64,000 bases of DNA, taken from an uncultured archaeon (GTDB taxonomy: Archaea; Halobacteriota; Methanosarcinia; Methanosarcinales; Methanoperedenaceae). The notes below the pieces were generated by a model. That model did not search any database, was not told where the DNA came from, and was given only the letters and a program-made list of their open reading frames with translations. The DNA lies in NCBI GenBank assembly GCA_902386205.1, contig CABMIH010000057.1, forward strand, positions 124,001-188,000, in the 5' to 3' direction. A program made the position numbers and the translations under genes. Positions 1-64,000 of this stretch are shown here, in pieces; the stretch's first letter is position 1, and each line of letters starts with the position of its first letter.

Positions 1-16
1 TTAACCTTAACTTTCT

Positions 17-994
17 TTATATCGGACATTTGTTATCACCAGGCACAATTATTTTTACAGGCTCTTCAGTGATCAAATCCTGTAATATTTCCGCAGATAT
101 TGTAAAAACCAGTGCACCTATTCCCGCAGCAATTAAGCAGACACCGGATACTCCGGCCGTAAAAGAAATGTACAACGGTATGGAAGCGGTTCTATATATC
201 TTCAAAGCTTCAAATCCATTTCTTACTGTAGGGGAATTTTTAAAAAGTGAAAGAGCACGCAATTGGAAAAGATATGAACAAATTGGGATCAAAATATATG
301 TTTCTTTCAAGTATCCTAAGATCCACGGCATTAAACTCAGAATTAATCCCAATGTCGAAAGAGTAATTATATACATGATCGAGATACGAATTCCTTTTTT
401 CTGTACGAGATATTTTGCATTATTTATTCGATCAACTTCAATATCTTTTAAAGTACCAATTAAATTCAAAGTTGTGTGGTTGATAAGTATAGCAAAGAAA
501 ACAAGATAAATAAGTGCACTGATCTTATCGCTTGAAATAAGCGCCCCTAAGATTAAGCATGAAGCGACCATTGCTCCAAATAGAATATTGCCATATATCC
601 CTCTCTTTTTAAAACCGGCTGAATAATATGTAGTTCCAATAATAATAATTACCACGAGAGCTGCGCCGTATAAAGAATAATAAGCAGTAGCTATTGTTAC
701 AATTAAGAAGATAAGAATGCTGATCATTAATGCTTCATACTTATTTATTCGACCACTCGGAAGAGGTAAAAATGGCTTTCCTATCTTATCTTCTTCTAAA
801 TTCAGATAGTCATTCACAATCTGACCTGCTGCCCATAATAATACGGGAAATAACATAGAAATAAATAATCGATCTAAAGCTGGAAAACCACCTTGAGCCA
901 AAACCGCCCCGGTAAATCCTATTGCCGCTGGCACAAATAGGTTATATGGTCTGATCATCTTACAATATATTCCGATTTTTCTTAAAATTGACAT
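17..994 (-). CDS. UbiA-family prenyltransferase
   Basis: Integral membrane enzyme that transfers a polyprenyl group from a diphosphate donor to an acceptor (325 aa). Two Asp-rich Mg-diphosphate motifs are visible: NDYLNLEED at residues 61-69 and KDIEVD at about 183-188, with 8-9 hydrophobic segments between and after them. The family includes digeranylgeranylglyceryl phosphate synthase and menaquinone/heme prenyltransferases; the sequence alone does not fix the acceptor. Only 2 bp separate it from the stop of the upstream HdrD-like gene, so it is the last gene of a three-gene operon with two oxidoreductases. I infer that the operon makes or modifies a prenylated redox lipid or quinone. Confidence 0.85.
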   Translation of the reverse strand: MSILRKIGIYCKMIRPYNLFVPAAIGFTGAVLAQGGFPALDRLFISMLFPVLLWAAGQIVNDYLNLEEDKIGKPFLPLPSGRINKYEALMISILIFLIVTIATAYYSLYGAALVVIIIIGTTYYSAGFKKRGIYGNILFGAMVASCLILGALISSDKISALIYLVFFAILINHTTLNLIGTLKDIEVDRINNAKYLVQKKGIRISIMYIITLSTLGLILSLMPWILGYLKETYILIPICSYLFQLRALSLFKNSPTVRNGFEALKIYRTASIPLYISFTAGVSGVCLIAAGIGALVFTISAEILQDLITEEPVKIIVPGDNKCPI

Positions 995-996
995 AT

Positions 997-2208
997 TTAA
1001 TCCTCCATTCCAATCATTGTCCCTGAAAACTCTGGCATGACCTTCAAAGGAACTATTAAATCCAAATCAGGACTCCGGTTTAACATACTTGCAAGTAAAT
1101 CGGTTATTTCAAGTATCTCAATCCCACCTTCATTGCTTTCGGCCAGATTCCGCTTGCATAGAGAACAGGATGTCGTTAATACCGAGCAACCGGTTTTTTT
1201 GGCTTCTGTAATCCTTGATCTTGATATCTCTCTGGAAATATCAGGATACATTATGCTTAAAGTACCGCCACCGCAGCAAAATGATTCATCTTTTGTCCTT
1301 GGCATTTCTTTAATAGCGAATCCCATCTTCGATAACAATTGCCTGGGTGCTTCATAAATGCCGAGATATCTTCCGAGCAAACAGGGATCATGATATGTTA
1401 CCTGTATACCATTTGCAGGATACAAAGTACCAAGGTTATCATTTAAGAACTCGGTCAAATGAATGAATTCAATATTTGAATCAGTGCAATAGAATTCTTT
1501 AAAAACATGGAGACAGCCGGGACAATTAACTATTACTTTCTTCATTCCGATTTTCTTAAAAATATTCATATTATTCGAAATCTTTGATAATAAAAAATCC
1601 TTATGCCCAAATTCAAACACGGGCATCCCACAGCATCCAGCATGTTCTTTCAGTTCAGTAACTTCGAAATCAAGATAATTGAATATATCAAAAATGGATT
1701 CCAATGACTTCTTATTATTTTCGTTGATACAGCCACTGAAAAAAAGATAATCTTCTTTATTTTTATTTAACAGGTATAACCGTGGCCCAACACTGCCTTT
1801 TCTTTCAATAAATGCATTAATTACCGTTGGATTGTGATATAGATTGGAGACAAGATTCTTAATGATAATTGGGTCATGAAATGGATTATAATTTTCCAAA
1901 AATTCAGAACGCAATTCATTTATTATTTTAGGTGTATTGATACTCAGAGGGCAATGCTTGTAGCAATTCCCGCACATCGTACAGAGATAGAATTTTTTAA
2001 TTAAATCAGGAGTTAACTTTTTTATGTTCTCTTTTAAACAAAATTGCGCCAGATAGAGTTTTCCACGGGCATAAGAGGATTCAAATCCCAGAATGCTCCT
2101 GACCGGACATATATCATGCGTATCTTTTTCCCTGCAGTAGCCACATCTGGCACATTTATGGATTTCTTGATCCAATTTGCTATCTAAACTCAAAATCTGA
2201 CCCCCCAT
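997..2208 (-). CDS. HdrD/GlcF-like Fe-S oxidoreductase (two 4Fe-4S, two CCG domains)
   Basis: About 403 aa. The N-terminus carries two ferredoxin-like cluster motifs: CARCGYC with a following CP at about 18-34, and CTMCGNCYKHCP at about 76-87. Two cysteine-rich CCG domains follow (GCCGMP near 192 and CCGGGT near 313). This is the architecture of heterodisulfide reductase HdrD and glycolate oxidase GlcF. It overlaps the end of the upstream FAD-linked oxidase gene, so the two products probably form one dehydrogenase in which the flavoprotein passes electrons to this subunit. ATG 2208 is used; a TTG lies one codon upstream. The substrate is unknown: lactate, glycolate or another 2-hydroxyacid are family precedents, while the ubiA neighbour suggests a lipid substrate. 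Confidence 0.85.
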   Translation of the reverse strand: MGGQILSLDSKLDQEIHKCARCGYCREKDTHDICPVRSILGFESSYARGKLYLAQFCLKENIKKLTPDLIKKFYLCTMCGNCYKHCPLSINTPKIINELRSEFLENYNPFHDPIIIKNLVSNLYHNPTVINAFIERKGSVGPRLYLLNKNKEDYLFFSGCINENNKKSLESIFDIFNYLDFEVTELKEHAGCCGMPVFEFGHKDFLLSKISNNMNIFKKIGMKKVIVNCPGCLHVFKEFYCTDSNIEFIHLTEFLNDNLGTLYPANGIQVTYHDPCLLGRYLGIYEAPRQLLSKMGFAIKEMPRTKDESFCCGGGTLSIMYPDISREISRSRITEAKKTGCSVLTTSCSLCKRNLAESNEGGIEILEITDLLASMLNRSPDLDLIVPLKVMPEFSGTMIGMED

Positions 2209-3631
2209 CAATCAAAGAATCTGGATTTAGAATATTATTTGGATCTATGCATTGCTTTAGTTTCCTTATGAATAATTTATAATTATTATCCAAATGATCT
2301 GTGAGGTGCCTGTTCCAGACATAACCCAGCCAATATGGGGCACCACCGTATGTTAAAAGTAGTTGGTCCATCCAGGCTTCCCAGATTCCCAAAACATCCT
2401 TCTTTATTTCCATATTACTTTCTTCACAAAAAATATTTGTCACAAAATTAGATGAAATCCCGTCGGAAAACGTCGCATTCATAAAAACTTTTATACCCAG
2501 ATCTTTAATTCTATTAGATTCATAAAAATATTTTTCCGCCACTTTCACAGCATCCAGTAGCATACTGGGCGGTATCATATGACATGATTGCAGAAGCATC
2601 CCGTTTTTCATGAGTGATGTGACAACCTGGAAACGATTGGTCCAGAATCTCTTTGCATATTTTTCACCTATATACTTACCATCGTATTCTTTCATTACAT
2701 TTTCCAATAGTTGAAAACCAGATGATACTACAGCTTCTGAAAAACCATCTATTATGACACTTATTCCGGCATTATTATTATGTTCAAAATTGGTTAGACT
2801 TGAAACCGTATCAGGATGACAATAAACCACCAATTGTTCCGGCTTGCATTTGATTTGTACCTCCCTTGCGGCTTTCAAAGCATTTTCGAGTTTATCAAAA
2901 ACGTATGTTGAGAAGGAGACATTGTCCGGGATTGGCTCAATGCTCAATGTGACTTCATAAACTACTCCAAATATACCGTGAGATCCGATGAACAGACCTG
3001 CAAAATCTCCGCCATTACAATATCTTGCAAACGATAAGCCTTCTTTTAATGCCCCAGATCCTGTTTTGATTATTGAACCATCCGGCAAAATTACTTTCAG
3101 ACCTATTATTTGATGTCCAATTGAACCATATTTTGTCGATCCGTATCCTATTGATGCGGTGGCTACACTTCCGCCAACGACTGCCGAACATCCGCTGTGA
3201 GGTCCCATAAAACGGGGTCTGAATCCTTTCATGGACAGTTCAGAAATCAATTGTTCCCAGGTAATGCCGGCTTGCACGGTGACAGTCAAATTGAATTCAT
3301 CAATACTAATTAATTTATTGATTCTGGTCATATCCAGAACAAGCCCCCCATCTGTGAAAGGCATTCCCCCACCTGCTGCCGAAGTGCCACCTCCCCGTAC
3401 ATACACCGGGATTCTCCGCTGATTTGCCAATCTCAAAATATCCTGAATTTCCTTATCATTTCTGGGCTGAACAATAAAATCAGGAATCCCAAAACTGATT
3501 GGACCCGCATCTTTGGAGTAACAAACCCTCTCGAATAAATCGCAATTTACATTTTCTGCGCGTTCGTGCAATGAAACGTAAATGCCATTGTTCTCCTTCT
3601 TAGTTTGTATATTTTTTAAAATTTTCAACAT
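2180..3631 (-). CDS. FAD-linked oxidase, GlcD/D-lactate dehydrogenase type
   Basis: Flavoprotein of 483 aa with an N-terminal PCMH-type FAD-binding domain (the PVYVRGGGTSAAGGG loop near residue 75 and a GPHSGCSAVVGGSVATAS segment near 145) and a C-terminal FAD-oxidase domain ending in DPNNILNPDS, the family hallmark. The family oxidises 2-hydroxyacids and passes electrons to an Fe-S partner, here presumably the overlapping HdrD-like gene. Its ATG overlaps the stop of a 31-codon ORF with a strong Shine-Dalgarno sequence, so translation may be coupled. It is transcribed divergently from an RHH regulator, and palindromes related to that regulator's promoter repeats lie at its own likely transcription start. 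Confidence 0.88.
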   Translation of the reverse strand: MLKILKNIQTKKENNGIYVSLHERAENVNCDLFERVCYSKDAGPISFGIPDFIVQPRNDKEIQDILRLANQRRIPVYVRGGGTSAAGGGMPFTDGGLVLDMTRINKLISIDEFNLTVTVQAGITWEQLISELSMKGFRPRFMGPHSGCSAVVGGSVATASIGYGSTKYGSIGHQIIGLKVILPDGSIIKTGSGALKEGLSFARYCNGGDFAGLFIGSHGIFGVVYEVTLSIEPIPDNVSFSTYVFDKLENALKAAREVQIKCKPEQLVVYCHPDTVSSLTNFEHNNNAGISVIIDGFSEAVVSSGFQLLENVMKEYDGKYIGEKYAKRFWTNRFQVVTSLMKNGMLLQSCHMIPPSMLLDAVKVAEKYFYESNRIKDLGIKVFMNATFSDGISSNFVTNIFCEESNMEIKKDVLGIWEAWMDQLLLTYGGAPYWLGYVWNRHLTDHLDNNYKLFIRKLKQCIDPNNILNPDSLIDGGSDFEFR

Positions 3632-3720
3632 GGATTTATTCCAGAGATCATTTTTTCATAACTTCGGTACCCATGGTCAGCAGAATCAAAGCCATAAAAG
3701 CAAATACATAATTTCTTCAT
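3625..3720 (-). CDS. 31-aa small ORF leading the FAD-oxidase operon
   Basis: The ORF begins MKKLCICFYGFDSADHGY and ends with a TGA that overlaps the ATG of the next gene (ATGTTGA). A strong Shine-Dalgarno (GAGGTGGT) sits about 4-5 bases before its ATG, while the oxidase gene has none of its own in a usable position. I do not recognise the peptide. It may be a coupled leader peptide, a real microprotein, or the 5' remnant of a lost gene. Confidence 0.4.
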   Translation of the reverse strand: MKKLCICFYGFDSADHGYRSYEKMISGINPC

Positions 3721-3741
3721 TTTACCACCTCTATTATTTCA

Positions 3742-3758
3742 TGCGTTTGATTTACGCA
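3742..3758. promoter_or_regulatory. Inverted repeat at the FAD-oxidase operon promoter
   Basis: TGCGT-N7-ACGCA with perfect 5-bp arms lies about 25-40 bp downstream (minus-strand sense) of an A/T box, TTTTATATAT, near 3784-3793. It would therefore cover the start of the oxidase operon transcript. The arms match the core of the palindromes in front of the RHH gene. Confidence 0.45.
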
Positions 3759-3850
3759 CTGTATCCAACAATAAAATCATACAATATATAAAATTAATTA
3801 TTAAAACTATATTACGAAAATCACGAATGTATTAATTATCAACTATTATT

Positions 3851-3862
3851 ATTACGCATAAT
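3851..3862. promoter_or_regulatory. Palindromic operator, copy 1
   Basis: ATTACGCATAAT is the exact reverse complement of copy 3 (4022-4033). A TATA-like TTTTTAAAAT and GTTCAGCG follow at the same spacing as in copy 3, so each copy sits in a longer imperfect direct repeat of about 38 bp. Confidence 0.5.
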
Positions 3863-3932
3863 ATTTTTAAAATGCGTTCAGCGCTGAAAACAAAACTTTG
3901 AGTATGTATCAATATCAAAAAAAAATATTCTT

Positions 3933-3944
3933 ATTACGCGTAAC
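3933..3944. promoter_or_regulatory. Palindromic operator, copy 2
   Basis: ATTACGCGTAAC is a near-perfect palindrome, 82 bp after copy 1 and 89 bp before copy 3. The sequence after it (ACTGTTGAATTTTTGAA) is a weaker version of the downstream part of the other two copies. Confidence 0.45.
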
Positions 3945-4021
3945 ACTGTTGAATTTTTGAAGCCATGAATGTTATACAACATGAAAATCAATTTGATCAC
4001 CTCATCGGTCACCTAATAATT

Positions 4022-4033
4022 ATTATGCGTAAT
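4022..4033. promoter_or_regulatory. Palindromic operator, copy 3, abutting the RHH-gene TATA box
   Basis: ATTATGCGTAAT lies directly upstream of the TATA-like TACTTTTAAAC (about 4032-4042) that serves the gene starting at 4077. That is the usual position of an archaeal regulator or BRE-overlapping operator, so autoregulation is likely. This is inference from position. Confidence 0.5.
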
Positions 4034-4076
4034 ACTTTTAAACGAGTTCAACGTTTAATGGGTTTGTAGGGTGCAT

Positions 4077-5117
4077 ATGAAAATTCGAAGAACAATCTCT
4101 ATTGATAAAAACGACCTGGATACTTTGAAACCTTTTCTTGAGTCAAGCGGCGATAACCTGAGCATGGCCCTCCGGAAACTTATTTCAGATTATCGACAGC
4201 AGAACAAGACCAGGATAATGGATGAACAGCAGAGGAAAATCATGCTGAGAAATCAAATAATTGAGAACAGGATAGCTGCGCTTATCCCGGTGCCTCTTAT
4301 CAGGTGGATGCTCAAAACGAATCTCGGTCTGCCTCCTCTGGGTACATTCAGGCCAATGATCGAGAAATTTCCAAAGCTGCTTGGAATAAAAGAATTCTCC
4401 CTGATTGAATATATGAAGATGATAAATTCATATGGCGATATTTTAGGATATCAGATAACACAGCATGTAGAGCTGATTCCCGAAACCAGGAATATACGCA
4501 TATCATATGAAGCTGAAGATTCTGATCATCTAAGAGGGACGGTAATCATATTTTCATCACTGCTTGCCCATCATCCTTTCAATCTAAAAATCAAGAAGAT
4601 TGTCGACGCCCCTAATCTTTTCATAATCGATTACGAACAATGCGGCAATGAAGAAGAGGCATATGGTTCGATAAAAAATCATTTTGGATGTAAACAACCG
4701 ATGCTTGAAGAGATCCAGAACAATCTCTTATTCTGGATGAATCTTGTCCGCTTCATAAAAGCCGACAATTACGAAGATGTCATATTGAACAGGGATATCC
4801 TCCTGCGCCTGTTAAAATCACGAGATTTTTCAGATCAGCTCATTAATATAATATATAATATATATGGTGTTTCTGTTGAGGATACCGACTACGAACATAT
4901 AAACAGGTATATCGAGGAATTATGCAAGACAAACGGGCTGATCCAAAACTTAGAATATGTCGATGATGAAATAAGGATATTTCATACTTTTGATAATATT
5001 AATATTATCAAATCCATCAATGACACTCTCATTAAGACCCTGGAAGCGGCGAACCAGCACTTCATACTCAAGAAAAATGGGAGAATTACGGTATTACGTC
5101 GAAATTCCCGCGAATAG
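4077..5117 (+). CDS. Ribbon-helix-helix regulator with large unknown C-terminal domain
   Basis: 346 aa. The first 45 residues fit an RHH DNA-binding fold: MKIRRTISIDKNDLDTL is the beta strand plus helix A, followed by SGDNLSMALRKLISDYR. The remaining 300 residues are a soluble domain I do not recognise, far longer than CopG/MetJ/NikR proteins, and could sense a ligand. ATG 4077 is preferred over GTG 4071 because TAGGGTG lies just before it and the TATA box at about 4032-4042 predicts a start near 4066. Three palindromes precede it and a related one covers the divergent oxidase operon, so it probably regulates both itself and that operon (inference). Confidence 0.65.
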   Translation: MKIRRTISIDKNDLDTLKPFLESSGDNLSMALRKLISDYRQQNKTRIMDEQQRKIMLRNQIIENRIAALIPVPLIRWMLKTNLGLPPLGTFRPMIEKFPKLLGIKEFSLIEYMKMINSYGDILGYQITQHVELIPETRNIRISYEAEDSDHLRGTVIIFSSLLAHHPFNLKIKKIVDAPNLFIIDYEQCGNEEEAYGSIKNHFGCKQPMLEEIQNNLLFWMNLVRFIKADNYEDVILNRDILLRLLKSRDFSDQLINIIYNIYGVSVEDTDYEHINRYIEELCKTNGLIQNLEYVDDEIRIFHTFDNINIIKSINDTLIKTLEAANQHFILKKNGRITVLRRNSRE

Positions 5118-5146
5118 TTGATTTTGAGTTCCGATTTTTCATCAGA

Positions 5147-5497
5147 TTAAATCTTTTTTGGACCACCCTTCGAAAGCCTCATTGCCATGGCGTATCCGGC
5201 ATAAATCCATAAAGGATACAGGGCAAAAAGAAGAATGACTAATATCTGGGGCACATCTTTTTTGTAAATTCCGGATATATTTGAGTGGAACATTAGCTCC
5301 GACCCGCTCAGATTATTGCAGATAAAAGGGAAAAAACAGGGCAGGATATCCAGATAAAGCAGCAAGCTGACAGAGACGAAAACGAGCACTACTGCCAGAC
5401 CCAGTACTATTTTTACAGTTCTTGAGGACTGGCCGAAGAATGAACAGATCGCAAAGCCGGCAATAAAAAGCAGCGGCGGGTCTAATAAAAAACTCAT
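5147..5497 (-). CDS. Small membrane protein, unknown
   Basis: 116 aa with three predicted membrane segments (about 8-18, 28-50 and 83-107) and a basic C-terminus. No family recognised. Its start overlaps the end of the DUF362 gene by 4 bp (ATGA), so the two are co-transcribed and probably work together, perhaps as a membrane anchor for the DUF362 protein. The two cysteines at about 54 and 60 lie in the loop between the second and third segments. Confidence 0.6.
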   Translation of the reverse strand: MSFLLDPPLLFIAGFAICSFFGQSSRTVKIVLGLAVVLVFVSVSLLLYLDILPCFFPFICNNLSGSELMFHSNISGIYKKDVPQILVILLFALYPLWIYAGYAMAMRLSKGGPKKI

Positions 5498-6585
5498 ATG
5501 ATCCCGGCCTTATTCAATACCCTGAATATGTTAAGGAATATCCCGCGCATAGTATTCCTGAACCATGAAATACGTTCTTTGTTTTTCGCAGGAAAAGCCG
5601 CAATATCCATTTCCGAACACATATAACCGAGTATGTTTGCAAAGCCATACAATTCCTCGCCATAATCCAGTATGCTGTCGACAAACGGACCCACATTTTT
5701 CCAGTCTTTATAAACTGAGGAATCTCCAATTATGGTTATATCAGGTTTGCCGAAGGTATCTACAGCAAGCTTCACAAAGAGGTTTTTCATAGGATCAAGT
5801 CCCATTTTCTGTCCCCCTACAATGTCCACAGCAATGATGTTTTCACCTGCAATGAGAGTTTTTGTATGATTGGGATTAAAGTCTGCCTTAAGGCCAAGAA
5901 TACCATCAGCAGATTTTATGCCATCCACTATCCCGAAATGCACGGGGAATTCTTTGATCATCTCAATTGTGACTTCATCTATTTCACGGTCAGTGTGATA
6001 CTCGCGGAACTTGTTCTGCTCAGGTGTGACGCCATAAATATTTTTTATGGTAAGAGTATAATAGCACGAGATGTGGGTTTTATTTTTTGCAAAAGATATT
6101 CGAAAATCAGCATCCCTCCAGGTTTTTCCCACAAGATATGTACCGAGAGAGCTTTCGTGGTCCGGGGAATCTTTATAGACATGGGCCGTGACATCCATGG
6201 TCAGGTCTATTATGCGGTAATCAGTCGATTTAGTGTTATAACCTGCCGCTTTTGCCACTGATATGACATCCCTGTTAGTAAACCAATTACCGAACACATT
6301 TTGTGATTCAACAAGGGCTATGTTAGTATAACCTCTTTCAGAAATTTTCTTTATTAAGTGTTCTACGAGTACTGGTTCTGTTATAACGCTCAGATCCTCT
6401 ATATTATAGAACATCATGAGATTTGGTTTAACTGCAATAAGAAAATCATTTTTTGTTTTTCCCGACTCTGCAAAGCGTTTTTCCAGCGCTGTCCAGAAAC
6501 CGGCTTCATCAATTACCCGTTCTAATAAAGTAAATTTGTCACTGTCATCATCTTCTTGCGTGGTACGCACAACTACGTTTTCCAT
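5494..6585 (-). CDS. DUF362 family protein
   Basis: 363 aa, soluble. It matches DUF362 by the early IAVKPNLMMFYN segment (about 49-60), the FAKNKTHISCYYTLTIKNIYG-type segment near 166, and AGENIIAVDIVGGQKMGLD near 246. DUF362 proteins often carry ferredoxin-type clusters; this copy has no CxxCxxC motif, so it is the cluster-free form. The function of the family is unsettled. It lies between two small membrane-protein genes on the same strand, with a 4-bp overlap on one side and 25 bp on the other. Confidence 0.8.
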   Translation of the reverse strand: MENVVVRTTQEDDDSDKFTLLERVIDEAGFWTALEKRFAESGKTKNDFLIAVKPNLMMFYNIEDLSVITEPVLVEHLIKKISERGYTNIALVESQNVFGNWFTNRDVISVAKAAGYNTKSTDYRIIDLTMDVTAHVYKDSPDHESSLGTYLVGKTWRDADFRISFAKNKTHISCYYTLTIKNIYGVTPEQNKFREYHTDREIDEVTIEMIKEFPVHFGIVDGIKSADGILGLKADFNPNHTKTLIAGENIIAVDIVGGQKMGLDPMKNLFVKLAVDTFGKPDITIIGDSSVYKDWKNVGPFVDSILDYGEELYGFANILGYMCSEMDIAAFPAKNKERISWFRNTMRGIFLNIFRVLNKAGII

Positions 6586-6610
6586 TCACAAATCCCTCCG
6601 TATTTCTCAT

Positions 6611-6997
6611 CTAATAATCTAATATTCCATATCCAAGCATCACTAATCCGGCCACAAGTGTTATTGCCAGGTCTAAGGGCCAGTGGGCCACTATTCGCCC
6701 GGTGGGTGGAATATAGACCAGAAGATACCAGAACAAAAGCACGGCGCCGGCGAATCGCCATAGCCTTTTGATAGGCAGCTTGGGCATGGCGCCCCCGCCA
6801 TCCAGTTCGTGTGCCCTGGAAAATCCATCTATCAGCAGGCCAAAACCTACGATCAGTGTTATTGCAATTACTGCGATAACCATGAACATTTCACTGAAAA
6901 GGTTAGGTACCCAGAATGCATATGCTACGAGATAAAATCCCGCAAATATAGTCCACAGCCACTTTATTTTCAAAATTCTAATGACTAAGTCCATCAT
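6611..6997 (-). CDS. Membrane protein, unknown, first gene of the DUF362 operon
   Basis: 128 aa with four predicted membrane helices (about 10-28, 36-52, 83-99 and 107-125). The loop around residues 60-75 carries GGGAMPKLPIKRLW. It is 25 bp upstream of the DUF362 gene on the same strand and so probably shares its transcript. No family recognised. Translation can begin at either of two adjacent ATG codons (6997 or 6994). Confidence 0.6.
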   Translation of the reverse strand: MMDLVIRILKIKWLWTIFAGFYLVAYAFWVPNLFSEMFMVIAVIAITLIVGFGLLIDGFSRAHELDGGGAMPKLPIKRLWRFAGAVLLFWYLLVYIPPTGRIVAHWPLDLAITLVAGLVMLGYGILDY

Positions 6998-7169
6998 TCA
7001 CCATCAACTCCATAAAAGGTTTTTCAAGTCATCATCTACATGATGGTACTTAAATCATTCGCTCATTCATCATAATCAATCATGTTGTTGTTTTGACCTC
7101 GGTCTGAATAATATCCCAATCCTGAAAATGAATAAATATGGTTTTAAGGTTCAAGGACAATAAAATCTC

Positions 7170-8567
7170 GTGAATTTCAGGACAAAACAGTATCTACGCA
7201 AAAGGTTCGGGGATTATTACCAGAATACCATACCCGCTATGCCCCCTGATTTTACACGGCGCGAATGGGGTTTTATCTTTTTTGATGAACTCCCCGACGT
7301 CGTGATGCGCCGCCATAAGGCTTTTTCCTCCGAAGGGGAGGCGCTTGATTATCTCCGCGGGATGGTGCCGGCGCACGCGTACCATTCTGCTGCATATTAC
7401 AGGTTCCCGGGCGCAGGGACGATGAAAGAGAAGCAGTGGGAAGGCGCAGATCTCATTTTTGACCTGGATGCCGACCACCTGCCGCAGAAGGCACGGTCTT
7501 ATAAGGAGATGCTCGATAATGTGAAGAAGGAAACAAGAAAGCTTCTTGATTTCTTGCTCGAAGATTTTGGATTTTCTGAAAATAATATCAGCGTTGTCTT
7601 TTCAGGAGGACGCGGATACCATATCCACGTTCGCGACACGAAGGTGCTGCCGCTTGAAAGCGGAGAGAGGCGCGAGATCGTGGATTATTTGAGCGGGACA
7701 GGATTGGATCCGAAATATTTCTTTGAATCAAAAAAACTTGTAGTTACTGAAGGCAGATTTAAAAAAACTGAAGAATCAAAAAGAATAAGCTCATTTGATG
7801 AAACTTCTCAAGGATATGGGTGGGGAAAACGTATCAGCCAGTATTTGGTCCATTTTTTAGGAGATATTTTGACAAAAGACGACGCTGAAGCGATAAATAT
7901 CACCCTCAATTTGATCAAGAATTTTAAAAAGAAACAGGCTTTGACACATAAGTTCCCTGAGGATATCGTAGAACGAATAATTCATATAAAAAGTGAAAAC
8001 CAGAAAATTGGATTACAAAAGCTTGCAGAGGAAATTGGAGTTCATGAAGAAAATGTACGCGATATTTTAATAATAAATGATCTATGGGATTTCAAGAATG
8101 AAGCTATTGCTAAGCTGAAAGAAATCCAGAAATTAGCGAATAATCAGAAAGCCCTGGATATGATAAAAAAAGGTATTATTGATTTCCCAGCTACTACCTA
8201 TATTTTTGATGCTATTGTTGAACAAGCAATTCAAGAAAATAGTATCCAATTAGGGGGTGGCCACACTGACGAACCCGTCACCGCCGACATCCGGCGTCTC
8301 ATCCGCATGCCTTCTTCGCTCCACGGGGGCTCGGGAATGAAGGTTGTTCCCCTCACGCTTGCCGGATTTGGGAAATTCGAGCCGCTTGATGATGCTATCG
8401 TTTTCAGCGAAAAAGAGATACAAATAGAGGTCGTCCCTCCTCTTAAACCCCAGAATTCCCTTGTGGAGATGAAAGGAAAAAGCTTTAGGGTGCAGGAGGG
8501 TATCAATACCCTGCCCGAATATGCGGCAATGTACCTCATGTGCCGCGGAGCAGCCGAATATGCCTGA
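7170..8567 (+). CDS. priS: DNA primase small (catalytic) subunit PriS
   Basis: 465 aa; makes RNA primers with PriL in archaeal replication. Catalytic Asp pair D98/D100 in LIFDLDADHLP; the VFSGGRGYHIHV nucleotide-binding motif is near 145; RLIRMPSSLHGGSG lies near 370. The start is GTG (7170); no better ATG precedes the conserved TKQYLRKRFGDYY. It overlaps the GINS gene by 8 bp. The middle, about residues 190-360 (bases about 7740-8255), is markedly A/T-rich, Lys/Ile/Asn-rich and longer than I expect for Methanosarcina-type PriS, whereas both ends have ordinary composition. The catalytic motifs are intact on either side, so the gene should be functional. Confidence 0.93.
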   Translation: MNFRTKQYLRKRFGDYYQNTIPAMPPDFTRREWGFIFFDELPDVVMRRHKAFSSEGEALDYLRGMVPAHAYHSAAYYRFPGAGTMKEKQWEGADLIFDLDADHLPQKARSYKEMLDNVKKETRKLLDFLLEDFGFSENNISVVFSGGRGYHIHVRDTKVLPLESGERREIVDYLSGTGLDPKYFFESKKLVVTEGRFKKTEESKRISSFDETSQGYGWGKRISQYLVHFLGDILTKDDAEAINITLNLIKNFKKKQALTHKFPEDIVERIIHIKSENQKIGLQKLAEEIGVHEENVRDILIINDLWDFKNEAIAKLKEIQKLANNQKALDMIKKGIIDFPATTYIFDAIVEQAIQENSIQLGGGHTDEPVTADIRRLIRMPSSLHGGSGMKVVPLTLAGFGKFEPLDDAIVFSEKEIQIEVVPPLKPQNSLVEMKGKSFRVQEGINTLPEYAAMYLMCRGAAEYA

Positions 8568-9210
8568 TAATCCAAGCATTAACTTTAACAATATCCTGAG
8601 AGATGAGCGCAAGTCAAAACTTGTTCCGCTTGAGAGTGATTTTTATGATAAAGCGGCACAGCAGATACGCAGGCTTGAAGATGAAAAAACGAAGATCGAG
8701 GACACTTACGGCACAAAATATGCCATAATCGAGGATGAACTGAAAACATCGAGAAAAGCTTTTGAGAACATCATCGAAAGACGGACAAAAAAGATCATAA
8801 CTGAAGCTTCACTTCGCGCATCATCGAAACAGAAAGAAAAACAGGATATCGATTCAATGACGCGGGAAGAGCGCGCTTTCTATAACCGGCTGCTTGAACT
8901 CATGACCGAGTACCGCGGGGAGATCCTGGAGAAGGTATCCAACAAAAAAGAAAGAAAAGAAAAGCAAATGATTCCTTCCCAACCGGTTGAAAACAGGGAA
9001 AACAAACAAAACGATACTGCTTCAGAAGGCAAAAAGGATATAAGTAAAGAGTACATTGTGGTGCGGTTGCTAAAAGATATTCCGACTTTTGTCGGAGCAG
9101 ATGGACGCAACTATACGTTAGCAAAAGAAGATGTTGCTGTTTTATCGGCGGTGAATGCGAAGGCATTGATCAGTCGCAATGCAGCCGTCCAGATAATAGT
9201 TGAAAGGTGA
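8560..9210 (+). CDS. GINS complex protein (Gins51 type)
   Basis: 216 aa from the ATG at 8560, which overlaps the priS stop. The N-terminal helical A domain runs to about 120, a charged linker (KKERKEKQ and [10 protein letters not shown] regions) follows, and the C-terminal B domain [20 protein letters not shown] is near the end. A-then-B order is that of Sld5/Gins51. GINS joins MCM and GAN/Cdc45 in the archaeal replicative helicase. The priS-gins pairing is widely conserved in Euryarchaeota. An in-frame ATG at 8521 exists but lies inside priS and would add 13 non-conserved residues. Confidence 0.88.
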
Positions 9211-9215
9211 TCATC

Positions 9216-9500
9216 ATGAAAATGCCTAAAAAATTCAATACATATTGCCCTCATTGCAAGACCCATACACCTCATGTGGTGGAAAGGGTGAAAAAAGGAC
9301 AGGCTTCCTCGTTAACACGGATAACAAGGCAGAAGTACAGACATACAGGTATAGGGAACTCAGGCAAATTCTCCAAAGTGCCAGGCGGAGACAAACCCAC
9401 AAAGCGTGTGAACCTGAGATACAGGTGCGCTACATGTAAAAAGGCGCATCTTAAGAGCAAGTGTTTCAGGGCAGGCAAGTTTGAACTCGTGGAGTCTTAA
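9216..9500 (+). CDS. rpl44e: 50S ribosomal protein L44e
   Basis: 94 aa. Zinc-ribbon ribosomal protein with C-x2-C pairs YCPHCKTH near residue 10 and [10 protein letters not shown] near 74, and the conserved central [15 protein letters not shown] 9216 is chosen because GGTGA lies 5 bases before it and [11 protein letters not shown] matches the family start; a GTG at 9207 is in frame but overlaps the GINS stop. It sits in the conserved archaeal L44e-S27e-aIF2alpha-Nop10 cluster. Confidence 0.95.
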
Positions 9501-9502
9501 TC

Positions 9503-9676
9503 ATGGAACCCAAAAGCAGATTCTTGAAAGTCAAATGTAACGATTGTGAAAATGAGCAGGTCATTTTCGGATGTGCAAGTAAGCCTGTCACCTGCCTTGT
9601 GTGTGGCAGGACCCTTTCTGAACCCACAGGCGGGAAGGCTTTTGTCAAAACCCAGATAATTGAGGTTCTTGAATAA
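9503..9676 (+). CDS. rps27e: 30S ribosomal protein S27e
   Basis: 57 aa. Zinc-ribbon protein with cysteines at CNDC and CLVC and the family segment [15 protein letters not shown] at the end. It lies 2 bp after rpl44e, and its TAA overlaps the ATG of the next gene (TAATG). Size and position match the conserved cluster. Confidence 0.94.
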
Positions 9677-10470
9677 TGGAAAGAAGCGGGTGGCCCGAAG
9701 AGAGTGATCTTGTCGTTTGTACTGTTAAACGGGTCACGGATTTTGGTGCTTTTGTCGAACTGGATGAATACGGGCGCAAAGAAGGCTTAATCCATATTTC
9801 TGAAGTGGCTTCTGGTTGGGTCAAATACATCAGGGATCACGTAAGGGAAGGCCAGAAAATAGTATGCAAAGTACTTTATGTCGATACCACAAAACATCAC
9901 ATCGACCTTTCACTTAAGGATGTTAATGAACATCAGCGGCGCGAAAAGATCCAGGAATGGAAGAATGAGCAAAAGTCCGAGAAATGGCTTCAATATGTCG
10001 CCAAAACCACAAAAACCAGTAAGGAAGACCTGGATAAATTAATTGATCTCCTTTATAACGAGTTTGGGAGCACTTATGCCGCATTTGAGAAATCGAGATT
10101 TGGCGATGTTTCGGTCCTGATAGGAATTGGCATCCGAAAAGAAATCGCCGAGATGATAAGAAAAGTCGCAATAGAGAACCTGAAAAAACCGCAGGTTGAA
10201 ATTGCCGGTTATATTGACCTTATGAACCCGCTTCCTGACGGTATAGAATACATACAGAAAGCATTAAAGGCCGCAGGTGAGATCGAAGGTGAGGATGTCA
10301 GTATTGAAATAACATATACAGGGGCGCCAAGGTACAGGCTCCATGTAATAGCCCCGGATTACAAAAAAGCCGAGAACATCCTCAAAAAGGCAGCACAGTC
10401 TGCTATCAAGATCATTGAAAAAGCAGATGGAACCGGTGAGTTCCATAGATACAGTGAACAAAATACGTGA
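9676..10470 (+). CDS. eif2a: Translation initiation factor aIF2 alpha
   Basis: 264 aa. An N-terminal S1 domain (VVCTVKRVTDFGAFVELDEY, about 14-33; EGLIHISEVASGWV, about 37-50) is followed by a helical domain and a C-terminal alpha/beta domain (ITYTGAPRYRLHVIAPDYK). It is the alpha subunit of the heterotrimer that delivers Met-tRNAi to the small ribosomal subunit. The length is normal. Its ATG overlaps the rps27e stop, and nop10 follows after 3 bp. Confidence 0.95.
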   Translation: MERSGWPEESDLVVCTVKRVTDFGAFVELDEYGRKEGLIHISEVASGWVKYIRDHVREGQKIVCKVLYVDTTKHHIDLSLKDVNEHQRREKIQEWKNEQKSEKWLQYVAKTTKTSKEDLDKLIDLLYNEFGSTYAAFEKSRFGDVSVLIGIGIRKEIAEMIRKVAIENLKKPQVEIAGYIDLMNPLPDGIEYIQKALKAAGEIEGEDVSIEITYTGAPRYRLHVIAPDYKKAENILKKAAQSAIKIIEKADGTGEFHRYSEQNT

Positions 10471-10473
10471 TCA

Positions 10474-10632
10474 ATGGTTTCAAAAATAAGAAAATGTCAA
10501 TGCGGGAGATACAGTCTTAAAGAAGTTTGTCCTGTATGCGGCAAGCTTACAAAGTACTCTCAACCCGCGCGATTTTCCCTTGAAGACAGGTATGGTAAAT
10601 ACAGAAGGATGGCAAGAGGTAGAGATGATTAA
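10474..10632 (+). CDS. nop10: H/ACA RNP protein Nop10
   Basis: 52 aa. Begins MVSKIRKCQCGRYSLKEVCP with a CxC...CxxC zinc site, then PARFSLEDRYGKYRR, the Nop10 signature that docks on Cbf5. It is part of the archaeal guide-RNA pseudouridylation complex. It starts 3 bp after the aIF2 alpha stop and overlaps the next gene's ATG by 8 bp. Confidence 0.95.
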   Translation: MVSKIRKCQCGRYSLKEVCPVCGKLTKYSQPARFSLEDRYGKYRRMARGRDD

Positions 10633-11386
10633 AACAACGATTTTACGGACTAAAAAACCACGATTAAAAAGCCCTATACTTGTTGAGGGACTGCCCGGGG
10701 TTGGCCATGTCGGAAAACTTGTAGCAGAGCATATGGTCGAGGAACTCGGCGCTAAAAAGATAATGGAAATATATTCTCCGCATTTCCCCCCGCAGGTCAT
10801 CGTGCAGGATGACGGAACTATCAGGCTTGTCAGGAATGAGCTTTATGCATATAAATCCAAAGGCAAGCAGGATCTTTTGATACTGGTTGGCGACCACCAG
10901 AGCGCCACGAACGAAGGGCATTATGAGCTATGTGGCGCATTCCTTGATATTGCTGAAGAATTCAAGGTAAAGAGAATATACGCGCTCGGCGGATACGGTG
11001 TCGGGCAGCTTGTTGAGACTGAGACCGTCCTGGGTGCTGCGAATAACATAAAACTGGTGCGTGAGCTTAAAGAATACGGCGTGGAATTCAGGGCAAATGA
11101 ACCTGGTGGCGGTATCGTCGGGGCTTCCGGCCTGCTTCTTGGTCTTTCAGAGCTTCGCGGGATTGATGCCGTATGTCTTATGGGAGTGACGTCCGGATAC
11201 CTCGTTGACCCAAAAAGCGCCCAGGCGGTGCTGAAAGTCCTGTGCAAATTACTTGACATAGATGTGGATATGCAGGCACTGTCTGAGAGGGCATCAGAGA
11301 TGGAAAAGATAGTTGCAAAACTGCGGGAAATGGAAGAAGGCAAAACACCGGTTTCATCAGAGGAGGATTTGCGGTATATAGGGTGA
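10625..11386 (+). CDS. PAC2-family proteasome assembly chaperone-like protein
   Basis: 253 aa from ATG 10625. The PAC2/DUF75 family is recognised by SPILVEGLPGVGHVGKLVAEHM (about 14-35), the ALGGYGVGQ segment near 120 and the glycine-rich GGGIVGASGLLLGLS near 160. The archaeal member PbaB is an ATP-independent chaperone that binds the proteasome alpha ring. The start inside nop10 is preferred because an upstream in-frame ATG (10580) would extend far into nop10. It ends the run of co-directional information-processing genes that starts at priS. Confidence 0.85.
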   Translation: MIKTTILRTKKPRLKSPILVEGLPGVGHVGKLVAEHMVEELGAKKIMEIYSPHFPPQVIVQDDGTIRLVRNELYAYKSKGKQDLLILVGDHQSATNEGHYELCGAFLDIAEEFKVKRIYALGGYGVGQLVETETVLGAANNIKLVRELKEYGVEFRANEPGGGIVGASGLLLGLSELRGIDAVCLMGVTSGYLVDPKSAQAVLKVLCKLLDIDVDMQALSERASEMEKIVAKLREMEEGKTPVSSEEDLRYIG

Positions 11387-11395
11387 GAAAACCCT

Positions 11396-12064
11396 ATGAC
11401 CCAACAGTGCAGCCTCTGCAACAGCGAATCTGTTATCCCCCTTAAATTTTCCAAATCGACAGGCAAGAGAAAAAATCGCACGTTCATGCGATGCCAGAAC
11501 TGTGACCTGATTTTCGTACCTGAAAGTTTCCATCTGGCTCCAGAGGAAGAATCTGCCCGTTACAGGCTTCACGACAATACGCTTTTGAATGAAGGATATG
11601 TCGGGATGTTTTTAGAGAAGATATCCCTGATACACAAATATTGCCTGGGTATTAATTCGGTCCTTGATTACGGCTGCGGGCCAGAGCCCGTTCTCTCGGA
11701 GTTGATGAAAAAGGGTGGATTTGGTTGTGATTTCTACGATCCTTATTTCTTTCCCGCATTCCCCGAATGTTCTTACGATCTTGTGATTTCTACAGAAGTA
11801 TTCGAACATTTCAGGGATGTGAGGGCTGAGATATCCAAAATCATACAGCTTCTGAATCCTGGCGGTTTCCTTGCAATAATGACATCATTCCATGATCCGA
11901 TAGTGGATTTTGAGAGCTGGTGGTACCTCGGCGATCCGACACATATTTGTTTTTTTAGTATGCGCACATTTGAGTGGGTTTCAAAGCAGTTCGGGTTTAA
12001 AATAGTATATACAAATAGAAAAAATTTCATCATTTTGCAGGCCCTTCAGGTAAATCTTATATAA
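11396..12064 (+). CDS. Class I SAM methyltransferase with N-terminal zinc-binding segment
   Basis: 222 aa. Two Cys pairs (CSLC at 5-8, CQNC at about 33-36) suggest a zinc ribbon. A methyltransferase fold follows: VLDYGCGPEPVLSEL (motif I, about 89-103), DLVISTEVFEHF near 122 and LNPGGFLAIMTS near 150. The arrangement resembles methyltransferases of modified-sugar or cell-surface pathways, but the substrate cannot be read. It begins 9 bp after the PAC2 gene and ends over the TATA box of mscL. Confidence 0.75.
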   Translation: MTQQCSLCNSESVIPLKFSKSTGKRKNRTFMRCQNCDLIFVPESFHLAPEEESARYRLHDNTLLNEGYVGMFLEKISLIHKYCLGINSVLDYGCGPEPVLSELMKKGGFGCDFYDPYFFPAFPECSYDLVISTEVFEHFRDVRAEISKIIQLLNPGGFLAIMTSFHDPIVDFESWWYLGDPTHICFFSMRTFEWVSKQFGFKIVYTNRKNFIILQALQVNLI

Positions 12065-12066
12065 CC
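12055..12066 (+). promoter_or_regulatory. TATA box for mscL
   Basis: TCTTATATAACC lies about 40 bp before the mscL ATG, followed by a strong Shine-Dalgarno (GAGAGGAG). It overlaps the end of the methyltransferase gene. Confidence 0.45.
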
Positions 12067-12100
12067 TTAAAAATGATAATGTATCGAGAGGAGTTTAATT

Positions 12101-12409
12101 ATGGATGAAGTAAAGAAATCGTTTATGCAGGAATTTATGGATTTTTTGAACAAGTATGGTGTTATCGGGCTTGCCGTGGCATTCGTTATGGGAGCGGCGG
12201 TCACAAAACTTGTAACAGCGCTTGTGACAGACCTTATCATGCCAATAATAGGAGCAGTGATCCCAGGTGGAGACTGGAGGGCAGCAACACTGACTCTGGG
12301 ATCCATCAAGTTCCTGGTAGGTGATTTTGTAGGAGCGCTTATTGATTTCATCATCATTGCGTTTGTGATTTATATGATAGTCAAGTCGATAATAAAAGAA
12401 AAGAAATGA
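12101..12409 (+). CDS. mscL: Large-conductance mechanosensitive channel MscL
   Basis: 102 aa, two membrane helices. N-terminal amphipathic helix plus TM1 contain NKYGVIGLAVAFVMGAAVTK, the family signature; TM2 is DFIIIAFVIYMIVKSI. A short version of a family usually 100-150 aa: the periplasmic loop is brief and the C-terminal bundle helix is almost absent. The homopentamer acts as a pressure-release valve in the membrane. It has its own promoter upstream and a hairpin plus T-run downstream, so it is probably monocistronic. Confidence 0.93.
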   Translation: MDEVKKSFMQEFMDFLNKYGVIGLAVAFVMGAAVTKLVTALVTDLIMPIIGAVIPGGDWRAATLTLGSIKFLVGDFVGALIDFIIIAFVIYMIVKSIIKEKK

Positions 12410-12415
12410 ATTTTT

Positions 12416-12442
12416 TAGGATTTTTAAAAAATCCTATTTTTT
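12416..12442 (+). terminator. Hairpin terminator after mscL
   Basis: The stem TAGGATTTTT / AAAAATCCTA is followed at once by six T (12437-12442), 7 bp after the mscL stop. Confidence 0.6.
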
Positions 12443-12460
12443 GACTTTAAACAATAATTC

Positions 12461-12469
12461 TTTATATCC
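12461..12469 (+). promoter_or_regulatory. TATA box for prs
   Basis: TTTATATCC is about 35 bp upstream of the TTG start of prs, after the mscL terminator. Confidence 0.4.
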
Positions 12470-12499
12470 TTGTGGCTATTAGAGGCACGAGGAATTGTA

Positions 12500-13354
12500 T
12501 TGAATATTATCGGTGGCCCTGCTTCACAATTGCTTGCTGGAAGAGTTGCAGAAGAACTGGATTGTAATCTTCTGGTCGGTGAATTTAAAAGATTTCCTGA
12601 CGGAGAATTATATACACGCATAATCGGCGATTTCGCAGGGGATGCCGTCACAATAATCCAGAGTACGGTTACAGATTCGGATTTTGTTTCACTGTTGCAG
12701 TTGATTGACGCATGCACGTACGCATCCATGATCAATGTCGTGATCCCGTATATGGGTTATGCGCGCCAGGATAAAATATTCAAGCAGGGTGAACCGATAA
12801 GCGCCCGTGCAATGGCGAAAGCCATTAAAGCAGATAATGTTTATACCATAAATATCCACGCTGAAAGCATCCTTAATTATTTTGAGGCAAAAGTAGTAAA
12901 CCTTGATGCGACCCCTGTGATAGGCAAATATATAAAAAACATGGAACTAAAAAATCCCCTCGTGATCGCCCCTGACGACGGTGCTATCGGCCTTGCCCGC
13001 AGCGCATCGCAAGATCTCGGCCTGGATTATGATTTCCTGGATAAGACACGCCTGAGCGGGGATACTGTAACGCTTAAGCCAAAGAACATTGCGGTCAAAG
13101 GACGGGATGTTATTATCATCGACGATATAATCTCAACAGGAGGCACAATGGCAGAAACGATATCGCTATTGCGAAGCCAGGGAGCCCACGAGGTTTTCAT
13201 AGCATGCGTTCACCCCGTCCTTTCAAGCAATGCAGTGCTCAAGTTATTCAAAGCCGGGGTTAAAGGGATTATCGCAACTGATACGATCGACAAAGGCGTA
13301 AGCGTTGTGAGTGTAGCGCCTGTGATCGCAGAAGCTATAAGAAATAATAGTTAG
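12500..13354 (+). CDS. prs: Ribose-phosphate pyrophosphokinase
   Basis: 284 aa; makes PRPP from ribose 5-phosphate and ATP for nucleotide, His and Trp synthesis. Visible motifs: the FKRFPDGELYTRI start segment, YMGYARQDK in the ATP loop region, and the PRPP-binding DVIIIDDIISTGGTM. The start is TTG 12500: a GAGGAA Shine-Dalgarno lies just before it and the product begins MNIIGGPASQLLAGRVAEEL as in relatives. An in-frame ATG at 12470 lies over the TATA box and would be unusable. Length is typical of the archaeal class. Confidence 0.93.
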   Translation: MNIIGGPASQLLAGRVAEELDCNLLVGEFKRFPDGELYTRIIGDFAGDAVTIIQSTVTDSDFVSLLQLIDACTYASMINVVIPYMGYARQDKIFKQGEPISARAMAKAIKADNVYTINIHAESILNYFEAKVVNLDATPVIGKYIKNMELKNPLVIAPDDGAIGLARSASQDLGLDYDFLDKTRLSGDTVTLKPKNIAVKGRDVIIIDDIISTGGTMAETISLLRSQGAHEVFIACVHPVLSSNAVLKLFKAGVKGIIATDTIDKGVSVVSVAPVIAEAIRNNS

Positions 13355-13357
13355 CTT

Positions 13358-13576
13358 TTACTCTTTCTTTTTCGACGGTTTTTCTCTCAATATCAAATCG
13401 TATGATTGTGGAAAATATGCAGGCTGTAAAACACTGGATTTTTCACTATCAACTAATTGTTGAAGGGCATATTCTATAGCATGGGTCCTGTTTGCAAATC
13501 GCTTCTTTTCAATCTGCAGGTCAACCCATTTTATCAATTCCTCATCAAGGGCTATACTGGTCTTAATTTTTGTCAT
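13358..13576 (-). CDS. Ribbon-helix-helix protein (CopG/antitoxin type)
   Basis: 72 aa from ATG 13576 (another ATG at 13585). MTKIKTSIALDEELIKWVD is a typical RHH beta strand and first helix, followed by ANRTHAIEYALQQLV. The C-terminal 25 residues are Pro/Lys-rich and probably disordered. No toxin gene is adjacent, so it may be an orphan antitoxin or a stand-alone repressor. The stretch 13600-13660 upstream holds short inverted A/T repeats, including a GTACCTTATT-like element in both orientations, that could be its operator. It is convergent with prs. Confidence 0.7.
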   Translation of the reverse strand: MTKIKTSIALDEELIKWVDLQIEKKRFANRTHAIEYALQQLVDSEKSSVLQPAYFPQSYDLILREKPSKKKE

Positions 13577-13703
13577 GCTGCACATTATCTTTAATACCCA
13601 AAAAGTATTTAATAGGTCATTACCCTATTATACCTGATTATACCTTAATAAGGTACAATTGGAACGAGTGGAAAAAGACAATAAAGATTAAAAAGGTACC
13701 AAT

Positions 13704-13838
13704 ATGGTCATACTTGGATCAAGGGAAGAAAGGGTTAAGCTGCTCAAAGCAGGATTCACTGGCAAGGATATCGAGATACTTTATGTCTTCCTCAATTTAT
13801 TTGAGGTCGTCGGGGTGGACTGGCAGGAAATGCCCTGA
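13704..13838 (+). CDS. 44-aa conserved-looking small protein
   Basis: MVILGSREERVKLLKAGF starts a compact alpha-helical peptide that continues TGKDIEILYVFLNLFEVVGV and ends DWQEMP. Codon use is normal (balanced G+C at third positions) and the sequence reads like a real protein rather than a chance ORF. It is the only good coding candidate in the 300-bp space between the RHH gene and the ferritin gene. No function recognised. Confidence 0.5.
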   Translation: MVILGSREERVKLLKAGFTGKDIEILYVFLNLFEVVGVDWQEMP

Positions 13839-13886
13839 CTTTAAAATGAATATGAATTAGCAGATTAGTGGAGGCAAATTTCACTT

Positions 13887-14309
13887 TTACTTCAACAATA
13901 TCGTGAACGTATGCTTGTGTTCCTCTTCCTCGCCAAGAATCTCCTCAAATAACAGCCTTGTCGTTGAATCCTCTTTCCTGTCAGCAACTTTTATGATTTC
14001 AGTATATAGTTCAATGGCCTCATCCTCTGCCGTGAGGTCAAATCCGATCATCTCCTCAAGTGAGGCGCCCACATTGATCGGTGTTGGCTTTGTGGTTGGG
14101 GTTCCCCCAAGGTAGAAAAGGCGCTCTGCGATCTTTTCGGCATGCTTCATTTCCACGATGGCGATATCCTCGAAAATATCCTTTATCTCAGGGCTTTTCA
14201 TACCCATGGCCATCACGTGCTGCCACATGTATTGTATGCTTACACCGATCTCTCTTGCTATCGCTTTATTCAGTAGATCCAAAAGTTCATCTGCCACTTT
14301 TTCACCCAT
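13887..14309 (-). CDS. Ferritin-like protein (bacterioferritin/Dps superfamily)
   Basis: 140 aa four-helix protein. Di-iron ligands are visible: an E in AREIGVSIQY (helix A), EMKHAE (helix B, about 53-58, the E-x-x-H pair), an E in the third helix, and EEILGEEEEHKH in the fourth. Probably stores iron or detoxifies peroxide. It is transcribed alone, divergent from rps6e and convergent with the 44-aa ORF. Confidence 0.85.
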   Translation of the reverse strand: MGEKVADELLDLLNKAIAREIGVSIQYMWQHVMAMGMKSPEIKDIFEDIAIVEMKHAEKIAERLFYLGGTPTTKPTPINVGASLEEMIGFDLTAEDEAIELYTEIIKVADRKEDSTTRLLFEEILGEEEEHKHTFTILLK

Positions 14310-14461
14310 TATACTTACTTACCTGTTCTGATATAAGGCTTGTGGGAAAAATTTACGATCCTGTTTACAATAAATTTAAGTATATTGCATGCAAGTAAGG
14401 TCAAAACTAAAATATTCTGGCTTACAGAATATAAAGATCATCAAATTTCAGGAGAAAAATA

Positions 14462-14875
14462 ATGGTAGATTTCAGAGTAGTTGTTTCAGACAGCAAGACG
14501 GCACAGGCGTACCAGGTAGCGGTTTCAGGTACAGCGGCCAATAAATTCATCGGTAAGAATATCGGGGAGACAGTAAGCGGAGAGGCATTGGGACTGGTCG
14601 GATATACTGTCAGGCTGACAGGCGGGACAGATAAAGATGGTTTCCCGATGAGAGGGGACCTGCCCGGGCCGACAAGAAAAAAGATCCTGGTCGCAGGCGG
14701 CGTAGGATACCATCCCAAGGCAGATGGCGTCAGGAAGCGCAAATCAATGAGGGGACGTGAAATATCTTCCGATATTACACAGATCAATGCTGTTATCGTG
14801 GAATACGGCCAGAAGCCCTTGAACGAGATATTCCCCAAGAAAGAAGCGACAGAGAAAAAGGAAGAAGCAAAATAG
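14462..14875 (+). CDS. rps6e: 30S ribosomal protein S6e
   Basis: 137 aa. The family core is clear: GKNIGETVSGEALGL near 32, LTGGTDKDGFPMRGDL near 52 and GPTRKKILVAGGVGYHPK near 68. The C-terminal 15 residues are a Lys/Glu tail. It starts after a GGAG Shine-Dalgarno in TTTCAGGAGAAAAATA and ends in a bidirectional hairpin shared with the convergent thioredoxin-domain gene. Confidence 0.95.
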   Translation: MVDFRVVVSDSKTAQAYQVAVSGTAANKFIGKNIGETVSGEALGLVGYTVRLTGGTDKDGFPMRGDLPGPTRKKILVAGGVGYHPKADGVRKRKSMRGREISSDITQINAVIVEYGQKPLNEIFPKKEATEKKEEAK

Positions 14876-14902
14876 AAAAGTAATCTAAGAGATTATTTTT
14901 CT
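14876..14902. terminator. Bidirectional hairpin between rps6e and the thioredoxin-domain gene
   Basis: TAATCT-AAG-AGATTA, extended by AAAAG on the left and TTTTTCT on the right, lies between two convergent genes. It can act as a T-run hairpin for rps6e, and it overlaps the stop of the opposite gene. Confidence 0.45.
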
Positions 14903-16998
14903 ACTTTCTCTGGTTGTGAATCCAGCAACCCAAGCATTTTTCCAGGATCAGTAGTAGGGGGTTTGCAACTGTAATCCCGGCATACATAAGCCGTGGCTTT
15001 TCCTTCTTTGCCTGTAAAATCCCTGGCATATTCGGCAAAAGCGAGTATTTCCGGAGACTCAATTTCAGTGGGACGGAGAATAACTACTTTTTCAGGTATG
15101 AACTTTTTTCTCAGGGCTTCCAGCATAGCCTTTGTATCCGGCGCCTGTGAATCCCCTGCTATAACCACTTCGCAGGAAGGTCCAGATGCAAAGTCAAGCG
15201 CCACCATCATCTGGGTATAAGACACCGGCGATTGCAGGATGGAGTTGGAAAAGGCCCGCCCGACCTGTACAGCCTTATTTTCAAGTTCCTGGTTGTTCGT
15301 TATCCTGCCAAGGCGAAGAAGGTTCAGCATTGCCACGGAATTGCCTGAAGGAACAGCGCCATCATAGATCTCTTTCTTCCTGAAAAGGAGGCTCTCTGCA
15401 TCGTCAGAAGTGAAGTAAAAACCACTGCTATCTTTGTCCCGGAAATGCTCAAGAAGCCTGTTGTTCAGGTCAAGCGACGTCCGCAGATAAGTCACATCAA
15501 ACGTAGTTTCATAGAGTTCTATTAATCCCCATATAAGGAAAGCATAATCGTCCAAAAAAGCGGGCACTGCAATATCGCCGTGCCTGTAACGGTGATACAG
15601 CCTCATGTTGCCATCCTGCATCTTTGAAAGTATAAAACCCGCAGCACGCTTCGCAGCTTCCAGATATCCCGGTTCATCAAAGACCTGTGCGCCTTTTGCC
15701 AGCGCAGCTATCATCAAACCGTTCCAGTCAACTATGATCTTATCATCTTTACCCGGATGAATGCGCTTTTCACGGGCCGCGAACAGTCTCTGCCGTGCGT
15801 CTTCCAGTTTTGCCTTAATCTCATCTTCCGGCATTTTAAGGCCGGATGAGAGCTCATGGATTGTCTTTGTCATGTACAGGATATTTTTCCCTGTGGTTTT
15901 TCCCGTTTCCCTGAAATTGCCATTCTCACCAACATTGAATATCTTCTCTATCAAACGGTTCTCCTCACCAAGCACAGACCGTATCTCTTCAGAAGTCCAG
16001 ATATAGAACTTCCCCTCCGCGCCTTCGCTATCTGCATCCTCCCCTGAGTAAAACCCCCCTTCAGGCGAGGTCATATCACGCAGCACATAAGTAAATATCT
16101 CGCGTGCTGTTTGCCCGTATTCTTCTTCCCCGGTAGCCTGGAAAGCCTCAGTATAAGCCATTGCAAGCAATGCCTGGTCATAGAGCATCTTTTCAAAATG
16201 CGGCACAAGCCATCCTGCATCCGTGGAATACCTGTGAAAACCAAAACCTACATGGTCATAAATCCCTCCCATACGCATGCCTGAAAGCGTCCTTTCCACC
16301 ATGCGTAACGCCATAATATCCCCTGTGCGCCTGAAATAACGAAGAAGGAAGGTGAGATTATGGGGTGTGGGGAACTTGGGAGCGTCGCTAAAACCCCCAT
16401 GCTGCTCATCAAACATCGCCAGAAGCTGTTCATAAGCCATATTAAGAACATCCTTATCCGGTTCTTTTTCAGAGGGTTTTTGCGCTTCCCTGATCGAAGA
16501 AACCACCTTTGCAGCAAGGTTCTGTGCCCCGCCCCTGTTTTTATTCCAGAGGTCTTTGATCTTTGGTATCATCTCAAGCATGCCTGTCCTTCCGGACTTG
16601 CTTTCTTTCGGAACGTAAGTCATGGCGAGAAAAGGTTTTTTATCGGGGGTCAGAATAATGTTAAGCGGCCATCCGCCGCTACCGGTCATCACCTGGCAGA
16701 CCTTCATATATATACTGTCAATATCGGGCCGCTCTTCCCTGTCAACCTTTATGCTTACAAAAACATCGTTCATCAACCCTGCCACATCATCATCCTCAAA
16801 AGACTCTTTCTCCATAACATGGCACCAGTGGCAGGTGGAGTACCCGATTGACAGGAAAACCGGCTTATTTTCATTTTTTGCCTTCTCAAAAGCCTCCTCT
16901 CCCCAGGGATACCAGTCCACGGGATTATGGGCGTGCTGGAGCAGGTATGGGCTTTTTTCAGATGCCAATCTGTTGGGTTTCCGGGCCTTTTCGGTCAT
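14893..16998 (-). CDS. Thioredoxin-domain protein, DUF255/YyaL (SPATA20-like)
   Basis: 701 aa. The N-terminal DUF255 thioredoxin fold has the active-site-like [18 protein letters not shown] (about 52-69); [13 protein letters not shown] follows near 111. The remainder is an (alpha/alpha)6 barrel of the AGE/glycosidase-like type ([13 protein letters not shown] near 267, [13 protein letters not shown] near 318). Large proteins of this family occur in bacteria, archaea and eukaryotes, and their function is not settled. Length is full. Single gene, convergent with rps6e; the DUF2179 gene lies 16 bp upstream on the same strand. Confidence 0.9.
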
Positions 16999-17014
16999 TA
17001 CTGATACACTCTTA

Positions 17015-17611
17015 TTATTTTCCTGATCTCCTGTTGAATGAACTCAGGAACGTTTTCTTATGTGTCGGTTTTGTTGGCGGGAATATCCCCTCACTTGCGG
17101 ACCTTACTTCTTCTATTGAGTAGAAAGCCTTTGGATTAAACTTTTTGATAATATCCTCGACATTCTGGAGATCCTTGCGTTTTATGATAGTATAAATGAG
17201 CTTTACATCCCCTCTCGCGCCGCGGGCATCAACGCTTGTAACCCCGTACCCCTGTGACTTAAGGCATTCAATAAGCTGCGTGCTGTCGTCTTTTTTTGTA
17301 ATAATCCGGATGACAAGAGTGCCTATTGCCAGTTTCTCTTCTATCCATATTCCCACGAAATTCCCTGTGGCAAATCCTCCTGCGTAAGCAATATAATACT
17401 CAATGGAAGTTAAATTCATGAAAATCTGTCCGATTGCGAAAAGCCATATCATTATCTCAAAAAAACCCAAAAAGGGAGCGAGATATTTCTTTCCCCTGGA
17501 GACAAAAATGATACGCATAGTCCCGAAAGTGACGTCCATGACCCTTGCAATGAAAATAAGCATTGGAAGGATGATCAACGAAAATGTCCCAGAGCCTGTG
17601 AAGAATTCCAT
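17015..17611 (-). CDS. UPF0316 / DUF2179 membrane protein
   Basis: 198 aa. Three N-terminal membrane helices (about 10-30, 42-62 and 68-88) include [21 protein letters not shown], the UPF0316 signature. The C-terminal soluble DUF2179 domain is [20 protein letters not shown] plus YSIEEVR. The family is probably a ligand-sensing membrane protein of unknown role. It lies 16 bp before the thioredoxin-domain gene on the same strand and is divergent from the radical SAM gene. Confidence 0.85.
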
Positions 17612-17661
17612 ATATGCGTTGGAACAATCTTTTATGTATTAAAACGTTATCTTGGTTTGAT

Positions 17662-18642
17662 ATGAAAATGAACGCGAAGATAAAAGCCGAACTTATCTCC
17701 ATCGGGGCGATAGATATCGACCCCTCCCTGCTCGGAAGGCTCACCATTCCCACAGCCGGGCCCGGGGCTGGGGGGAAGGCTTTTTTCTTTAAATCAGGAA
17801 AGCACAGGGTCAGGCTTGTTGTTGATGAAGGTTCACCGCTGCGTGCTGTCAGGGATAACGGGGAAATCGTGATTTTAAAAGGCGGCAGGGAGCTTGTGAG
17901 GGGGACAATCGAAGAGGAACTCATACACTGCCCTGAGCAGGCGTATATCACAATGAGTGAGCGTTGCATTTACGATTGTAAGTTCTGCCCTGTGCCGAAA
18001 CTGAAAGGCAAGGTCAAATCCTCCGGGGAGTTGATGGCGCTTGTTGAAGAAGCTTACCGCCTCGGTAATATGAAAGGCATTTCGATAACATCCGGGGTCG
18101 AAGTGTCGCCTGAGAAAGAGGTGGAAAGAGCAGTAGATCTCGTCAGGGCGCTTCGGAAATATAATGTCCCCATTGGCGTCTCTGTCTATCCCACGAAAGA
18201 TTCCTCGCGACTTTTAAAAGAGGCAGGGGCAAGCGAAATAAAATACAATGTGGAAACCATGGACAGGGATATTTATGACAAATACTGTAAAAAACCTCCT
18301 CTTGATTTCACACTTCTATGCCTGGAAGACGCGGTAAGGATTTTCGGCAAGAACCATGTATTTACCAATTTCATAGTAGGGCTTGGTGAAACCGATGAGA
18401 CCGTTGAACAATATTATGAAGAGCTTGCAAAGATGGGCGTCATCCCTATAATAAGAGCCGTGGGCGTCCATCCCCTGCGGTTCGGGGAACTGGAAGCCGA
18501 ACGCCCCACAAAGGAGAGGCTGCTTAAGCTTGCGAAAATGGCGCGGAGGATTTTAGATAAATACGGGCTTGATGCAAGCGTGGCAAAGACCATGTGCCTT
18601 CCATGCACCGGATGCGACCTGAACCCGCATATCGACCTTTAG
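17662..18642 (+). CDS. Radical SAM protein with C-terminal Cys cluster
   Basis: 326 aa from ATG 17662. The radical-SAM cluster motif is CIYDCKFC (C102, C106, C109). TIM-barrel markers are ISITSGVEVSPEKE near 142 and VETMDRDIYDKY near 195. It ends in CLPCTGC, which could bind an auxiliary Fe-S cluster. The overall layout resembles the BioB/lipoyl synthase branch, but the N-terminal 90 residues are not typical of either and the product is unknown. It is followed within 10 bp by a JAMM peptidase gene. Starting at 17614 would add 16 residues with no ribosome site. Confidence 0.75.
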   Translation: MKMNAKIKAELISIGAIDIDPSLLGRLTIPTAGPGAGGKAFFFKSGKHRVRLVVDEGSPLRAVRDNGEIVILKGGRELVRGTIEEELIHCPEQAYITMSERCIYDCKFCPVPKLKGKVKSSGELMALVEEAYRLGNMKGISITSGVEVSPEKEVERAVDLVRALRKYNVPIGVSVYPTKDSSRLLKEAGASEIKYNVETMDRDIYDKYCKKPPLDFTLLCLEDAVRIFGKNHVFTNFIVGLGETDETVEQYYEELAKMGVIPIIRAVGVHPLRFGELEAERPTKERLLKLAKMARRILDKYGLDASVAKTMCLPCTGCDLNPHIDL

Positions 18643-18652
18643 ACATTGCAAT

Positions 18653-19051
18653 ATGATCAACGAACTCAAAATCTCGGGCCAGGACATGGCACTGATACAG
18701 TCAGAACTTGAAACAAACAAACCATATGAAGCCTGCGGGGTACTTATAGGGACTGTAAAAGGAAGCACGGCATACGTTGAAAAAGCCCTGCCGGTGGCCA
18801 ATGTGAAACGCACAAGAAGAAGCTTTGAACTTGACCCGAAGGAATTCTATGAGGCATGGGACGGCGCAGAGAAAGACGGGAAAGAGATAGTGGGAATTTA
18901 TCATACACATCCTGTAACATCTGCCTTTCCCTCGCTGTGGGACAGGGAAACCATGGAAAATGATACTTCGGTGTGGCTTATAGCGGGCGCTGACGGGATG
19001 AGAGCTTATGTGTGGGAAGGTGGGATTAGACCTGTGATACTGAAAGATTGA
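18653..19051 (+). CDS. JAMM/MPN metallopeptidase (Mov34 family)
   Basis: 132 aa single-domain protease. All zinc and catalytic residues are visible: E26 in YEACGVLIG, then HTHP with H84 and H86, S94 and D97 in the stretch ending SLWDRE. Single-domain archaeal JAMM proteins include enzymes that remove ubiquitin-like SAMP modifiers, so desampylation is a reasonable guess. It is co-directional with the radical SAM gene, 10 bp after it. Confidence 0.85.
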   Translation: MINELKISGQDMALIQSELETNKPYEACGVLIGTVKGSTAYVEKALPVANVKRTRRSFELDPKEFYEAWDGAEKDGKEIVGIYHTHPVTSAFPSLWDRETMENDTSVWLIAGADGMRAYVWEGGIRPVILKD

Positions 19052-19167
19052 GGTCGGTAGAAAAATTTCAACTTCTACAGCCTCCTTGCTGTAGTCCTTG
19101 TCATTGCCGGGATAAAATTCATGCTTGTGTAAAGAAGCTTTTAGTTCTTGTATCTCATATTAGCATC

Positions 19168-19455
19168 ATGGACATCCGGCTATCCCGTCCATGCATCGAA
19201 GACCCGACAAGGTATATAGCTGAATGCCATATCGGGAGGAAAGTGAGCATGGAGAAACTGTGCGACATTCTGCGAAATATCAACGCAAAAGAGTTAAAAT
19301 GTTCAATAAATCTCGGTGTCGCACGATTTGAACTGGAAGGAAGGAGCGTGATGATATACCAGAGCGGACGCGTGGATATCAGAAGGATACGAACCGCAGA
19401 TGAAGCCAGCGATATGATGGATCGAATAATCCGATTGATAGAGGATGCACTTTAG
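19168..19455 (+). CDS. 95-aa protein resembling one lobe of TBP
   Basis: Starts at ATG 19168; the in-frame extension to 19048 is Cys-rich and non-conserved in appearance. The sequence YIAECHIGRKVSMEKLCDIL followed by VARFELEGRSVMIYQSGRVD and TADEASDMMDRIIRLI lines up with a single repeat of archaeal TATA-binding protein: IG-D/N-x-LE..., RL-x-x-PKVALLIF-SGKV, then the SxEEAxxAxxKI helix. TBP has two such repeats; this has one. It ends 4 bp inside the convergent coiled-coil gene. The homology is my inference by eye, with low sequence identity. Confidence 0.6.
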   Translation: MDIRLSRPCIEDPTRYIAECHIGRKVSMEKLCDILRNINAKELKCSINLGVARFELEGRSVMIYQSGRVDIRRIRTADEASDMMDRIIRLIEDAL

Positions 19456-19769
19456 CGGTATATCCTCTTAGAGAATTCACCTATCGAATTACTGGTACTC
19501 TGTGCCATTGCATCCATCTTTTTCTCAAGATTCTCCTCGACGCCTTTGATGTTGATCCTGAGGGAGCGCTCTTTTGCATTAAGTGCTTCTTCAAGGTTAC
19601 TTAATCTTGTATCAAGTAACAATATCATAACAGCAAGAGAACCGACAAGGATCATAGCAGATATGACAATAACGGGGTCAGAATCTCCAAGCCTGGTGAG
19701 CCATTTATAGGTCAACACCAGTGAAGATACTATCATTACAACAGCGAGACTGATATATTTTGCATCCAT
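19452..19769 (-). CDS. Small membrane protein with coiled coil
   Basis: 105 aa. Two membrane helices (about 5-22 and 32-51) are followed by a heptad-rich tail (LDTRLSNLEEALNAKERSL onward) that should form a coiled coil in the cytoplasm. A strong Shine-Dalgarno (GAGGTGG) precedes the ATG. Family unknown. It is convergent with the TBP-lobe-like gene, sharing 4 bp, and divergent from the gene at 19880. Confidence 0.65.
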   Translation of the reverse strand: MDAKYISLAVVMIVSSLVLTYKWLTRLGDSDPVIVISAMILVGSLAVMILLLDTRLSNLEEALNAKERSLRINIKGVEENLEKKMDAMAQSTSNSIGEFSKRIYR

Positions 19770-19879
19770 TCATCCACCTCTGAAGTTTGTTAACAATTAT
19801 ACCTGTGAATATAAATAGATTTAGATTTTTGCCTGATGCAGGGGAAATATTATTAGATACGTTTGCAAATATACCGCTG

Positions 19880-20218
19880 ATGTCAAGAAAGTTGAGTCCT
19901 GAGGATATGTCGATCCTGAGAAAGCTTGTACCTGAACTGGTTGACCCGACATGCAAACACGCAGGGCACGAGTTCAGGTCCGTGCTTCCGCCTGTGAGCC
20001 AGCATTTTTCCCGGACCTTCGAGGATTTCGGGCAGCGCCTTCTTAAGCTCTCGGATGAGGAACTGGATTATCTTTTGCAGCTTATATTCGATGGTATGGA
20101 AAGCCTTCACTGCGTCAGGAAAGAACATGTGGACGCGCTTGTTGAAGTAGTGGGAAAGCGCATATCAAAAATAAAAGCCGCGCAATTGCTTGAACTTTAC
20201 AAGTATGTTGGAGATTAA
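19880..20218 (+). CDS. Conserved hypothetical protein upstream of methanogenesis marker 8
   Basis: 112 aa from ATG 19880; the ORF can be opened to 19787, but MSRKLSPEDMSILRKLVPEL looks like the natural start. Soluble and helical, with two notable pairs: C-K-H-A-G-H (about 24-29) and LHCVRKEHVD (about 76-85), so metal binding is possible. It ends 1 bp before the methanogenesis-marker-8 gene, so the two form an operon and may act together. Confidence 0.6.
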   Translation: MSRKLSPEDMSILRKLVPELVDPTCKHAGHEFRSVLPPVSQHFSRTFEDFGQRLLKLSDEELDYLLQLIFDGMESLHCVRKEHVDALVEVVGKRISKIKAAQLLELYKYVGD

Positions 20219-20219
20219 A

Positions 20220-21068
20220 ATGCCCCATGTAATGGAACTGTTCGGAAAAACGCGTGTCGTGGTAAAAGACGGAAAAGTAGTTGAGGTAGGTGAGCCGGTC
20301 GCCGATTGGTGCCCTGTGTTCAGCAAGGTTGCGGATGTTCAAAAACTCACTTCTCTGGAGGCAAAAAAGAATATGGAATACAGGATCCGCGAGCTCGGGA
20401 TGTTCACGCCGCAGAGAAGGTTCGACCATGGCGTTTTTGTTAACTTTGGCGTAAGTGAAATAATGATGACCGCCCTTCGGCGCGGCCTCATAGATTCCAC
20501 AGTAACTGTATGTGACGGCGCAGGCACCGTGATCACAAGCGACCCGGGACTTGTGCAGGGTATGGGCGCTTTAATGTCGGGGCTTATCGAGACCGAGCCG
20601 ATACGCGAGATAATCGAAGGGATTGAATCGCGTGGAGGTATTGTGCTTGATAAGGAAAGCGCAAGTATTGACCAGACCCGTGGTCTCCTGAAAGCCTGCG
20701 AACTCGGATATAAGAATATCGCGGTCAGCGTGGTAGCCCATCACGAAGCAAGAAGACTTCGCGCCATCGGGAAAGAGCATGACGTCAGTTTGATCCTGGT
20801 CGGGGCGCATCTCACAGGAATACGGTGCGATGAAGCACGCGAATTCATTGGTGAGCTGGACATAGTGACAGGATGCGCCTCAAGAACTGTGCGCGATATG
20901 GTAAATCCGGTTCTTCAAGCGGGCGTTTCGGTGCCAATGTTTGCAATTACGCAGAAGGGAAAGGAACTCCTTCTTGAGAGGGCAAAAGAAGTGGATTCGC
21001 CACTTCTAATAAATACGACGAAATTGCCTGTGCTGCCAAGGCATAAGCAGCCAAGACCCCTCGGATAA
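20220..21068 (+). CDS. Methanogenesis marker protein 8 (DUF2099)
   Basis: 282 aa from ATG 20220. MPHVMELFGKTRVVVKDGKV, then GEPVADWCP and RFDHGVFVNFGVSEIMM, mark the DUF2099 family, which is confined to methanogens and relatives and is counted among the methanogenesis markers; its reaction is not known. Rossmann-like stretches (AGTVITSDPGLVQGMGALM; NIAVSVVAHHEARRL) suggest a nucleotide or cofactor site. It follows a conserved hypothetical gene by 1 bp and is convergent with glnK. Confidence 0.88.
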   Translation: MPHVMELFGKTRVVVKDGKVVEVGEPVADWCPVFSKVADVQKLTSLEAKKNMEYRIRELGMFTPQRRFDHGVFVNFGVSEIMMTALRRGLIDSTVTVCDGAGTVITSDPGLVQGMGALMSGLIETEPIREIIEGIESRGGIVLDKESASIDQTRGLLKACELGYKNIAVSVVAHHEARRLRAIGKEHDVSLILVGAHLTGIRCDEAREFIGELDIVTGCASRTVRDMVNPVLQAGVSVPMFAITQKGKELLLERAKEVDSPLLINTTKLPVLPRHKQPRPLG

Positions 21069-21073
21069 AACTG

Positions 21074-21412
21074 TCAGAGGGCTTTTCTGTCAAGCTCGCC
21101 CGTTCTTATCCTGACTGCTCTTTCTATCGGAAGTACGAATATTTTTCCATCGCCGATATTCCCTGAATAAGCTTTGTCCCTGATTATCTCCATAATTTCA
21201 TCAGCATTATCGCTTGATGTGAATATTTCGATCTTGACTTTTGGGATGAAGTCAACAGTATATTCCATGCCGCGCCATATTTGTTTGATACCTTTTTGCT
21301 GGCCGCGGCCTTTGACCTCGGTCACAGTCATGCTCCCAAAGCCCTTCAGATCTAAAGCCTGTTTTACTGCTTCCAGTTTTTCGCTCCTGATAATCGCTTC
21401 TATCTTTTTCAT
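21074..21412 (-). CDS. glnK: PII nitrogen regulatory protein (GlnK type)
   Basis: 112 aa. PII signature: the T-loop with RGMEYTVDFIPKVKIEI keeps the Tyr that bacterial PII uridylylates (Y in RGxEY), and the C-terminal GDGKIFVLPIERAVRIRTGE is the ATP/2-oxoglutarate loop. The trimer senses ATP/ADP and 2-oxoglutarate and plugs the ammonium channel. Its ATG overlaps the amt stop by one base, the classic amt-glnK pair, so its partner is the adjacent transporter. Confidence 0.94.
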   Translation of the reverse strand: MKKIEAIIRSEKLEAVKQALDLKGFGSMTVTEVKGRGQQKGIKQIWRGMEYTVDFIPKVKIEIFTSSDNADEIMEIIRDKAYSGNIGDGKIFVLPIERAVRIRTGELDRKAL

Positions 21413-22755
21413 TACTGCCTTCCATCCTTGAAACTTGTAGTAAATTCAGGATAAGCCGAAATGCCGTGCTCACCAATATCGAGTCCCTGGAGTTCCTGTT
21501 CGGGTTTGACCCGGAGGCCGATGGCGCGGTCGATGAGTGAAAATAATATGTAGCCTGTGCCAAACGCCCAGACGATGGCGGTTATCGCGCCAATTGACTG
21601 GATATAAAGCTGGTTGGTATTGCCGGCTATCAATCCTGTTACCCCCTGATAGGTTCCATCTGCAAATATCCCCACTGCCAGCAGGCCCCATATGCCGTTT
21701 GCCGCATGACATGCAATGGCGCCGACAGGGTCGTCTATCTTGAGCTTCCATTCCACGAACCAGTAAGCTTTTACGAATATTATCCCCCCGATCAATCCTA
21801 TCAATACTGCGGCCCACGGAGAGACATATGCGCTCGGGCCGGTTATTGCAACAAGGCCGCCAAGTGCACCGTTGCAAATCATAGTGATATCAGCCTTGCC
21901 TGATCTGGAAAGGATCAGGAAGCATGCCGAAGTCGCGCCAGCGGCAGCGGCCATGAACGTATTGAGGGCTATGACAGAGATTCGAAGGTCGGTTGCAGCA
22001 AGCGTGCTTCCTGCATTGAACCCGAACCATCCGAAAATCAAAATGAAAGTCCCGATAACGATGTAAGTTATATCGTGCCCAGGAATGACATTTGGTTTCC
22101 CGTCTTTATCGTATTTGCCCAGGCGCGGTCCGAGAAGGTACGCCCCGGCAAGAGCTACGAACCCCCCAACTGCATGCACGGCACCCGAACCTGCAAAATC
22201 CTTGACACCGATCTGTGAAAGCCATCCTCCTCCCCATATCCAGTGCCCGTAGATCGGATAAATTATCGTAGTTACAGCCAGCGTGTACATGAGGTATGCC
22301 TTGAATTTCAAACGTTCAACAACGGCGCAGGCGACGATTGAGACGGCAGCCGCTGCAAACATTATCTGGAAAAGTAAAAATCCCGCAGAATAATTACCAT
22401 TTGCCTGTCCTGACAACAAAAAACCACTGTACCCCACAAGAGTATTTCCCAGGTCAAGGCCGAGGGAAGGGTTCGAACCCCCGAACATCAGAGCAAAACC
22501 GACGGCCCAGAACGCAAGTGCGCCGAGGGAAAAATCCATAAATATCATAGTAAAAAAATTCAATGAATTCTTAACACGTATTATGCCAGCACCCAGCATG
22601 GCGAATCCGACCTGCATGAAAAATACCAGGAAAGCCGCTACCAGCAGCCATGTGAAGTTTATGGACCTGGCAAAGTCATCGTTCGAAAAGTCTGCCGCAC
22701 TTACCGGTGCGAGAAAAACAACCAGAGCAATTAGATAATATATAGTATACCTCAT
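21412..22755 (-). CDS. amt: Ammonium transporter Amt
   Basis: 447 aa from ATG 22755. A signal peptide (MRYTIYYLIALVVFLAPVSA) is followed by 11 membrane helices, matching Amt proteins with a cleaved leader. Pore histidines are visible in SGAVHAVGGFVALAG and IACHAANGIWG; FAMLGAGIIRVKNS is the family signature. Trimeric channel for ammonium. The start is chosen because a TATA box at 22784-22792 would start RNA about 25-30 bases downstream, near this ATG; earlier in-frame starts (22785, 22908) lie at or before the TATA box. Operon with glnK. Confidence 0.93.
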   Translation of the reverse strand: MRYTIYYLIALVVFLAPVSAADFSNDDFARSINFTWLLVAAFLVFFMQVGFAMLGAGIIRVKNSLNFFTMIFMDFSLGALAFWAVGFALMFGGSNPSLGLDLGNTLVGYSGFLLSGQANGNYSAGFLLFQIMFAAAAVSIVACAVVERLKFKAYLMYTLAVTTIIYPIYGHWIWGGGWLSQIGVKDFAGSGAVHAVGGFVALAGAYLLGPRLGKYDKDGKPNVIPGHDITYIVIGTFILIFGWFGFNAGSTLAATDLRISVIALNTFMAAAAGATSACFLILSRSGKADITMICNGALGGLVAITGPSAYVSPWAAVLIGLIGGIIFVKAYWFVEWKLKIDDPVGAIACHAANGIWGLLAVGIFADGTYQGVTGLIAGNTNQLYIQSIGAITAIVWAFGTGYILFSLIDRAIGLRVKPEQELQGLDIGEHGISAYPEFTTSFKDGRQ

Positions 22756-22783
22756 AACCAACAGGAAGCCTTTTACCTCTTTC

Positions 22784-22792
22784 ATATATATA
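22784..22792 (-). promoter_or_regulatory. TATA box for amt-glnK
   Basis: ATATATATA lies about 30 bp before the amt ATG at 22755, which implies a leaderless or near-leaderless transcript. Confidence 0.4.
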
Positions 22793-22887
22793 GAACTATC
22801 TATTAAAAGATTTTTAATCGCCTTATTTATGGTGTAATATTTACCTTTGAAAGTTGAAAGAGATTTTAAATCAGGAGATTGCATTGA

Positions 22888-23295
22888 ATGATTAAACTTT
22901 GTGCCCATATCGTTTCACGCGGCCGCGCGGAGGGTGAGGCTCTTGTCACTTCCCAGCCCCTGTCGTTCCTTGGCAGTGTTGACCCCGGAACCGGAGTTGT
23001 AATTGAAAAAGGCCATGAACTTGCAGGGAAAAGCATTAAAGATAAAGTCCTTGTATTCCCCGGTGGAAAGGGTTCGACCGTGGGCTCGTATGTGATTTAC
23101 CAGCTTAAGAAAAATGGCGTGGCGCCCTCTGCCATGATAAACACAAAAGCAGAACCCATAGTTGCGGTGGGCGCAATAATCTCGGGCATACCGCTTGTGG
23201 ACAGGGTTGAAAATGACCCGGAAAGGACTATTAAGACCGGGGATAAGGTTTTAGTGGATGCGATTGTAGGATGTGTGGAGATTTATGAACGATGA
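22888..23295 (+). CDS. Phosphomevalonate dehydratase small subunit (DUF126, aconitase X swivel)
   Basis: 135 aa. The DUF126 domain shows PLSFLGSVDPGTGVV (about 27-41), VLVFPGGKGSTVGSYVIY near 50 and NTKAEPIVAVGAI. With the large DUF521 subunit it dehydrates mevalonate 5-phosphate in the archaeal mevalonate pathway. No large-subunit gene lies in this window, so the two subunits are unlinked here or the partner is further away. It overlaps the following 72-aa gene by 11 bp and is divergent from amt. Confidence 0.88.
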   Translation: MIKLCAHIVSRGRAEGEALVTSQPLSFLGSVDPGTGVVIEKGHELAGKSIKDKVLVFPGGKGSTVGSYVIYQLKKNGVAPSAMINTKAEPIVAVGAIISGIPLVDRVENDPERTIKTGDKVLVDAIVGCVEIYER

Positions 23296-23503
23296 AAAAG
23301 GTTTCATGGAAATAAAAATGAGCTCAGGATGGTTCATGACCATATCGATGCAGAAAAGCGACAGGTTCGAGGAAGAAAAGGAATACGTAGAAATAGCAAA
23401 GGAAAGAAGCGGCCAGAAGCGCGGAAGGTTCAATCTTAATCCCAAGTACGTGAGGGCCCTTGGCGAGGCTCTTGTAAAGTTCGCGGAAGAGAATAAGCTT
23501 TAA
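23285..23503 (+). CDS. 72-aa conserved hypothetical protein
   Basis: From ATG 23285, overlapping the end of the DUF126 gene (translational coupling likely). MEIKMSSGWFMTISMQKSD and the basic FNLNPKYVRALGEALVKFAE suggest a small folded protein with a beta hairpin then a helix. Codon use is normal. No function recognised; the overlap suggests a role linked to phosphomevalonate dehydratase, which is inference only. Confidence 0.65.
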   Translation: MNDEKGFMEIKMSSGWFMTISMQKSDRFEEEKEYVEIAKERSGQKRGRFNLNPKYVRALGEALVKFAEENKL

Positions 23504-23697
23504 AAAAAGAGTTTGTAGAGGATTCAAGATTTTGGATAGGATAGGTGGTGAATCTTGGGAATTAAAATAATTTTCCTCTACAACTTCAAATAGACGTTCA
23601 CGCTAAATATTGTTTTTCCAAGATTATACCCAAATTATATCCAAATCAAATTTCAGAATGGCTTAAATATCAGGAAAGAGTCTGTGGATTATTCTTT

Positions 23698-24837
23698 ATG
23701 ACCGCAAAACGATTGCAAAACATAACGGAGTCGGCGACTCTTAGGATATCAAACCTTGCCAGCGAATTGAAAAGTAAAGGCAAGGATATAATAAGCTTCA
23801 GTCTCGGGGAACCCGATTTTACAACGCCTGGCCATATCATCGATGCCGCAAAGGCCTCCCTTGACCGCGGCGAGACCCATTACACGCCTTCGCCAGGCAT
23901 ACCTGAACTGAAGAAGGCCATAGCCGAGAAATTGCGAAAAGAGAACAATATTGAAGCTAAACCGGGCAGTATAATCGTTACTCCCGGAGCTAAACAGGCT
24001 ATTTTTGAAGTCATGCTCTCCGTACTGCAGGAAGGCGATGAAGCGATATTATTCGATCCTGCATGGGTGTCGTATGACCCGTGCGTGAAACTTGCAGGCG
24101 CGAAAACCGTATGGGCGGCAACTGCCAGGGATGACGGTTTTACGCCTGTGGAACCTGCAAAATACATAACTGATAAGACAAAGCTTATTGTGATAAACAG
24201 CCCCTGCAATCCTACAGGCGGAGTTTACGGCAAAGAAACATTAAAAGAAATTGCAGATCTTGCCATTGATAATAATATCATGGTATTATCAGATGAGATT
24301 TATGAAAAAATAATTTATGACAGGGAGCATTTTAGCATCGGTTCATTTGAGGGAATGCAGGATTTAACAATAACAGTGAACGGCTTCTCCAAAGCGTATG
24401 CAATGACAGGATGGCGGCTCGGATATGTGAGCGCGCCAAAGGAAGTCTATGAACAGATGCTCAAGCTCCACTCGCATTCCGTAAGCCAGGCGACTTCTTT
24501 TGTACAGTACGCGGGCCTTGCTGCCCTCCAGGGCGACCAGACCTGTATTGATGACATGGTTCGTGAGTTTAAGGCACGAAGGGATTTGCTGGTTACGGGA
24601 TTGAATGGACTTGGTATCAAATGTGCAAGACCGGATGGCGCTTTCTATGCGTTTGCAGATGTGAGCAAGTTCGGGAGCGGGGAAGAGATCGCTGAACTTT
24701 TGCTTAACAGGGCTTTTATTGCAACCACGCCGGGTTCTGCATTTGGTGAGGCTGGCAATGATTTTATCAGGATATCATATGCTACGTCACAGGAGCGCAT
24801 CAGGGAGGCGCTGAGGCGGATGGAAGCGGTGCTATAA
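23698..24837 (+). CDS. PLP-dependent aminotransferase, class I (aspartate aminotransferase type)
   Basis: 379 aa. Fold type I markers: IISFSLGEPDFTTP (about 30-43), TPSPGIPELKKAIAEKL, INSPCNPTGGVY near 168, the PLP lysine in NGFSKAYAMTGWRLGY near 235, and the C-terminal FIRISYATS. Subgroup I-gamma aminotransferases use aspartate, aromatic amino acids or others; the exact substrate is not readable. Single gene with a 190-bp A/T-rich upstream region that holds no other ORF. Confidence 0.9.
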   Translation: MTAKRLQNITESATLRISNLASELKSKGKDIISFSLGEPDFTTPGHIIDAAKASLDRGETHYTPSPGIPELKKAIAEKLRKENNIEAKPGSIIVTPGAKQAIFEVMLSVLQEGDEAILFDPAWVSYDPCVKLAGAKTVWAATARDDGFTPVEPAKYITDKTKLIVINSPCNPTGGVYGKETLKEIADLAIDNNIMVLSDEIYEKIIYDREHFSIGSFEGMQDLTITVNGFSKAYAMTGWRLGYVSAPKEVYEQMLKLHSHSVSQATSFVQYAGLAALQGDQTCIDDMVREFKARRDLLVTGLNGLGIKCARPDGAFYAFADVSKFGSGEEIAELLLNRAFIATTPGSAFGEAGNDFIRISYATSQERIREALRRMEAVL

Positions 24838-24876
24838 TCAGAAAGATTAGTTACAGTTGTTCACAATATAATCAAT

Positions 24877-25076
24877 ATGGAAAGTCTGCAGGTAAGAATT
24901 GATGATAAGAATTTGCGAGCTTTGATGATGAGTTTTCCCTGTGCAGGGCGGCAGAATTTACAGGTGTTTCTATACAACAGATGGCAAAGTACCTTTCTGA
25001 GAAGGGATTACCTTTTTTTAAACAGACCATAGCAAAGACCGAAAGAGACGCTCAAGAAGCGCAGAGCTGGCTATAG
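24877..25076 (+). pseudogene. Frameshifted antitoxin-like remnant
   Basis: A start ATGGAAAGTCTGCAGGTAAG reads MESLQVRIDDKNLRALMM, then the frame is lost. In another frame the text continues RAAEFTGVSIQQMAKYLSEK and stops at 25074-25076 after EAQSWL. Together they read like one UPF0175/HTH-type antitoxin broken by a frameshift near 24935-24950. An intact UPF0175 gene lies 1.3 kb away. The rest of the 280-bp gap to ribL shows nothing else. Confidence 0.45.
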
Positions 25077-25119
25077 AATGTATATGCTTGTTGATTCATC
25101 CACTTGAAAGATTCCTGTA

Positions 25120-25545
25120 TCAGCCCCGCCCGTTCCTCTCAAGTATCCTTCGGATGATCGCCGCGCTGCTGCAAAGATCACACTCATGAAACGATTGTAT
25201 CCTTACTACCTTTGCTTTTATGCCATGGTTTCTCAGGCTGGCTTCAAGCTCCTTCTCATTGAAAAACTGGTTTTTACCGAGTGCTATGATATCGGGTTTT
25301 ATCAGACGAAGAGGCTCGAACATATCCTTATCGCTTCCAAGCATTGCCTTATCCACGATGCGGAGCGCCTGGACCATGGCAAGCCTCTGCCCTTCAGGAA
25401 CTATTGGTTTTGGCTTGTGTTTTATCATCGACTCGCGGGCCACTATCACATAAAGCTCATCTCCAAGCGCCTTTGCTTCTGAAAGAAATAGCAGGTGGCC
25501 GGGATGGAGAATATCGAACGTACCGGTTGCAAGCACTCTGACCAT
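25120..25545 (-). CDS. ribL: FAD synthase (RibL-type nucleotidyltransferase)
   Basis: 141 aa from ATG 25545 (another at 25551). Cytidylyltransferase fold: ATGTFDILHPGHLLFL contains the T-F-D and H-x-G-H motifs, and the C-terminal SSAAIIRRIL stands in the place of the ISTSxI-type motif. Archaeal RibL adenylates FMN to FAD and has a redox-sensitive Cys pair near the C-terminus; HECDLCSSAA fits that. An A/T box (AATTAAAAATAA) about 20-25 bp upstream favours the second ATG. Confidence 0.85.
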   Translation of the reverse strand: MVRVLATGTFDILHPGHLLFLSEAKALGDELYVIVARESMIKHKPKPIVPEGQRLAMVQALRIVDKAMLGSDKDMFEPLRLIKPDIIALGKNQFFNEKELEASLRNHGIKAKVVRIQSFHECDLCSSAAIIRRILERNGRG

Positions 25546-25631
25546 GGACATCCAGATTATTTTTAATTGGTAAAAATGTTTGTGAATAAGCTTATTTATC
25601 AGCCGGACAATACGTGATTTGGAGGTAAATC

Positions 25632-25787
25632 ATGGGATGCCAGCACTTTAAAAATGCGCGCTGCATGCTTGACCCGAAGTATCATAAGCCGGTGCAGTCC
25701 GAGATCGAAAGCTACTGCGGCACTGAGAATTATTATAACTGTCCTGTGGTCGGCAAGTACAGCGGGCTTGAAGGAATGTCGTGTTGA
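25632..25787 (+). CDS. 51-aa Cys-rich small protein
   Basis: The protein begins MGCQHFKNARCMLDPKYHKP and has six cysteines in the order C3, C11, C29, C37 and a terminal SC, plus two His. A perfect Shine-Dalgarno (GGAGGT) lies 6 bases before ATG. The Cys spacing suggests a metal or Fe-S site. Too short for family recognition, but the ribosome site and codon use support a real gene. It is divergent from ribL and stands alone. Confidence 0.65.
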   Translation: MGCQHFKNARCMLDPKYHKPVQSEIESYCGTENYYNCPVVGKYSGLEGMSC

Positions 25788-25823
25788 TTGTTGGATTTTA
25801 ACATTAAAAATTTATTTTCGAAA

Positions 25824-26360
25824 TCATACATAAATAGTACAGTCAATATCCAGATACATCACGCAGGCCTTTTTCCTGCCCCCCCAGTTTCTTGGGAAAT
25901 CCACATCGATCGTAACGCTGGGAAGATTCTTGACGGCATTAACAAGGTACTTGTTCATCTCAAGATTGCATGACGGGAGGCAGATTATATGGTCGCCGGC
26001 CTGCTTGCATTCAAACAGCAGTTCATAGAAGGGATCTATCACCTGCCAGGCATAATCTATCTCATGCCCCATGAATTCACAGAACTCATCATAATCGCTT
26101 CTCTGGAACGCATCGCTCAATGCGTCTTTTTCAAGAAGCGCCGTAAAGCATTGTATATATACATCCTGGAAGGATTTGGGCTTGAAGGGGAGATTGAACG
26201 CATCGCAGCATACCACTTCAAACCCCTGCTTTTTTGCCTGCCTGCAAAGGTTCATATTGATGTCTATGCCCACGAACAGCTTCCACTCGCTGCCTTTTGT
26301 CTCATACAGCTTTGAGTGGTCTCCACAACTGATTTCCAGGATTGAGTCGGGTTTTGTCAT
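25824..26360 (-). CDS. SAM-dependent methyltransferase-like protein
   Basis: 178 aa. ILEISCGDHSKLYE (motif I, about 7-20), FVGIDINMNLCRQA (motif II acid) and VVCCDAFNLPFKPKSFQDVYIQ (motifs III-IV) fit class I methyltransferases. The C-terminal half is short and diverged (Cys- and Asp-rich), so the activity is uncertain. Single gene with a UPF0175 gene 45 bp upstream on the same strand. Confidence 0.7.
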   Translation of the reverse strand: MTKPDSILEISCGDHSKLYETKGSEWKLFVGIDINMNLCRQAKKQGFEVVCCDAFNLPFKPKSFQDVYIQCFTALLEKDALSDAFQRSDYDEFCEFMGHEIDYAWQVIDPFYELLFECKQAGDHIICLPSCNLEMNKYLVNAVKNLPSVTIDVDFPRNWGGRKKACVMYLDIDCTIYV

Positions 26361-26405
26361 TTTAAATTCTCTACTGCATACGCGAGCTTACAAATCCCGT
26401 ATCTG

Positions 26406-26639
26406 CTATAACAGTTTTACTAACTCTTCGGCCCTTGTTCTCAATTCTTTGAGTGATGCAGGTCCCCTCCTTATCTCAACCTTATTCTTAATTAAAAGTT
26501 CTTTCATCTCTTCATACGACAGGTCGGCAATTTCACTTGCCTTTCCAAGGCTTACTTTGTTCTCTCTATAGAGTTCAACAGCATTATTATAGCCGAGTTT
26601 TACAGATGCCTCCAATATGTCAGTTTCATAGTCTAACAT
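26406..26639 (-). CDS. UPF0175 family protein (antitoxin-like)
   Basis: 77 aa. LYRENKVSLGKASEIADLSYEEM is the UPF0175 helix-turn-helix core (growing/learning-type K-VSLGKAAELAGLS-E segment), followed by KELLIKNKVEIRRG. Members pair with PIN or other toxins or act as stand-alone DNA binders. No toxin gene lies next to it here, but the degraded relative at 24877-25076 indicates that such genes turn over in this region. Confidence 0.75.
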   Translation of the reverse strand: MLDYETDILEASVKLGYNNAVELYRENKVSLGKASEIADLSYEEMKELLIKNKVEIRRGPASLKELRTRAEELVKLL

Positions 26640-26770
26640 GTTTCACCTTTCTGTAGTTTTTGTAGTATGTCCTTTTAAATGAATATATTTAAGCATAATT
26701 CCTTCCTTCTTTTGAATCCTGTGAAATGCTCAATTTTATCTTCCAAAATAGCAGAACAATTTCAAAAACC

Positions 26771-26780
26771 TTATAAATAA
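26771..26780 (+). promoter_or_regulatory. TATA box for mtd
   Basis: TTATAAATAA lies 30-40 bp before the mtd ATG at 26810, preceded by a purine-rich BRE-like AAAAACC. It is one of the best archaeal promoter matches in the window. Confidence 0.55.
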
Positions 26781-26809
26781 CACATGCGATTCTCTCTATG
26801 TGATAAAAT

Positions 26810-27637
26810 ATGGTCGTTAAGATAGGAGTTATAAAACTTGGAAATCTTGGCACCTCACAGGTAATAGACTTATTACTGGATGAGATTGCAGCAAGAGAAG
26901 GAATTGCGGTGCGTGTATTCGGAACCGGGGCAAAGATGGGAAAGGATGAGGCCGCTGAAACGGAATCCTTTAAAAAATGGGGCCCGGACTTTGTGGTCAT
27001 GATCAGTCCCAACTCAATGGCGCCAGGCCCGACAGCGGCGAGGGATGTCTGGAAAGGCACGCCGACAATTGTGGTTTCAGACGGACCGACCAAAAAGGAA
27101 GACAGGGAGAAGCTGGAACAGGCCGGATTCGGCTACATCATACTGCCGGTTGACCCCTTGATCGGTGCAAAAAGGGAATTCCTCGATCCCGTTGAGATGG
27201 TGTCCTTCAACAGCGACGCTGCCAAGGTATTATCGGTATGCGGCGCTATCAGGCTTGTCCAGACCGAGATGGATAAGGTCATAGATCAGGTGGCGGCAGG
27301 CACAAAGCCCCCGGCGTTGCCCAAGATACTTGGAAAACCGGAGAAATGTGTGGAAAGCGCGGGATTCGCAAATCCTTATGCAAAGGCTAAAGCACTTGCA
27401 GCCCTCCACATCGCTACTAAGGTAGCAGAGATCGATTTTCCTGCCTGCTTTGTATTAAAAGAGGTTGACCAGATAGCAACAACTGCGGCAGCCGGGCACG
27501 AAGCCCTGCGCGCAGCCGCCAGGCTTGCAGATGAAGCCCGCGAGATGGAGAAGGCGAACGACTCCGTTCTCAGGAAACCTCATGCAAAGGACGGAAGACT
27601 GCTCACCAAGACAAAATTGCTGGAGAAACCCCAGTAA
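26810..27637 (+). CDS. mtd: F420-dependent methylenetetrahydromethanopterin dehydrogenase
   Basis: 275 aa, full length. Reversibly oxidises methylene-H4MPT to methenyl-H4MPT with F420, a core step of methanogenesis and its reverse. Mtd signature stretches: MVVKIGVIKLGNLGTSQVID (1-20), VFGTGAKMGKDEAAE near 38 and MISPNSMAPGPTAARD near 64. Cytoplasmic homohexamer in characterised members. Single gene with a strong TATA box and a hairpin/T-run terminator just downstream, so it is probably well expressed and monocistronic. Confidence 0.97.
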   Translation: MVVKIGVIKLGNLGTSQVIDLLLDEIAAREGIAVRVFGTGAKMGKDEAAETESFKKWGPDFVVMISPNSMAPGPTAARDVWKGTPTIVVSDGPTKKEDREKLEQAGFGYIILPVDPLIGAKREFLDPVEMVSFNSDAAKVLSVCGAIRLVQTEMDKVIDQVAAGTKPPALPKILGKPEKCVESAGFANPYAKAKALAALHIATKVAEIDFPACFVLKEVDQIATTAAAGHEALRAAARLADEAREMEKANDSVLRKPHAKDGRLLTKTKLLEKPQ

Positions 27638-27647
27638 TAAAGCATTT

Positions 27648-27681
27648 AAAGGAAGTGTCCTTCACTTCCTTTATTTTTTTT
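27648..27681 (+). terminator. Strong hairpin terminator after mtd
   Basis: AAAGGAAGTG-TCCTT-CACTTCCTTT, a perfect 10-bp stem, is followed by A and eight T, 11 bp past the mtd stop. It is the clearest intrinsic-type terminator in the window. Confidence 0.75.
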
Positions 27682-27736
27682 ACAGCCAAATTAATAATTC
27701 GAAAAAAAGTTTATCAGGCCATATTAAAAAAGGGAT

Positions 27737-28045
27737 TTACACCTTTATTTGTTCAGGTTGGAAACCTTTCTGTATAAGTACAGCTTTCATCCTGTTCTTA
27801 TGATTTCCCTGAAGTTCAATAACATTCTCTTTTATCGTACCGCCGCACGCGAACTTGGACTTAAGATAACTTGTTAGCTCCTGCAAGTTTATCTCGCTCG
27901 GGTTAAGCCCCTCTATCACTGTCACTTCTTTCTTATATTTTCGCGTGTCTACTTTGATGACGATTCTCTGCTGTTCTTTTGCCACTTCTTCGCATATGCA
28001 AAGTTCTTTTGGCAGTCCGCAGACAGTACACATTTCTGAACTCAT
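27737..28045 (-). CDS. Translation factor SUI1/aIF1
   Basis: 102 aa from ATG 28045 ([18 protein letters not shown]...). An N-terminal Cys-rich head (C-x2-C...C-x-C) precedes the SUI1 domain: [20 protein letters not shown] and [19 protein letters not shown]. aIF1 binds the 30S P-site region and controls start-codon fidelity. It is convergent with mtd beyond the terminator and divergent from the DUF192 gene. Confidence 0.93.
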
Positions 28046-28101
28046 TTGTTGGATTAATACCTCCATTCTTATATTACACAAGAGTGTTATATAGCTTCTT
28101 A

Positions 28102-28458
28102 ATGCTTCACGTATTAAAATATAATGGTTTGGAGATAGCGAAAAACATTGATTTCGCACGCTCTCTTCTGGGCAAAATTTCAGGTTTGATGTTCCGGAAG
28201 TGCATCCGGCCTGACTATGCAATGATATTCATACTGGATAAACCGTCTCCAGTTAATATTCACATGCTTTTCATGCGCTTCCCCATTGATGTTCTTTTCC
28301 TGGATGAAAAAAAGAGGATTTCGGGCCTTTTCAGGTTAAATCCCTGGACAGGATTCAAGGGTATGAAAAACATCAAATATGTAATTGAAATGGAGGCAGG
28401 AGCGATCGAGAAGCATAATCTTTCGGTCGGCGGACAGATGGAATTCGAGGACGTTTAA
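28102..28458 (+). CDS. DUF192 family protein
   Basis: 118 aa from ATG 28102. The DUF192 beta-fold is marked by [15 protein letters not shown] near 21, the [15 protein letters not shown] segment near 55 and [17 protein letters not shown] near the end. Family function is unknown. It has a TATA-like TCTTATATTAC about 35 bp upstream and is followed 11 bp later by endA, so it probably leads that transcript. Confidence 0.85.
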
Positions 28459-28469
28459 TAAGGATAAAC

Positions 28470-29525
28470 ATGCTATTACAAGGAAAATTGACCGGAAATG
28501 TGGTAACGCTTGGCAGGCAGGCAATCGAGGAATTACATAATACAAGTTTTTACGGCCGCCCCAGAGGCGACAGCCTTGAGCTTTCCCTGGCCGAGAGCGC
28601 GTATCTTATCTATATGGAAAAGATAGCGGTTTTATTTGATGGGAAAGAGCTTGATTTCAAAAATTTTTTCCTGAAAGCTTCGGCCCTTGTTAATAATTTT
28701 GAGCTGTTTTATATTGTTTATAAAGACATGAGGGAACGTGGTTATTATATACAGCCCTCGGTAACAGGTTTCAGGGTATACCCCCGGGGGGGTCATCCGG
28801 GAAAGACGCCTTCTGAGTTTTTTATGCATGTAACTTCCGAGAGGATCCCGCTTTTACTTTCTGACCTTAACCAGCATCTTGATACCATCGATAACCTGAA
28901 GAAACGCCTTGTACTTGCAATAGTGGATGAAGAAAGCGATATCACGTACTACGAGGTTAAAAAAGTCATCCCGAAGGGTTCATGCGAATTGGAACTTGGC
29001 ACTTCATTATCTGTGGCAACCTTCCTTGAGGACAGGTGTATGGTCTGGGATCCGGAAGTCTCCGGAATTCTCAAGAAAAGCGGGTTTTTCGGAAAACTGA
29101 TGGATGAAGGGCATCTGCAGCTATCGCTTGTTGAATCATGCTACCTTTTAAACAACGGGACCCTGGAAATCGAAAACCGGGACCATGAGAAACTAGATTT
29201 CACCGGCTTTTCAGGACTTGCTTCCAGGATCGAATCTGATTTTTTGATGAAATACAGGGTTTATGAAGAACTGCGTAACAGCGGGCTTGTTCCAAAAACA
29301 GGGTTCAAATTTGGCACACATTTCAGGGTCTATAAAAAATTTGAAACAGGCGCAAATGTCTCACATTCGGATTATCTTGTCCACGCCATAGAGAAAGACC
29401 ATGTTTTTTCCCTGCAACAACTATCCCGCGCCGTAAGACTTGCCAACAGCGTCAGAAAAGAAATGATCTATGCAGCAGTCAATACAAAGATCTATTTTTT
29501 TATAATAGGAAGAATGCGACTTTGA
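28470..29525 (+). CDS. endA: tRNA-splicing endonuclease EndA (duplicated, alpha2 type)
   Basis: 351 aa, twice the size of the alpha4 subunit: an N-terminal pseudo-catalytic half (LSLAESAYLIYME near 34; GFRVYPRGGHPGKTPSEFFMHV near 107) and a C-terminal catalytic half. The catalytic triad is visible in FRVYKKFETG, SHSDYLVHAI and SVRKEMIYA (Tyr, His, Lys). It cuts bulge-helix-bulge introns from tRNA and rRNA. The two-domain form is usual in Methanosarcina-type archaea. Confidence 0.94.
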   Translation: MLLQGKLTGNVVTLGRQAIEELHNTSFYGRPRGDSLELSLAESAYLIYMEKIAVLFDGKELDFKNFFLKASALVNNFELFYIVYKDMRERGYYIQPSVTGFRVYPRGGHPGKTPSEFFMHVTSERIPLLLSDLNQHLDTIDNLKKRLVLAIVDEESDITYYEVKKVIPKGSCELELGTSLSVATFLEDRCMVWDPEVSGILKKSGFFGKLMDEGHLQLSLVESCYLLNNGTLEIENRDHEKLDFTGFSGLASRIESDFLMKYRVYEELRNSGLVPKTGFKFGTHFRVYKKFETGANVSHSDYLVHAIEKDHVFSLQQLSRAVRLANSVRKEMIYAAVNTKIYFFIIGRMRL

Positions 29526-29559
29526 CTGCTGCTATAATGCAATAATCCCTACCCGTTTT

Positions 29560-29769
29560 TTAAAGTTCTTCTTCTTCTTTCTTTTTGCGCTTTACTACTT
29601 TCTCAAGTTTCTTAGCCCACATGTCCTCGACCTGAGTATATTCGCATTCAAGAAAATGCGAGACCGCCTTGGCAAGAGCATCCTTGGTGCTGCTCTCACC
29701 GGTCTTTTGCTTCAAAGCTTCAATGTCTTCCATTGTAAGAACCGTCTGTGCATGCATTATTTTTGCCAT
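29560..29769 (-). CDS. DUF5371-type small helical protein
   Basis: 69 aa from ATG 29769, with GGAGTAAAA as ribosome site. MHAQTVLTMEDIEALKQKTG continues to STKDALAKAVSHFLECEY and ends in a Lys/Glu-rich tail. It looks like an RHH or antitoxin-type regulator, and I recall such proteins from methanogens, without a defined role. No partner gene is adjacent; it stands between endA and the secreted protein. Confidence 0.6.
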   Translation of the reverse strand: MAKIMHAQTVLTMEDIEALKQKTGESSTKDALAKAVSHFLECEYTQVEDMWAKKLEKVVKRKKKEEEEL

Positions 29770-29904
29770 ATTTTTACTCCTTATCAAAAAAGGACCCTGC
29801 ATGATTTATTGCAGTTGTCCCGTTATTGAACGCTATGATGATGATGACTCTATTTAAACATTGCGAAACAGTGTCATAAATAATAATTGAACATCAATAA
29901 TAGT

Positions 29905-30930
29905 TCATTTTTTCCTCTTTAAAAGAGTTATGAAGAGCAATATCCCAATAATGAATAATGCCCCTGATGCAGGGGTTTTTTGGCTTTCAGGCGTTTTTGA
30001 TGCCTGTCCTGTGGCAGTTTTGACAGGTTCCAGAAGGCTTTTTTCCGCCTGGCTCATTTCATTATTTGCGGCATCCAGTGAAGCAGTAGCATCTTTTTTC
30101 TCCCAGAACTCATCAAGAGCCTGGTTATTGTAATCCTTTGCATTTGAAAGGTGTGCTTCAGCAACTGATACGTCTGTTCCTTTCGCCTTTTCAGCTTTGA
30201 TGCGATCTGACAGCGTCTTGAATTTTCCATTTGCTTCAACTATCCTGTTCAATTCATCTGAATAAGAAGCTTTTATGTTCATTACATCCCCGATATTTAA
30301 TTTGAACCACGTAAGCACTATAAGGTCTGCGCCTGTGTCTGCCCCGGTGAATTTATTATACTGCAGCAATTTTTTATACGCGGTTTTTTTTGTTGCCGCA
30401 TCAATTGACGGTTCAACGGAAGTAGGATCCACAGACTTCGGAAGGAAGACCTGGCTCCTGATTTCAGGTTCAGCTGGAATAGACATCCTTGTATCTTTTC
30501 CTGAGATGATGGCCTGTGGTGCTTCAACAGGAATAGTGATGGAATAATCCTGCCCCTCTTTTACAGCCCAGTTCTCTGCATTAAAATCAATACGCCCGTC
30601 CCATTTTTTCCCTGTCTCAAGCTTTGAATTGAAATTAATGGTTACCTTTGTCCCTCCTGTGACCGCTTGCAGTTGAACCTCCTTCCCGTTCGGGGAGAAT
30701 GTCGAAATTTCCGGCTCTGTCATTTTTGCCGACGGCACCACAAATGAAAAACCATCAAGTGGGGAAGAACCGCCATTTTCGATTTCTGTCTGTATTATTT
30801 CTTCAACTGTCCCATTATCATGAATTATAACATTGAGCGCCCATCTGTTAAGGGTTACTTCGCCTGCTGATGCCGGATATACGGCCAGCAGCATTATCAG
30901 GGAAAAAACGATCATTTTTTTGGCTATCAT
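29905..30930 (-). CDS. Secreted, membrane-anchored protein, unknown
   Basis: 341 aa. Signal peptide 1-22 (MIAKKMIVFSLIMLLAVYPASA), a beta-rich body with repeated Val/Ile strands (about 25-225), a coiled-coil helical region (about 230-305: AEKAKGTDVSVAEAHLSNAK and similar), a Thr/Ser/Pro linker, then a C-terminal membrane helix (ALFIIGILLFITLL) with a KRKK tail. That end resembles cell-surface sorting signals, but no PGF or PEF motif is present. Its position just downstream of fwdD on the same strand, with a 40-bp gap, may be coincidence. Confidence 0.7.
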   Translation of the reverse strand: MIAKKMIVFSLIMLLAVYPASAGEVTLNRWALNVIIHDNGTVEEIIQTEIENGGSSPLDGFSFVVPSAKMTEPEISTFSPNGKEVQLQAVTGGTKVTINFNSKLETGKKWDGRIDFNAENWAVKEGQDYSITIPVEAPQAIISGKDTRMSIPAEPEIRSQVFLPKSVDPTSVEPSIDAATKKTAYKKLLQYNKFTGADTGADLIVLTWFKLNIGDVMNIKASYSDELNRIVEANGKFKTLSDRIKAEKAKGTDVSVAEAHLSNAKDYNNQALDEFWEKKDATASLDAANNEMSQAEKSLLEPVKTATGQASKTPESQKTPASGALFIIGILLFITLLKRKK

Positions 30931-30970
30931 GCGATCACATCAACCATAACACAACATTAACTAATAATTT

Positions 30971-31393
30971 TTACGCTTGCCTCATCCCAGGCATCAACTT
31001 TTCAAGCGGTGTAACCTCTTCTTTTGCGAGGGAAATCTTTGCAGTCATATTCTTGAATTCAGGTATTCCTTTTCCCCCAGTTTCACCTGATACAATGGCA
31101 TTTGACCAGGGACTGTTCACCATAAAGGCGATCCCTCCGGGTTCATCTCTTTTGTTCTCCTTTGCCTCCACCACGACGCTACCGGAATTGCTAGTCAGCC
31201 TTACCCTGTCCCCGGATTTGAATCCCATTTTCTGGAGGTCGTTCCTGCTCATCATGATAGTCGCGGAAAGCTTTTTGTATTCTTCCCCGAACCGGTCACG
31301 CTCAAGCGCTTCCACCTGGAAAATGTCCCTGTATGTTGTGATCCTGATTTCAAACTCAGGACTATTTAAAAACTTGCCAAGATCCATTCCCAT
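30971..31393 (-). CDS. fwdD: Formylmethanofuran dehydrogenase subunit D
   Basis: 140 aa. The molybdopterin-dinucleotide-binding C-domain fold is shown by NDLQKMGFKSGDRVRLTSNSG and the later MVNSPWSNAIVSGETGGKGIPEFK. With FwdB it forms the catalytic Mo/W unit that interconverts CO2 and formate next to the methanofuran site. Its ATG overlaps the last base of fwdB. FwdA and FwdC are not in the window, so the complex is split across the genome or this is a second, partial set. Confidence 0.9.
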   Translation of the reverse strand: MGMDLGKFLNSPEFEIRITTYRDIFQVEALERDRFGEEYKKLSATIMMSRNDLQKMGFKSGDRVRLTSNSGSVVVEAKENKRDEPGGIAFMVNSPWSNAIVSGETGGKGIPEFKNMTAKISLAKEEVTPLEKLMPGMRQA

Positions 31394-32604
31394 CAGATCG
31401 CCCTCATCAATCTCGTAAGGATTTTTTCATCGCTCAGGTAATTATTTTCCATGACCTTTGACAGTTTTACAGTTTCCCCGTCCATCCTTACGGCAGTGCC
31501 ATCTGATTCCACTCCAGACACGGCGCACGGGATGGTCACAACCGCTATTTTTGATGTCAGGGTAGCGCATGGGTCGATGCAGATAACAGGTATGGCAGAA
31601 AGATGCTTTACCACAGTACCTGGAAGGCTTGAGAGCGGATCCCCGCCGATAACAAGAAGCGCATCTGTTCGTTTCTCCTTCAAAACCTCCAGAATGGAAT
31701 ACTTATCTTCATGGTTTACATTTCCATCAAATTTCACCCTGTTCACGAAACCCGTCTCCCTGAATAAGTTCTCATTGAATCCGCGCATGTTGTAATGGCC
31801 AACCATTGGCATGATATGGAAATTCGGAAGCAGATCTACGAGGGTTAAGAGGACAACAAGATCCTCTTTTATCGAATACGTCAGCCCGATACCGGCAAAG
31901 ATCGCTCCGAATTCGGCTTTTTTCAGTATGCCTGCAAGTTCCAGTATTTTTTTAGTATCATAAGAAGGCACTTTCCCTGAAAGCGCATCGATAAGTGCAA
32001 GTATGAATTCCCTGTCTCCCTTCAGCGGTATCCTGTAGAAGTGGCCTTTGCATATCTTCGCGGTATTTGATTCCCGCACATCTATGGCAATGGCGACCCT
32101 GTCTTCCTCGTACCCGCGCTGCCTGGTTTCACCGCGCGGGAAGTATGAGAAACGCGAGAGATGGCGTGGCTGGGAGTCCTGCGCATCCGAACCCCAGTAT
32201 ATAAGCACGTCTGCCCTGTTCCTGACATCTTCAAGTGAACACGTCCTGAACTTTTTCTGGAGTACCTTCTCGATCAATATCCCCTGGCAGAAAGAAGATG
32301 TATCGTCAATTATTGCGTTCAATTTCCTTGCAAGGCCTATGCCTTTTACCTGGGCTTCGCATGTCGAGTTGCTCCAGCCAAACAGCATGGGCGACTTTGC
32401 ATTTTTTAGTATCTCAGCCGCTTTCTTGATTGAGCTGTCGATATCGGATGGTTTTTGATATATGGACGGTATTAACCTGTTGACACAGCCCTTCATCCTT
32501 GCAGCGCCGCGCCTGCATGCGTTCCGTGTCTCTTTTATCCTGTTGTTCTCAACAACAACCTCAATATCGTCGCATAGCAGCGCGCATCCCGTGCATGTAA
32601 CCAT
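31393..32604 (-). CDS. fwdB: Formylmethanofuran dehydrogenase subunit B
   Basis: About 403 aa. Catalytic Mo/W-bis-MGD subunit. N-terminal [4Fe-4S] ligands are in TCTGCALLCDD and the later NACRRG; the Mo/W ligand position is cysteine (TGC codon) in SSFCQG, not selenocysteine. Also visible: RADVLIYWGSDAQDSQPRHL near 130 and GGDPLSSLPGT near 318. It lacks the methanogen-like PMHAHPRH wording, so it is a diverged paralogue. ATG 32604 has GGTGATGG just upstream; GTG 32616 and ATG 32613 are alternatives. It follows the ferredoxin gene directly. Confidence 0.9.
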   Translation of the reverse strand: MVTCTGCALLCDDIEVVVENNRIKETRNACRRGAARMKGCVNRLIPSIYQKPSDIDSSIKKAAEILKNAKSPMLFGWSNSTCEAQVKGIGLARKLNAIIDDTSSFCQGILIEKVLQKKFRTCSLEDVRNRADVLIYWGSDAQDSQPRHLSRFSYFPRGETRQRGYEEDRVAIAIDVRESNTAKICKGHFYRIPLKGDREFILALIDALSGKVPSYDTKKILELAGILKKAEFGAIFAGIGLTYSIKEDLVVLLTLVDLLPNFHIMPMVGHYNMRGFNENLFRETGFVNRVKFDGNVNHEDKYSILEVLKEKRTDALLVIGGDPLSSLPGTVVKHLSAIPVICIDPCATLTSKIAVVTIPCAVSGVESDGTAVRMDGETVKLSKVMENNYLSDEKILTRLMRAI

Positions 32605-32616
32605 AACTACCATCAC

Positions 32617-33075
32617 CTACACGAATTCGATAGCCCCTGTAGGGCAGGGATCGATGCAGGCATAGCACAGAACCCTGTTCTTCCCGAAGCGCCTGCATTC
32701 CTTGATATTTGAAGCCACTACTTTTCCTTCCACTACTTTGAAAATCACCTTATCGTTAGACGGAGCACGTCCTATGGCTGCGCCTTTCGGGTCATTTGCC
32801 ACATCCACGGGGCAGGCGACCACGCAGTTGCCGCATCCCGTACACAGTTCTGTATGCACAATCATCCCGGTTTCCTCAGCGCCTGCTGTTGGCAAAAGAA
32901 GAGCTTCCAGTTTCTCCCTCTGTTTTTTGAAGTTCTCCTCAAGAATCGGCGTACATTCTGCAATTTTCCTTTTTCTTGACAGCAATGCAACCGCAAATGC
33001 CATGCATGTGGATTCCCCGCATTTCTTGCAGTTGGTTTTTGGCAGAAGCTGATAAAGCTCCATTACTGTGAGCAT
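32617..33075 (-). CDS. Polyferredoxin-like Fe-S protein, first gene of the fwdBD operon
   Basis: 152 aa. An N-terminal Fe-S module (KTNCKKCGESTCMAFAVAL, about 14-32) has the spacing seen in acetyl-CoA decarbonylase/synthase CdhE-type subunits. It is followed by 4Fe-4S sites at CTGCGNCVVACP (about 78-89) and C-terminal CYACIDPCPTGAIEF. It replaces FwdF/FwdG and should feed electrons to FwdB. It directly abuts fwdB, so the three genes form one operon. Confidence 0.8.
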   Translation of the reverse strand: MLTVMELYQLLPKTNCKKCGESTCMAFAVALLSRKRKIAECTPILEENFKKQREKLEALLLPTAGAEETGMIVHTELCTGCGNCVVACPVDVANDPKGAAIGRAPSNDKVIFKVVEGKVVASNIKECRRFGKNRVLCYACIDPCPTGAIEFV

Positions 33076-33160
33076 GAACGGGGGAATTAGTTTTGTAACG
33101 GATAAAGGTTATGATTCCGGGAATTTCCAGCGGTGTTTGATGATTGCATAAATTTTATGA

Positions 33161-33739
33161 TCACTTCCATATCTTCCCGGTATAGCTATTCGTCACCGGA
33201 CACCCGAGGCACCTGTTCGATATGTGGTGATGGCAATCCTTACAGTTGCACCCGTTGCCGCATGGAGGCAGGTCGCTGTTATCGAAGTTCATCTTCAAAG
33301 GCATTATCAAATCCTTCATCGGGGTAATTACTATACTGACCTCTGCGCTCTTGACAAGGGGGTTGTTCCGCAGGTGCCCGTCCACTATGGCTTCAAGAGT
33401 TGCGATATCCTCTCCTATGAAGAAGAGGCAGAGGTTGTGCCTTCCTGAGACGATAAGACCGTTCAGGAAGTAGGGGCAATCCTTGAATATATCAAGGACC
33501 GAGGAGGTATTGCTCGCTATTGCATCGACCTTTGCCATATAGAGATTGACTTTTTTAAGGTTCATTCCCACGACGTGGGCAAGCGCTCCTTTTTGTTTGA
33601 GTTTATGTATCCTGGCGCTGACAGAAGGCTGTGATATTTTTAGCTTTTCAGCCATGTCGCTCTGGGACATTTCAGGGCTCTGCTCAAGCAGGGATAGAAG
33701 TTCCCTGTCTCTCTTATCAAGGTCAAGAAATTCTCGCAT
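33161..33739 (-). CDS. Lrp/AsnC-type regulator with Cys-rich C-terminal tail
   Basis: 192 aa from ATG 33739. HTH at RELLSLLEQSPEMSQSDMAE plus KISQPSVSARIHKLK (about 12-50), then an Lrp effector-type domain (about 60-140), then a tail PPCGNGCNCKDCHHHISNRC ending CPVTNSYTGKIW. The tail has seven Cys and three His in 30 residues and should bind a metal or Fe-S cluster. The TATA box at 33758-33770 places the transcript start near 33740, supporting this ATG. It is divergent from a ferredoxin gene and upstream of the fwdBD operon, so it may regulate either by metal or redox state (inference). Confidence 0.8.
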   Translation of the reverse strand: MREFLDLDKRDRELLSLLEQSPEMSQSDMAEKLKISQPSVSARIHKLKQKGALAHVVGMNLKKVNLYMAKVDAIASNTSSVLDIFKDCPYFLNGLIVSGRHNLCLFFIGEDIATLEAIVDGHLRNNPLVKSAEVSIVITPMKDLIMPLKMNFDNSDLPPCGNGCNCKDCHHHISNRCLGCPVTNSYTGKIWK

Positions 33740-33757
33740 ATTACTTGATTCTCGCAT

Positions 33758-33770
33758 GTATATAAATAAT
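33758..33770 (-). promoter_or_regulatory. TATA box for the Lrp-type gene
   Basis: ATTTATATAC on the minus strand sits just before the start; the transcript would be leaderless at ATG 33739. Confidence 0.45.
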
Positions 33771-33826
33771 TTACCTATAAATCAAAAGTAATAACTTTAT
33801 TTAACTTATAATATACAACCAATAAG

Positions 33827-33840
33827 CTTATAAAATATAA
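33827..33840 (+). promoter_or_regulatory. TATA box for the divergent ferredoxin gene
   Basis: CTTATAAAATATAA is 25-37 bp before the ATG at 33864. The space 33770-33827 between the two divergent TATA boxes holds A/T-rich repeats (TATTTAACTTATAATATA) where a shared regulator could bind. Confidence 0.45.
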
Positions 33841-33863
33841 AATCAATCTAACAATGATATATC

Positions 33864-34571
33864 ATGAAAAGAAACATAGTGTCGATAGACGAAGAAAAAT
33901 GTAACGGGTGCGGCCTGTGCATACCGAACTGCGCCGAAGGCGCGATAAAGATCATAAACGGGAAGGCAAAACTCGCAGATGACAGGTTCTGCGACGGCCT
34001 CGGTGCATGCCTCGGGCACTGCCCGCAGGATGCCATAACGATAATAGAGAGAGACGCCCCGGAGTTCGATGAGGAAGCTGTAAAAAAGCATCTTAATACC
34101 ATAAAACCTGGGAAACCACATTCAACACCTCATGCGTGCCCGGGAAGCATGGCGATGGATTTTAGGAGCGAGAAGAAAGCTGCCGGAAGACCTTCTGTGC
34201 GGCAGGGCTCGGAATTGAGCCAGTGGCCCGTGCAGCTCATGCTCATTTCCCCCCAGGCGCCTTATTTCAGGGATGCCGAACTGCTCGTGGCAGCAGACTG
34301 CGTTCCTTTTGCCTACCCGAATTTCCATTCAGATTTCCTTGCAGGGAAATCATTGATAATAGGCTGTCCGAAACTGGACGACGCCGAGTTCTACATAGAC
34401 AAACTCACCGAAATTCTAAAGAAAAACAACATCAAAGGCATCACTCTTGTCAATATGGAAGTGCCCTGCTGCTTCGGATTGCAGAGGATCGTTGAAGAGG
34501 CTGTACAGAAGGCCGGCAAGGTTCTTCCGATAAGGCAGACAGTGATAACGATTAGAGGAGATAGAAAATAA
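33864..34571 (+). CDS. 4Fe-4S ferredoxin-like protein with C-terminal domain
   Basis: 235 aa. A diferredoxin N-terminus (CNGCGLCIPNCAEGAI, about 13-28; CDGLGACLGHCPQDAI, about 46-61) is followed by a 150-residue domain with CPGSMAMDF, IIGCPKLDDAEFYIDKL and MEVPCCFGLQRIVEEA. Such proteins are common next to Lrp/Crp regulators in anaerobes, with an unassigned redox role; one proposal for the family is a part in stress or hydroxylamine/NO metabolism. It is divergent from the Cys-tailed Lrp gene. Confidence 0.85.
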   Translation: MKRNIVSIDEEKCNGCGLCIPNCAEGAIKIINGKAKLADDRFCDGLGACLGHCPQDAITIIERDAPEFDEEAVKKHLNTIKPGKPHSTPHACPGSMAMDFRSEKKAAGRPSVRQGSELSQWPVQLMLISPQAPYFRDAELLVAADCVPFAYPNFHSDFLAGKSLIIGCPKLDDAEFYIDKLTEILKKNNIKGITLVNMEVPCCFGLQRIVEEAVQKAGKVLPIRQTVITIRGDRK

Positions 34572-34577
34572 GCAACG

Positions 34578-35792
34578 TCATCTGCCCAGTTCTGCATGCG
34601 CTTTTGCCAGGTGCCTGGCTGCCAGCGCCCCGATAAGTGAGATCTCACCTGCAAGTACGGCAGCGGCTATTATCTCGGCAAGTTTCTTTGAATTGGCACC
34701 CGCTGGATTGCCAGACCCGGCTACACCCAGTATACCCAGGCACTCCTGCTGGGTAGCTCCACGTGTTCCCCCGCCTACTGTACCCACGGCAAGCGACGGG
34801 AGGGTGACAGAACAATAAAGACCGGCCCCGGCGGGTTCCATTGTTGTCATGGCGTTACTTGCCTCCACTACATGGGCCGCGTCCTGCCCGCATGCAATGA
34901 ACATGGCCGCTGCCACATTCGCTGCATGGGCGTTTAATCCGAGTGACACCGCGCGTGCGGAACCGATAAGGTTTTTCCTGTAATTCACCTCTATCATCTT
35001 CCCGGCTGTGGTTTTCAGTTTTCCGGTAATAACTTCCTTTTTTAGGATCACATCGGATGTTACCGATTTTCCCCTGCCGTTTACGACATTGATGCCTGCG
35101 GGTTTCTTGTCAGAGCACATATTGCCTGACAGGGCTACAAGCTCGACATCGTTTTCCAGAAGAATGAGATCGACAGCTGCATCTGTGGCGATAGTGACCA
35201 TGTTCATCCCCATCGCATCCCCGGTGTCATATGAAAATCTAAGGAATACGCTCTTTCCGGCAACAAAAGGTTCGATCCTGAGCAACCTGCCAAAATTCGT
35301 GGTCTCCTCAGCTTTCTCTTTAAGACGCAGGAAATTTGCAGGCTCGCTTACCCATTCAACAAGTCTTTTTGCGCCGATGACATCTTTTGCCCGAAAGACA
35401 GGCGCCCTTGTCATTTCATCCTTGAAAATCCTGACATTTGCTCCCCCGCATGCGGTGATGACAGAGCAGCCCCTGTCCACGCTTGCAACAAGCGCGCCTT
35501 CTGTAGTGGCAAGGGGGATGTAATAATTGCCCTCGGCATATTCGCCATTAACCCGGAGCGGTCCTGCCACCCCAAGGGGTAGCTGCACGGCCCCGATCAT
35601 ATTCTCTATGTTGCGTTTTGTGACTGTTTCGATATCAAGTGAAAACTTGCTTATGTGATCGAATTTTATCCCGGTCATTTCCGAAACTGCGGCGCGCCTG
35701 AGTTCGACGGCGTCGCAGGTACCGAGCATCCCGTCAATCCCGTGAAAACCGAGCTCACCGTTTTTGAGTTTTTCAAGGAGTTTCCTGTCCAT
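34578..35792 (-). CDS. hmgA: HMG-CoA reductase, class I
   Basis: 404 aa. Class I markers: ENMIGAVQLPLGVAGP (about 63-78), TTEGALVASVDRGCSVI near 95, DAMGMNMV near 192, NAHAANVAAAMFIACGQDAA near 278, and the C-terminal AARHLAKAHAEL with the catalytic His. It makes mevalonate with NADPH, the committed step to archaeal lipids. Length is that of the archaeal catalytic core with no membrane domain. A class II enzyme gene begins at 62966. Confidence 0.95.
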   Translation of the reverse strand: MDRKLLEKLKNGELGFHGIDGMLGTCDAVELRRAAVSEMTGIKFDHISKFSLDIETVTKRNIENMIGAVQLPLGVAGPLRVNGEYAEGNYYIPLATTEGALVASVDRGCSVITACGGANVRIFKDEMTRAPVFRAKDVIGAKRLVEWVSEPANFLRLKEKAEETTNFGRLLRIEPFVAGKSVFLRFSYDTGDAMGMNMVTIATDAAVDLILLENDVELVALSGNMCSDKKPAGINVVNGRGKSVTSDVILKKEVITGKLKTTAGKMIEVNYRKNLIGSARAVSLGLNAHAANVAAAMFIACGQDAAHVVEASNAMTTMEPAGAGLYCSVTLPSLAVGTVGGGTRGATQQECLGILGVAGSGNPAGANSKKLAEIIAAAVLAGEISLIGALAARHLAKAHAELGR

Positions 35793-35828
35793 AGAGAAGC
35801 GTAATTAATTCCAATGGTTAAAAAGATA

Positions 35829-36200
35829 TCAGAGGGTGATAACAAGCTGCCCTTCCTCGCAGTACTGAAGCATCAGGTCGGCGACCTCGAACGAGTGTAT
35901 CATCTCCACGCCTTCTATAAGCTCATCACTCTCAAAACCTATCATGGATGAAGCCAGCTCGCAGCATTTGAACCTGACTCCAAGGTCTATACATTCCCTG
36001 ACGCGCTCATCATAGGGGGGCGTGCCGCTCTTTCCTTTTTTTGCAAGGATGACTCCCATCGGGCCCCATAAGACGACCACCACGTCCAGTCCTTTCTTGC
36101 GGTAGTATTTTGCGAAGCGGAGTATCTCCATCGGGCTTGTGCTCTCGTACACCATGTTCTTGAGGAACAGAAGGACTTTTGAGACTTTTCCTGGGGGCAT
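35829..36200 (-). CDS. DsrE-family protein
   Basis: 123 aa. The DsrE/DsrF-like fold is shown by [20 protein letters not shown] (about 9-28), [17 protein letters not shown] and the [20 protein letters not shown] segment with a Cys pair at about 97-98. Related proteins transfer sulfur via Cys; the CC in this copy could serve. Single gene; a truncated RelE-type gene on the opposite strand overlaps its start. Confidence 0.8.
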
Positions 36201-36421
36201 TAATGTATATTCTGGATGGAAGATATTTTAACCTATCTGAGTTTATGGATATTCCCACCGTGCAAATCCCAGCATCCCGGTATCAAGATTTGATGTCAAG
36301 CCGATGGAAGGATACCTACAGATTAAGGATCGGTAAGTACAGGGTTCTGTATTCTGGGGACAATGAGGCCAAGAAAGTCAGGATAACTTCAGTCCAGCAT
36401 AGAGGCGACGCATATAAGTAA
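36200..36421 (+). pseudogene. Truncated RelE/ParE-type toxin remnant
   Basis: The C-terminal part of a RelE fold is well preserved: [20 protein letters not shown], then [18 protein letters not shown], matching the usual Y-R-L-R-x-G-x-Y-R-V-x-Y and H-R-x-x-x-Y motifs. The N-terminal half is missing and the sequence runs into the DsrE gene start. No intact start or partner remains, so it is probably decayed. A complete RelE pair lies 500 bp downstream. Confidence 0.5.
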
Positions 36422-36916
36422 GGACGTAAATCGTTAGCCCCAATGAACATGTGCTCATCTCTTCCGAAGGGCAATCCTTGAAGTTGGGCGCCTCGATTTA
36501 TGTTCTCCGCACCCTGTCCCGCGTATGCCGCACGCAGCAGGGGCAGCGCAACAAAATTATTTTTCGCCAATTGGCAGTTCCCTGATACTGAAACAAACCC
36601 CCAAAGGCGCGCGTGTTTGCAAATTCAGGACACGGCAGGGCGATAAGGAAGAATTCAGGGCGCCTGAGGAACTCATCGAACCTGCGTCTTGCTGATAAGA
36701 CACGTCTCGCAGAAGGGAACGAGGAGTCCGAGGCTGGATTCAAGGAATTGCTTGCAGCGTATCAACTGGACTAAGTATACACGAACGCATGCAGGCTGTG
36801 CCTTGCGCCCTCTGTGATGAGCTTGAAGCCGGACTCCTGCACTCGCAGGCGGAGTATCAAATAAAAATAAAGAAAACATATATACGATATTAGTAATCTA
36901 TTAACATTGCATTAAT
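36422..36916. other. 495-bp gene-poor stretch with eroded coding traces
   Basis: No credible complete gene. One open segment (36615-36774) reads NLRLADKTRLAEGNEESEAG then FKELLAAYQLD, but it has only a GTG start and no ribosome site. Long ORFs on the minus strand here have Arg/Ser/Pro-rich shadow composition. The last 40 bp hold the TATA box (ACATATATACG, 36876-36886) for the toxin-antitoxin pair that follows. Confidence 0.4.
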
Positions 36917-37150
36917 ATGGTAAAAGCTATAGTAAATATAAGCGAAAGAGCTAACAGGGTATTAAATATAGTAAAAGCAAAACATGGTTTGAAAACCAAA
37001 TCTGAAGCTATTAATAAAGTGGTAAGTGAGTATGGAAAATCACTTCTTGAACCTGAACTTCGGCCTGAATTTATCGAAAAAATCAAAGCAAGGCAAAAAG
37101 AGAAAACAGTTAAGATATCCAATTTTAGCAGCCATTACGGCTTAGAATAA
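36917..37150 (+). CDS. Antitoxin of a RelE-type pair (RHH/DUF2683-like)
   Basis: 77 aa. VKAIVNISERANRVLNIVKA and KTKSEAINKVVSEY form an RHH DNA-binding domain; the C-terminal PEFIEKIKARQKEKTVKISN would wrap the toxin. It ends 1 bp before the toxin gene. A TATA box lies about 30 bp upstream, so the pair is autoregulated in the usual way (known for the family). Confidence 0.8.
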   Translation: MVKAIVNISERANRVLNIVKAKHGLKTKSEAINKVVSEYGKSLLEPELRPEFIEKIKARQKEKTVKISNFSSHYGLE

Positions 37151-37151
37151 A

Positions 37152-37418
37152 ATGTATTCTCTTGAAGTAAGGGAAAGCGTTGACCGGATATTCTCAAAGC
37201 TCGCAAAGAGAGATCCGAAAAAGATGCGGATAATCGAGAAAAAGATAAAACAGATTTGCGAAAAACCTCTGCATTTCAAACCCTTAAGAGCGCCGATGCA
37301 GCATTTACGAAGAGTCCATGTTGATAAAAGCTTTGTCTTGACCTATTCGGTCAATGAAAAAAATAAAGTCGTGATAATCGAAGATTACGATCATCATAAT
37401 AAAATCTATTTATCGTAA
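37152..37418 (+). CDS. RelE/ParE-type toxin
   Basis: 88 aa. MYSLEVRESVDRIFSKLAKR is the N-terminal RelE helix; PLRAPMQHLRRVHVDKSFVL and the end EDYDHHNKIYL complete the fold. Members cut mRNA at the ribosome or inhibit gyrase. It pairs with the antitoxin just upstream and keeps full length, unlike the remnant at 36200-36421. Confidence 0.82.
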   Translation: MYSLEVRESVDRIFSKLAKRDPKKMRIIEKKIKQICEKPLHFKPLRAPMQHLRRVHVDKSFVLTYSVNEKNKVVIIEDYDHHNKIYLS

Positions 37419-37614
37419 TTTTTTGTATTAAAGCGCCGTATCGTCGCGATCGAATATTATCTGGCAGGTATAAAGATACAATCCATATTAAGTGATTTTA
37501 ACTCGACCCTGGTCAGACAGGATCTATCATAATTAAAAATTTTAATTATTATTAGTTCTCAAATAGTTTTATATTGTTTAAACTGATATTCAGTTATAAG
37601 GAGAAAAGGTTTAG

Positions 37615-37773
37615 ATGGACATATTTGAAGTATTATCCGCTATCTCAAAGAGAAAGAAAGCAATGATGCATAGCGGCATAGATGAAATTAAGGCATTGAA
37701 GGAAGCAGAAATCGATGTATCCAATGAATATCATATATCGCTTTTTGACATCGAAAAATTAGTAAGGAAATAG
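37615..37773 (+). CDS. 52-aa small protein downstream of the toxin gene
   Basis: The product starts MDIFEVLSAISKRKKAMMHS and continues GIDEIKALKEAEIDVSNEYH. A strong Shine-Dalgarno (AAGGAG) lies 12 bp before the ATG and a TATA-like TTTATATTG some 45 bp before. It is helical and charged, compatible with an antitoxin or small regulator. Not recognised. Confidence 0.45.
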   Translation: MDIFEVLSAISKRKKAMMHSGIDEIKALKEAEIDVSNEYHISLFDIEKLVRK

Positions 37774-37787
37774 ATTGGAGCTTTTAT

Positions 37788-38576
37788 TCATAAAAAATCG
37801 CCTTTCCTGAGCCTGCATTTTATGTCCATCCTGTAAGTCCATTCTTTTTGTTCGTACTTATCCAATAACCGGTTTGCCAGAACCACTTCACTTTCTGTCA
37901 GCGGGCCATCAAGCAAGCTTATCCCGATCGCCTTTTCAAAACCCTGCCTCAATGCCTTGATTATGGTTTCACTGTCATTGATCCCCTGCTCCTTTAAGGT
38001 GATCATCCCATCTCTTGAAGAATCCACAGGTTTAAGGTTCTTTGTCGGGTTCTTAAGGACTTTATCCATAAGTCCAAAATCAAAATCCAGGAGCAGGCTG
38101 CCGTTGATAAGGACGGCGTCTTCAAAACGACCCTGCGCATTTCCGGAGATCTTCCTGCCTTTTGAATAAACCGCATTACGAGAAGGTTCAATTTCTCCCC
38201 CGGCGCCAAGAGTACGCAGGGCATCAACCACGCCGCCGAGGACTTTCCTGTATGCTGCCTGGATGTCGCGCGGTATGATCCCATCCTCTTTTCCTATCAC
38301 AGAATAAAGTATCTGGTCCCCATCACAGAAACCGCACCCGCCTCCCAGGATCCTCCGGACTATCCTGACATTATTCCGGCTGCAAAAATCAGCATTGATC
38401 TCTTCACAGACGAGTTGATGGTATCCGAGATAAACAACAGGCGAACTTACGCGCCAGAAAAGGATCGTCTCCGGGACTTTACCCTGGCCCACATGCCGGC
38501 CTATGGACTCAAAAAGGGCTGCGCTATAAACACCGTCAATCCTGTCAGGATCAAGAAAACGCCATGCCGGATTCAT
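37788..38576 (-). CDS. Lipoate-protein ligase A family protein (BPL/LplA fold)
   Basis: 262 aa from ATG 38576. LplA-like motifs: ILFWRVSSPVVYLGYHQ near 43, NVRIVRRILGGGCGFCD near 70 (the RRxxGGG loop) and GRKISGNAQGRFEDAVLING near 145 (lysine in K-x-S-G-x-A). It would attach lipoate or octanoate to an acceptor lysine; methanogens often lack lipoyl complexes, so another acyl or an editing role is possible. It is divergent from the PRTase regulator. Confidence 0.82.
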   Translation of the reverse strand: MNPAWRFLDPDRIDGVYSAALFESIGRHVGQGKVPETILFWRVSSPVVYLGYHQLVCEEINADFCSRNNVRIVRRILGGGCGFCDGDQILYSVIGKEDGIIPRDIQAAYRKVLGGVVDALRTLGAGGEIEPSRNAVYSKGRKISGNAQGRFEDAVLINGSLLLDFDFGLMDKVLKNPTKNLKPVDSSRDGMITLKEQGINDSETIIKALRQGFEKAIGISLLDGPLTESEVVLANRLLDKYEQKEWTYRMDIKCRLRKGDFL

Positions 38577-38582
38577 CGATAA

Positions 38583-38591
38583 CTTATATAC
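38583..38591 (+). promoter_or_regulatory. TATA box for the PRTase regulator
   Basis: CTTATATAC lies 35-43 bp before ATG 38626. On the minus strand it is too close to ATG 38576 to serve the lipoate ligase gene as well. Confidence 0.4.
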
Positions 38592-38625
38592 AAGGAAAAA
38601 GTAATAATGTTTCTCTGAGACTCTT

Positions 38626-39252
38626 ATGAAAACAATTGATGAATTGATCAAGAAAGCGGCTGAACTCCAGGCCGCAGGGCTTTTGACCGGCCAGATAGCC
38701 GATGAATTGAACGTATCGCGTGAAACTGCCACATGGCTTCTGGTACATGCAAAAAAAGGAGACGGCGAGCAGGTTCCCAAAGATATCTATGTTGACTGGA
38801 GCAATATAGGCAAAAGTGCAAGCAGGCAGAGGCTAATAGCAGGCGCTTTAACAGATATGATCCTTGACAGCCTTGATGAAGCGGAACAGGGTGTTGATGT
38901 GGTCATCGGGATTGCCCTCAGCGGGATCCCTCTTGCCAACCTTGTTGCTGAAGAACTAAACTGTGAATTTTCTACTTATCATCCAAATAAACAGCAATGG
39001 GAACCTGAATCAAGGGAAACCAGAGGTACAGTCAGCCAGAACTTTGCACGAGTTGAGGGAAAGAATTGTGTTATAATCGACGATGTTGTGACGACCGGTT
39101 CGACGCTCTCAGAAGCTGTGTCAGTACTTGAAGGAATGAAGGCAAAACCGGTTGCTATCGCGGTACTTGTGGATAAAAAAGGCATTGATGATATCTCGGG
39201 CGTACCCATCAGCGCATTGCTGCGCGTGACCAGGGTGGATAAGATAGAATAA
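38626..39252 (+). CDS. HTH-phosphoribosyltransferase regulator (PyrE-like, GfcR family)
   Basis: 208 aa. An N-terminal HTH (ELQAAGLLTGQIADELNVSRETA, about 13-35) is fused to a type I PRTase domain with the PRPP loop CVIIDDVVTTGSTLSEAV (about 143-160). Annotated elsewhere as orotate phosphoribosyltransferase-like protein; the haloarchaeal relative GfcR is a transcription activator. It probably senses PRPP or a nucleotide and binds DNA. It leads a run of four closely spaced genes ending with ribose-1,5-bisphosphate isomerase. Confidence 0.9.
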   Translation: MKTIDELIKKAAELQAAGLLTGQIADELNVSRETATWLLVHAKKGDGEQVPKDIYVDWSNIGKSASRQRLIAGALTDMILDSLDEAEQGVDVVIGIALSGIPLANLVAEELNCEFSTYHPNKQQWEPESRETRGTVSQNFARVEGKNCVIIDDVVTTGSTLSEAVSVLEGMKAKPVAIAVLVDKKGIDDISGVPISALLRVTRVDKIE

Positions 39253-39259
39253 GGTCAAA

Positions 39260-39775
39260 ATGCCAGATTGGCCAATGCATTTAATTGTTCCTCTGCTTGC
39301 GCTTTTTATCGTCAGCAAAAAAGAGGATATAAGGTACATATTACTGCTGTTGCCCCTGGCAGTAGTTCCAGATATTGACACGTTCGCCACCCAACACAGG
39401 GCACTGTTGCACAATATCTTCATCCCTTTAACGTTCCTGCTTTTTGGCTTTCTGGTTTTTAAAGGAAAAAGAACTATATTCATGATATCATCAGTCTATC
39501 TTGCATCGCATGTTGTTCTTGATATGTTTGGCGGTGGTGTGGCACTTTTATATCCCCTTTATGATGAGATGACATATGTCAACGCAAGCCTGGTGATGGG
39601 CAGGGCAAACGATTTGATCTGGACGCTTGATTTCGGTTCAAGAACTTATGATACAGGCTGGAAGACAGGATACGGTTTCATCTCAGACAGTCCGGGTACA
39701 GGGGCAATGGTATTCTTATTTCTGGCGGGTGTAGGCATGGCATACAGGAATTGGATAAAAGAAGAGCATAAATGA
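39260..39775 (+). CDS. Membrane-bound metal-dependent hydrolase-like protein (DUF457/YdjM type)
   Basis: 171 aa with about four membrane helices. Family motifs: HLIVPLLALF near the start, VVPDIDTFATQHRALLHNI (about 36-54: the P-D-x-D and H-R-x-x-x-H metal ligands) and SHVVLDMFGGGVALLYPL near 78. The role is probably phospholipid- or lipid-related hydrolysis at the membrane, unproven. Its last codon overlaps cobQ, so the pair is translationally coupled. Confidence 0.8.
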   Translation: MPDWPMHLIVPLLALFIVSKKEDIRYILLLLPLAVVPDIDTFATQHRALLHNIFIPLTFLLFGFLVFKGKRTIFMISSVYLASHVVLDMFGGGVALLYPLYDEMTYVNASLVMGRANDLIWTLDFGSRTYDTGWKTGYGFISDSPGTGAMVFLFLAGVGMAYRNWIKEEHK

Positions 39776-41217
39776 TGAAAAACCTCATGATACTTGGAAC
39801 CAGTTCCCATGTAGGGAAAAGTGTACTGGTGACCGCTCTTTGCAGGATCCTCTCAAGAAAATATGATGTCGCCCCTTTTAAGGCACAGAACATGAGCCTT
39901 AACTCATGGGTGACCTGCGACGGTGATGAGATAGGTATCGCGCAGGCCATCCAGGCAAAAGCAGCAGGCCTTGAACCCAGCGCGGATATGAACCCGGTGC
40001 TGTTAAAGCCAAAGGGCAACCACATCTCGCAGGTGATAATCCTTGGAAAACCCCATGCTGACAAAGAAGCCGGAGACTACTACAATTCAATTGATGAGAT
40101 GATGTCAATTGTCAATGGGGCATACAGGCGGCTTGCATCAGCACATGAATTGATCATATCCGAGGGCGCAGGCGGGGCAGCGGAGATAAACCTGTATCAT
40201 CGCGATATAGTGAATATAGGTATTGCAAGGAGCATCAGACCAAAGATAATACTTGTCGGGGATATTGAACGCGGAGGCGTTTTCGCAAGCATATACGGAA
40301 CCCTGCAGCTTCTCCCCCCGGATGTCAGATCCCTTGTGTTCGGGATGATAATTAACAAATTCAGGGGAGACATGAAGCTGCTTGAGCCCGGGATAAAGCA
40401 GCTTGAAGACCTTACCGGGCTTCCGGTTCTCGGGGTCATACCATACACGGATATTGGGATCCCATCCGAGGATTCGGTATCAATTAAAGATAAAACCCGG
40501 AACTACCATCCTGTCAGGATTGCGGTTATAAAGTTACCCCACATTTCCAATTTTACGGATTTTGAGCCCCTTGAAAGGCATGCCGATATCAATTATGTTG
40601 AACTTGATAGCGAGCTTGGCTTACCAGATGCGATAATACTGCCCGGGACAAAAAATACCATAGACGATCTAATGGAATTAAAGTCAAAACAAATGGACAG
40701 GAAACTAATAGCTGAATCACAAAAAGGAATTCCGGTCATCGGAATATGCGGCGGGTACCAGATGCTCGGTAAAAAGATTATGGATAACGGCATAGAAGGG
40801 ACAGGCGGCACTGTTTCAATGGAAGGATTGGGGCTTCTGGATGTATCCACGAGTTTTGAGGAATACAGGAAGGATACAAGACAGGTTGAAAAAACGATAA
40901 CAGGAAACGGGGCGATCCTCGGGCCGATACGCGGTGAAAAGGTGAGGGGATACGAGATACACATGGGAAAAACAGAAGGAAAAGATCACGCATTCGGGGA
41001 TGACGGGTGTGTGAATGAAACCGGGCTTGTCATCGGCACATACCTTCACGGCCTTTTCGAGAATGATAATATCAGGAACTCCTTTCTTGGCTATTTATAT
41101 AAATGCAAAGGGCTGGCATATGCAAATAAGAAGCGGGGCGACAGCATAGAAGAACTGGCAAGGTTTATCGAGGCGCATGTGAATATGGAATTGATATACG
41201 ATACGCTGGAGGGATGA
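39772..41217 (+). CDS. cobQ: Cobyric acid synthase (CobQ/CbiP)
   Basis: 481 aa. An N-terminal dethiobiotin-synthetase-like ATPase domain (GTSSHVGKSVLVTALCRIL with the P loop; NHISQVIILGKP) and a C-terminal class I glutamine amidotransferase domain with nucleophile Cys in VIGICGGYQMLG and a catalytic His in YLHGLFEND. It amidates four carboxyls of adenosyl-cobyrinic acid diamide in corrinoid synthesis, supplying the cofactor of methyltransferases. It overlaps the gene before it (ATGATGA) and the gene after it. Confidence 0.96.
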   Translation: MMKNLMILGTSSHVGKSVLVTALCRILSRKYDVAPFKAQNMSLNSWVTCDGDEIGIAQAIQAKAAGLEPSADMNPVLLKPKGNHISQVIILGKPHADKEAGDYYNSIDEMMSIVNGAYRRLASAHELIISEGAGGAAEINLYHRDIVNIGIARSIRPKIILVGDIERGGVFASIYGTLQLLPPDVRSLVFGMIINKFRGDMKLLEPGIKQLEDLTGLPVLGVIPYTDIGIPSEDSVSIKDKTRNYHPVRIAVIKLPHISNFTDFEPLERHADINYVELDSELGLPDAIILPGTKNTIDDLMELKSKQMDRKLIAESQKGIPVIGICGGYQMLGKKIMDNGIEGTGGTVSMEGLGLLDVSTSFEEYRKDTRQVEKTITGNGAILGPIRGEKVRGYEIHMGKTEGKDHAFGDDGCVNETGLVIGTYLHGLFENDNIRNSFLGYLYKCKGLAYANKKRGDSIEELARFIEAHVNMELIYDTLEG

Positions 41218-42161
41218 TGAAACAACTGAGGGAAACAGCACAGAAGATTAAGTCCATGGAAATCCGGGGCGCTGGAAGGATAGCGCGCGCGGCGGCAGCG
41301 GAGCTTCGCGATTATGCGGGGAGGTTAAAAACAGGAGACCTTGATGATTTTAATGAAAAGATGAAATCTGCCGCAGAACTCCTTATAAGTACGCGCCCCA
41401 CGGCAGTGTCACTCCCGAACGCTGTGAGGGCCGTGATGCGCTATTCGGGCGAAACTGTTGATGAAGCCAGGATGAATGTAGTGAAACTGGCTGATGAATT
41501 CATAGTAAATTCCGAGAATGCGGTAAAGAGGATCGGCGAGATAGGCGCAAGAAGGGTGCGCGACGGGGATACCATAATGACGCATTGCAACTCGTCTGCT
41601 GCGATTTCCATAATGGCAACGGCGCATGCACAGGGCAAAAATATCAATGTGATAGCCACGGAATCAAGGCCGAGGTTGCAGGGTCACCTGACAATTGGGC
41701 ATCTTGACAGGCTGGGGATAAAGACATCGCTGATAGTGGACTCAGCTGTCCGCTTTTATATGAAGGAGGTTGACCTCGTCGTGGTCGGTGCCGATGCCGT
41801 GACAGTTAACGGATCGGTCATCAACAAGATCGGGACAGCGCAGGTGGCGCTTGCTGCAAGGGAAGCGAGGAAGAATGTGATAATTGCAGCCGAGACTTAC
41901 AAGTTCAGCCCGAAAACAATACTTGGCGAGCTTGTAGAAATAGAGGAGCGAGACAGCGCGGAGGTCATAGGCAGGGAAATGCTGGGTAAATTTTCAAACG
42001 TGAGCGTGAAAAACCCCGCTTTTGATGTCACGCCGCGCGAGTATGTGGACCTGATATGCACTGAGGTCGGGGCTATACCGCCTGAGATGGCCTATATCAT
42101 CATCAAGGATTTCCTGGGGTGGGGAATCGAGGAGATGAATTCCGGGTGGAAGGGGTACTAA
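41214..42161 (+). CDS. Ribose-1,5-bisphosphate isomerase (eIF2B-related)
   Basis: 315 aa. Fold and motifs of the eIF2B/R15P-isomerase family: RAAAAELRDYAGRL, TIMTHCNSSAAISIMATAHA near 123, VIATESRPRLQGH near 143 (the E-S-R-P signature) and VVVGADAVTVNGSVINKIGT near 190. It converts ribose 1,5-bisphosphate to ribulose 1,5-bisphosphate in the archaeal AMP pathway that feeds form III RubisCO. Neither RubisCO nor AMP phosphorylase is in the window. Its ATG overlaps the cobQ stop. Confidence 0.92.
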   Translation: MMKQLRETAQKIKSMEIRGAGRIARAAAAELRDYAGRLKTGDLDDFNEKMKSAAELLISTRPTAVSLPNAVRAVMRYSGETVDEARMNVVKLADEFIVNSENAVKRIGEIGARRVRDGDTIMTHCNSSAAISIMATAHAQGKNINVIATESRPRLQGHLTIGHLDRLGIKTSLIVDSAVRFYMKEVDLVVVGADAVTVNGSVINKIGTAQVALAAREARKNVIIAAETYKFSPKTILGELVEIEERDSAEVIGREMLGKFSNVSVKNPAFDVTPREYVDLICTEVGAIPPEMAYIIIKDFLGWGIEEMNSGWKGY

Positions 42162-42191
42162 AAAAATGAAGAGAGGATGACCTTTCCTCCC

Positions 42192-42698
42192 CTACGCGAA
42201 CGGATGTTTTGCTTTATCCTTTTTTGAAAGAGCTTCGCCTACTGTCGGCTCTCCCTCTATCGCCCGCTTTAATGCAAGCTTTGTAGCCTCGTAGTTGAAT
42301 TCATATACCTTATCCTTATCCGCCGCATCCCATTCGATGAACACTGAAACGATGATGAGTACGTCTTCGGCCTCATTTTTATTGATGAGACCCTCTTCCA
42401 CTGAATCCATCACTGCTTTAGCCACGGCTGCCTGCGCCGGCCCAAACATGAGGAGCGCCTGCGAAGCCTTCCTGATCGTTACCTTGTTTATCATCAGGGT
42501 TGCGGGTTTTGGCTGCAGGTTTGGTTCAAGCACAGCAAGAAGCGGCGTGTGCCCGAATCGCGGCATTGCAAGAGAGTTCATGAATGCCGTCTCGACAGCC
42601 CCTCCCTTGGGGCCTATCACGAGGTCGATATGCGCTATCTCAGGGCCTGAACCCACAAGTGCTTCACCGATAAGACTTTTTGCAATTCTATTTGACAA
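42192..42698 (-). CDS. fae: Formaldehyde-activating enzyme Fae
   Basis: 168 aa. GEALVGSGPEIAHIDLVIGP holds the catalytic His; NSLAMPRFGHTPLLAVLEPN and FGPAQAAVAKAVMDSVEEG follow. It condenses formaldehyde with tetrahydromethanopterin to methylene-H4MPT, the substrate of Mtd. The start is TTG 42698, with AGGTGG about 7 bases upstream. Unlike the fused Fae-Hps of many methanogens this is a stand-alone Fae, without a hexulose-phosphate synthase domain. It is convergent with the isomerase. Confidence 0.95.
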   Translation of the reverse strand: MSNRIAKSLIGEALVGSGPEIAHIDLVIGPKGGAVETAFMNSLAMPRFGHTPLLAVLEPNLQPKPATLMINKVTIRKASQALLMFGPAQAAVAKAVMDSVEEGLINKNEAEDVLIIVSVFIEWDAADKDKVYEFNYEATKLALKRAIEGEPTVGEALSKKDKAKHPFA

Positions 42699-42743
42699 AT
42701 TAAACCACCTGGACGCTTTAACACGGTGCGGGTATTTAATTGT

Positions 42744-44546
42744 TTATATTTCCCTGCCGTGCCTGAGTTCGACTGCAATGCCCTTTGAGCATTCCTTCAT
42801 TTCCCACCCGCTCATCTGCGCGCGCCCGACACCGAAAAACTTCCCGCCAGCCACGATCACTTCATCGTTGGGGCGGATCTGCGGGTCTGCATCCAGAACA
42901 CCTGGAGCAAGGATGGTGCTGTGAGGCGTGAAATCAGCGATTTTCACTTTATAAAATGGGTAATCTTTGAGCATGAGGGCACCTTCCATTGTCAGGGCCA
43001 CAGTCCCATACTGCGGGATCAATGTCGCAAGCTGCTGTTTTTCTTTGAACAACTGGAACTTTGGGAAGGGGGCTTTTACGGCTGCGCCCGAAGTAACAAG
43101 TTCTCCCGCACCGCTTCCGAACTGGTAATCCACTGTCGCACGAATATGATCAAGTTTCATTTCCTCACTTCCCCGTTTTCTATCGCTTTGCGCCCCTGAA
43201 ACAGCGCTTTCAAGCCTCTTCAGGGATGCGCTGGAAGTGACGCCTTCCTCAGCTGTATAAACAAAATCAAGACCGAGCTCGCGCTCCACTGATTCGCAGA
43301 TCTCCCTGTATGCGCCGTGTACATGCGCTATTACGTTCTTGTACCTGTTCTTCAGGAGATACGAGCGCAGGCATCCGCCAACCCATGCTCTCTCTTCCAG
43401 GTCCCAGTGGCCAGTTACCGGGGTATCATAATGTGCGGCAGGGTACATTAATTCAAGCTCGCGCGGGATAACTCCAAGGGGAGATGAGATAATCACTTCA
43501 TGGACATATTTCCTGTATTTTCCAAGTGCATTGATGAATTTCTGGTGGGAAAGGGATGTGGAATAAGGTTTTTTTGCAGAGCACGGAAGAAGGACAAGAG
43601 TATCCAGGTCAGGCGCAGTATAGCGTTCCATCACCCTCTGTTCGAATCTTTTGATCTCGACCCTGTTAAGTGATTCGGAGGTGTTTGCATATAATGTACT
43701 GGGACGGAAAAGCGGTGTCCTTTTTTCAATGAACCTGTATTCAGTGTCAATAAGCCTGAGCGCTGCCGTAAGCCAGGGGCGCGCCCTGCACTGGCGCTCC
43801 ACGTACTCGCGAAGATGCCCCGACCTTATGTGCTCGCGGATGGTGCGCAGTTCCTCGGTAAGTTTTAAGGAATTGTGATGTGATAGCATCTCTGCACGTT
43901 CTTTTCTTGTGAGTTTGATAAGTCCCTCCGGGGTGTTTGTCAAACATACGTCACAGGAGCACGGAAATTCATGCAGCCTGTCGAGGTGGTTTTCTCCTGA
44001 ATTCGTAAGGTAAATATCCTGGTACCCTTTTATTATCGGCAGGGTTTCATCCACGATATCAACGCCCAGATACACAAGCATTGACAGGTTCTCAGGCGTG
44101 GCAAGGGCGGGCGCATAGAGCAGGGAATCGGCGCGGGTATTCTCCTTGAGCCGGATGATCGAATCCACGAGTTCCCGCGCCCTGTTCTCAAGCTGTTTTG
44201 CGGCGCCGAGGACGTACAGGTCTGATGCGGGATATTCATGTGCGAATGGATGGACTACTTTTCCCGTGTGAGCCCAGCCTGAAACCGGCTGGACTTCCTC
44301 ATGGATTTCTTTTATGATCTCCTCTCTTGTATTGAGGGGCAGGGATTTATGGGGAAGGATGGCTATTTTTTTGGACTCAGCAGGTTCGTTGAATTCGGTT
44401 TTTCTCCAGAGAGAGCCAGAGTCTATTATGGGGGAATCCTTTTTGTGGATTTGGATAATGGCAGGAGTTGAAATCTCCCTATCAAGAACCAGTTTGCCTA
44501 TTCTCGCTGCTCCGTCGCGATGGGTTATTTCGAATATTTTGGTCAT
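42744..44546 (-). CDS. arcS: Archaeosine synthase ArcS (TGT-related, with PUA domain)
   Basis: 600 aa from ATG 44546. A TGT-like barrel (FEITHRDGAARIGKLVLD; FPCSCDVCLTNTPEGLIKL with Cys ligands), the ArcS-specific PCSAKKPYSTSLSH near 330, and a C-terminal PUA domain (YGTVALTMEGALML to the end). It lacks the TGT nucleophile context and instead converts preQ0 at position 15 of tRNA to archaeosine. Full length. Fae lies downstream on the same strand, 46 bp away. Confidence 0.9.
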   Translation of the reverse strand: MTKIFEITHRDGAARIGKLVLDREISTPAIIQIHKKDSPIIDSGSLWRKTEFNEPAESKKIAILPHKSLPLNTREEIIKEIHEEVQPVSGWAHTGKVVHPFAHEYPASDLYVLGAAKQLENRARELVDSIIRLKENTRADSLLYAPALATPENLSMLVYLGVDIVDETLPIIKGYQDIYLTNSGENHLDRLHEFPCSCDVCLTNTPEGLIKLTRKERAEMLSHHNSLKLTEELRTIREHIRSGHLREYVERQCRARPWLTAALRLIDTEYRFIEKRTPLFRPSTLYANTSESLNRVEIKRFEQRVMERYTAPDLDTLVLLPCSAKKPYSTSLSHQKFINALGKYRKYVHEVIISSPLGVIPRELELMYPAAHYDTPVTGHWDLEERAWVGGCLRSYLLKNRYKNVIAHVHGAYREICESVERELGLDFVYTAEEGVTSSASLKRLESAVSGAQSDRKRGSEEMKLDHIRATVDYQFGSGAGELVTSGAAVKAPFPKFQLFKEKQQLATLIPQYGTVALTMEGALMLKDYPFYKVKIADFTPHSTILAPGVLDADPQIRPNDEVIVAGGKFFGVGRAQMSGWEMKECSKGIAVELRHGREI

Positions 44547-44570
44547 GTGGGGCTCAAGTGCGGAATTCAA

Positions 44571-44599
44571 CCGCAGATGAACGCGGATGAACGCAGATG
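44571..44599. repeat. Small imperfect tandem repeat upstream of arcS
   Basis: ACCGCAGATGAACGCGGATG and the following AACGCAGATG repeat an ATGAACGC unit three times. It lies in the arcS 5' region. No function is evident. Confidence 0.3.
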
Positions 44600-44714
44600 T
44601 TTTTATCTGTAGTGCTTTAATGTGATGGATTTATTTAAATATGAGCTTAGAGTTGCCCGGATTCAATTTGCAAGACGATGTATGACCTGACTAGCTCAAG
44701 ACTCCATTAATCAT

Positions 44715-46532
44715 TTATGGTCTTATTATTACATTGACTAAAGTTACAATGAACAATGAGAGAAATAACCAGCCAAAGAAACCTTCCAAGACAACTAACC
44801 ATCGATAGCGACCTGTTGGTTTCCAATCCCCATATTCTATAGTCAAAAATGCAGCTATACTGAAGAAAACAGCATTTAATATAGCATGAATATTGGATGA
44901 GCTTATGAATTCATTTCCCTTGTTATACTTTGTTCGAATGGAGCCTCCTTTTGAATAATAATAAATAGCACAAGAAATAATTATCCATACGATCCAGCCA
45001 AGAGTATATTCTGGCTTTACACCGTAGCCGATAGTAACATCCCATAATAGCCAAGAATAGTCTTTGTCTTTATTTTGCCTTTGTTGCTTGTAATTATAAT
45101 ATGCATCGTCAGCATCATCAAATCGCTCCAATTCTCTGAAATTTTTTATCAGTTTTACATATGTTGCCCCATCAAAATCCAGAGCGTTTTTTATGTCGAT
45201 CCAAAGAACTTCCATACTTTTGAAATCAGCACCGTGTAGAGCTATTTTAGTAAATTCAGTATTAGAAAAATCTACCTTATTAAATTTTGTAAAATAAAAA
45301 TTCACACGATCTCTAAATTTTGCATCACGGAATATGGTATAATCGCCATTAAAGATAGTAAGATAAAATTCAACTTGCTTTGTAAAATTCGCTTTATAGA
45401 AGTTTGTATTACCTAAAAAACTTGCACGCATAAATTCGGTATTATTTGTAAAATTCGCCTGGCTAAAATCAATATAACCCTGAGAAATCATATCACTGAA
45501 ATCTGAATGACCACCAAAAAGAACATTCTCAAAGAATGAGCTTATGCCAAAAGTTGCCTTTCTGAAGTTAGTTTCGCCATTGAAACGTGCAATAGTGAAA
45601 TGTGTAATACCCCTAAAGTTCGCGTCCTCGAAATTGGAATTATTAAAACTGGCATTCGCGAAGTTGGCATCTGCTTCAAAACTTGCATTGTAAAAGTATG
45701 CATTACTAAAATTTGAATTTACAAATCTAGCACTATTGCTAAAAAACGCAGAGAGAAAATTAGCCCCATTAAAATTAACATTGCTAAATTCAGCATAGCT
45801 TCCAAAATTTGCATTCTCAAAATCAGCTCCGTTAAAATTAACATCATTAAAATTCGCATAACCTTTAAAATTTGCACTTTTAAAATTAGCTTCGTTGAAA
45901 TTCGAATTCATGAAATTAGCATTCTCAAAATTCACTCCTTTGAAGCTGGTTTTACGGCTGAAATTAGCATTTCTAAAATAAGCTCTATTGCTAAAATTTG
46001 CAGAATCGAAGGTGGCTTCAGTTTCAAAATTAGCATTATCAAAGTTGGTGCTGCTAAAATTGGTACTTGCGAAGTAGGCAAATTCAGCAAAATCCGCATC
46101 GGTGAATGCAGAATTATCGCTAAATTTTGTATACGTGAAGAATGCACCCTTAACAAAAATCACCCTGCTAAAATTAGTTTTGCCTGAAACGGATGATCTG
46201 AAAATAGTAAGAGTTTTTCTAAACACAGTATTTGAAAAATCAACATCATTTTGAAAAAATGAATCTCTGATTTCTATTTCACTCTCAACAACCTTTAGTT
46301 CACTTCCTGAGCCAATTGTATTAGGGTCAGTTTTAAGAATTATTTTGCTTAGATTGAGTTCTCCTTTGATACTGGCGTTTTTAAGATATACGTTTTCTCC
46401 ATTTTCAATTTGTTTCAAAATATCATTGGCATTGACTTCTTTAAGTTTCTGCGCCTGAACAGCACCCGTTAATAAAGCCAAAATTATTAAAATTGACAAA
46501 AGTATTCTTATAATCACGTTTCTTGGCACCAT
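44715..46532 (-). CDS. Secreted pentapeptide-repeat protein fused to a two-helix ion-channel-like domain
   Basis: 605 aa. Signal peptide 1-27, then about 360 residues of pentapeptide repeats of the A(N/D)xxN/F type (runs of NFSNAYFYNASF, NANFANASF), which should form a right-handed beta helix. A membrane segment near 510-525 and a pore-like region FFSIAAFLTIEYGDWKP then EGFFGWLFLSLFIVTLVNVI follow. TIEYGD stands where K+ channels have TVGYGD, so the filter is altered. The repeat part lies outside the membrane if the signal is real. It has its own GGTGAG ribosome site and no operon partner. Confidence 0.8.
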   Translation of the reverse strand: MVPRNVIIRILLSILIILALLTGAVQAQKLKEVNANDILKQIENGENVYLKNASIKGELNLSKIILKTDPNTIGSGSELKVVESEIEIRDSFFQNDVDFSNTVFRKTLTIFRSSVSGKTNFSRVIFVKGAFFTYTKFSDNSAFTDADFAEFAYFASTNFSSTNFDNANFETEATFDSANFSNRAYFRNANFSRKTSFKGVNFENANFMNSNFNEANFKSANFKGYANFNDVNFNGADFENANFGSYAEFSNVNFNGANFLSAFFSNSARFVNSNFSNAYFYNASFEADANFANASFNNSNFEDANFRGITHFTIARFNGETNFRKATFGISSFFENVLFGGHSDFSDMISQGYIDFSQANFTNNTEFMRASFLGNTNFYKANFTKQVEFYLTIFNGDYTIFRDAKFRDRVNFYFTKFNKVDFSNTEFTKIALHGADFKSMEVLWIDIKNALDFDGATYVKLIKNFRELERFDDADDAYYNYKQQRQNKDKDYSWLLWDVTIGYGVKPEYTLGWIVWIIISCAIYYYSKGGSIRTKYNKGNEFISSSNIHAILNAVFFSIAAFLTIEYGDWKPTGRYRWLVVLEGFFGWLFLSLFIVTLVNVIIRP

Positions 46533-46948
46533 TAACTCACCTGTTTACCTATAGGGTGTAATATTTTACAAAGTTATAAGGATATTGATTGGGGTTGAAA
46601 CCAAAACGGAACTATTTAGCGAAAACCGTGCATCTAAGATTTTAATCCCCTATCATTTCCTCATCCACCAGCACCCACTTAGCGAATCTGATACATTTGT
46701 ATGCTCCACGATTAAAAGCATCTCCAAAAATGAACATAAGGGCACACGCATCAGGCATGCACCCTGGCAGTCTATTGACAGACTGATATCTGATCGATCA
46801 CGCCAAATTTATTATTATATCGCTTGTCATTTAAATATACTGCTGAAGTTTCAAAAACAATACTTTCGCCCCGCTTGGATAAACGTAAAGACCTGAGCAT
46901 CTGTTTAATATATGACACGCATAATAAAGCATAACAAGGGATGAAAAG
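46533..46948. other. 416-bp intergenic stretch with a weak minus-strand ORF
   Basis: Mostly non-coding. A 38-codon minus-strand ORF (46642-46758; MPDACALMFIFGDAFNRGAY then KCIRFAKWVLVDEEM) is open but lacks a clear ribosome site and could be the end of a lost gene. The plus-strand ORF over the same bases looks like its shadow. The last 40 bp hold the promoter and GGGATGA ribosome site for the next gene. Confidence 0.35.
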
Positions 46949-47986
46949 ATGGCTACCATCAAGAGCAGGAAAGAGCTGTTCGCTCTGCTTCAGGCTGTTT
47001 GCGAGGATAACAGGGAATACTATTCCCGTTTTGGGCGCTGGGTCAGACCTCAGATAAAGGTGCTCTGGCTGGAAGTGAATGAACACTATGTGACATCAAC
47101 TCTCGGATTATCAGGGGCAGTGCATATCGATAAAGATCTTTTTTCGCTTTATTATGATGAAGAATTTTATTGGATCGATACCGGGAACAGGCGGATCTGG
47201 CAGATTTTCACTTTCGCGCAAACAAAGACGGCATTAAAGGCGCTGAAATCAATATTCTTAAGCAAAAAAGGAGTGGACAGGATGTGGGCGCTCGAATCCT
47301 TCATGTTCAAAGTCCAGGATGAGTTCAGGTATTCAAATAGAGGGCTTGGGATCAGGTTCAAAGATACACTCACCAGCGAAGAGCCAAGATCAAACTTTTC
47401 TGCAAAACTCTGGATCGGGAGAAGTCCATCCGAGAGCCAGCAACGTCTTTATGATGTGGCAAACGAGACTTTCTCAAAATCGTCCATCCGATTTGGGAAA
47501 AACTGGTCAGATGATGATAAGAAAATGTCAGGAGAATTATATGAGTTATTCTCTGAGGGGCATATGACCGTCAATACCTGTGATGATATTGAAAATTTTA
47601 TAGAACTGATCAGTTATATAAAAAATACGTATCTAAAAGAACTGGAAGTAATGGAAAAAGAACGGAAGAAAAGACCGTCTTTTATTGAGACCGCATTTTC
47701 AGAAAAGATCAACAAAGAGGACTTTAGACGGATAGCATTTTCAGGAATTGGCGATATGCACTTATGGCTTGAACCCTATGAAATTCATGACGATCTTATA
47801 AGATACTCAGGAGTGGATACACATACAGGAGACTTTCTGACCCTCGATTTTGGAGATGACTATGCATACATCTCCAACCAGGTGAACGGTTGCATGAACG
47901 TTGCGCCACGATTCGGCACCCTATCCGCGCACCATCTTTCTTCCGGGGTAAAGATATTTTTTGAAGGGGTGCCCCTGTTTGTCTAG
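46949..47986 (+). CDS. Unrecognised protein, first of a two-gene pair
   Basis: 345 aa, soluble, no signal peptide. Aromatic-rich N-terminal half (VRPQIKVLWLEVNEHYVTST; FYWIDTGNRRIWQIFTF), a central helical linker rich in Lys/Glu (KNTYLKELEVMEKERKKRP), and a beta-type C-terminus (HLWLEPYEIHDDLIRYSG, LDFGDDYAYISNQVNG). No catalytic motif recognised. Translation starts after AAGGGATGAAAAG. The next gene overlaps its end, so the two are expressed together. Confidence 0.6.
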   Translation: MATIKSRKELFALLQAVCEDNREYYSRFGRWVRPQIKVLWLEVNEHYVTSTLGLSGAVHIDKDLFSLYYDEEFYWIDTGNRRIWQIFTFAQTKTALKALKSIFLSKKGVDRMWALESFMFKVQDEFRYSNRGLGIRFKDTLTSEEPRSNFSAKLWIGRSPSESQQRLYDVANETFSKSSIRFGKNWSDDDKKMSGELYELFSEGHMTVNTCDDIENFIELISYIKNTYLKELEVMEKERKKRPSFIETAFSEKINKEDFRRIAFSGIGDMHLWLEPYEIHDDLIRYSGVDTHTGDFLTLDFGDDYAYISNQVNGCMNVAPRFGTLSAHHLSSGVKIFFEGVPLFV

Positions 47987-48863
47987 CCCTTACGAATCCA
48001 GAGGCGAAAGACGCGTCGAGTTATGGCGCAGAGCTATTTTTCTATTTGACAGAAGCCTGAAGGAAACTGGCCCATTCTTTGAAGCAGGCTATAAAGATTT
48101 TTTTTGTGAACCGAAAACAGCAGAGAATTTGACTCCTGATATTATCGGTTTCTCTGACAGGTTCTTCTGCGTGATGGACATTTCAATGTCCGACCAGAAG
48201 GGAGAAGAGATGAAAAAATATGAGACAGTTATATTAACTGAATATTTGAAGTCTTTATTTCCAGGTTCAATCGAAGACCGAAGAAATTGCGGATATCCGT
48301 TCTTAGTGACGGATCTTATACCTGCCACAAAATACCCAGGTTATAATTTGATCCAGGTTTATCAACCAGGCAGGGCAGAAATTGAGTATATAAATGATGA
48401 GGCCTTATCAAATTCGCTCAGAAGATGGACAGGCTTTGTTTTTCCTGTCCCGAGTTATGGCATATTGGCAGTTCCAGAATCCGATGAGGAGGAACTTAAA
48501 TCCAAACTTGCTGGAATTTTCAGGAAGATCGCGGTAGATGGAGAAGAAATGACCTCTGAAGGAATTATTCAGCTTCTAATGGGGGATTTATATGAATCAT
48601 TCTCAGGTAAATCCAGAGCCAAGTTAAGAAGAAATGTTGAAAAACTGTGCGAAATAATGGCAAGCAGTACTTTAAGTGAATACGCAAAATATGATTCCTC
48701 CAGAAAATCAATTAGAATTATTGTTGATGTTTCTAATGCTCAAAGCAGGGCAAAATTTTCGAGAGATATTGAATCGTGGCTGAAAATCATTCCACTCAGT
48801 TATTTTGTGAAAGAAGAGGATAAGCCATATTATGAAGATGAAATAGAAGATGAGGATGAATAA
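47979..48863 (+). CDS. Unrecognised protein, second of the pair, possible degenerate nuclease fold
   Basis: 294 aa from TTG 47979, 7 bp after a GAAGGGGTG ribosome site that lies inside the end of the first gene. The stretch LTPDIIGFSDRFFCVMDISM followed by SDQKGEEMKKYE has the layout of a PD-(D/E)xK nuclease core (D54, D67, then K74/K79) but the E-x-K is not intact. A C-terminal helical domain (SEGIIQLLMGDLYESFSGKS) and a very acidic tail (EEDKPYYEDEIEDEDE) follow. Function unknown; the nuclease link is a guess. Confidence 0.55.
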   Translation: MSSPYESRGERRVELWRRAIFLFDRSLKETGPFFEAGYKDFFCEPKTAENLTPDIIGFSDRFFCVMDISMSDQKGEEMKKYETVILTEYLKSLFPGSIEDRRNCGYPFLVTDLIPATKYPGYNLIQVYQPGRAEIEYINDEALSNSLRRWTGFVFPVPSYGILAVPESDEEELKSKLAGIFRKIAVDGEEMTSEGIIQLLMGDLYESFSGKSRAKLRRNVEKLCEIMASSTLSEYAKYDSSRKSIRIIVDVSNAQSRAKFSRDIESWLKIIPLSYFVKEEDKPYYEDEIEDEDE

Positions 48864-48891
48864 TCTCTTATTCCCTATTACTTCCTCACAG

Positions 48892-50355
48892 CTAAATCAC
48901 CGTGCTCTTCCTCAGCCAGTCGATATCGCTCTGGTACAGTTCCCTCAGATCCTTAAGTCCCAGGCGCAGCATCGCCACACGGCTCACACCCAGCCCCCAT
49001 GCAAGCACAGGGTGCTTGATCCCGAGAGGCAGGGTGACCTCCTTCCTGAACACTCCCGCACCGCCCAGTTCCACCCATTTGCCTCTGCTCTCGATATACA
49101 CCTCAGGTTCAACGCTTGGTTCAGTATAAGGGAAATATCCGGGCCTGAAGCGCACTTCGTCAAATCCCATCCTGTGATAGAATTCAGTCAGGCAACCGAG
49201 CAAATTCTTAAAGCTCACGCCTTTGTCCATCACCACGCCCTCAAGCTGCTCGAATTCCGGCGTATGCGTGGGGTCGATGGCCTCGCGCCTGTATGCGCGG
49301 TCGATGCAGAAGGCTTTCACAGGTGGATCGGGATGGTCCGCAAGATATTTTATCGTGACCGCGGTCGTGTGGGTCCGGAGCACCTGCTTTCGTGCAATAT
49401 CCTCGCTCCACGTTCCCCCCCAGCCCCTAGAAATACCTGCGCCTTTTTCGTGCATTTTTTTTACAGGCGCAATATATTCTCCGGGCAGGTCGCATTCGGT
49501 ATCAAGGTGAAAGGTATCCTGCATTTCCCTTGCAGGGTGGTCCTGCGGCTGGAAAAGGGCATCAAAGTTCCAGAAAGAGCTCTGGACAATGTCTCCTTTT
49601 ATCTCAGTGAATCCCATCTCAAGGAAAATTGAGCGCATCTCATTAATGAGGCGCTGGTACGGGTGGAGTTTTGCCCCGTAAACAGGTTTTACGGGCGTAT
49701 GGATGTTGTATGGGCGGATTCTTGCATTCTTCCAGGCGCCGCTCTTTATTATTGTGGGCGTGAGCTGGGCGATCTCCTCTTCTGTTGACAGACCGGCCGA
49801 CGCGAGGGCTTTTCCTTTGTCTGTGATTTTTATGATGCGGGTCTTTTTCTCTGTTTTTTCAACCAGGTTCCTTTTTATTAGCTCGATGACGGCTTCCCCG
49901 ATTTCTGATGACTGCCCATTTTTAAGGAGAGAAAGTATGCCCTCATCCTCTCCGGTTCCGGCTTTTCCAGCAGGAATTATCATATCCCCTTCGATTCTTG
50001 CCCAATTTTTCCTGCGAAGCCAGCCGAGGGCTATTCCCACCATCTGGGGCGGGAATTTCTTCTTTAAGTCCGAAAGTGGGAGAGGGTCATTCAGGGAATT
50101 TATTATCTGGCGCTCGGGCAGGCCATTCTGGGCATACTGATTGCCTTCTTTTGTGAGAGAGTATATGGCCGTTGACTTTTCTGTGATTTCACAGATGCCT
50201 TTTTCGGCAAGAAGGAAAGCAGATTGCATTGCAGCTTCGATATTCAGTCCGGATGATGCCGCAAGCTCATCAGGAGAATATTTGTCTTTCCTTGCGAGGG
50301 TCTGTAAAATGCGTTTTTCGTTATTGGTGAGATTAAATTCTTTAATGAGTGACAT
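48892..50355 (-). CDS. pheS: Phenylalanyl-tRNA synthetase alpha subunit
   Basis: 487 aa. An N-terminal winged-helix DNA/tRNA-binding region of about 230 residues, then the class II catalytic domain: [20 protein letters not shown] (motif 1 region), [32 protein letters not shown] (motif 2) and [19 protein letters not shown] with [13 protein letters not shown] (motif 3). Archaeal length. The beta-subunit gene is not adjacent; it lies elsewhere. Convergent with the unknown gene pair. Confidence 0.95.
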
Positions 50356-50419
50356 AAAATAGCATTACAATGAACAGCAGGATATTTAATGATTTGCGAA
50401 TATCCCGGATTTATGCCAG

Positions 50420-50548
50420 CTAAATCCTAACAGTATTCTCGCTTCCGCACTGCGGGCAGGGTATCGGGATAAAATTGGGGTCGGCCTCGAATTCAAAACC
50501 GCATACGCTGCACCTGAAGAATACAGAAGACTGGTTTACTTCTTCCAT
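50420..50548 (-). CDS. 42-aa zinc-ribbon protein
   Basis: MEEVNQSSVFFRCSVCGFEF then CPQCGSENTVRI: two C-x2-C pairs 16 residues apart form a classic zinc ribbon. It lies 4 bp after the stop of the M29 peptidase gene on the same strand, so it is probably co-expressed. Zinc-ribbon microproteins of this type are common in archaea and mostly uncharacterised. Confidence 0.7.
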   Translation of the reverse strand: MEEVNQSSVFFRCSVCGFEFEADPNFIPIPCPQCGSENTVRI

Positions 50549-50552
50549 AATA

Positions 50553-51491
50553 TTATATAATGTAATTACTTAAAATAAATTCTTCGCCATCCACAAAAAG
50601 CAATGGTTTGGTAATGATCCCGTCAAGATGTATCCCCGCTATCACATCCCCGCCGAAAGTGCTGTTATCCCCGAGGGCTATATGCACGGTACCGCCCACT
50701 TTCTCATCCTCAAGCACGTTGCCGATGAGCCGCGCCTCTGGATTTAAACCTATTCCGAATTCAGCGATATTTCGCGCTTTCTCACCCACCTTATCAAGTA
50801 TGGCATTCAATTTCCCGGCGAGTTTACCTGTGATCCCGGTCACATACCTGTCCCTGACCGTGAATTCAAGCGGCGACTCCAGGATGCCAAACCCGCTCAT
50901 CGAGCCATCCACCACAAAAACGCCGTTGGCGTCCTTTGGCGCGATATACAGCTCGCCAGCCGGGAGGTTGCTGCTGCAACCCGATTCATGACACAAGCCC
51001 GTATCCAGCATCCATTTGCATCCCTCAAGATCAAATTCGATATCCGTCCCCAGTTCAGTAGTGATTCTCACCCTGCGGGCTTTTTCGAAGCGTTTCGCAA
51101 GCCCCATGGCGATGTCGTATATCCTGTTACTATCAGCAGTTATCCCGCCTGATGCCATCATTTTCTCTGTTATCCCTGGCATGGAGGCGACCCTTGCCCC
51201 TGCTTTACAGGCGTTTATCCGCGCCTGCGTGTGGGTGAGGGAAAAAGTCGTCGGCGCAATAACCACATCGGCATTCTTCATGGCTTCCGCCACAGCTGTT
51301 GGGAGTTCCTCCCCGTGGCGCGTCCTCGGCAGCATGGTCATCGTCATTACCTCGCAGCCAAGGGTTTTCGCTGCCTCAAACAGGCTTTTGCCTATAGAGG
51401 ACGGGGTGGAAGTATCTACTACGATGAGAACGCTCTCTCCTTTTTTAACTCCGTAGCTTTCCATTACCTTATTTGCGCCTTTGTTAACCAT
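50553..51491 (-). CDS. Metalloaminopeptidase, M29-like
   Basis: 312 aa. M29 (aminopeptidase T) features: NKGANKVMESYGVKKGESVL at the start, SGCSSNLPAGELYIAPKDAN near 180 (Glu/Asp metal ligands), AEFGIGLNPEARLIGNVLED near 240 and HIALGDNSTFGGDVIAGIHLD near 270 with a metal-binding His. It probably trims N-terminal residues with two metal ions. It sits 2 bp after the aconitase-family gene and 4 bp before the zinc-ribbon gene. Confidence 0.85.
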   Translation of the reverse strand: MVNKGANKVMESYGVKKGESVLIVVDTSTPSSIGKSLFEAAKTLGCEVMTMTMLPRTRHGEELPTAVAEAMKNADVVIAPTTFSLTHTQARINACKAGARVASMPGITEKMMASGGITADSNRIYDIAMGLAKRFEKARRVRITTELGTDIEFDLEGCKWMLDTGLCHESGCSSNLPAGELYIAPKDANGVFVVDGSMSGFGILESPLEFTVRDRYVTGITGKLAGKLNAILDKVGEKARNIAEFGIGLNPEARLIGNVLEDEKVGGTVHIALGDNSTFGGDVIAGIHLDGIITKPLLFVDGEEFILSNYII

Positions 51492-51493
51492 TA

Positions 51494-52762
51494 TTATAAT
51501 TTTCTCGGATCTTTTATCTCCCCGTACAATGCGCTTGCCGCCGCAGTAGCAGGGGATGAGAGATACACGAAAGCATCAGGGCTTCCCTGTCTCCCTTTGA
51601 AGTTGCGGTTTGATGTGGACAGGCCAACTTCGCCTTTTCCCAGCAGTCCGAACGATCCGCCCATGCAGGGCCCGCAGCACGGGGACTCCACGATAGCACC
51701 CGCTTCCATGAACTGCTCGATGTAACCGGCTCTCAGGGTTTTCATATACTCGGTGTGAGAGGCCGGGATTATCAACAGGCGAACGCCTTTTGCCACTTTT
51801 TCTCCGTTCATTATTTTAGCCACGATCTCAATATCCTCAAACCTTCCGTTGGTGCATGATCCCACGAACACCTGGTTGATCTTTGTCCCTTCCACTTCGT
51901 CCACAGGTTTCACATTGTCCACGTTATGGGGGCAGGCGACCTGGGGCGGGAGGTCTTTTACATCGTATGTCTTTGAGTCCGCGAATGTTGCATCCCTGTC
52001 GCTTTTCCATCGCGGGTCAAGTTCAAAACCCGGTATCCGCCCTTTAAGATAATTTTCAGTGATATTGTCAGCCTCAACGATCCCGGCTTTCCCGCCCATC
52101 TCGATAGCCATATTGCACATGGTCATCCTGCCCGGGATATCCATATTCCTCACAGTGGAACCGCAAAATTCAGCGGTCTTATACCTTGCTCCCTCGACAC
52201 CTACACTGCCTATCAGATGGAGAATTACATCTTTCGGGTACACGCACCTGGGGAGCTTTCCCTCAACTTCGAACTTGAAGGTTTCAGGCACCCTGAACCA
52301 GAGCTTGCCTGTTGCAAAAACAAAGGCCATGTCAGTGCTGCCTATGCCTGTTGAGAATGCGCCCAGTGCCCCATAAGCGCATGTATGGGAATCAGAACCC
52401 ACAATGAGGTCGCCGGGCATGACGTGTCCTTTTTCCGGTATCACCTGGTGGCATACGCCTTCAAAGACATCGTAGTTCAGGATGCCCTGCTCATTTGCGA
52501 ACTCGCGCAGATAAATATGGTTCGCCGCTGCATTTAGCGAGTCTGCGGGCACCTGGTGGTCAAACAGGATTACTATCTTTTCAGGGTCCCAAACTTTCTG
52601 TCTTTTTTTGCCTTTGACTATTTCCCTGAATCCCTCGACAGCAAGAGGGCCTGTAATATCATGCGTCATGGCACGGTCTATATCTGCGAGGACGAAATCT
52701 CCGGCTTTTACCTGCTTACCCGAAGCTTTTGAAAAAATCTTTTCTGAAACTGTTTGAGGCAT
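51494..52762 (-). CDS. Aconitase-family dehydratase large subunit (LeuC/HacA type)
   Basis: 422 aa. [4Fe-4S] ligands: the first Cys in [13 protein letters not shown] and two in [12 protein letters not shown]. Substrate loops [22 protein letters not shown] (near 125) and [15 protein letters not shown] follow. In archaea this class isomerises isopropylmalate or homocitrate (the latter for coenzyme B), and the two cannot be told apart here. The small-subunit gene is not next to it. It is co-transcribed with the M29 peptidase gene (2-bp gap). Confidence 0.92.
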
Positions 52763-52802
52763 GAGTCACCATGATAGCATGAAATTATTTAATCTTTTGG
52801 CA

Positions 52803-54002
52803 TTAAATAATCTGTGAACCCGCAATAAGGCTTCCTGCAACATAGCCCAGTATTACCCCGCCGTTGAGGAATGGAAGCCCTGCCTGGGGTTTGCCTTTCA
52901 TTACGAATCCCATGAGCACCGCAAATCCCAGCAAGGTGCCAAGCATTGCGCCGATAGCCGGGATATTGACCGACCCCAAGAGAGGCAGGCTGTAAGAGCT
53001 GGCCCTTACAAAGAAGTTGGCCGATACCACAAGCAGCGTGGGCATTACCGCATCGCCCAGCCCCATAAAGAATGCCTCACGTTCTTCTTTATCGAACTTC
53101 TCAGCAAGGAAAGAATATCTCCAGTGCTTGGGAACAACCAGCAGGATTGGAAGCCGAAGGTCCATCACGCCTTCAGCCAGCGCTACCATATGTTTTGTCC
53201 TGTACACCGCGATATAATCATAAACAGCCAGCACAACGAGCAAAATTAGTGTCGGTATGATAGCAAGCGATATTCCGAACATGGAAGCTGCGCCCGCGCC
53301 GACAATAATACCTGTGATATCTATCACATACCATTCCGGGAATTTGTAAAGAGCAAAAGTAAGACCTATTGAAATAAGGAGGATTAAAAAGTATAAGGGC
53401 CCGAGAACAATCTCAAGACCTTCTGCAAGTATGATTTTTTGAAGGAAATAAGGGCCAAATGATAAAAAGGGAATAAAAACATAATACATTGTCCATGCTA
53501 CTGATATAAGAATTATGGCCTGTATAATCCACTTTTTATTCAGCTTTATAATAAGAAAAATAAACGCTGTAAAACCGAGGATTAGTGCCATCCAGATCGC
53601 AACATTACCCGTATCTTCGGGATTTGAAAAGGCTTTGGGCAATTTCTGGCTGTATATTACCAGTTTCCCGTTTTCGGTTCTTGCAATGAACTCCTCGGTT
53701 CTGCCGTCATCTATTATTAGTTTTACCCCGGTTTTTTCATCATTAAGTCTCAGCGAAAGATAATTTTTTTCAGTCGAGACATTTATGGCCCTGGAATCAT
53801 CGATTTTTTCAATTTTAGCTGTTCTTACCCATTCAATACCATAATTTTGTTCAAAAAATTTTATGAGTCTTCCGTTATCATTTCCCGGAACCTCATCCCA
53901 ATAAAACCAGTATTCCGGCTGGCCCAGGCCAACCGCAATCAGCTGAACCAGGATAAGCATGAGCGCCATTCCGATGAACGGGGTATATTTTGTTAACTTC
54001 AA
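52803..54002 (-). CDS. Presenilin-like intramembrane aspartyl protease (A22)
   Basis: 399 aa from TTG 54002. One N-terminal membrane helix (10-28), an extracytoplasmic domain (about 32-120: FYWDEVPG, EWVRTAKIEKIDD), then eight membrane helices. Catalytic Asp in VAVYDYIAVY (Y-D) and in MGLGDAVMPTLL (G-x-G-D). The canonical PAL triplet is not present; AGLPFLNGG near the C-terminus stands in its place. It cuts substrates inside the membrane. The extracytoplasmic domain recurs in the secreted protein at 60669. Confidence 0.85.
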   Translation of the reverse strand: MKLTKYTPFIGMALMLILVQLIAVGLGQPEYWFYWDEVPGNDNGRLIKFFEQNYGIEWVRTAKIEKIDDSRAINVSTEKNYLSLRLNDEKTGVKLIIDDGRTEEFIARTENGKLVIYSQKLPKAFSNPEDTGNVAIWMALILGFTAFIFLIIKLNKKWIIQAIILISVAWTMYYVFIPFLSFGPYFLQKIILAEGLEIVLGPLYFLILLISIGLTFALYKFPEWYVIDITGIIVGAGAASMFGISLAIIPTLILLVVLAVYDYIAVYRTKHMVALAEGVMDLRLPILLVVPKHWRYSFLAEKFDKEEREAFFMGLGDAVMPTLLVVSANFFVRASSYSLPLLGSVNIPAIGAMLGTLLGFAVLMGFVMKGKPQAGLPFLNGGVILGYVAGSLIAGSQII

Positions 54003-54055
54003 ATTAATCTCTTATCATAATATCCGGGAACGTTTTTAAAAGTTTGCTAATCCAT

Positions 54056-55147
54056 TTACTCCTTCTGCTCATGCTTCGGGATGCTTTCGATCGTGCATAT
54101 CATGCCATTGAACTTCCCGTCTTTGATACGCGGGACCAGCCATCCGGACTGGTAGCTTGTACCCTTATCCGGAATGACAAAAGGAACAGCCTGGTAATAG
54201 AAAGGCTGTAACGTTTCCCTGGCTTTCATATAATACGGCCTGAAAAATTCCTGGAAATCTTCTAAAACACGGGCGCCTTCGATTTCCTTCGAGGCCAATC
54301 CTGTAACTGCATTCATCCCCTTATTGGAATATACGATAACATCATCTTTATCAGTCACCCATACCCCGTTAACAATACCTTCAAGCACGCTTTCGTAAAA
54401 TCCTTTAAGGCGGATAATTTCATCCATCGCCCGTTTGCGCTCGGTAATATCACGGAATACCATAACAATGCCTGTTATGTTCCCCTTCTCATCCATTATG
54501 GGGTCGCTGCTGACTTCAATGGGAATATTGGTTTTGCTCCTGCTGACAAGAACCGTTTGATTTTCGAGAGTATTCTTGCTTTTTTCACTTATAATATCGA
54601 ACACTTCTTTCAGTGGCTTCCCGCTGGCCTTGGCAAATCCCCATCCCGTCAGGGACTGGGCAACGGGATTCATGAACTTCACGCAACCCTGCGGGTCTGT
54701 TGCGATAACAGCATCGCTTGTGCTTTTCAAGGTCGTGGTAAACCACTCCTTGCTCTCTTTCAATTTTATCTCCATCTTATGCTTGAAAAGGGCGATCTCA
54801 ATATTGATGTGCAATTCCCGCTCTTTAAAGGGTTTTATAATATAACCGAACGGCTCAGTTATTTTTGCCCGTTCAAGCGTTTTTTGATCTGAAAAAGCGG
54901 TGAGATACACAAACGGGATATTAAAACGGGAACTTATCTCTTTTGCAGTTTCGATCCCGTCCATTTTACCCTGGATAACAATATCCATCAACACAAGGTC
55001 GGGCATGAACTGTGCGACTTTTTTGATGGCCTCTTCCCCGGAGGATGCAGTTGACGGTACAATGTATCCCATATTCTCTAAACTGCTTCGAATATCCTCC
55101 GCTACAATAACCTCATCTTCAACAACTAATATCTTAGTTTCTGACAT
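54056..55147 (-). CDS. Response regulator with two PAS domains
   Basis: 363 aa. The receiver domain (1-120) has the phosphoacceptor D55 in LVLMDIVIQG and the conserved Lys K105 in IIKPFKE. Two PAS domains follow (about 131-250, ending DITERKR; about 255-355). There is no DNA-binding or enzymatic output, so it may signal by protein contact or feed another kinase. It overlaps the kinase gene by one base and is surely its partner. Confidence 0.88.
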   Translation of the reverse strand: MSETKILVVEDEVIVAEDIRSSLENMGYIVPSTASSGEEAIKKVAQFMPDLVLMDIVIQGKMDGIETAKEISSRFNIPFVYLTAFSDQKTLERAKITEPFGYIIKPFKERELHINIEIALFKHKMEIKLKESKEWFTTTLKSTSDAVIATDPQGCVKFMNPVAQSLTGWGFAKASGKPLKEVFDIISEKSKNTLENQTVLVSRSKTNIPIEVSSDPIMDEKGNITGIVMVFRDITERKRAMDEIIRLKGFYESVLEGIVNGVWVTDKDDVIVYSNKGMNAVTGLASKEIEGARVLEDFQEFFRPYYMKARETLQPFYYQAVPFVIPDKGTSYQSGWLVPRIKDGKFNGMICTIESIPKHEQKE

Positions 55148-58100
55148 TATTTCACATCCCTGAATTTAATACGGAATTCTGTTCCTTTGCTTCGATCCAG
55201 ATCGATCTGACCATGAAGCTGGTTTTCCACCATTATTGTGACAAGATGCATTCCCAGCGATTCTGTTTTCCTTATATCCACATCCGGAGGGATGCTTATA
55301 CCATCATCGCTTACCACAAGTTCGACCATATTTTCATCTGCCGGGCGAAGCGATATCCCTATCCTGCCTTTCCTGCCTTCTGGAAAAGCGTGTTTTAACG
55401 AATTAGTGACCAGTTCGTTGATTATTAATCCGCACGGGATGGCAGAATCAATTCCAAGCGAAATTTTCTTCACGTCCATATCCAGTGCGATGTTGCTATT
55501 GACACAATAAGACTGGAACAGGCCGGTTACAAGGTCCCTGATATAATCGTCAAAATCAATTCTTGCCAGGCCCCTGGACTGGTAAAGCTTCTCATGGATA
55601 AGCGACATCGACATTATCCTGTTCTGGCTTTCAGTGAACATTTCCAGGTACTTTTTCTCTGTAATATACCTGGACTGGAGCCGCAGCAGGCTTGAAATTA
55701 TCTGCATGTTGTTCTTGACCCTGTGGTGGACCTCCCGCAAAAGTACATCTTTTTCTTTGAGAGATTCCTTGATCTGCACCTCCGTCCAGTTGCGATTGAT
55801 AGCAATCGCATAAAGGTCTGCCAGGCGTTCGACAAGGGCAAGGTCGCGGTCGGTATAATCACGGTCAGAGTTAGCCAGCGCCACCTGGCCCACCAGTTTT
55901 CCCTTGTCATAATACCGCATTATGTGGATCTTGTTCCCAACAGGACTTGCAACCGAAAGCTGGCCCACAAGATCCCTTTTCAGCAAAGCAGGAGCGGACA
56001 GGAAACGATGGATGGGTATATGGCTCTCAGGCGTGCCCGACGACCTTGGATCATCAGCCGGCGCATTTGTAAGAAGGGCTTTGCCATTTATCAACACCCA
56101 GCCGAAAAGCCCCCGGAAATCCTTGAGTATGTTATTCTTATCCTTGACTTTGCAGGTGTCCCACATATCCCTTGTCATAGTAGGGCAGACAAGATAGCCT
56201 GTCTTCGGGTCTATATACCCGACATAACCATATACGCTGCCTGTGAGACGTTTGGCGTGCTCAAGTACGAAAGATGAGATTTCATCAACATTCGCAGAAG
56301 AGAGTAACGTACTTGACAGTTCCGCGATGGTGGCATTGACTTCTAGCTCCCATGAAAGTGCTTCCTCGGCACGCTTGCGTTCTGTAATATCAGTCATCGA
56401 TCCCATCGTTGCTAGGCCGCCAAGGTAATTGATCGTCCCAACATTCAGATGGACCGTGATTCTTGTTTTCTTGTCCTTATGAAGTATATTGAATTCATAT
56501 TCCTTCCTGATATCTTCACCTGCCAGTCTCCTGGCATAGTAATCTGAGACCCTCTCCAGATCTTCAGGCGCTATGAACTCCTGGAAACTCTTCCCTATTA
56601 CATCTTCAACTGTGTACCCGCCAATCCTGGCAAAAGCCTCGTTGACAAACTGGATTTTGGAATCCTTAATGATAAAAATCCCGTCATGGTTATTATCGAT
56701 CAGCGCCCTGTATTTTTCCTCGGATTGCTGGAGTTTTTCTTCAGCATGTTTGCGCACCAGTGCATTTACAAATATCTCTCCCACTATTTTCAGAAGAGCG
56801 ATCATATCTTCGGACCATATTACTTCTTTCTTCAAAGAAGCCATACCAAGATACCCGATAACCGACCCGCCATTTATCAGGGGAACCTCTATTAGCGATT
56901 TTATCGGGGTCTGATGAAGTATTGCTTTTTCTGCACTCGCTTCGGGCGGAAGGTCAGCGATACGGGGGACATAAATTGTCTCACGCTTCCTCATTTTTTC
57001 TGAAAACCATTTGAAAGAATCAAATTGTTCCTTCTTTGGCATCCGGATTTGGGATGCGTCCTTATTGCTGCACCATTTGTGTGTATTGTCAATTGTAGTT
57101 CTATCATCCGAAAAAAGTAAGACATAACTGCGGTCAATGCCTGAGAATTCTCCTATAGCTCTCAATGCATCGTTAATTTCCCTGTCAATTTCAGCCGGGG
57201 CTATGTTGATGAAGTTTGTTGAAAGGTTCATTATGAGTTTTTCAAAGTCAAGCCTGTATTGTAATGCTTTTTCTGACCGCTTGCGTTCAGTTATATCCCT
57301 GATAATAGAGGATAATGCGATTGTGTTGTTAGAGGCCCTCAACGGGGATATCGTGACGTTTACATCTATTTCTGTACCGTCTTTTTGCAGATTAACAGTA
57401 TCAAATCCTCTGACTTCTATTCCGGACATAGCGTCACGGAGGTTCTGTTTCCTTTCACCCCACTGGGCTTTTGGAATTATCAGCTCAGAGAGTTTCTTCC
57501 CGATCACCTCATCGGCAGTCCAGCCGAACAATTTCCCTGCGCTGCGATTCCATGAGGTGATCCTGTCATCAAGATCCGTTGTTATGATCGCATCGTGTGC
57601 ATTATCGAAAAGGTTGCGATACTGTTCTTCGGTTGCTTTTCTGAGTTTTTCATCAGTAAGAGCCAGCATTTCATAAGGAAGGTCTATGGAGGACTTATAT
57701 AGAGCCATATATACGAAGTAGAAACCTGCGGCCCTGAGCAAATGTTCCGGGTATTCGTAAAAAAAATATACTGTATAGCTGAAAGCCAGTATCGTAAAGC
57801 CGTATATCATGCACACCAGGTTCTCCTGGCCTGTTTTCCGAAGCCTTGCCGAATAGAGGTAGGCTGCATAAAGGACAACCGCTGATATTACAAGTTGTAA
57901 AAATATGCTTGCTGCCGAATGACCCATCTCCCCGGGGGAATGAATGGCCGGAAGTCTGTCAGCAAAAAATAGCGTCAGGGCAAGAGGAATAACGGATAAT
58001 GCTATCGCTGATGCGAACAGGACGGATTTGTTGATAGCTCCCGGAAGCGTGTCTTTATACACATATGCACTTGCAAGAAATAGGATGCCTGAAACCAGCC

Positions 58101-58437
58101 CGGCCTCGTTCCAGAAGATCGCTGCTTTCTGTAAGGAGTTTGGTGTTATGAAATCCGGCATGAATGGATATGACAGCAGGTGGAAAAAATAAAAAAGTCC
58201 GATCACAAGAAAAGCAGCGCCAAGGAAAAGTGAATGATTATCCCTGCTTCTCCTGTATGTATACCACGTCACGCACGAAATGGAAAAGGACAGGACAAGC
58301 GATAAAAGCTCTGTTGAGATTGTAAAATAATCTCCTGCCATTGGGGAAATATGACGCAGCGATTCAAGCAAATACCCCATTAAGAAAACTGACCCTGTTA
58401 TTATCAGCACCTTTAATGCATGGTTCATTTTTGTCAT
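55147..58437 (-). CDS. Membrane sensor histidine kinase (MASE3-PAS-GAF-PAS-GAF-HisKA_2)
   Basis: 1096 aa from ATG 58437. Eight membrane helices (about 8-260, MASE3-like), PAS (about 275-395, DITERKRSEKAL), GAF (about 405-560), PAS (about 580-700), GAF (about 715-875), then the phosphoacceptor His in LREVHHRVKNNMQIISSL and an ATPase domain with NELVTNSLKHAF. HisKA_2 kinases are common in methanogens. The TATA box at 58460-58471 puts the transcript start at this ATG; the earlier TTG (58461) is inside it. Confidence 0.9.
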   Translation of the reverse strand: MTKMNHALKVLIITGSVFLMGYLLESLRHISPMAGDYFTISTELLSLVLSFSISCVTWYTYRRSRDNHSLFLGAAFLVIGLFYFFHLLSYPFMPDFITPNSLQKAAIFWNEAGLVSGILFLASAYVYKDTLPGAINKSVLFASAIALSVIPLALTLFFADRLPAIHSPGEMGHSAASIFLQLVISAVVLYAAYLYSARLRKTGQENLVCMIYGFTILAFSYTVYFFYEYPEHLLRAAGFYFVYMALYKSSIDLPYEMLALTDEKLRKATEEQYRNLFDNAHDAIITTDLDDRITSWNRSAGKLFGWTADEVIGKKLSELIIPKAQWGERKQNLRDAMSGIEVRGFDTVNLQKDGTEIDVNVTISPLRASNNTIALSSIIRDITERKRSEKALQYRLDFEKLIMNLSTNFINIAPAEIDREINDALRAIGEFSGIDRSYVLLFSDDRTTIDNTHKWCSNKDASQIRMPKKEQFDSFKWFSEKMRKRETIYVPRIADLPPEASAEKAILHQTPIKSLIEVPLINGGSVIGYLGMASLKKEVIWSEDMIALLKIVGEIFVNALVRKHAEEKLQQSEEKYRALIDNNHDGIFIIKDSKIQFVNEAFARIGGYTVEDVIGKSFQEFIAPEDLERVSDYYARRLAGEDIRKEYEFNILHKDKKTRITVHLNVGTINYLGGLATMGSMTDITERKRAEEALSWELEVNATIAELSSTLLSSANVDEISSFVLEHAKRLTGSVYGYVGYIDPKTGYLVCPTMTRDMWDTCKVKDKNNILKDFRGLFGWVLINGKALLTNAPADDPRSSGTPESHIPIHRFLSAPALLKRDLVGQLSVASPVGNKIHIMRYYDKGKLVGQVALANSDRDYTDRDLALVERLADLYAIAINRNWTEVQIKESLKEKDVLLREVHHRVKNNMQIISSLLRLQSRYITEKKYLEMFTESQNRIMSMSLIHEKLYQSRGLARIDFDDYIRDLVTGLFQSYCVNSNIALDMDVKKISLGIDSAIPCGLIINELVTNSLKHAFPEGRKGRIGISLRPADENMVELVVSDDGISIPPDVDIRKTESLGMHLVTIMVENQLHGQIDLDRSKGTEFRIKFRDVK

Positions 58438-58459
58438 TTGATTTCCTGTACTAAAGCGC

Positions 58460-58471
58460 AATATATATCTT
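58460..58471 (-). promoter_or_regulatory. TATA box for the kinase-regulator operon
   Basis: AAAGATATATAT on the minus strand is 22-34 bp before ATG 58437, consistent with a leaderless transcript. The rest of the 160-bp gap to thiDN is A/T-rich, and I see no gene in it. Confidence 0.4.
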
Positions 58472-58618
58472 TAAACTTGTTTTTTTATACTAATCACTAT
58501 CATAATAATGAGTTTGGATTTTAATAGCTTTTCATATTTATTTTTTTTTAACTGTGAAGAAGGTATCAATTACTGGACTGCAAAGCGATAAATTGATAAA
58601 TGCGGGATTTGAAAAGCC

Positions 58619-59941
58619 TCAGTCCGTTCTCCCCATTGCCGCACCTGCTATCTGAAGCGCCATTCCAGCAACCTTCGCGGCGTCCCTCCCCAGGAGGCGG
58701 ATCATCGCCTCTTTCCCGACATCACCTTTATCATAGACCACGTCGGGGATACAGCCTGTATTTTTTATAGCATCAGCCACGCCCCATTCCATTGTTGAGA
58801 CGCCTTCAGGCTCATCTTTTCTTGAGAACGAAGCTATTTTCAGGCCGAGTTCCCTGCATGCAGAAAGCGCATCTTCGGAATAACGTATATTCATCGCGGC
58901 CCTTATCGAACCATCATACTGCATCGCTGTAAGTACTATCCGTGCAATATGGCTGCTTGCGCCGAATTCGACGCATCCGACAGCATGGGGTGAACCTTTT
59001 AACCAGACTATCCTTCCTGAGACTGCTGCCACGTCTTTTATTGAAGAAGCATCCTGAATACCCATTGCAATGTTGCATCCAACCTCTGGAATGAGTCCGG
59101 AAAATGCCTTATTTTTTTCAATAAGTTCAACAGCTTCTTTCACATTGGAAAGGACATTATATCTCTCCGAATCCACAAGCATCCGCCCCGCCTGGTTCAC
59201 AAGCGCTGCACCGCCACCTATTTTTATACTCGCAAGTATCGCCTGTTCCACGAATTCCTTTGCGCGCCGGGCCGCCCCGATAAGAGGCGTTCCCCTGGCA
59301 AGCTCTGCCGTTATCGCGGCCGAATGGGTACATCCGGAACCGTGCGTTCCTCCTTTTACTAATTTTCCCTCTATAAGAGTGAAGTCCCCGTCATAAAGAA
59401 CATCAGTCCCTTCAAGATGCCCGCCTGTCACAATGACAGCTTTTGCGCCAAGGTCATGGATTGTCCTGGCTGCTTTTCTGGCATCGTCCATATCCTTAAT
59501 TCCCAGCCCTGATAAGCGCTCTGCCTCGAATACATTAGGTGTGACCACCTCAGCCAGTGGCAAAAGTTCTTCTATTAAGACCCTGACAGCCTCATCCCGC
59601 AGGAGCTTCCCGCCAGCCTCTGCCGCCATTACAGGATCGATAACAAGTGGTAATTTTTGTTTTTTTACCATGCCTGCGACTGCCCTCACAATTTCCGGGG
59701 AAGAGAGCATCCCCGTCTTTGCGCAATCGACCTTTATATCGTTAATCACAGCATTGAACTGGTCCTCAATGAACTTTACAGGAAGGTCGAATGAACCCAG
59801 CACGCCTTTTGTGTTCTGTGCGGTTACCGATGTTACCACGCATGTCCCGTGGACGCCGAATGCGGCAAATGTTTTTATATCTGCAGCTACTCCCGCCCCC
59901 CCGCCGGAATCCACACCTGCAATGCTCATTGCTATTTTCAT
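58619..59941 (-). CDS. Bifunctional HMP(-P) kinase / thiamine-phosphate synthase (ThiD-ThiN)
   Basis: 440 aa from ATG 59941. The ThiD part (1-250) has AGVDSGGGAGVAADIKTFAA, VIDPVMAAEAGG and GGTHGSGCTHSAAI (anion hole and catalytic Cys region); the ThiN part (about 260-440) has IPEVGCNIAMGIQDASSIKD near 285, SPHAVGCVEFGASSHIAR near 320 and MEWGVADAIKNTG near 385. The fusion is the archaeal route to thiamine phosphate. Full length, single gene. Confidence 0.93.
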   Translation of the reverse strand: MKIAMSIAGVDSGGGAGVAADIKTFAAFGVHGTCVVTSVTAQNTKGVLGSFDLPVKFIEDQFNAVINDIKVDCAKTGMLSSPEIVRAVAGMVKKQKLPLVIDPVMAAEAGGKLLRDEAVRVLIEELLPLAEVVTPNVFEAERLSGLGIKDMDDARKAARTIHDLGAKAVIVTGGHLEGTDVLYDGDFTLIEGKLVKGGTHGSGCTHSAAITAELARGTPLIGAARRAKEFVEQAILASIKIGGGAALVNQAGRMLVDSERYNVLSNVKEAVELIEKNKAFSGLIPEVGCNIAMGIQDASSIKDVAAVSGRIVWLKGSPHAVGCVEFGASSHIARIVLTAMQYDGSIRAAMNIRYSEDALSACRELGLKIASFSRKDEPEGVSTMEWGVADAIKNTGCIPDVVYDKGDVGKEAMIRLLGRDAAKVAGMALQIAGAAMGRTD

Positions 59942-60000
59942 CCTGCAAAGAATGTCCCGCATACATTATAATAGTTCCAGTTAAATGAAGGCACACTTAT

Positions 60001-60624
60001 ATGACTTCCCACATCAAAGCATGGCATGACGAATATAAAACCTGGAAAGGGGGGCCCTATTCCCTTGAACTCCTTGGTCCGGGTCATAAAAAAGGGCGGC
60101 TCCTGGATGCGGGATGCGGGGGAGGAAAATATTCGCTACCCCTGCGGATGCGTGGATTTGATGTGACTGCCATTGACGTATCATTAAAAGCCCTGAAGAT
60201 TGCGGGTGACAGGAGCGCAGGCCGGAAACTTGATATCACATTTTTGGCTGCCAATATTTATACGATGCCTTTCAGGAATGCATACTTTGATGTAATATGG
60301 TGTTACGGCGTCCTGCAGCACCTGTTATTAAAAGAAAGAGAACTTGCTATGATCGAATTCTGGAGAATACTGAAAGAGGGGGGACTATTATTCATCGAGG
60401 TCTTTGGCGAAGGCGACATGAGATACGGCGGAAACGAGATCGAACACAATACTTTTTCCCGGAAAAACGGTATCATATACCATTATTTTAATAAAAACGA
60501 ATTGGAAGGATTATTGAAAAGTTTTTCGCACCGGATTATTGAATCCAGGAAAGAAAAGCGGTTTGATGGGAGGGCGTATACAAGACATACAATTTCCGCT
60601 ATCGCAAAAAAAATTATAAAGTAA
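60001..60624 (+). CDS. Class I SAM-dependent methyltransferase
   Basis: 207 aa. Motif I GRLLDAGCGGGKYSLPLRMR (about 32-51), motif II VTAIDVSLKALKIA, motif IV DVIWCYGVLQHLL and LKEGGLLFIEVFGEGD. UbiE/Coq5-like order; the substrate is unknown. Next to a secreted-protein gene (45-bp gap, own promoter) and divergent from thiDN. Confidence 0.82.
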   Translation: MTSHIKAWHDEYKTWKGGPYSLELLGPGHKKGRLLDAGCGGGKYSLPLRMRGFDVTAIDVSLKALKIAGDRSAGRKLDITFLAANIYTMPFRNAYFDVIWCYGVLQHLLLKERELAMIEFWRILKEGGLLFIEVFGEGDMRYGGNEIEHNTFSRKNGIIYHYFNKNELEGLLKSFSHRIIESRKEKRFDGRAYTRHTISAIAKKIIK

Positions 60625-60631
60625 AAAGGCA

Positions 60632-60642
60632 TAAAATATATA
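60632..60642 (+). promoter_or_regulatory. TATA box for the secreted-protein gene at 60669
   Basis: TAAAATATATA lies 27-37 bp before ATG 60669, which favours this ATG over the TTG at 60651. Confidence 0.4.
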
Positions 60643-60668
60643 TTCACACATTGTATAGTGTTCTATTA

Positions 60669-61397
60669 ATGAAACCGGCATTAGTTCTCATATTGGCCAT
60701 ATTGCTTGCATCCATTCTCCCACTTGCCGAAAGTGCGCCTGAGAAACGTTCACTGGATATCTCTTCGCTTACCATTACTTTTGATAAGACCGATGCGATA
60801 TTCACAGTGAATTATGACTTTGATAGACTACCGAAAATGTACCTTCTCCTTTTCGGAAGCAAGAACCTTGAGCCTAAAATCAGATATGTGTTTGCGAACT
60901 TTGATTATGATATTAAGAAAATAGACCAGGACCAAGCCATATTAAGGGTAAAAAATTTCTCACGATTTGAAAAGGGATATTATCTGCATGATTCACATAT
61001 TAAATTTGGAGAAGGCATAAAAACAATATATATCTATACCTCAGATTCAACCGAACCGAAAAAGTACTCAGGTATGTACATTTTTAACTGGGACAGCGTT
61101 CCTGGCAGTGAAAGCAACAAACTCCTGGGTTTCCTGAAAGACGATCTTGGTCTTGATTGGGTGGAAAATGCAAGGATCACCAAAAACGAAGATGGTAAAA
61201 TTATACACATTTTTGCAGAAGAAAAATCAGCCGAGATAGTGCTTCAAGACACAAAAGACAGCGCAGTCCTGATAACAAGTGACGGCCAGGCTTATGAATT
61301 ACTGGTTAAACAGGTCAAGGAAGAAAACGAACCACCTAAAATTTATTTATATTCAACACTTATCTACTCAACACCCAATATATACTATCGCTCTTGA
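60669..61397 (+). CDS. Secreted protein sharing the presenilin-like protease's outer domain
   Basis: 242 aa. Signal peptide 1-23, a beta-rich first domain (about 30-130), and a second domain (about 138-231: FNWDSVPGSES, LGLDWVENARITK, SAEIVLQDTKDSAVL) that aligns without large gaps to residues 32-119 of the A22-type protease at 52803-54002 (FYWDEVPGNDN, YGIEWVRTAKIEK). The last 13 bp overlap the convergent zinc-ribbon gene. No C-terminal anchor, so it should be free or lipid-bound outside the cell. Function unknown. Confidence 0.75.
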   Translation: MKPALVLILAILLASILPLAESAPEKRSLDISSLTITFDKTDAIFTVNYDFDRLPKMYLLLFGSKNLEPKIRYVFANFDYDIKKIDQDQAILRVKNFSRFEKGYYLHDSHIKFGEGIKTIYIYTSDSTEPKKYSGMYIFNWDSVPGSESNKLLGFLKDDLGLDWVENARITKNEDGKIIHIFAEEKSAEIVLQDTKDSAVLITSDGQAYELLVKQVKEENEPPKIYLYSTLIYSTPNIYYRS

Positions 61398-61813
61398 TGT
61401 TTCTTTTTCTGGAAAACAGAGGGCAGATGAACAATATACGTACCATCTTCCTTAAGAGCCATGACTATTTCATCTCTTTCAAGAAGTGATTCCAGGTTCA
61501 ATTCGTACGAGCCGGGAGACAGTATCCTGACAGATTCTACGCGACTCCCGATCTCTTCAGGTGCCTGGGTTTTTGCATCCTTCGGTTCTGTCTTTACCGG
61601 AGCCGCCCTGTTGCCGATCAGGTCATCCACTTCTTTGATGAATTTTGTTGCCGCCGGGGGTAGAGAACCTGCCGGGTTCTCGATTTTTTCCTGCGCGGTT
61701 TTTTCATCCTTTACGTAAAGGAACTTATTCCAGCCGCATTTCGGGCATCCGCTCAATATTATCGCAGCGCCGTCCTTGAACAGGCTTTCGCACTTTGTAC
61801 ACTTATGCGGCAT
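61385..61813 (-). CDS. Zinc-ribbon protein of the GTPase/DUF2073 cluster (OapC-like)
   Basis: 142 aa. An N-terminal zinc ribbon (HKCTKCESLF and SGCPKCGWN), a charged linker (about 40-90) and a C-terminal beta domain (SYELNLESLLERDEIVMALK). It is the third gene of a conserved archaeal trio; in Haloferax related genes lie beside the main replication origin. The role is unknown. It follows DUF2073 by 3 bp. Confidence 0.8.
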   Translation of the reverse strand: MPHKCTKCESLFKDGAAIILSGCPKCGWNKFLYVKDEKTAQEKIENPAGSLPPAATKFIKEVDDLIGNRAAPVKTEPKDAKTQAPEEIGSRVESVRILSPGSYELNLESLLERDEIVMALKEDGTYIVHLPSVFQKKKHQER

Positions 61814-61816
61814 AAT

Positions 61817-62176
61817 CTATGGTGTTGAGACAAGGGCGCTTATCAGATCCCTGTCCTTTTTTATCGTCTTTAACTGCGCTGCTGGGCCGATGACTGTAAG
61901 CCTGGTCTTAAGAGTGTTTTTCCCGAATAGCTTGTTCAGGAAATTATCATTATGTTTTACCGGATAGCTCTCTATCTCGATACCTGAGAAATCATCGGGT
62001 GCTATCTCTGTCATTGTAAGCTCTATCAGTTTGTTCTGCTCACTCGGGGTCAATCCTTTTTCAAGCACGAGGATTTTCCCGTTCCTGACCTCGTCAAGGA
62101 TTAACCGCACCTTTTCCATAGAGGTCATGCCATCAAGTTTATCTTCCGATATTAAGTCAAGCTGAATTCCTTTCAT
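61817..62176 (-). CDS. DUF2073 protein (OapB-like)
   Basis: 119 aa from ATG 62176, with GGGTGATC as ribosome site over the stop of the GTPase gene; GTG 62185 is the alternative. MKGIQLDLISEDKLDGMTSM, GKILVLEKGLTPSEQNKLIE and the C-terminal LTVIGPAAQLKTIKKDRDLI are the family marks. Of unknown function, regularly found between the Era-like GTPase and the zinc-ribbon protein in Euryarchaeota. Confidence 0.82.
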   Translation of the reverse strand: MKGIQLDLISEDKLDGMTSMEKVRLILDEVRNGKILVLEKGLTPSEQNKLIELTMTEIAPDDFSGIEIESYPVKHNDNFLNKLFGKNTLKTRLTVIGPAAQLKTIKKDRDLISALVSTP

Positions 62177-62181
62177 TTTGA

Positions 62182-62814
62182 TCACCCGAAGTGTTCTGCA
62201 ATTTCCCGATACAGCAAATCAATGTTCTGTCCCTCAAGGGCTGAAATGGGTACAAGAGGATGCTGGGGGAAGGCGCTGTGTATCCGTGCGGGCGATGAGT
62301 TGGGAAGATCGATCTTGTTGGCCGCAATCAAAAGTGGAAGTTTTCTTGCCTCCATGTTGCCTATGACCGTCACGTTCACCTGTGTGTACGGATCTTCTGT
62401 CGCGTCCATCACCAGTATTACCCCGTCAAGTTCATCCAGCCATTTTACGGCTTCTATAACTCCTTCTGTGGCCTCTTTGGCGCGCCTCTTCGACTCCTCC
62501 TCGTTCATGCCGAACGCCATAAAATCATGAAAATCGATCTTAGTGGCAAGCCCGGGCGTATCAATTATGTCCAGGGTCACGGCTGAACCATTATAATTTA
62601 TTGTCACGCCTTCACGCCTTCTGGCCCTGCGCGTCTCATGCGGTACGTTGGATACGGAACCCATGGCATCGCCGGTCCAGTCCCTGAGTATCCTGTTCGC
62701 AAGTGTGGTCTTACCAGCATTGGGCGGACCATATATTCCTATTCTAGCTCTCTTTTTCTTGAATATCCTTTTCAACCAGGTAAAGTTCAGCCCCAGCCTT
62801 TTTATTATTCCCAT
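62182..62814 (-). CDS. Era-like GTPase (OapA-like)
   Basis: 210 aa. G1 GPPNAGKTTLAN (about 29-40), G3 DIIDTPGLATKI near 82 (D-x-x-G), and G4 AANKIDLPNSS near 168. A small TRAFAC GTPase of the Era/Der branch without a KH domain. Starts the three-gene minus-strand operon with DUF2073 and the zinc-ribbon protein. Divergent from the HMG-CoA reductase gene across 150 bp. Confidence 0.88.
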   Translation of the reverse strand: MGIIKRLGLNFTWLKRIFKKKRARIGIYGPPNAGKTTLANRILRDWTGDAMGSVSNVPHETRRARRREGVTINYNGSAVTLDIIDTPGLATKIDFHDFMAFGMNEEESKRRAKEATEGVIEAVKWLDELDGVILVMDATEDPYTQVNVTVIGNMEARKLPLLIAANKIDLPNSSPARIHSAFPQHPLVPISALEGQNIDLLYREIAEHFG

Positions 62815-62965
62815 AGTTATGCCTCAGTCTTTAATATAAGTACTCTCTTTTTTAGTTTTCTATCAACTTACATCCAGAATATATAAATGTCGATAGCTTC
62901 CATATCGCCAACAACTTATTTATACCACCTCGCAGTCTTAAACCTTCCTGAGGGTGAATAAAATA

Positions 62966-64000
62966 ATGACAAGAACTTCCAAAATCTCAGGTTTTTATAA
63001 ACTAAGTCCAGAGGAACGACTCAAAGCAGTATCCGGATTTTCAGGTCTCTCAGATGAGGAGGCGTCATGCATCAGAGCCACGGGTGCCCTGTCTCTTGAC
63101 GCGGCCGATCGCATGGTTGAGAATCTTATAGGCATTATGGAAGTGCCGATGGGCGTGGCCGTGAATTTCCTTATCAACGGCAGGGATTACCTGATCCCCA
63201 TGGCAATAGAAGAACCTTCGGTCATTGCAGCGGCCAGCAATGCCGCAAAGATGGCGCGGGAAGGCGGAGGATTCACAACGAGCAGCACAGGTCCCCTGAT
63301 GATAGGCCAGATACAGGCTGTGGGGATAGCAGATCCCAACGGGGCGAGGATGAATATCCTCGGGAAAAAGGATGAAATAATAAGGCGTGCAAACGAAGTG
63401 GATCCCGTGCTCGTTAAGTTCGGCGGGGGCGCAAAGGATGTTGAAGTAAGGGTTATCGATACGCCCGGTGGAAAGATGGTGATTACCCACCTGACAGTTG
63501 ACTGCAGGGATGCGATGGGTGCAAATGCCGTGAATACTATGGCTGAAACCGTTGCCCCTTATATCGAAGAGCTGACCGGGGGTCGGGTGTACCTGAGGAT
63601 AATATCGAATTTTGCAGATAAGCGCCTGATGAGGGCAAGGGCCGTGTTCACAAAAGAGGCAATAGGCGGTGAAGAGGTCGTGGATCGCATCCTGGCCGCA
63701 TATCATTTTGCGGCAGGAGACCCGTACCGCGCAGCGACCCATAACAAAGGCATAATGAACGGCGTGACTGCGGCAGTGCTTGCCACAGGCAACGATACAA
63801 GGGCGATCGAAGCCGGAGCGCATGTCTATGCGTCACGAAGCGGCACCTACCGCCCGCTTTCGGCCTATGAGAAGAATGCAAGCGGTGATCTTGTCGCCAC
63901 TATTGAAATGCCCATGGCAGTAGGTCTTGTCGGCGGTGCCACAAAGACAAACCCTATAGCCCGTGCTGCGGTGAAGATACTTGGAATCAAGACCGCCACG
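62966..64000 (+). CDS. HMG-CoA reductase, class II (3' end cut by the window edge)
   Basis: 345 codons are visible and the gene runs past 64000. Class II markers: [20 protein letters not shown] (about 53-72), [20 protein letters not shown] near 75, [17 protein letters not shown] near 109, [13 protein letters not shown] near 184 and the HNKGIMNG segment near 262. The class typified by Pseudomonas mevalonii and Archaeoglobus. Start ATG 62966 has GAGGGTGA 9 bases upstream. A class I enzyme is encoded at 34578-35792 in the same window, so the genome has both. Confidence 0.93.

Follow-up and report, generated by a model that had tools for sequence, protein, structure and literature searches.

The window analysed here is a 64,000-nucleotide stretch of a Methanoperedenaceae genome, in which an ORF on the forward strand at positions 19168 to 19455 encodes a protein that begins with MDIRLSRPC and ends with EDAL and a stop codon. 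Upstream of it lie genes for a radical SAM protein and a metalloprotease, while a small membrane protein encoded on the opposite strand, an ORF without a family assignment and methanogenesis marker 8 follow (Table 1). The membrane protein has two helices and a coiled-coil tail, and bears no significant Pfam name. Marker 8 probably starts at an ATG near 20220 (MPHVMELFGK, as at locus L084) rather than at the TTG at 20190. No Rfam match was found between positions 15000 and 24000.

Table 1. Genes and key codons at and around the lobe gene (positions within the window)
Feature	Positions	Strand	Basis or remark
Gene for a 95-aa protein, predicted single TBP-like lobe (Pro-Cys lobes, family A)	19168–19455	+	ORF, homologues, fold, profile
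Pro8-Cys9 codons, invariant dyad	19189–19194	+	Cys in all 136 distinct sequences that have a residue at this position
Cys32 codon, first helix	19261–19263	+	75/78 in family A
Cys45 codon, stirrup region	19300–19302	+	78/78 in family A
Tyr64 codon, aligned with TBP aromatic L5.1	19357–19359	+	Tyr in 76/78 in family A
Convergent gene for a 105-aa membrane protein	19452–19769	-	ORF; its stop overlaps the stop of the lobe gene
Radical SAM gene	17614–18642
JAMM/desampylase-like metalloprotease gene	18653–19051	+	immediately after the radical SAM gene
143-aa ORF just before marker 8	19787–20218	+	no convincing Pfam or NCBIfam match
Methanogenesis marker 8	20190–21068	+

The ORF at 19168 to 19455 is a real gene, and the coordinates given for its 95 codons in a preliminary description of this DNA are correct. 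Homologues with the same Met start are present in 42 of 60 related genomes and at 53 loci in those GTDB species genomes whose records are named; the hosts of these loci are Methanoperedens, ANME-2, ANME-3-type Methanosarcinaceae, Methanosalsum, Methanohalobium and bog or fen MAGs. The closest named relative is Candidatus Methanoperedens sp. MnB_21 (94% identity in the lobe protein). Selection on the coding sequence is purifying (dN/dS with a median of 0.11 and a maximum of 0.21; 82 scorable pairs out of 120 from 16 Methanoperedens genomes), and the opposite strand across the gene is interrupted by stops. Eleven columns are invariant across 23 family sequences, among which identity falls as low as 30%. 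The hosts of this family, referred to here as family A, were without exception Methanosarcinales-type methanogens, ANME archaea or their close relatives.

The preliminary description took the protein for one repeat of the TATA-binding protein (TBP), a proposal now backed by both sequence profile and predicted fold. All of the motifs on which it relied were found (an IG turn, an ME helix, FELxxxxVMIYxSGRV and a DEA...I helix). The sole Pfam match of the protein is TBP (PF00352; E 0.013), which at 15.7 bits falls below the gathering score of 22.9 bits, and the profile of the 23 family sequences matched both lobes of Methanocaldococcus jannaschii TBP at E 5e-9 in an hmmsearch. The AF2 model (pLDDT 93.9, pTM 0.83) has secondary-structure elements in the order E-E-H-E-E-E-E-H, that is, the strand-helix-four strands-helix lobe of the TBP-like superfamily with an additional N-terminal strand (residues 3–8) ahead of strand S1. 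In a Foldseek comparison against the PDB, ranks 1 to 43 were held exclusively by TBP (probability 1.00, TM(query) 0.59–0.69; best E-value 2e-3, none <1e-3), a DNA glycosylase appeared only at rank 47 and RNase H3 was not among the best 50 matches. Pairwise hhalign comparisons of family A with TBP lobes, made with shallow alignments, were weak (probability 11%–29%), hence the kinship with TBP rests on the fold and the hmmsearch result. Matches to RecA in the PDB search were set aside, as their scores were sums over an engineered repeat, of which four to six copies each matched weakly (single-copy i-E ~50–80). Given the AF2 element order, the TBP-only Foldseek ranks and the match of the family profile, the window protein is, according to the model, a free-standing single TBP-like lobe to which one strand has been added at the N-terminus.

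The likeness to TBP (M. jannaschii TBP, 2z8u) comprises the fold order, the whole-lobe profile match and an aromatic-x-S-G turn. However, TBP consists of two tandem lobes, whereas the 95 residues here accommodate one, which has the extra strand, scores below the Pfam cut-off, bears a Pro-Cys dyad and three cysteines and lacks the FPG stirrup. The residues with which TBP contacts the TATA box are largely gone: the Asn of S1, the FPG stirrup and the Thr of S5 are missing, and of the two aromatics that intercalate, one is left, with the Phe of L5.1 replaced by Tyr64 (a correspondence established by sequence alignment, not by coordinates). An aromatic residue at L5.1 is retained as Tyr, Phe or His in nearly all members of the wider family described below. 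The SG[RK] turn is also retained in family A, and the net charge of family A proteins is near neutral (median +1).

Relatives of the lobe were gathered by a phylum-wide search and then linked to family A by profile-profile comparison. They fall into five architectures, namely free A, free B, wHTH-lobe-FeS, lobe-FeS and PUA-PAPS-reductase-lobe-2[4Fe-4S], the last being PRK13795 (NCBIfam NF010366–NF010369) of methanogens. Family A matched B at 4e-14, the lobe of wHTH-lobe-FeS at 7e-11, that of lobe-FeS at 3e-10 and that of PRK13795 at 9e-8. We define the Pro-Cys lobe family by a Pro-Cys dyad that follows the first strand together with profile similarity, both of which are found in the window protein. 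Free B proteins are ~98 aa long. The wHTH-lobe-FeS proteins (~265 aa) join an ArsR-type wHTH to the lobe and an FeS domain (PF04060), which is also present in the lobe-FeS proteins (~180 aa; at the lobe-FeS loci of family f9, the proteins look hyperthermophilic). A separate model of wHTH-lobe-FeS (pLDDT 76), for which the best PDB matches were TBP in the middle and the ArsR-family redox/metal regulators HlyU and CadC at the front, supports the presence of a lobe within the fusion; the window protein itself has no wHTH. In PRK13795, the homologous lobe follows the PAPS-reductase domain, precedes two [4Fe-4S] motifs and has the same RPC motif, and a family A member from a bog lineage matches the PRK13795 model at 6e-7. 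PRK13795 differs from the window protein in being an enzyme-like protein of 630 aa that has the lobe as one of several domains. Four lobes are encoded in the genome of the window: the window protein itself (contig C57), a B copy (C51) and two PRK13795 lobes (C61 and C25). In a tree of the lobes, which is based on few columns and is to be read with long-branch effects in mind, B, wHTH-lobe-FeS, lobe-FeS and PRK13795 each formed one clade and family A was coherent save for the member encoded in the isc operon, which sits on a long branch between A and the group of B and the FeS fusions.

What unites the five architectures is the cysteine of the dyad (Table 1), which is also present in 74 of 74 seed sequences. 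We know of no Pro-Cys motif in the N-domain of RNase H3. The other two cysteines of the window protein are not common to B, the FeS fusions and the PRK13795 lobes (the position of Cys45 is a Tyr in B and in the FeS fusions, and both Cys32 and Cys45 are absent from PRK13795). A site composed of all three cysteines would therefore be peculiar to family A.

Genes encoding these relatives are found beside genes for Fe-S assembly, sulfur transfer and arsenic handling. In a genus of Methanosarcinaceae (g15), iscS and iscU are followed in the same direction by a diverged free lobe and then by an FmdE gene in 11 of 11 genomes, where the lobe is ~30% identical to the window protein and branches outside family A. 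IscU at these loci bears an added FeS_assembly_P domain. Genes for wHTH-lobe-FeS adjoin dsrE-dsrF-dsrH at five loci in three genera, with TauE at two of the five and ACR3 at two, making their products candidate sulfur- or redox-sensing regulators. Some wHTH-lobe-FeS genes occur as tandem pairs. ACR3, ArsP or ArsR was encoded within 4 kb of B at six out of seven Methanoperedens loci examined, and ArsP near lobe-FeS at two out of four loci. Around TBP and PRK13795 genes, used as controls (60 loci of ~3 kb each, hence with smaller flanks), the same sulfur, Fe-S and arsenic queries gave no match; flanks at the loci compared were unequal, ranging from 1.5 to 6 kb. Many of the neighbourhoods were counted in closely related genomes of a single genus, and hence the counts do not represent independent events.

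Family A does not have such a setting. Across its 65 loci, IscS was found once, ACR3 twice, ArsR once, and IscU and DsrE at none, so that sulfur-gene neighbours as a feature of the family (at most 2 of 65 loci) were rejected. The preliminary description drew attention to marker 8 and the radical SAM gene; both are indeed present in the window, but their proximity to the lobe is not conserved, as marker 8 recurs at 12 of the 65 other loci (all of them Methanoperedens) and the radical SAM gene, like the JAMM gene, at none, and these three genes were accordingly discarded as partners. The one conserved neighbour of family A is the convergent membrane-protein gene (54/65 loci). It occurs irrespective of the lobe, in 136 of the 197 genomes covered from the phylum and also in families that lack family A, and is thus regarded as a mark of orthology rather than a functional partner.

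Because its cysteine is invariant and its relatives are fused to or encoded beside Fe-S, sulfur-transfer and arsenic proteins, a role in handling sulfur, metals or redox signals is more probable for the window protein than the marking of promoters in the manner of TBP. The evidence on this side consists of Cys9 in all five architectures, with Cys32 and Cys45 added in family A; the fusions to PF04060 and, in PRK13795, to a PAPS reductase and two [4Fe-4S] motifs; and the iscS-iscU-lobe, dsrEFH and ACR3/ArsP/ArsR loci. The lobe may be a module working with thiols and thiophilic ligands, in which Cys9, Cys32 and Cys45 could bind or sense persulfide sulfur, an Fe-S cluster or a soft metal or metalloid, and the window protein would be a small accessory carrier or sensor in sulfur or Fe-S metabolism. 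Ligand binding, the carrier or sensor role and the extension of its relatives' theme to family A are what we infer from these comparisons. Against them stand the position of family A away from sulfur and Fe-S genes, the divergence of the isc-operon member, the restriction of Cys32 and Cys45 to family A and the conserved L5.1 aromatic, which would suit nucleic-acid binding equally well. Since family A has no such neighbours, a sulfur, Fe-S or metalloid role of the window protein rests on homology and on its three cysteines. On balance, we give an even chance to this Pro-Cys lobe (PC-lobe), a member of a cysteine-marked family, acting as an accessory carrier or sensor of a thiophilic ligand. More tentatively, and with some doubt, we suggest that in methanogens and ANME archaea a TBP lobe was turned into a cysteine-based sulfur, Fe-S or metalloid module unconnected with promoter recognition, which might be used as a free sulfur or cluster carrier, in wHTH regulators that would sense redox state or sulfur and control dsrEFH and arsenic genes, and as part of a sulfur enzyme resembling PAPS reductase.

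The strongest alternative, although one we consider rather unlikely, is that the lobe binds nucleic acid. TBP lobes are regarded as binders of double-stranded nucleic acids, with the L5.1 aromatic as a universal contact that extends to RNase H3, the N-domain of which is likewise a single TBP-like lobe with an L5.1 aromatic, albeit as part of a nuclease (PMC7221094). The window protein might similarly hold dsDNA, dsRNA or a hybrid through its concave sheet and Tyr64, and in the fusions the lobe might offer a second nucleic-acid contact to a DNA regulator or to a PUA-containing, RNA-acting PAPS-reductase-like enzyme. The retention of the L5.1 aromatic in nearly all members, the SG[RK] turn of family A and the nucleic-acid-binding nature of the wHTH and PUA partner domains are consistent with this. 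However, the Asn of S1, the FPG stirrup and the Thr of S5 are lost and the charge of family A is close to neutral; moreover, nucleic-acid binding has no need for an invariant cysteine and leaves the isc and arsenic neighbours unexplained. A sulfur- or redox-gated nucleic-acid contact could combine this reading with the sulfur one.

It is less probable still that the lobe is an adaptor that does no more than bind another protein (an Fe-S, redox or transcription partner), with a Pro-Cys dyad that is structural or serves docking. A small domain that moves between architectures as a fused module or a free subunit would fit such a role, but the invariance of Pro-Cys across five architectures exceeds the needs of a generic adaptor, and family A has no conserved neighbour that suggests a partner. 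The preliminary description suggested a homodimeric TBP-like factor or a relic of the ancestral unit. TBP lobes join edge to edge via S1, and the strand predicted for residues 3–8, if hairpinned to S1, would occupy that joining edge, which would disfavour a saddle of two subunits. Although the fold is that of a TBP lobe and lobes pair within TBP itself, we consider it very improbable that the protein dimerises into an alternative promoter factor, in view of the additional strand modelled beside S1, the absence of the FPG stirrup and of the second intercalating Phe and the sulfur, Fe-S and arsenic partners of its relatives, or that it descends from TBP before duplication, as its range is narrow, it has a Pro-Cys motif of its own and it coexists with ordinary TBP in related genomes. 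Most of the related genomes encode one or more canonical two-lobe TBPs. None was found in the assembly from which the window comes (95% complete), which is probably an assembly gap.

Free single-lobe TBPs reportedly occur in archaea, as Brindefalk and colleagues are said to have noted in 2013. Compared by description, these proteins and the window protein are both free lobes, and the account consulted gives no sequences, function or cysteine or sulfur context. The existence of single-lobe TBP proteins in archaea is thus not new. Targeted searches for literature on lobe fusions and on single lobes returned nothing, and no description tying single lobes to Fe-S, sulfur or arsenic was found in the literature searched, which did not include Brindefalk et al. 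2013. Hence, the TBP fold is known, but a cysteine-marked family of such lobes with a sulfur, Fe-S and arsenic context appears to be undescribed in the searchable literature. Methanosarcina has iscSU clusters, one of which includes four genes of unknown function, and Fe-S assembly in methanogens has been called largely unknown (PMC7585200). If the sulfur reading is true, a single-lobe family with an invariant cysteine, tied to Fe-S assembly, sulfur relay, the export of arsenite and an enzyme resembling PAPS reductase, would broaden the roles of this ancient fold and provide a way into the study of how methanogens traffic sulfur and Fe-S. The wHTH-lobe-FeS proteins encoded beside dsrEFH are good candidates for regulators that respond to sulfur or redox state in the genetically tractable Methanosarcina.

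Two further observations concern the distribution of the lobe. PRK13795 matches in a further set of families of the phylum, haloarchaea-like ones, stop before both the lobe and the [4Fe-4S] part, whereas methanogen PRK13795 proteins have both, as if the two had been gained or lost together. At a locus with Fen1, a membrane protein and a presenilin-like protein, genera g7 and g13 have a free A gene, but one genome of genus g17 has a wHTH-lobe-FeS gene there, as if one lobe gene had replaced the other.
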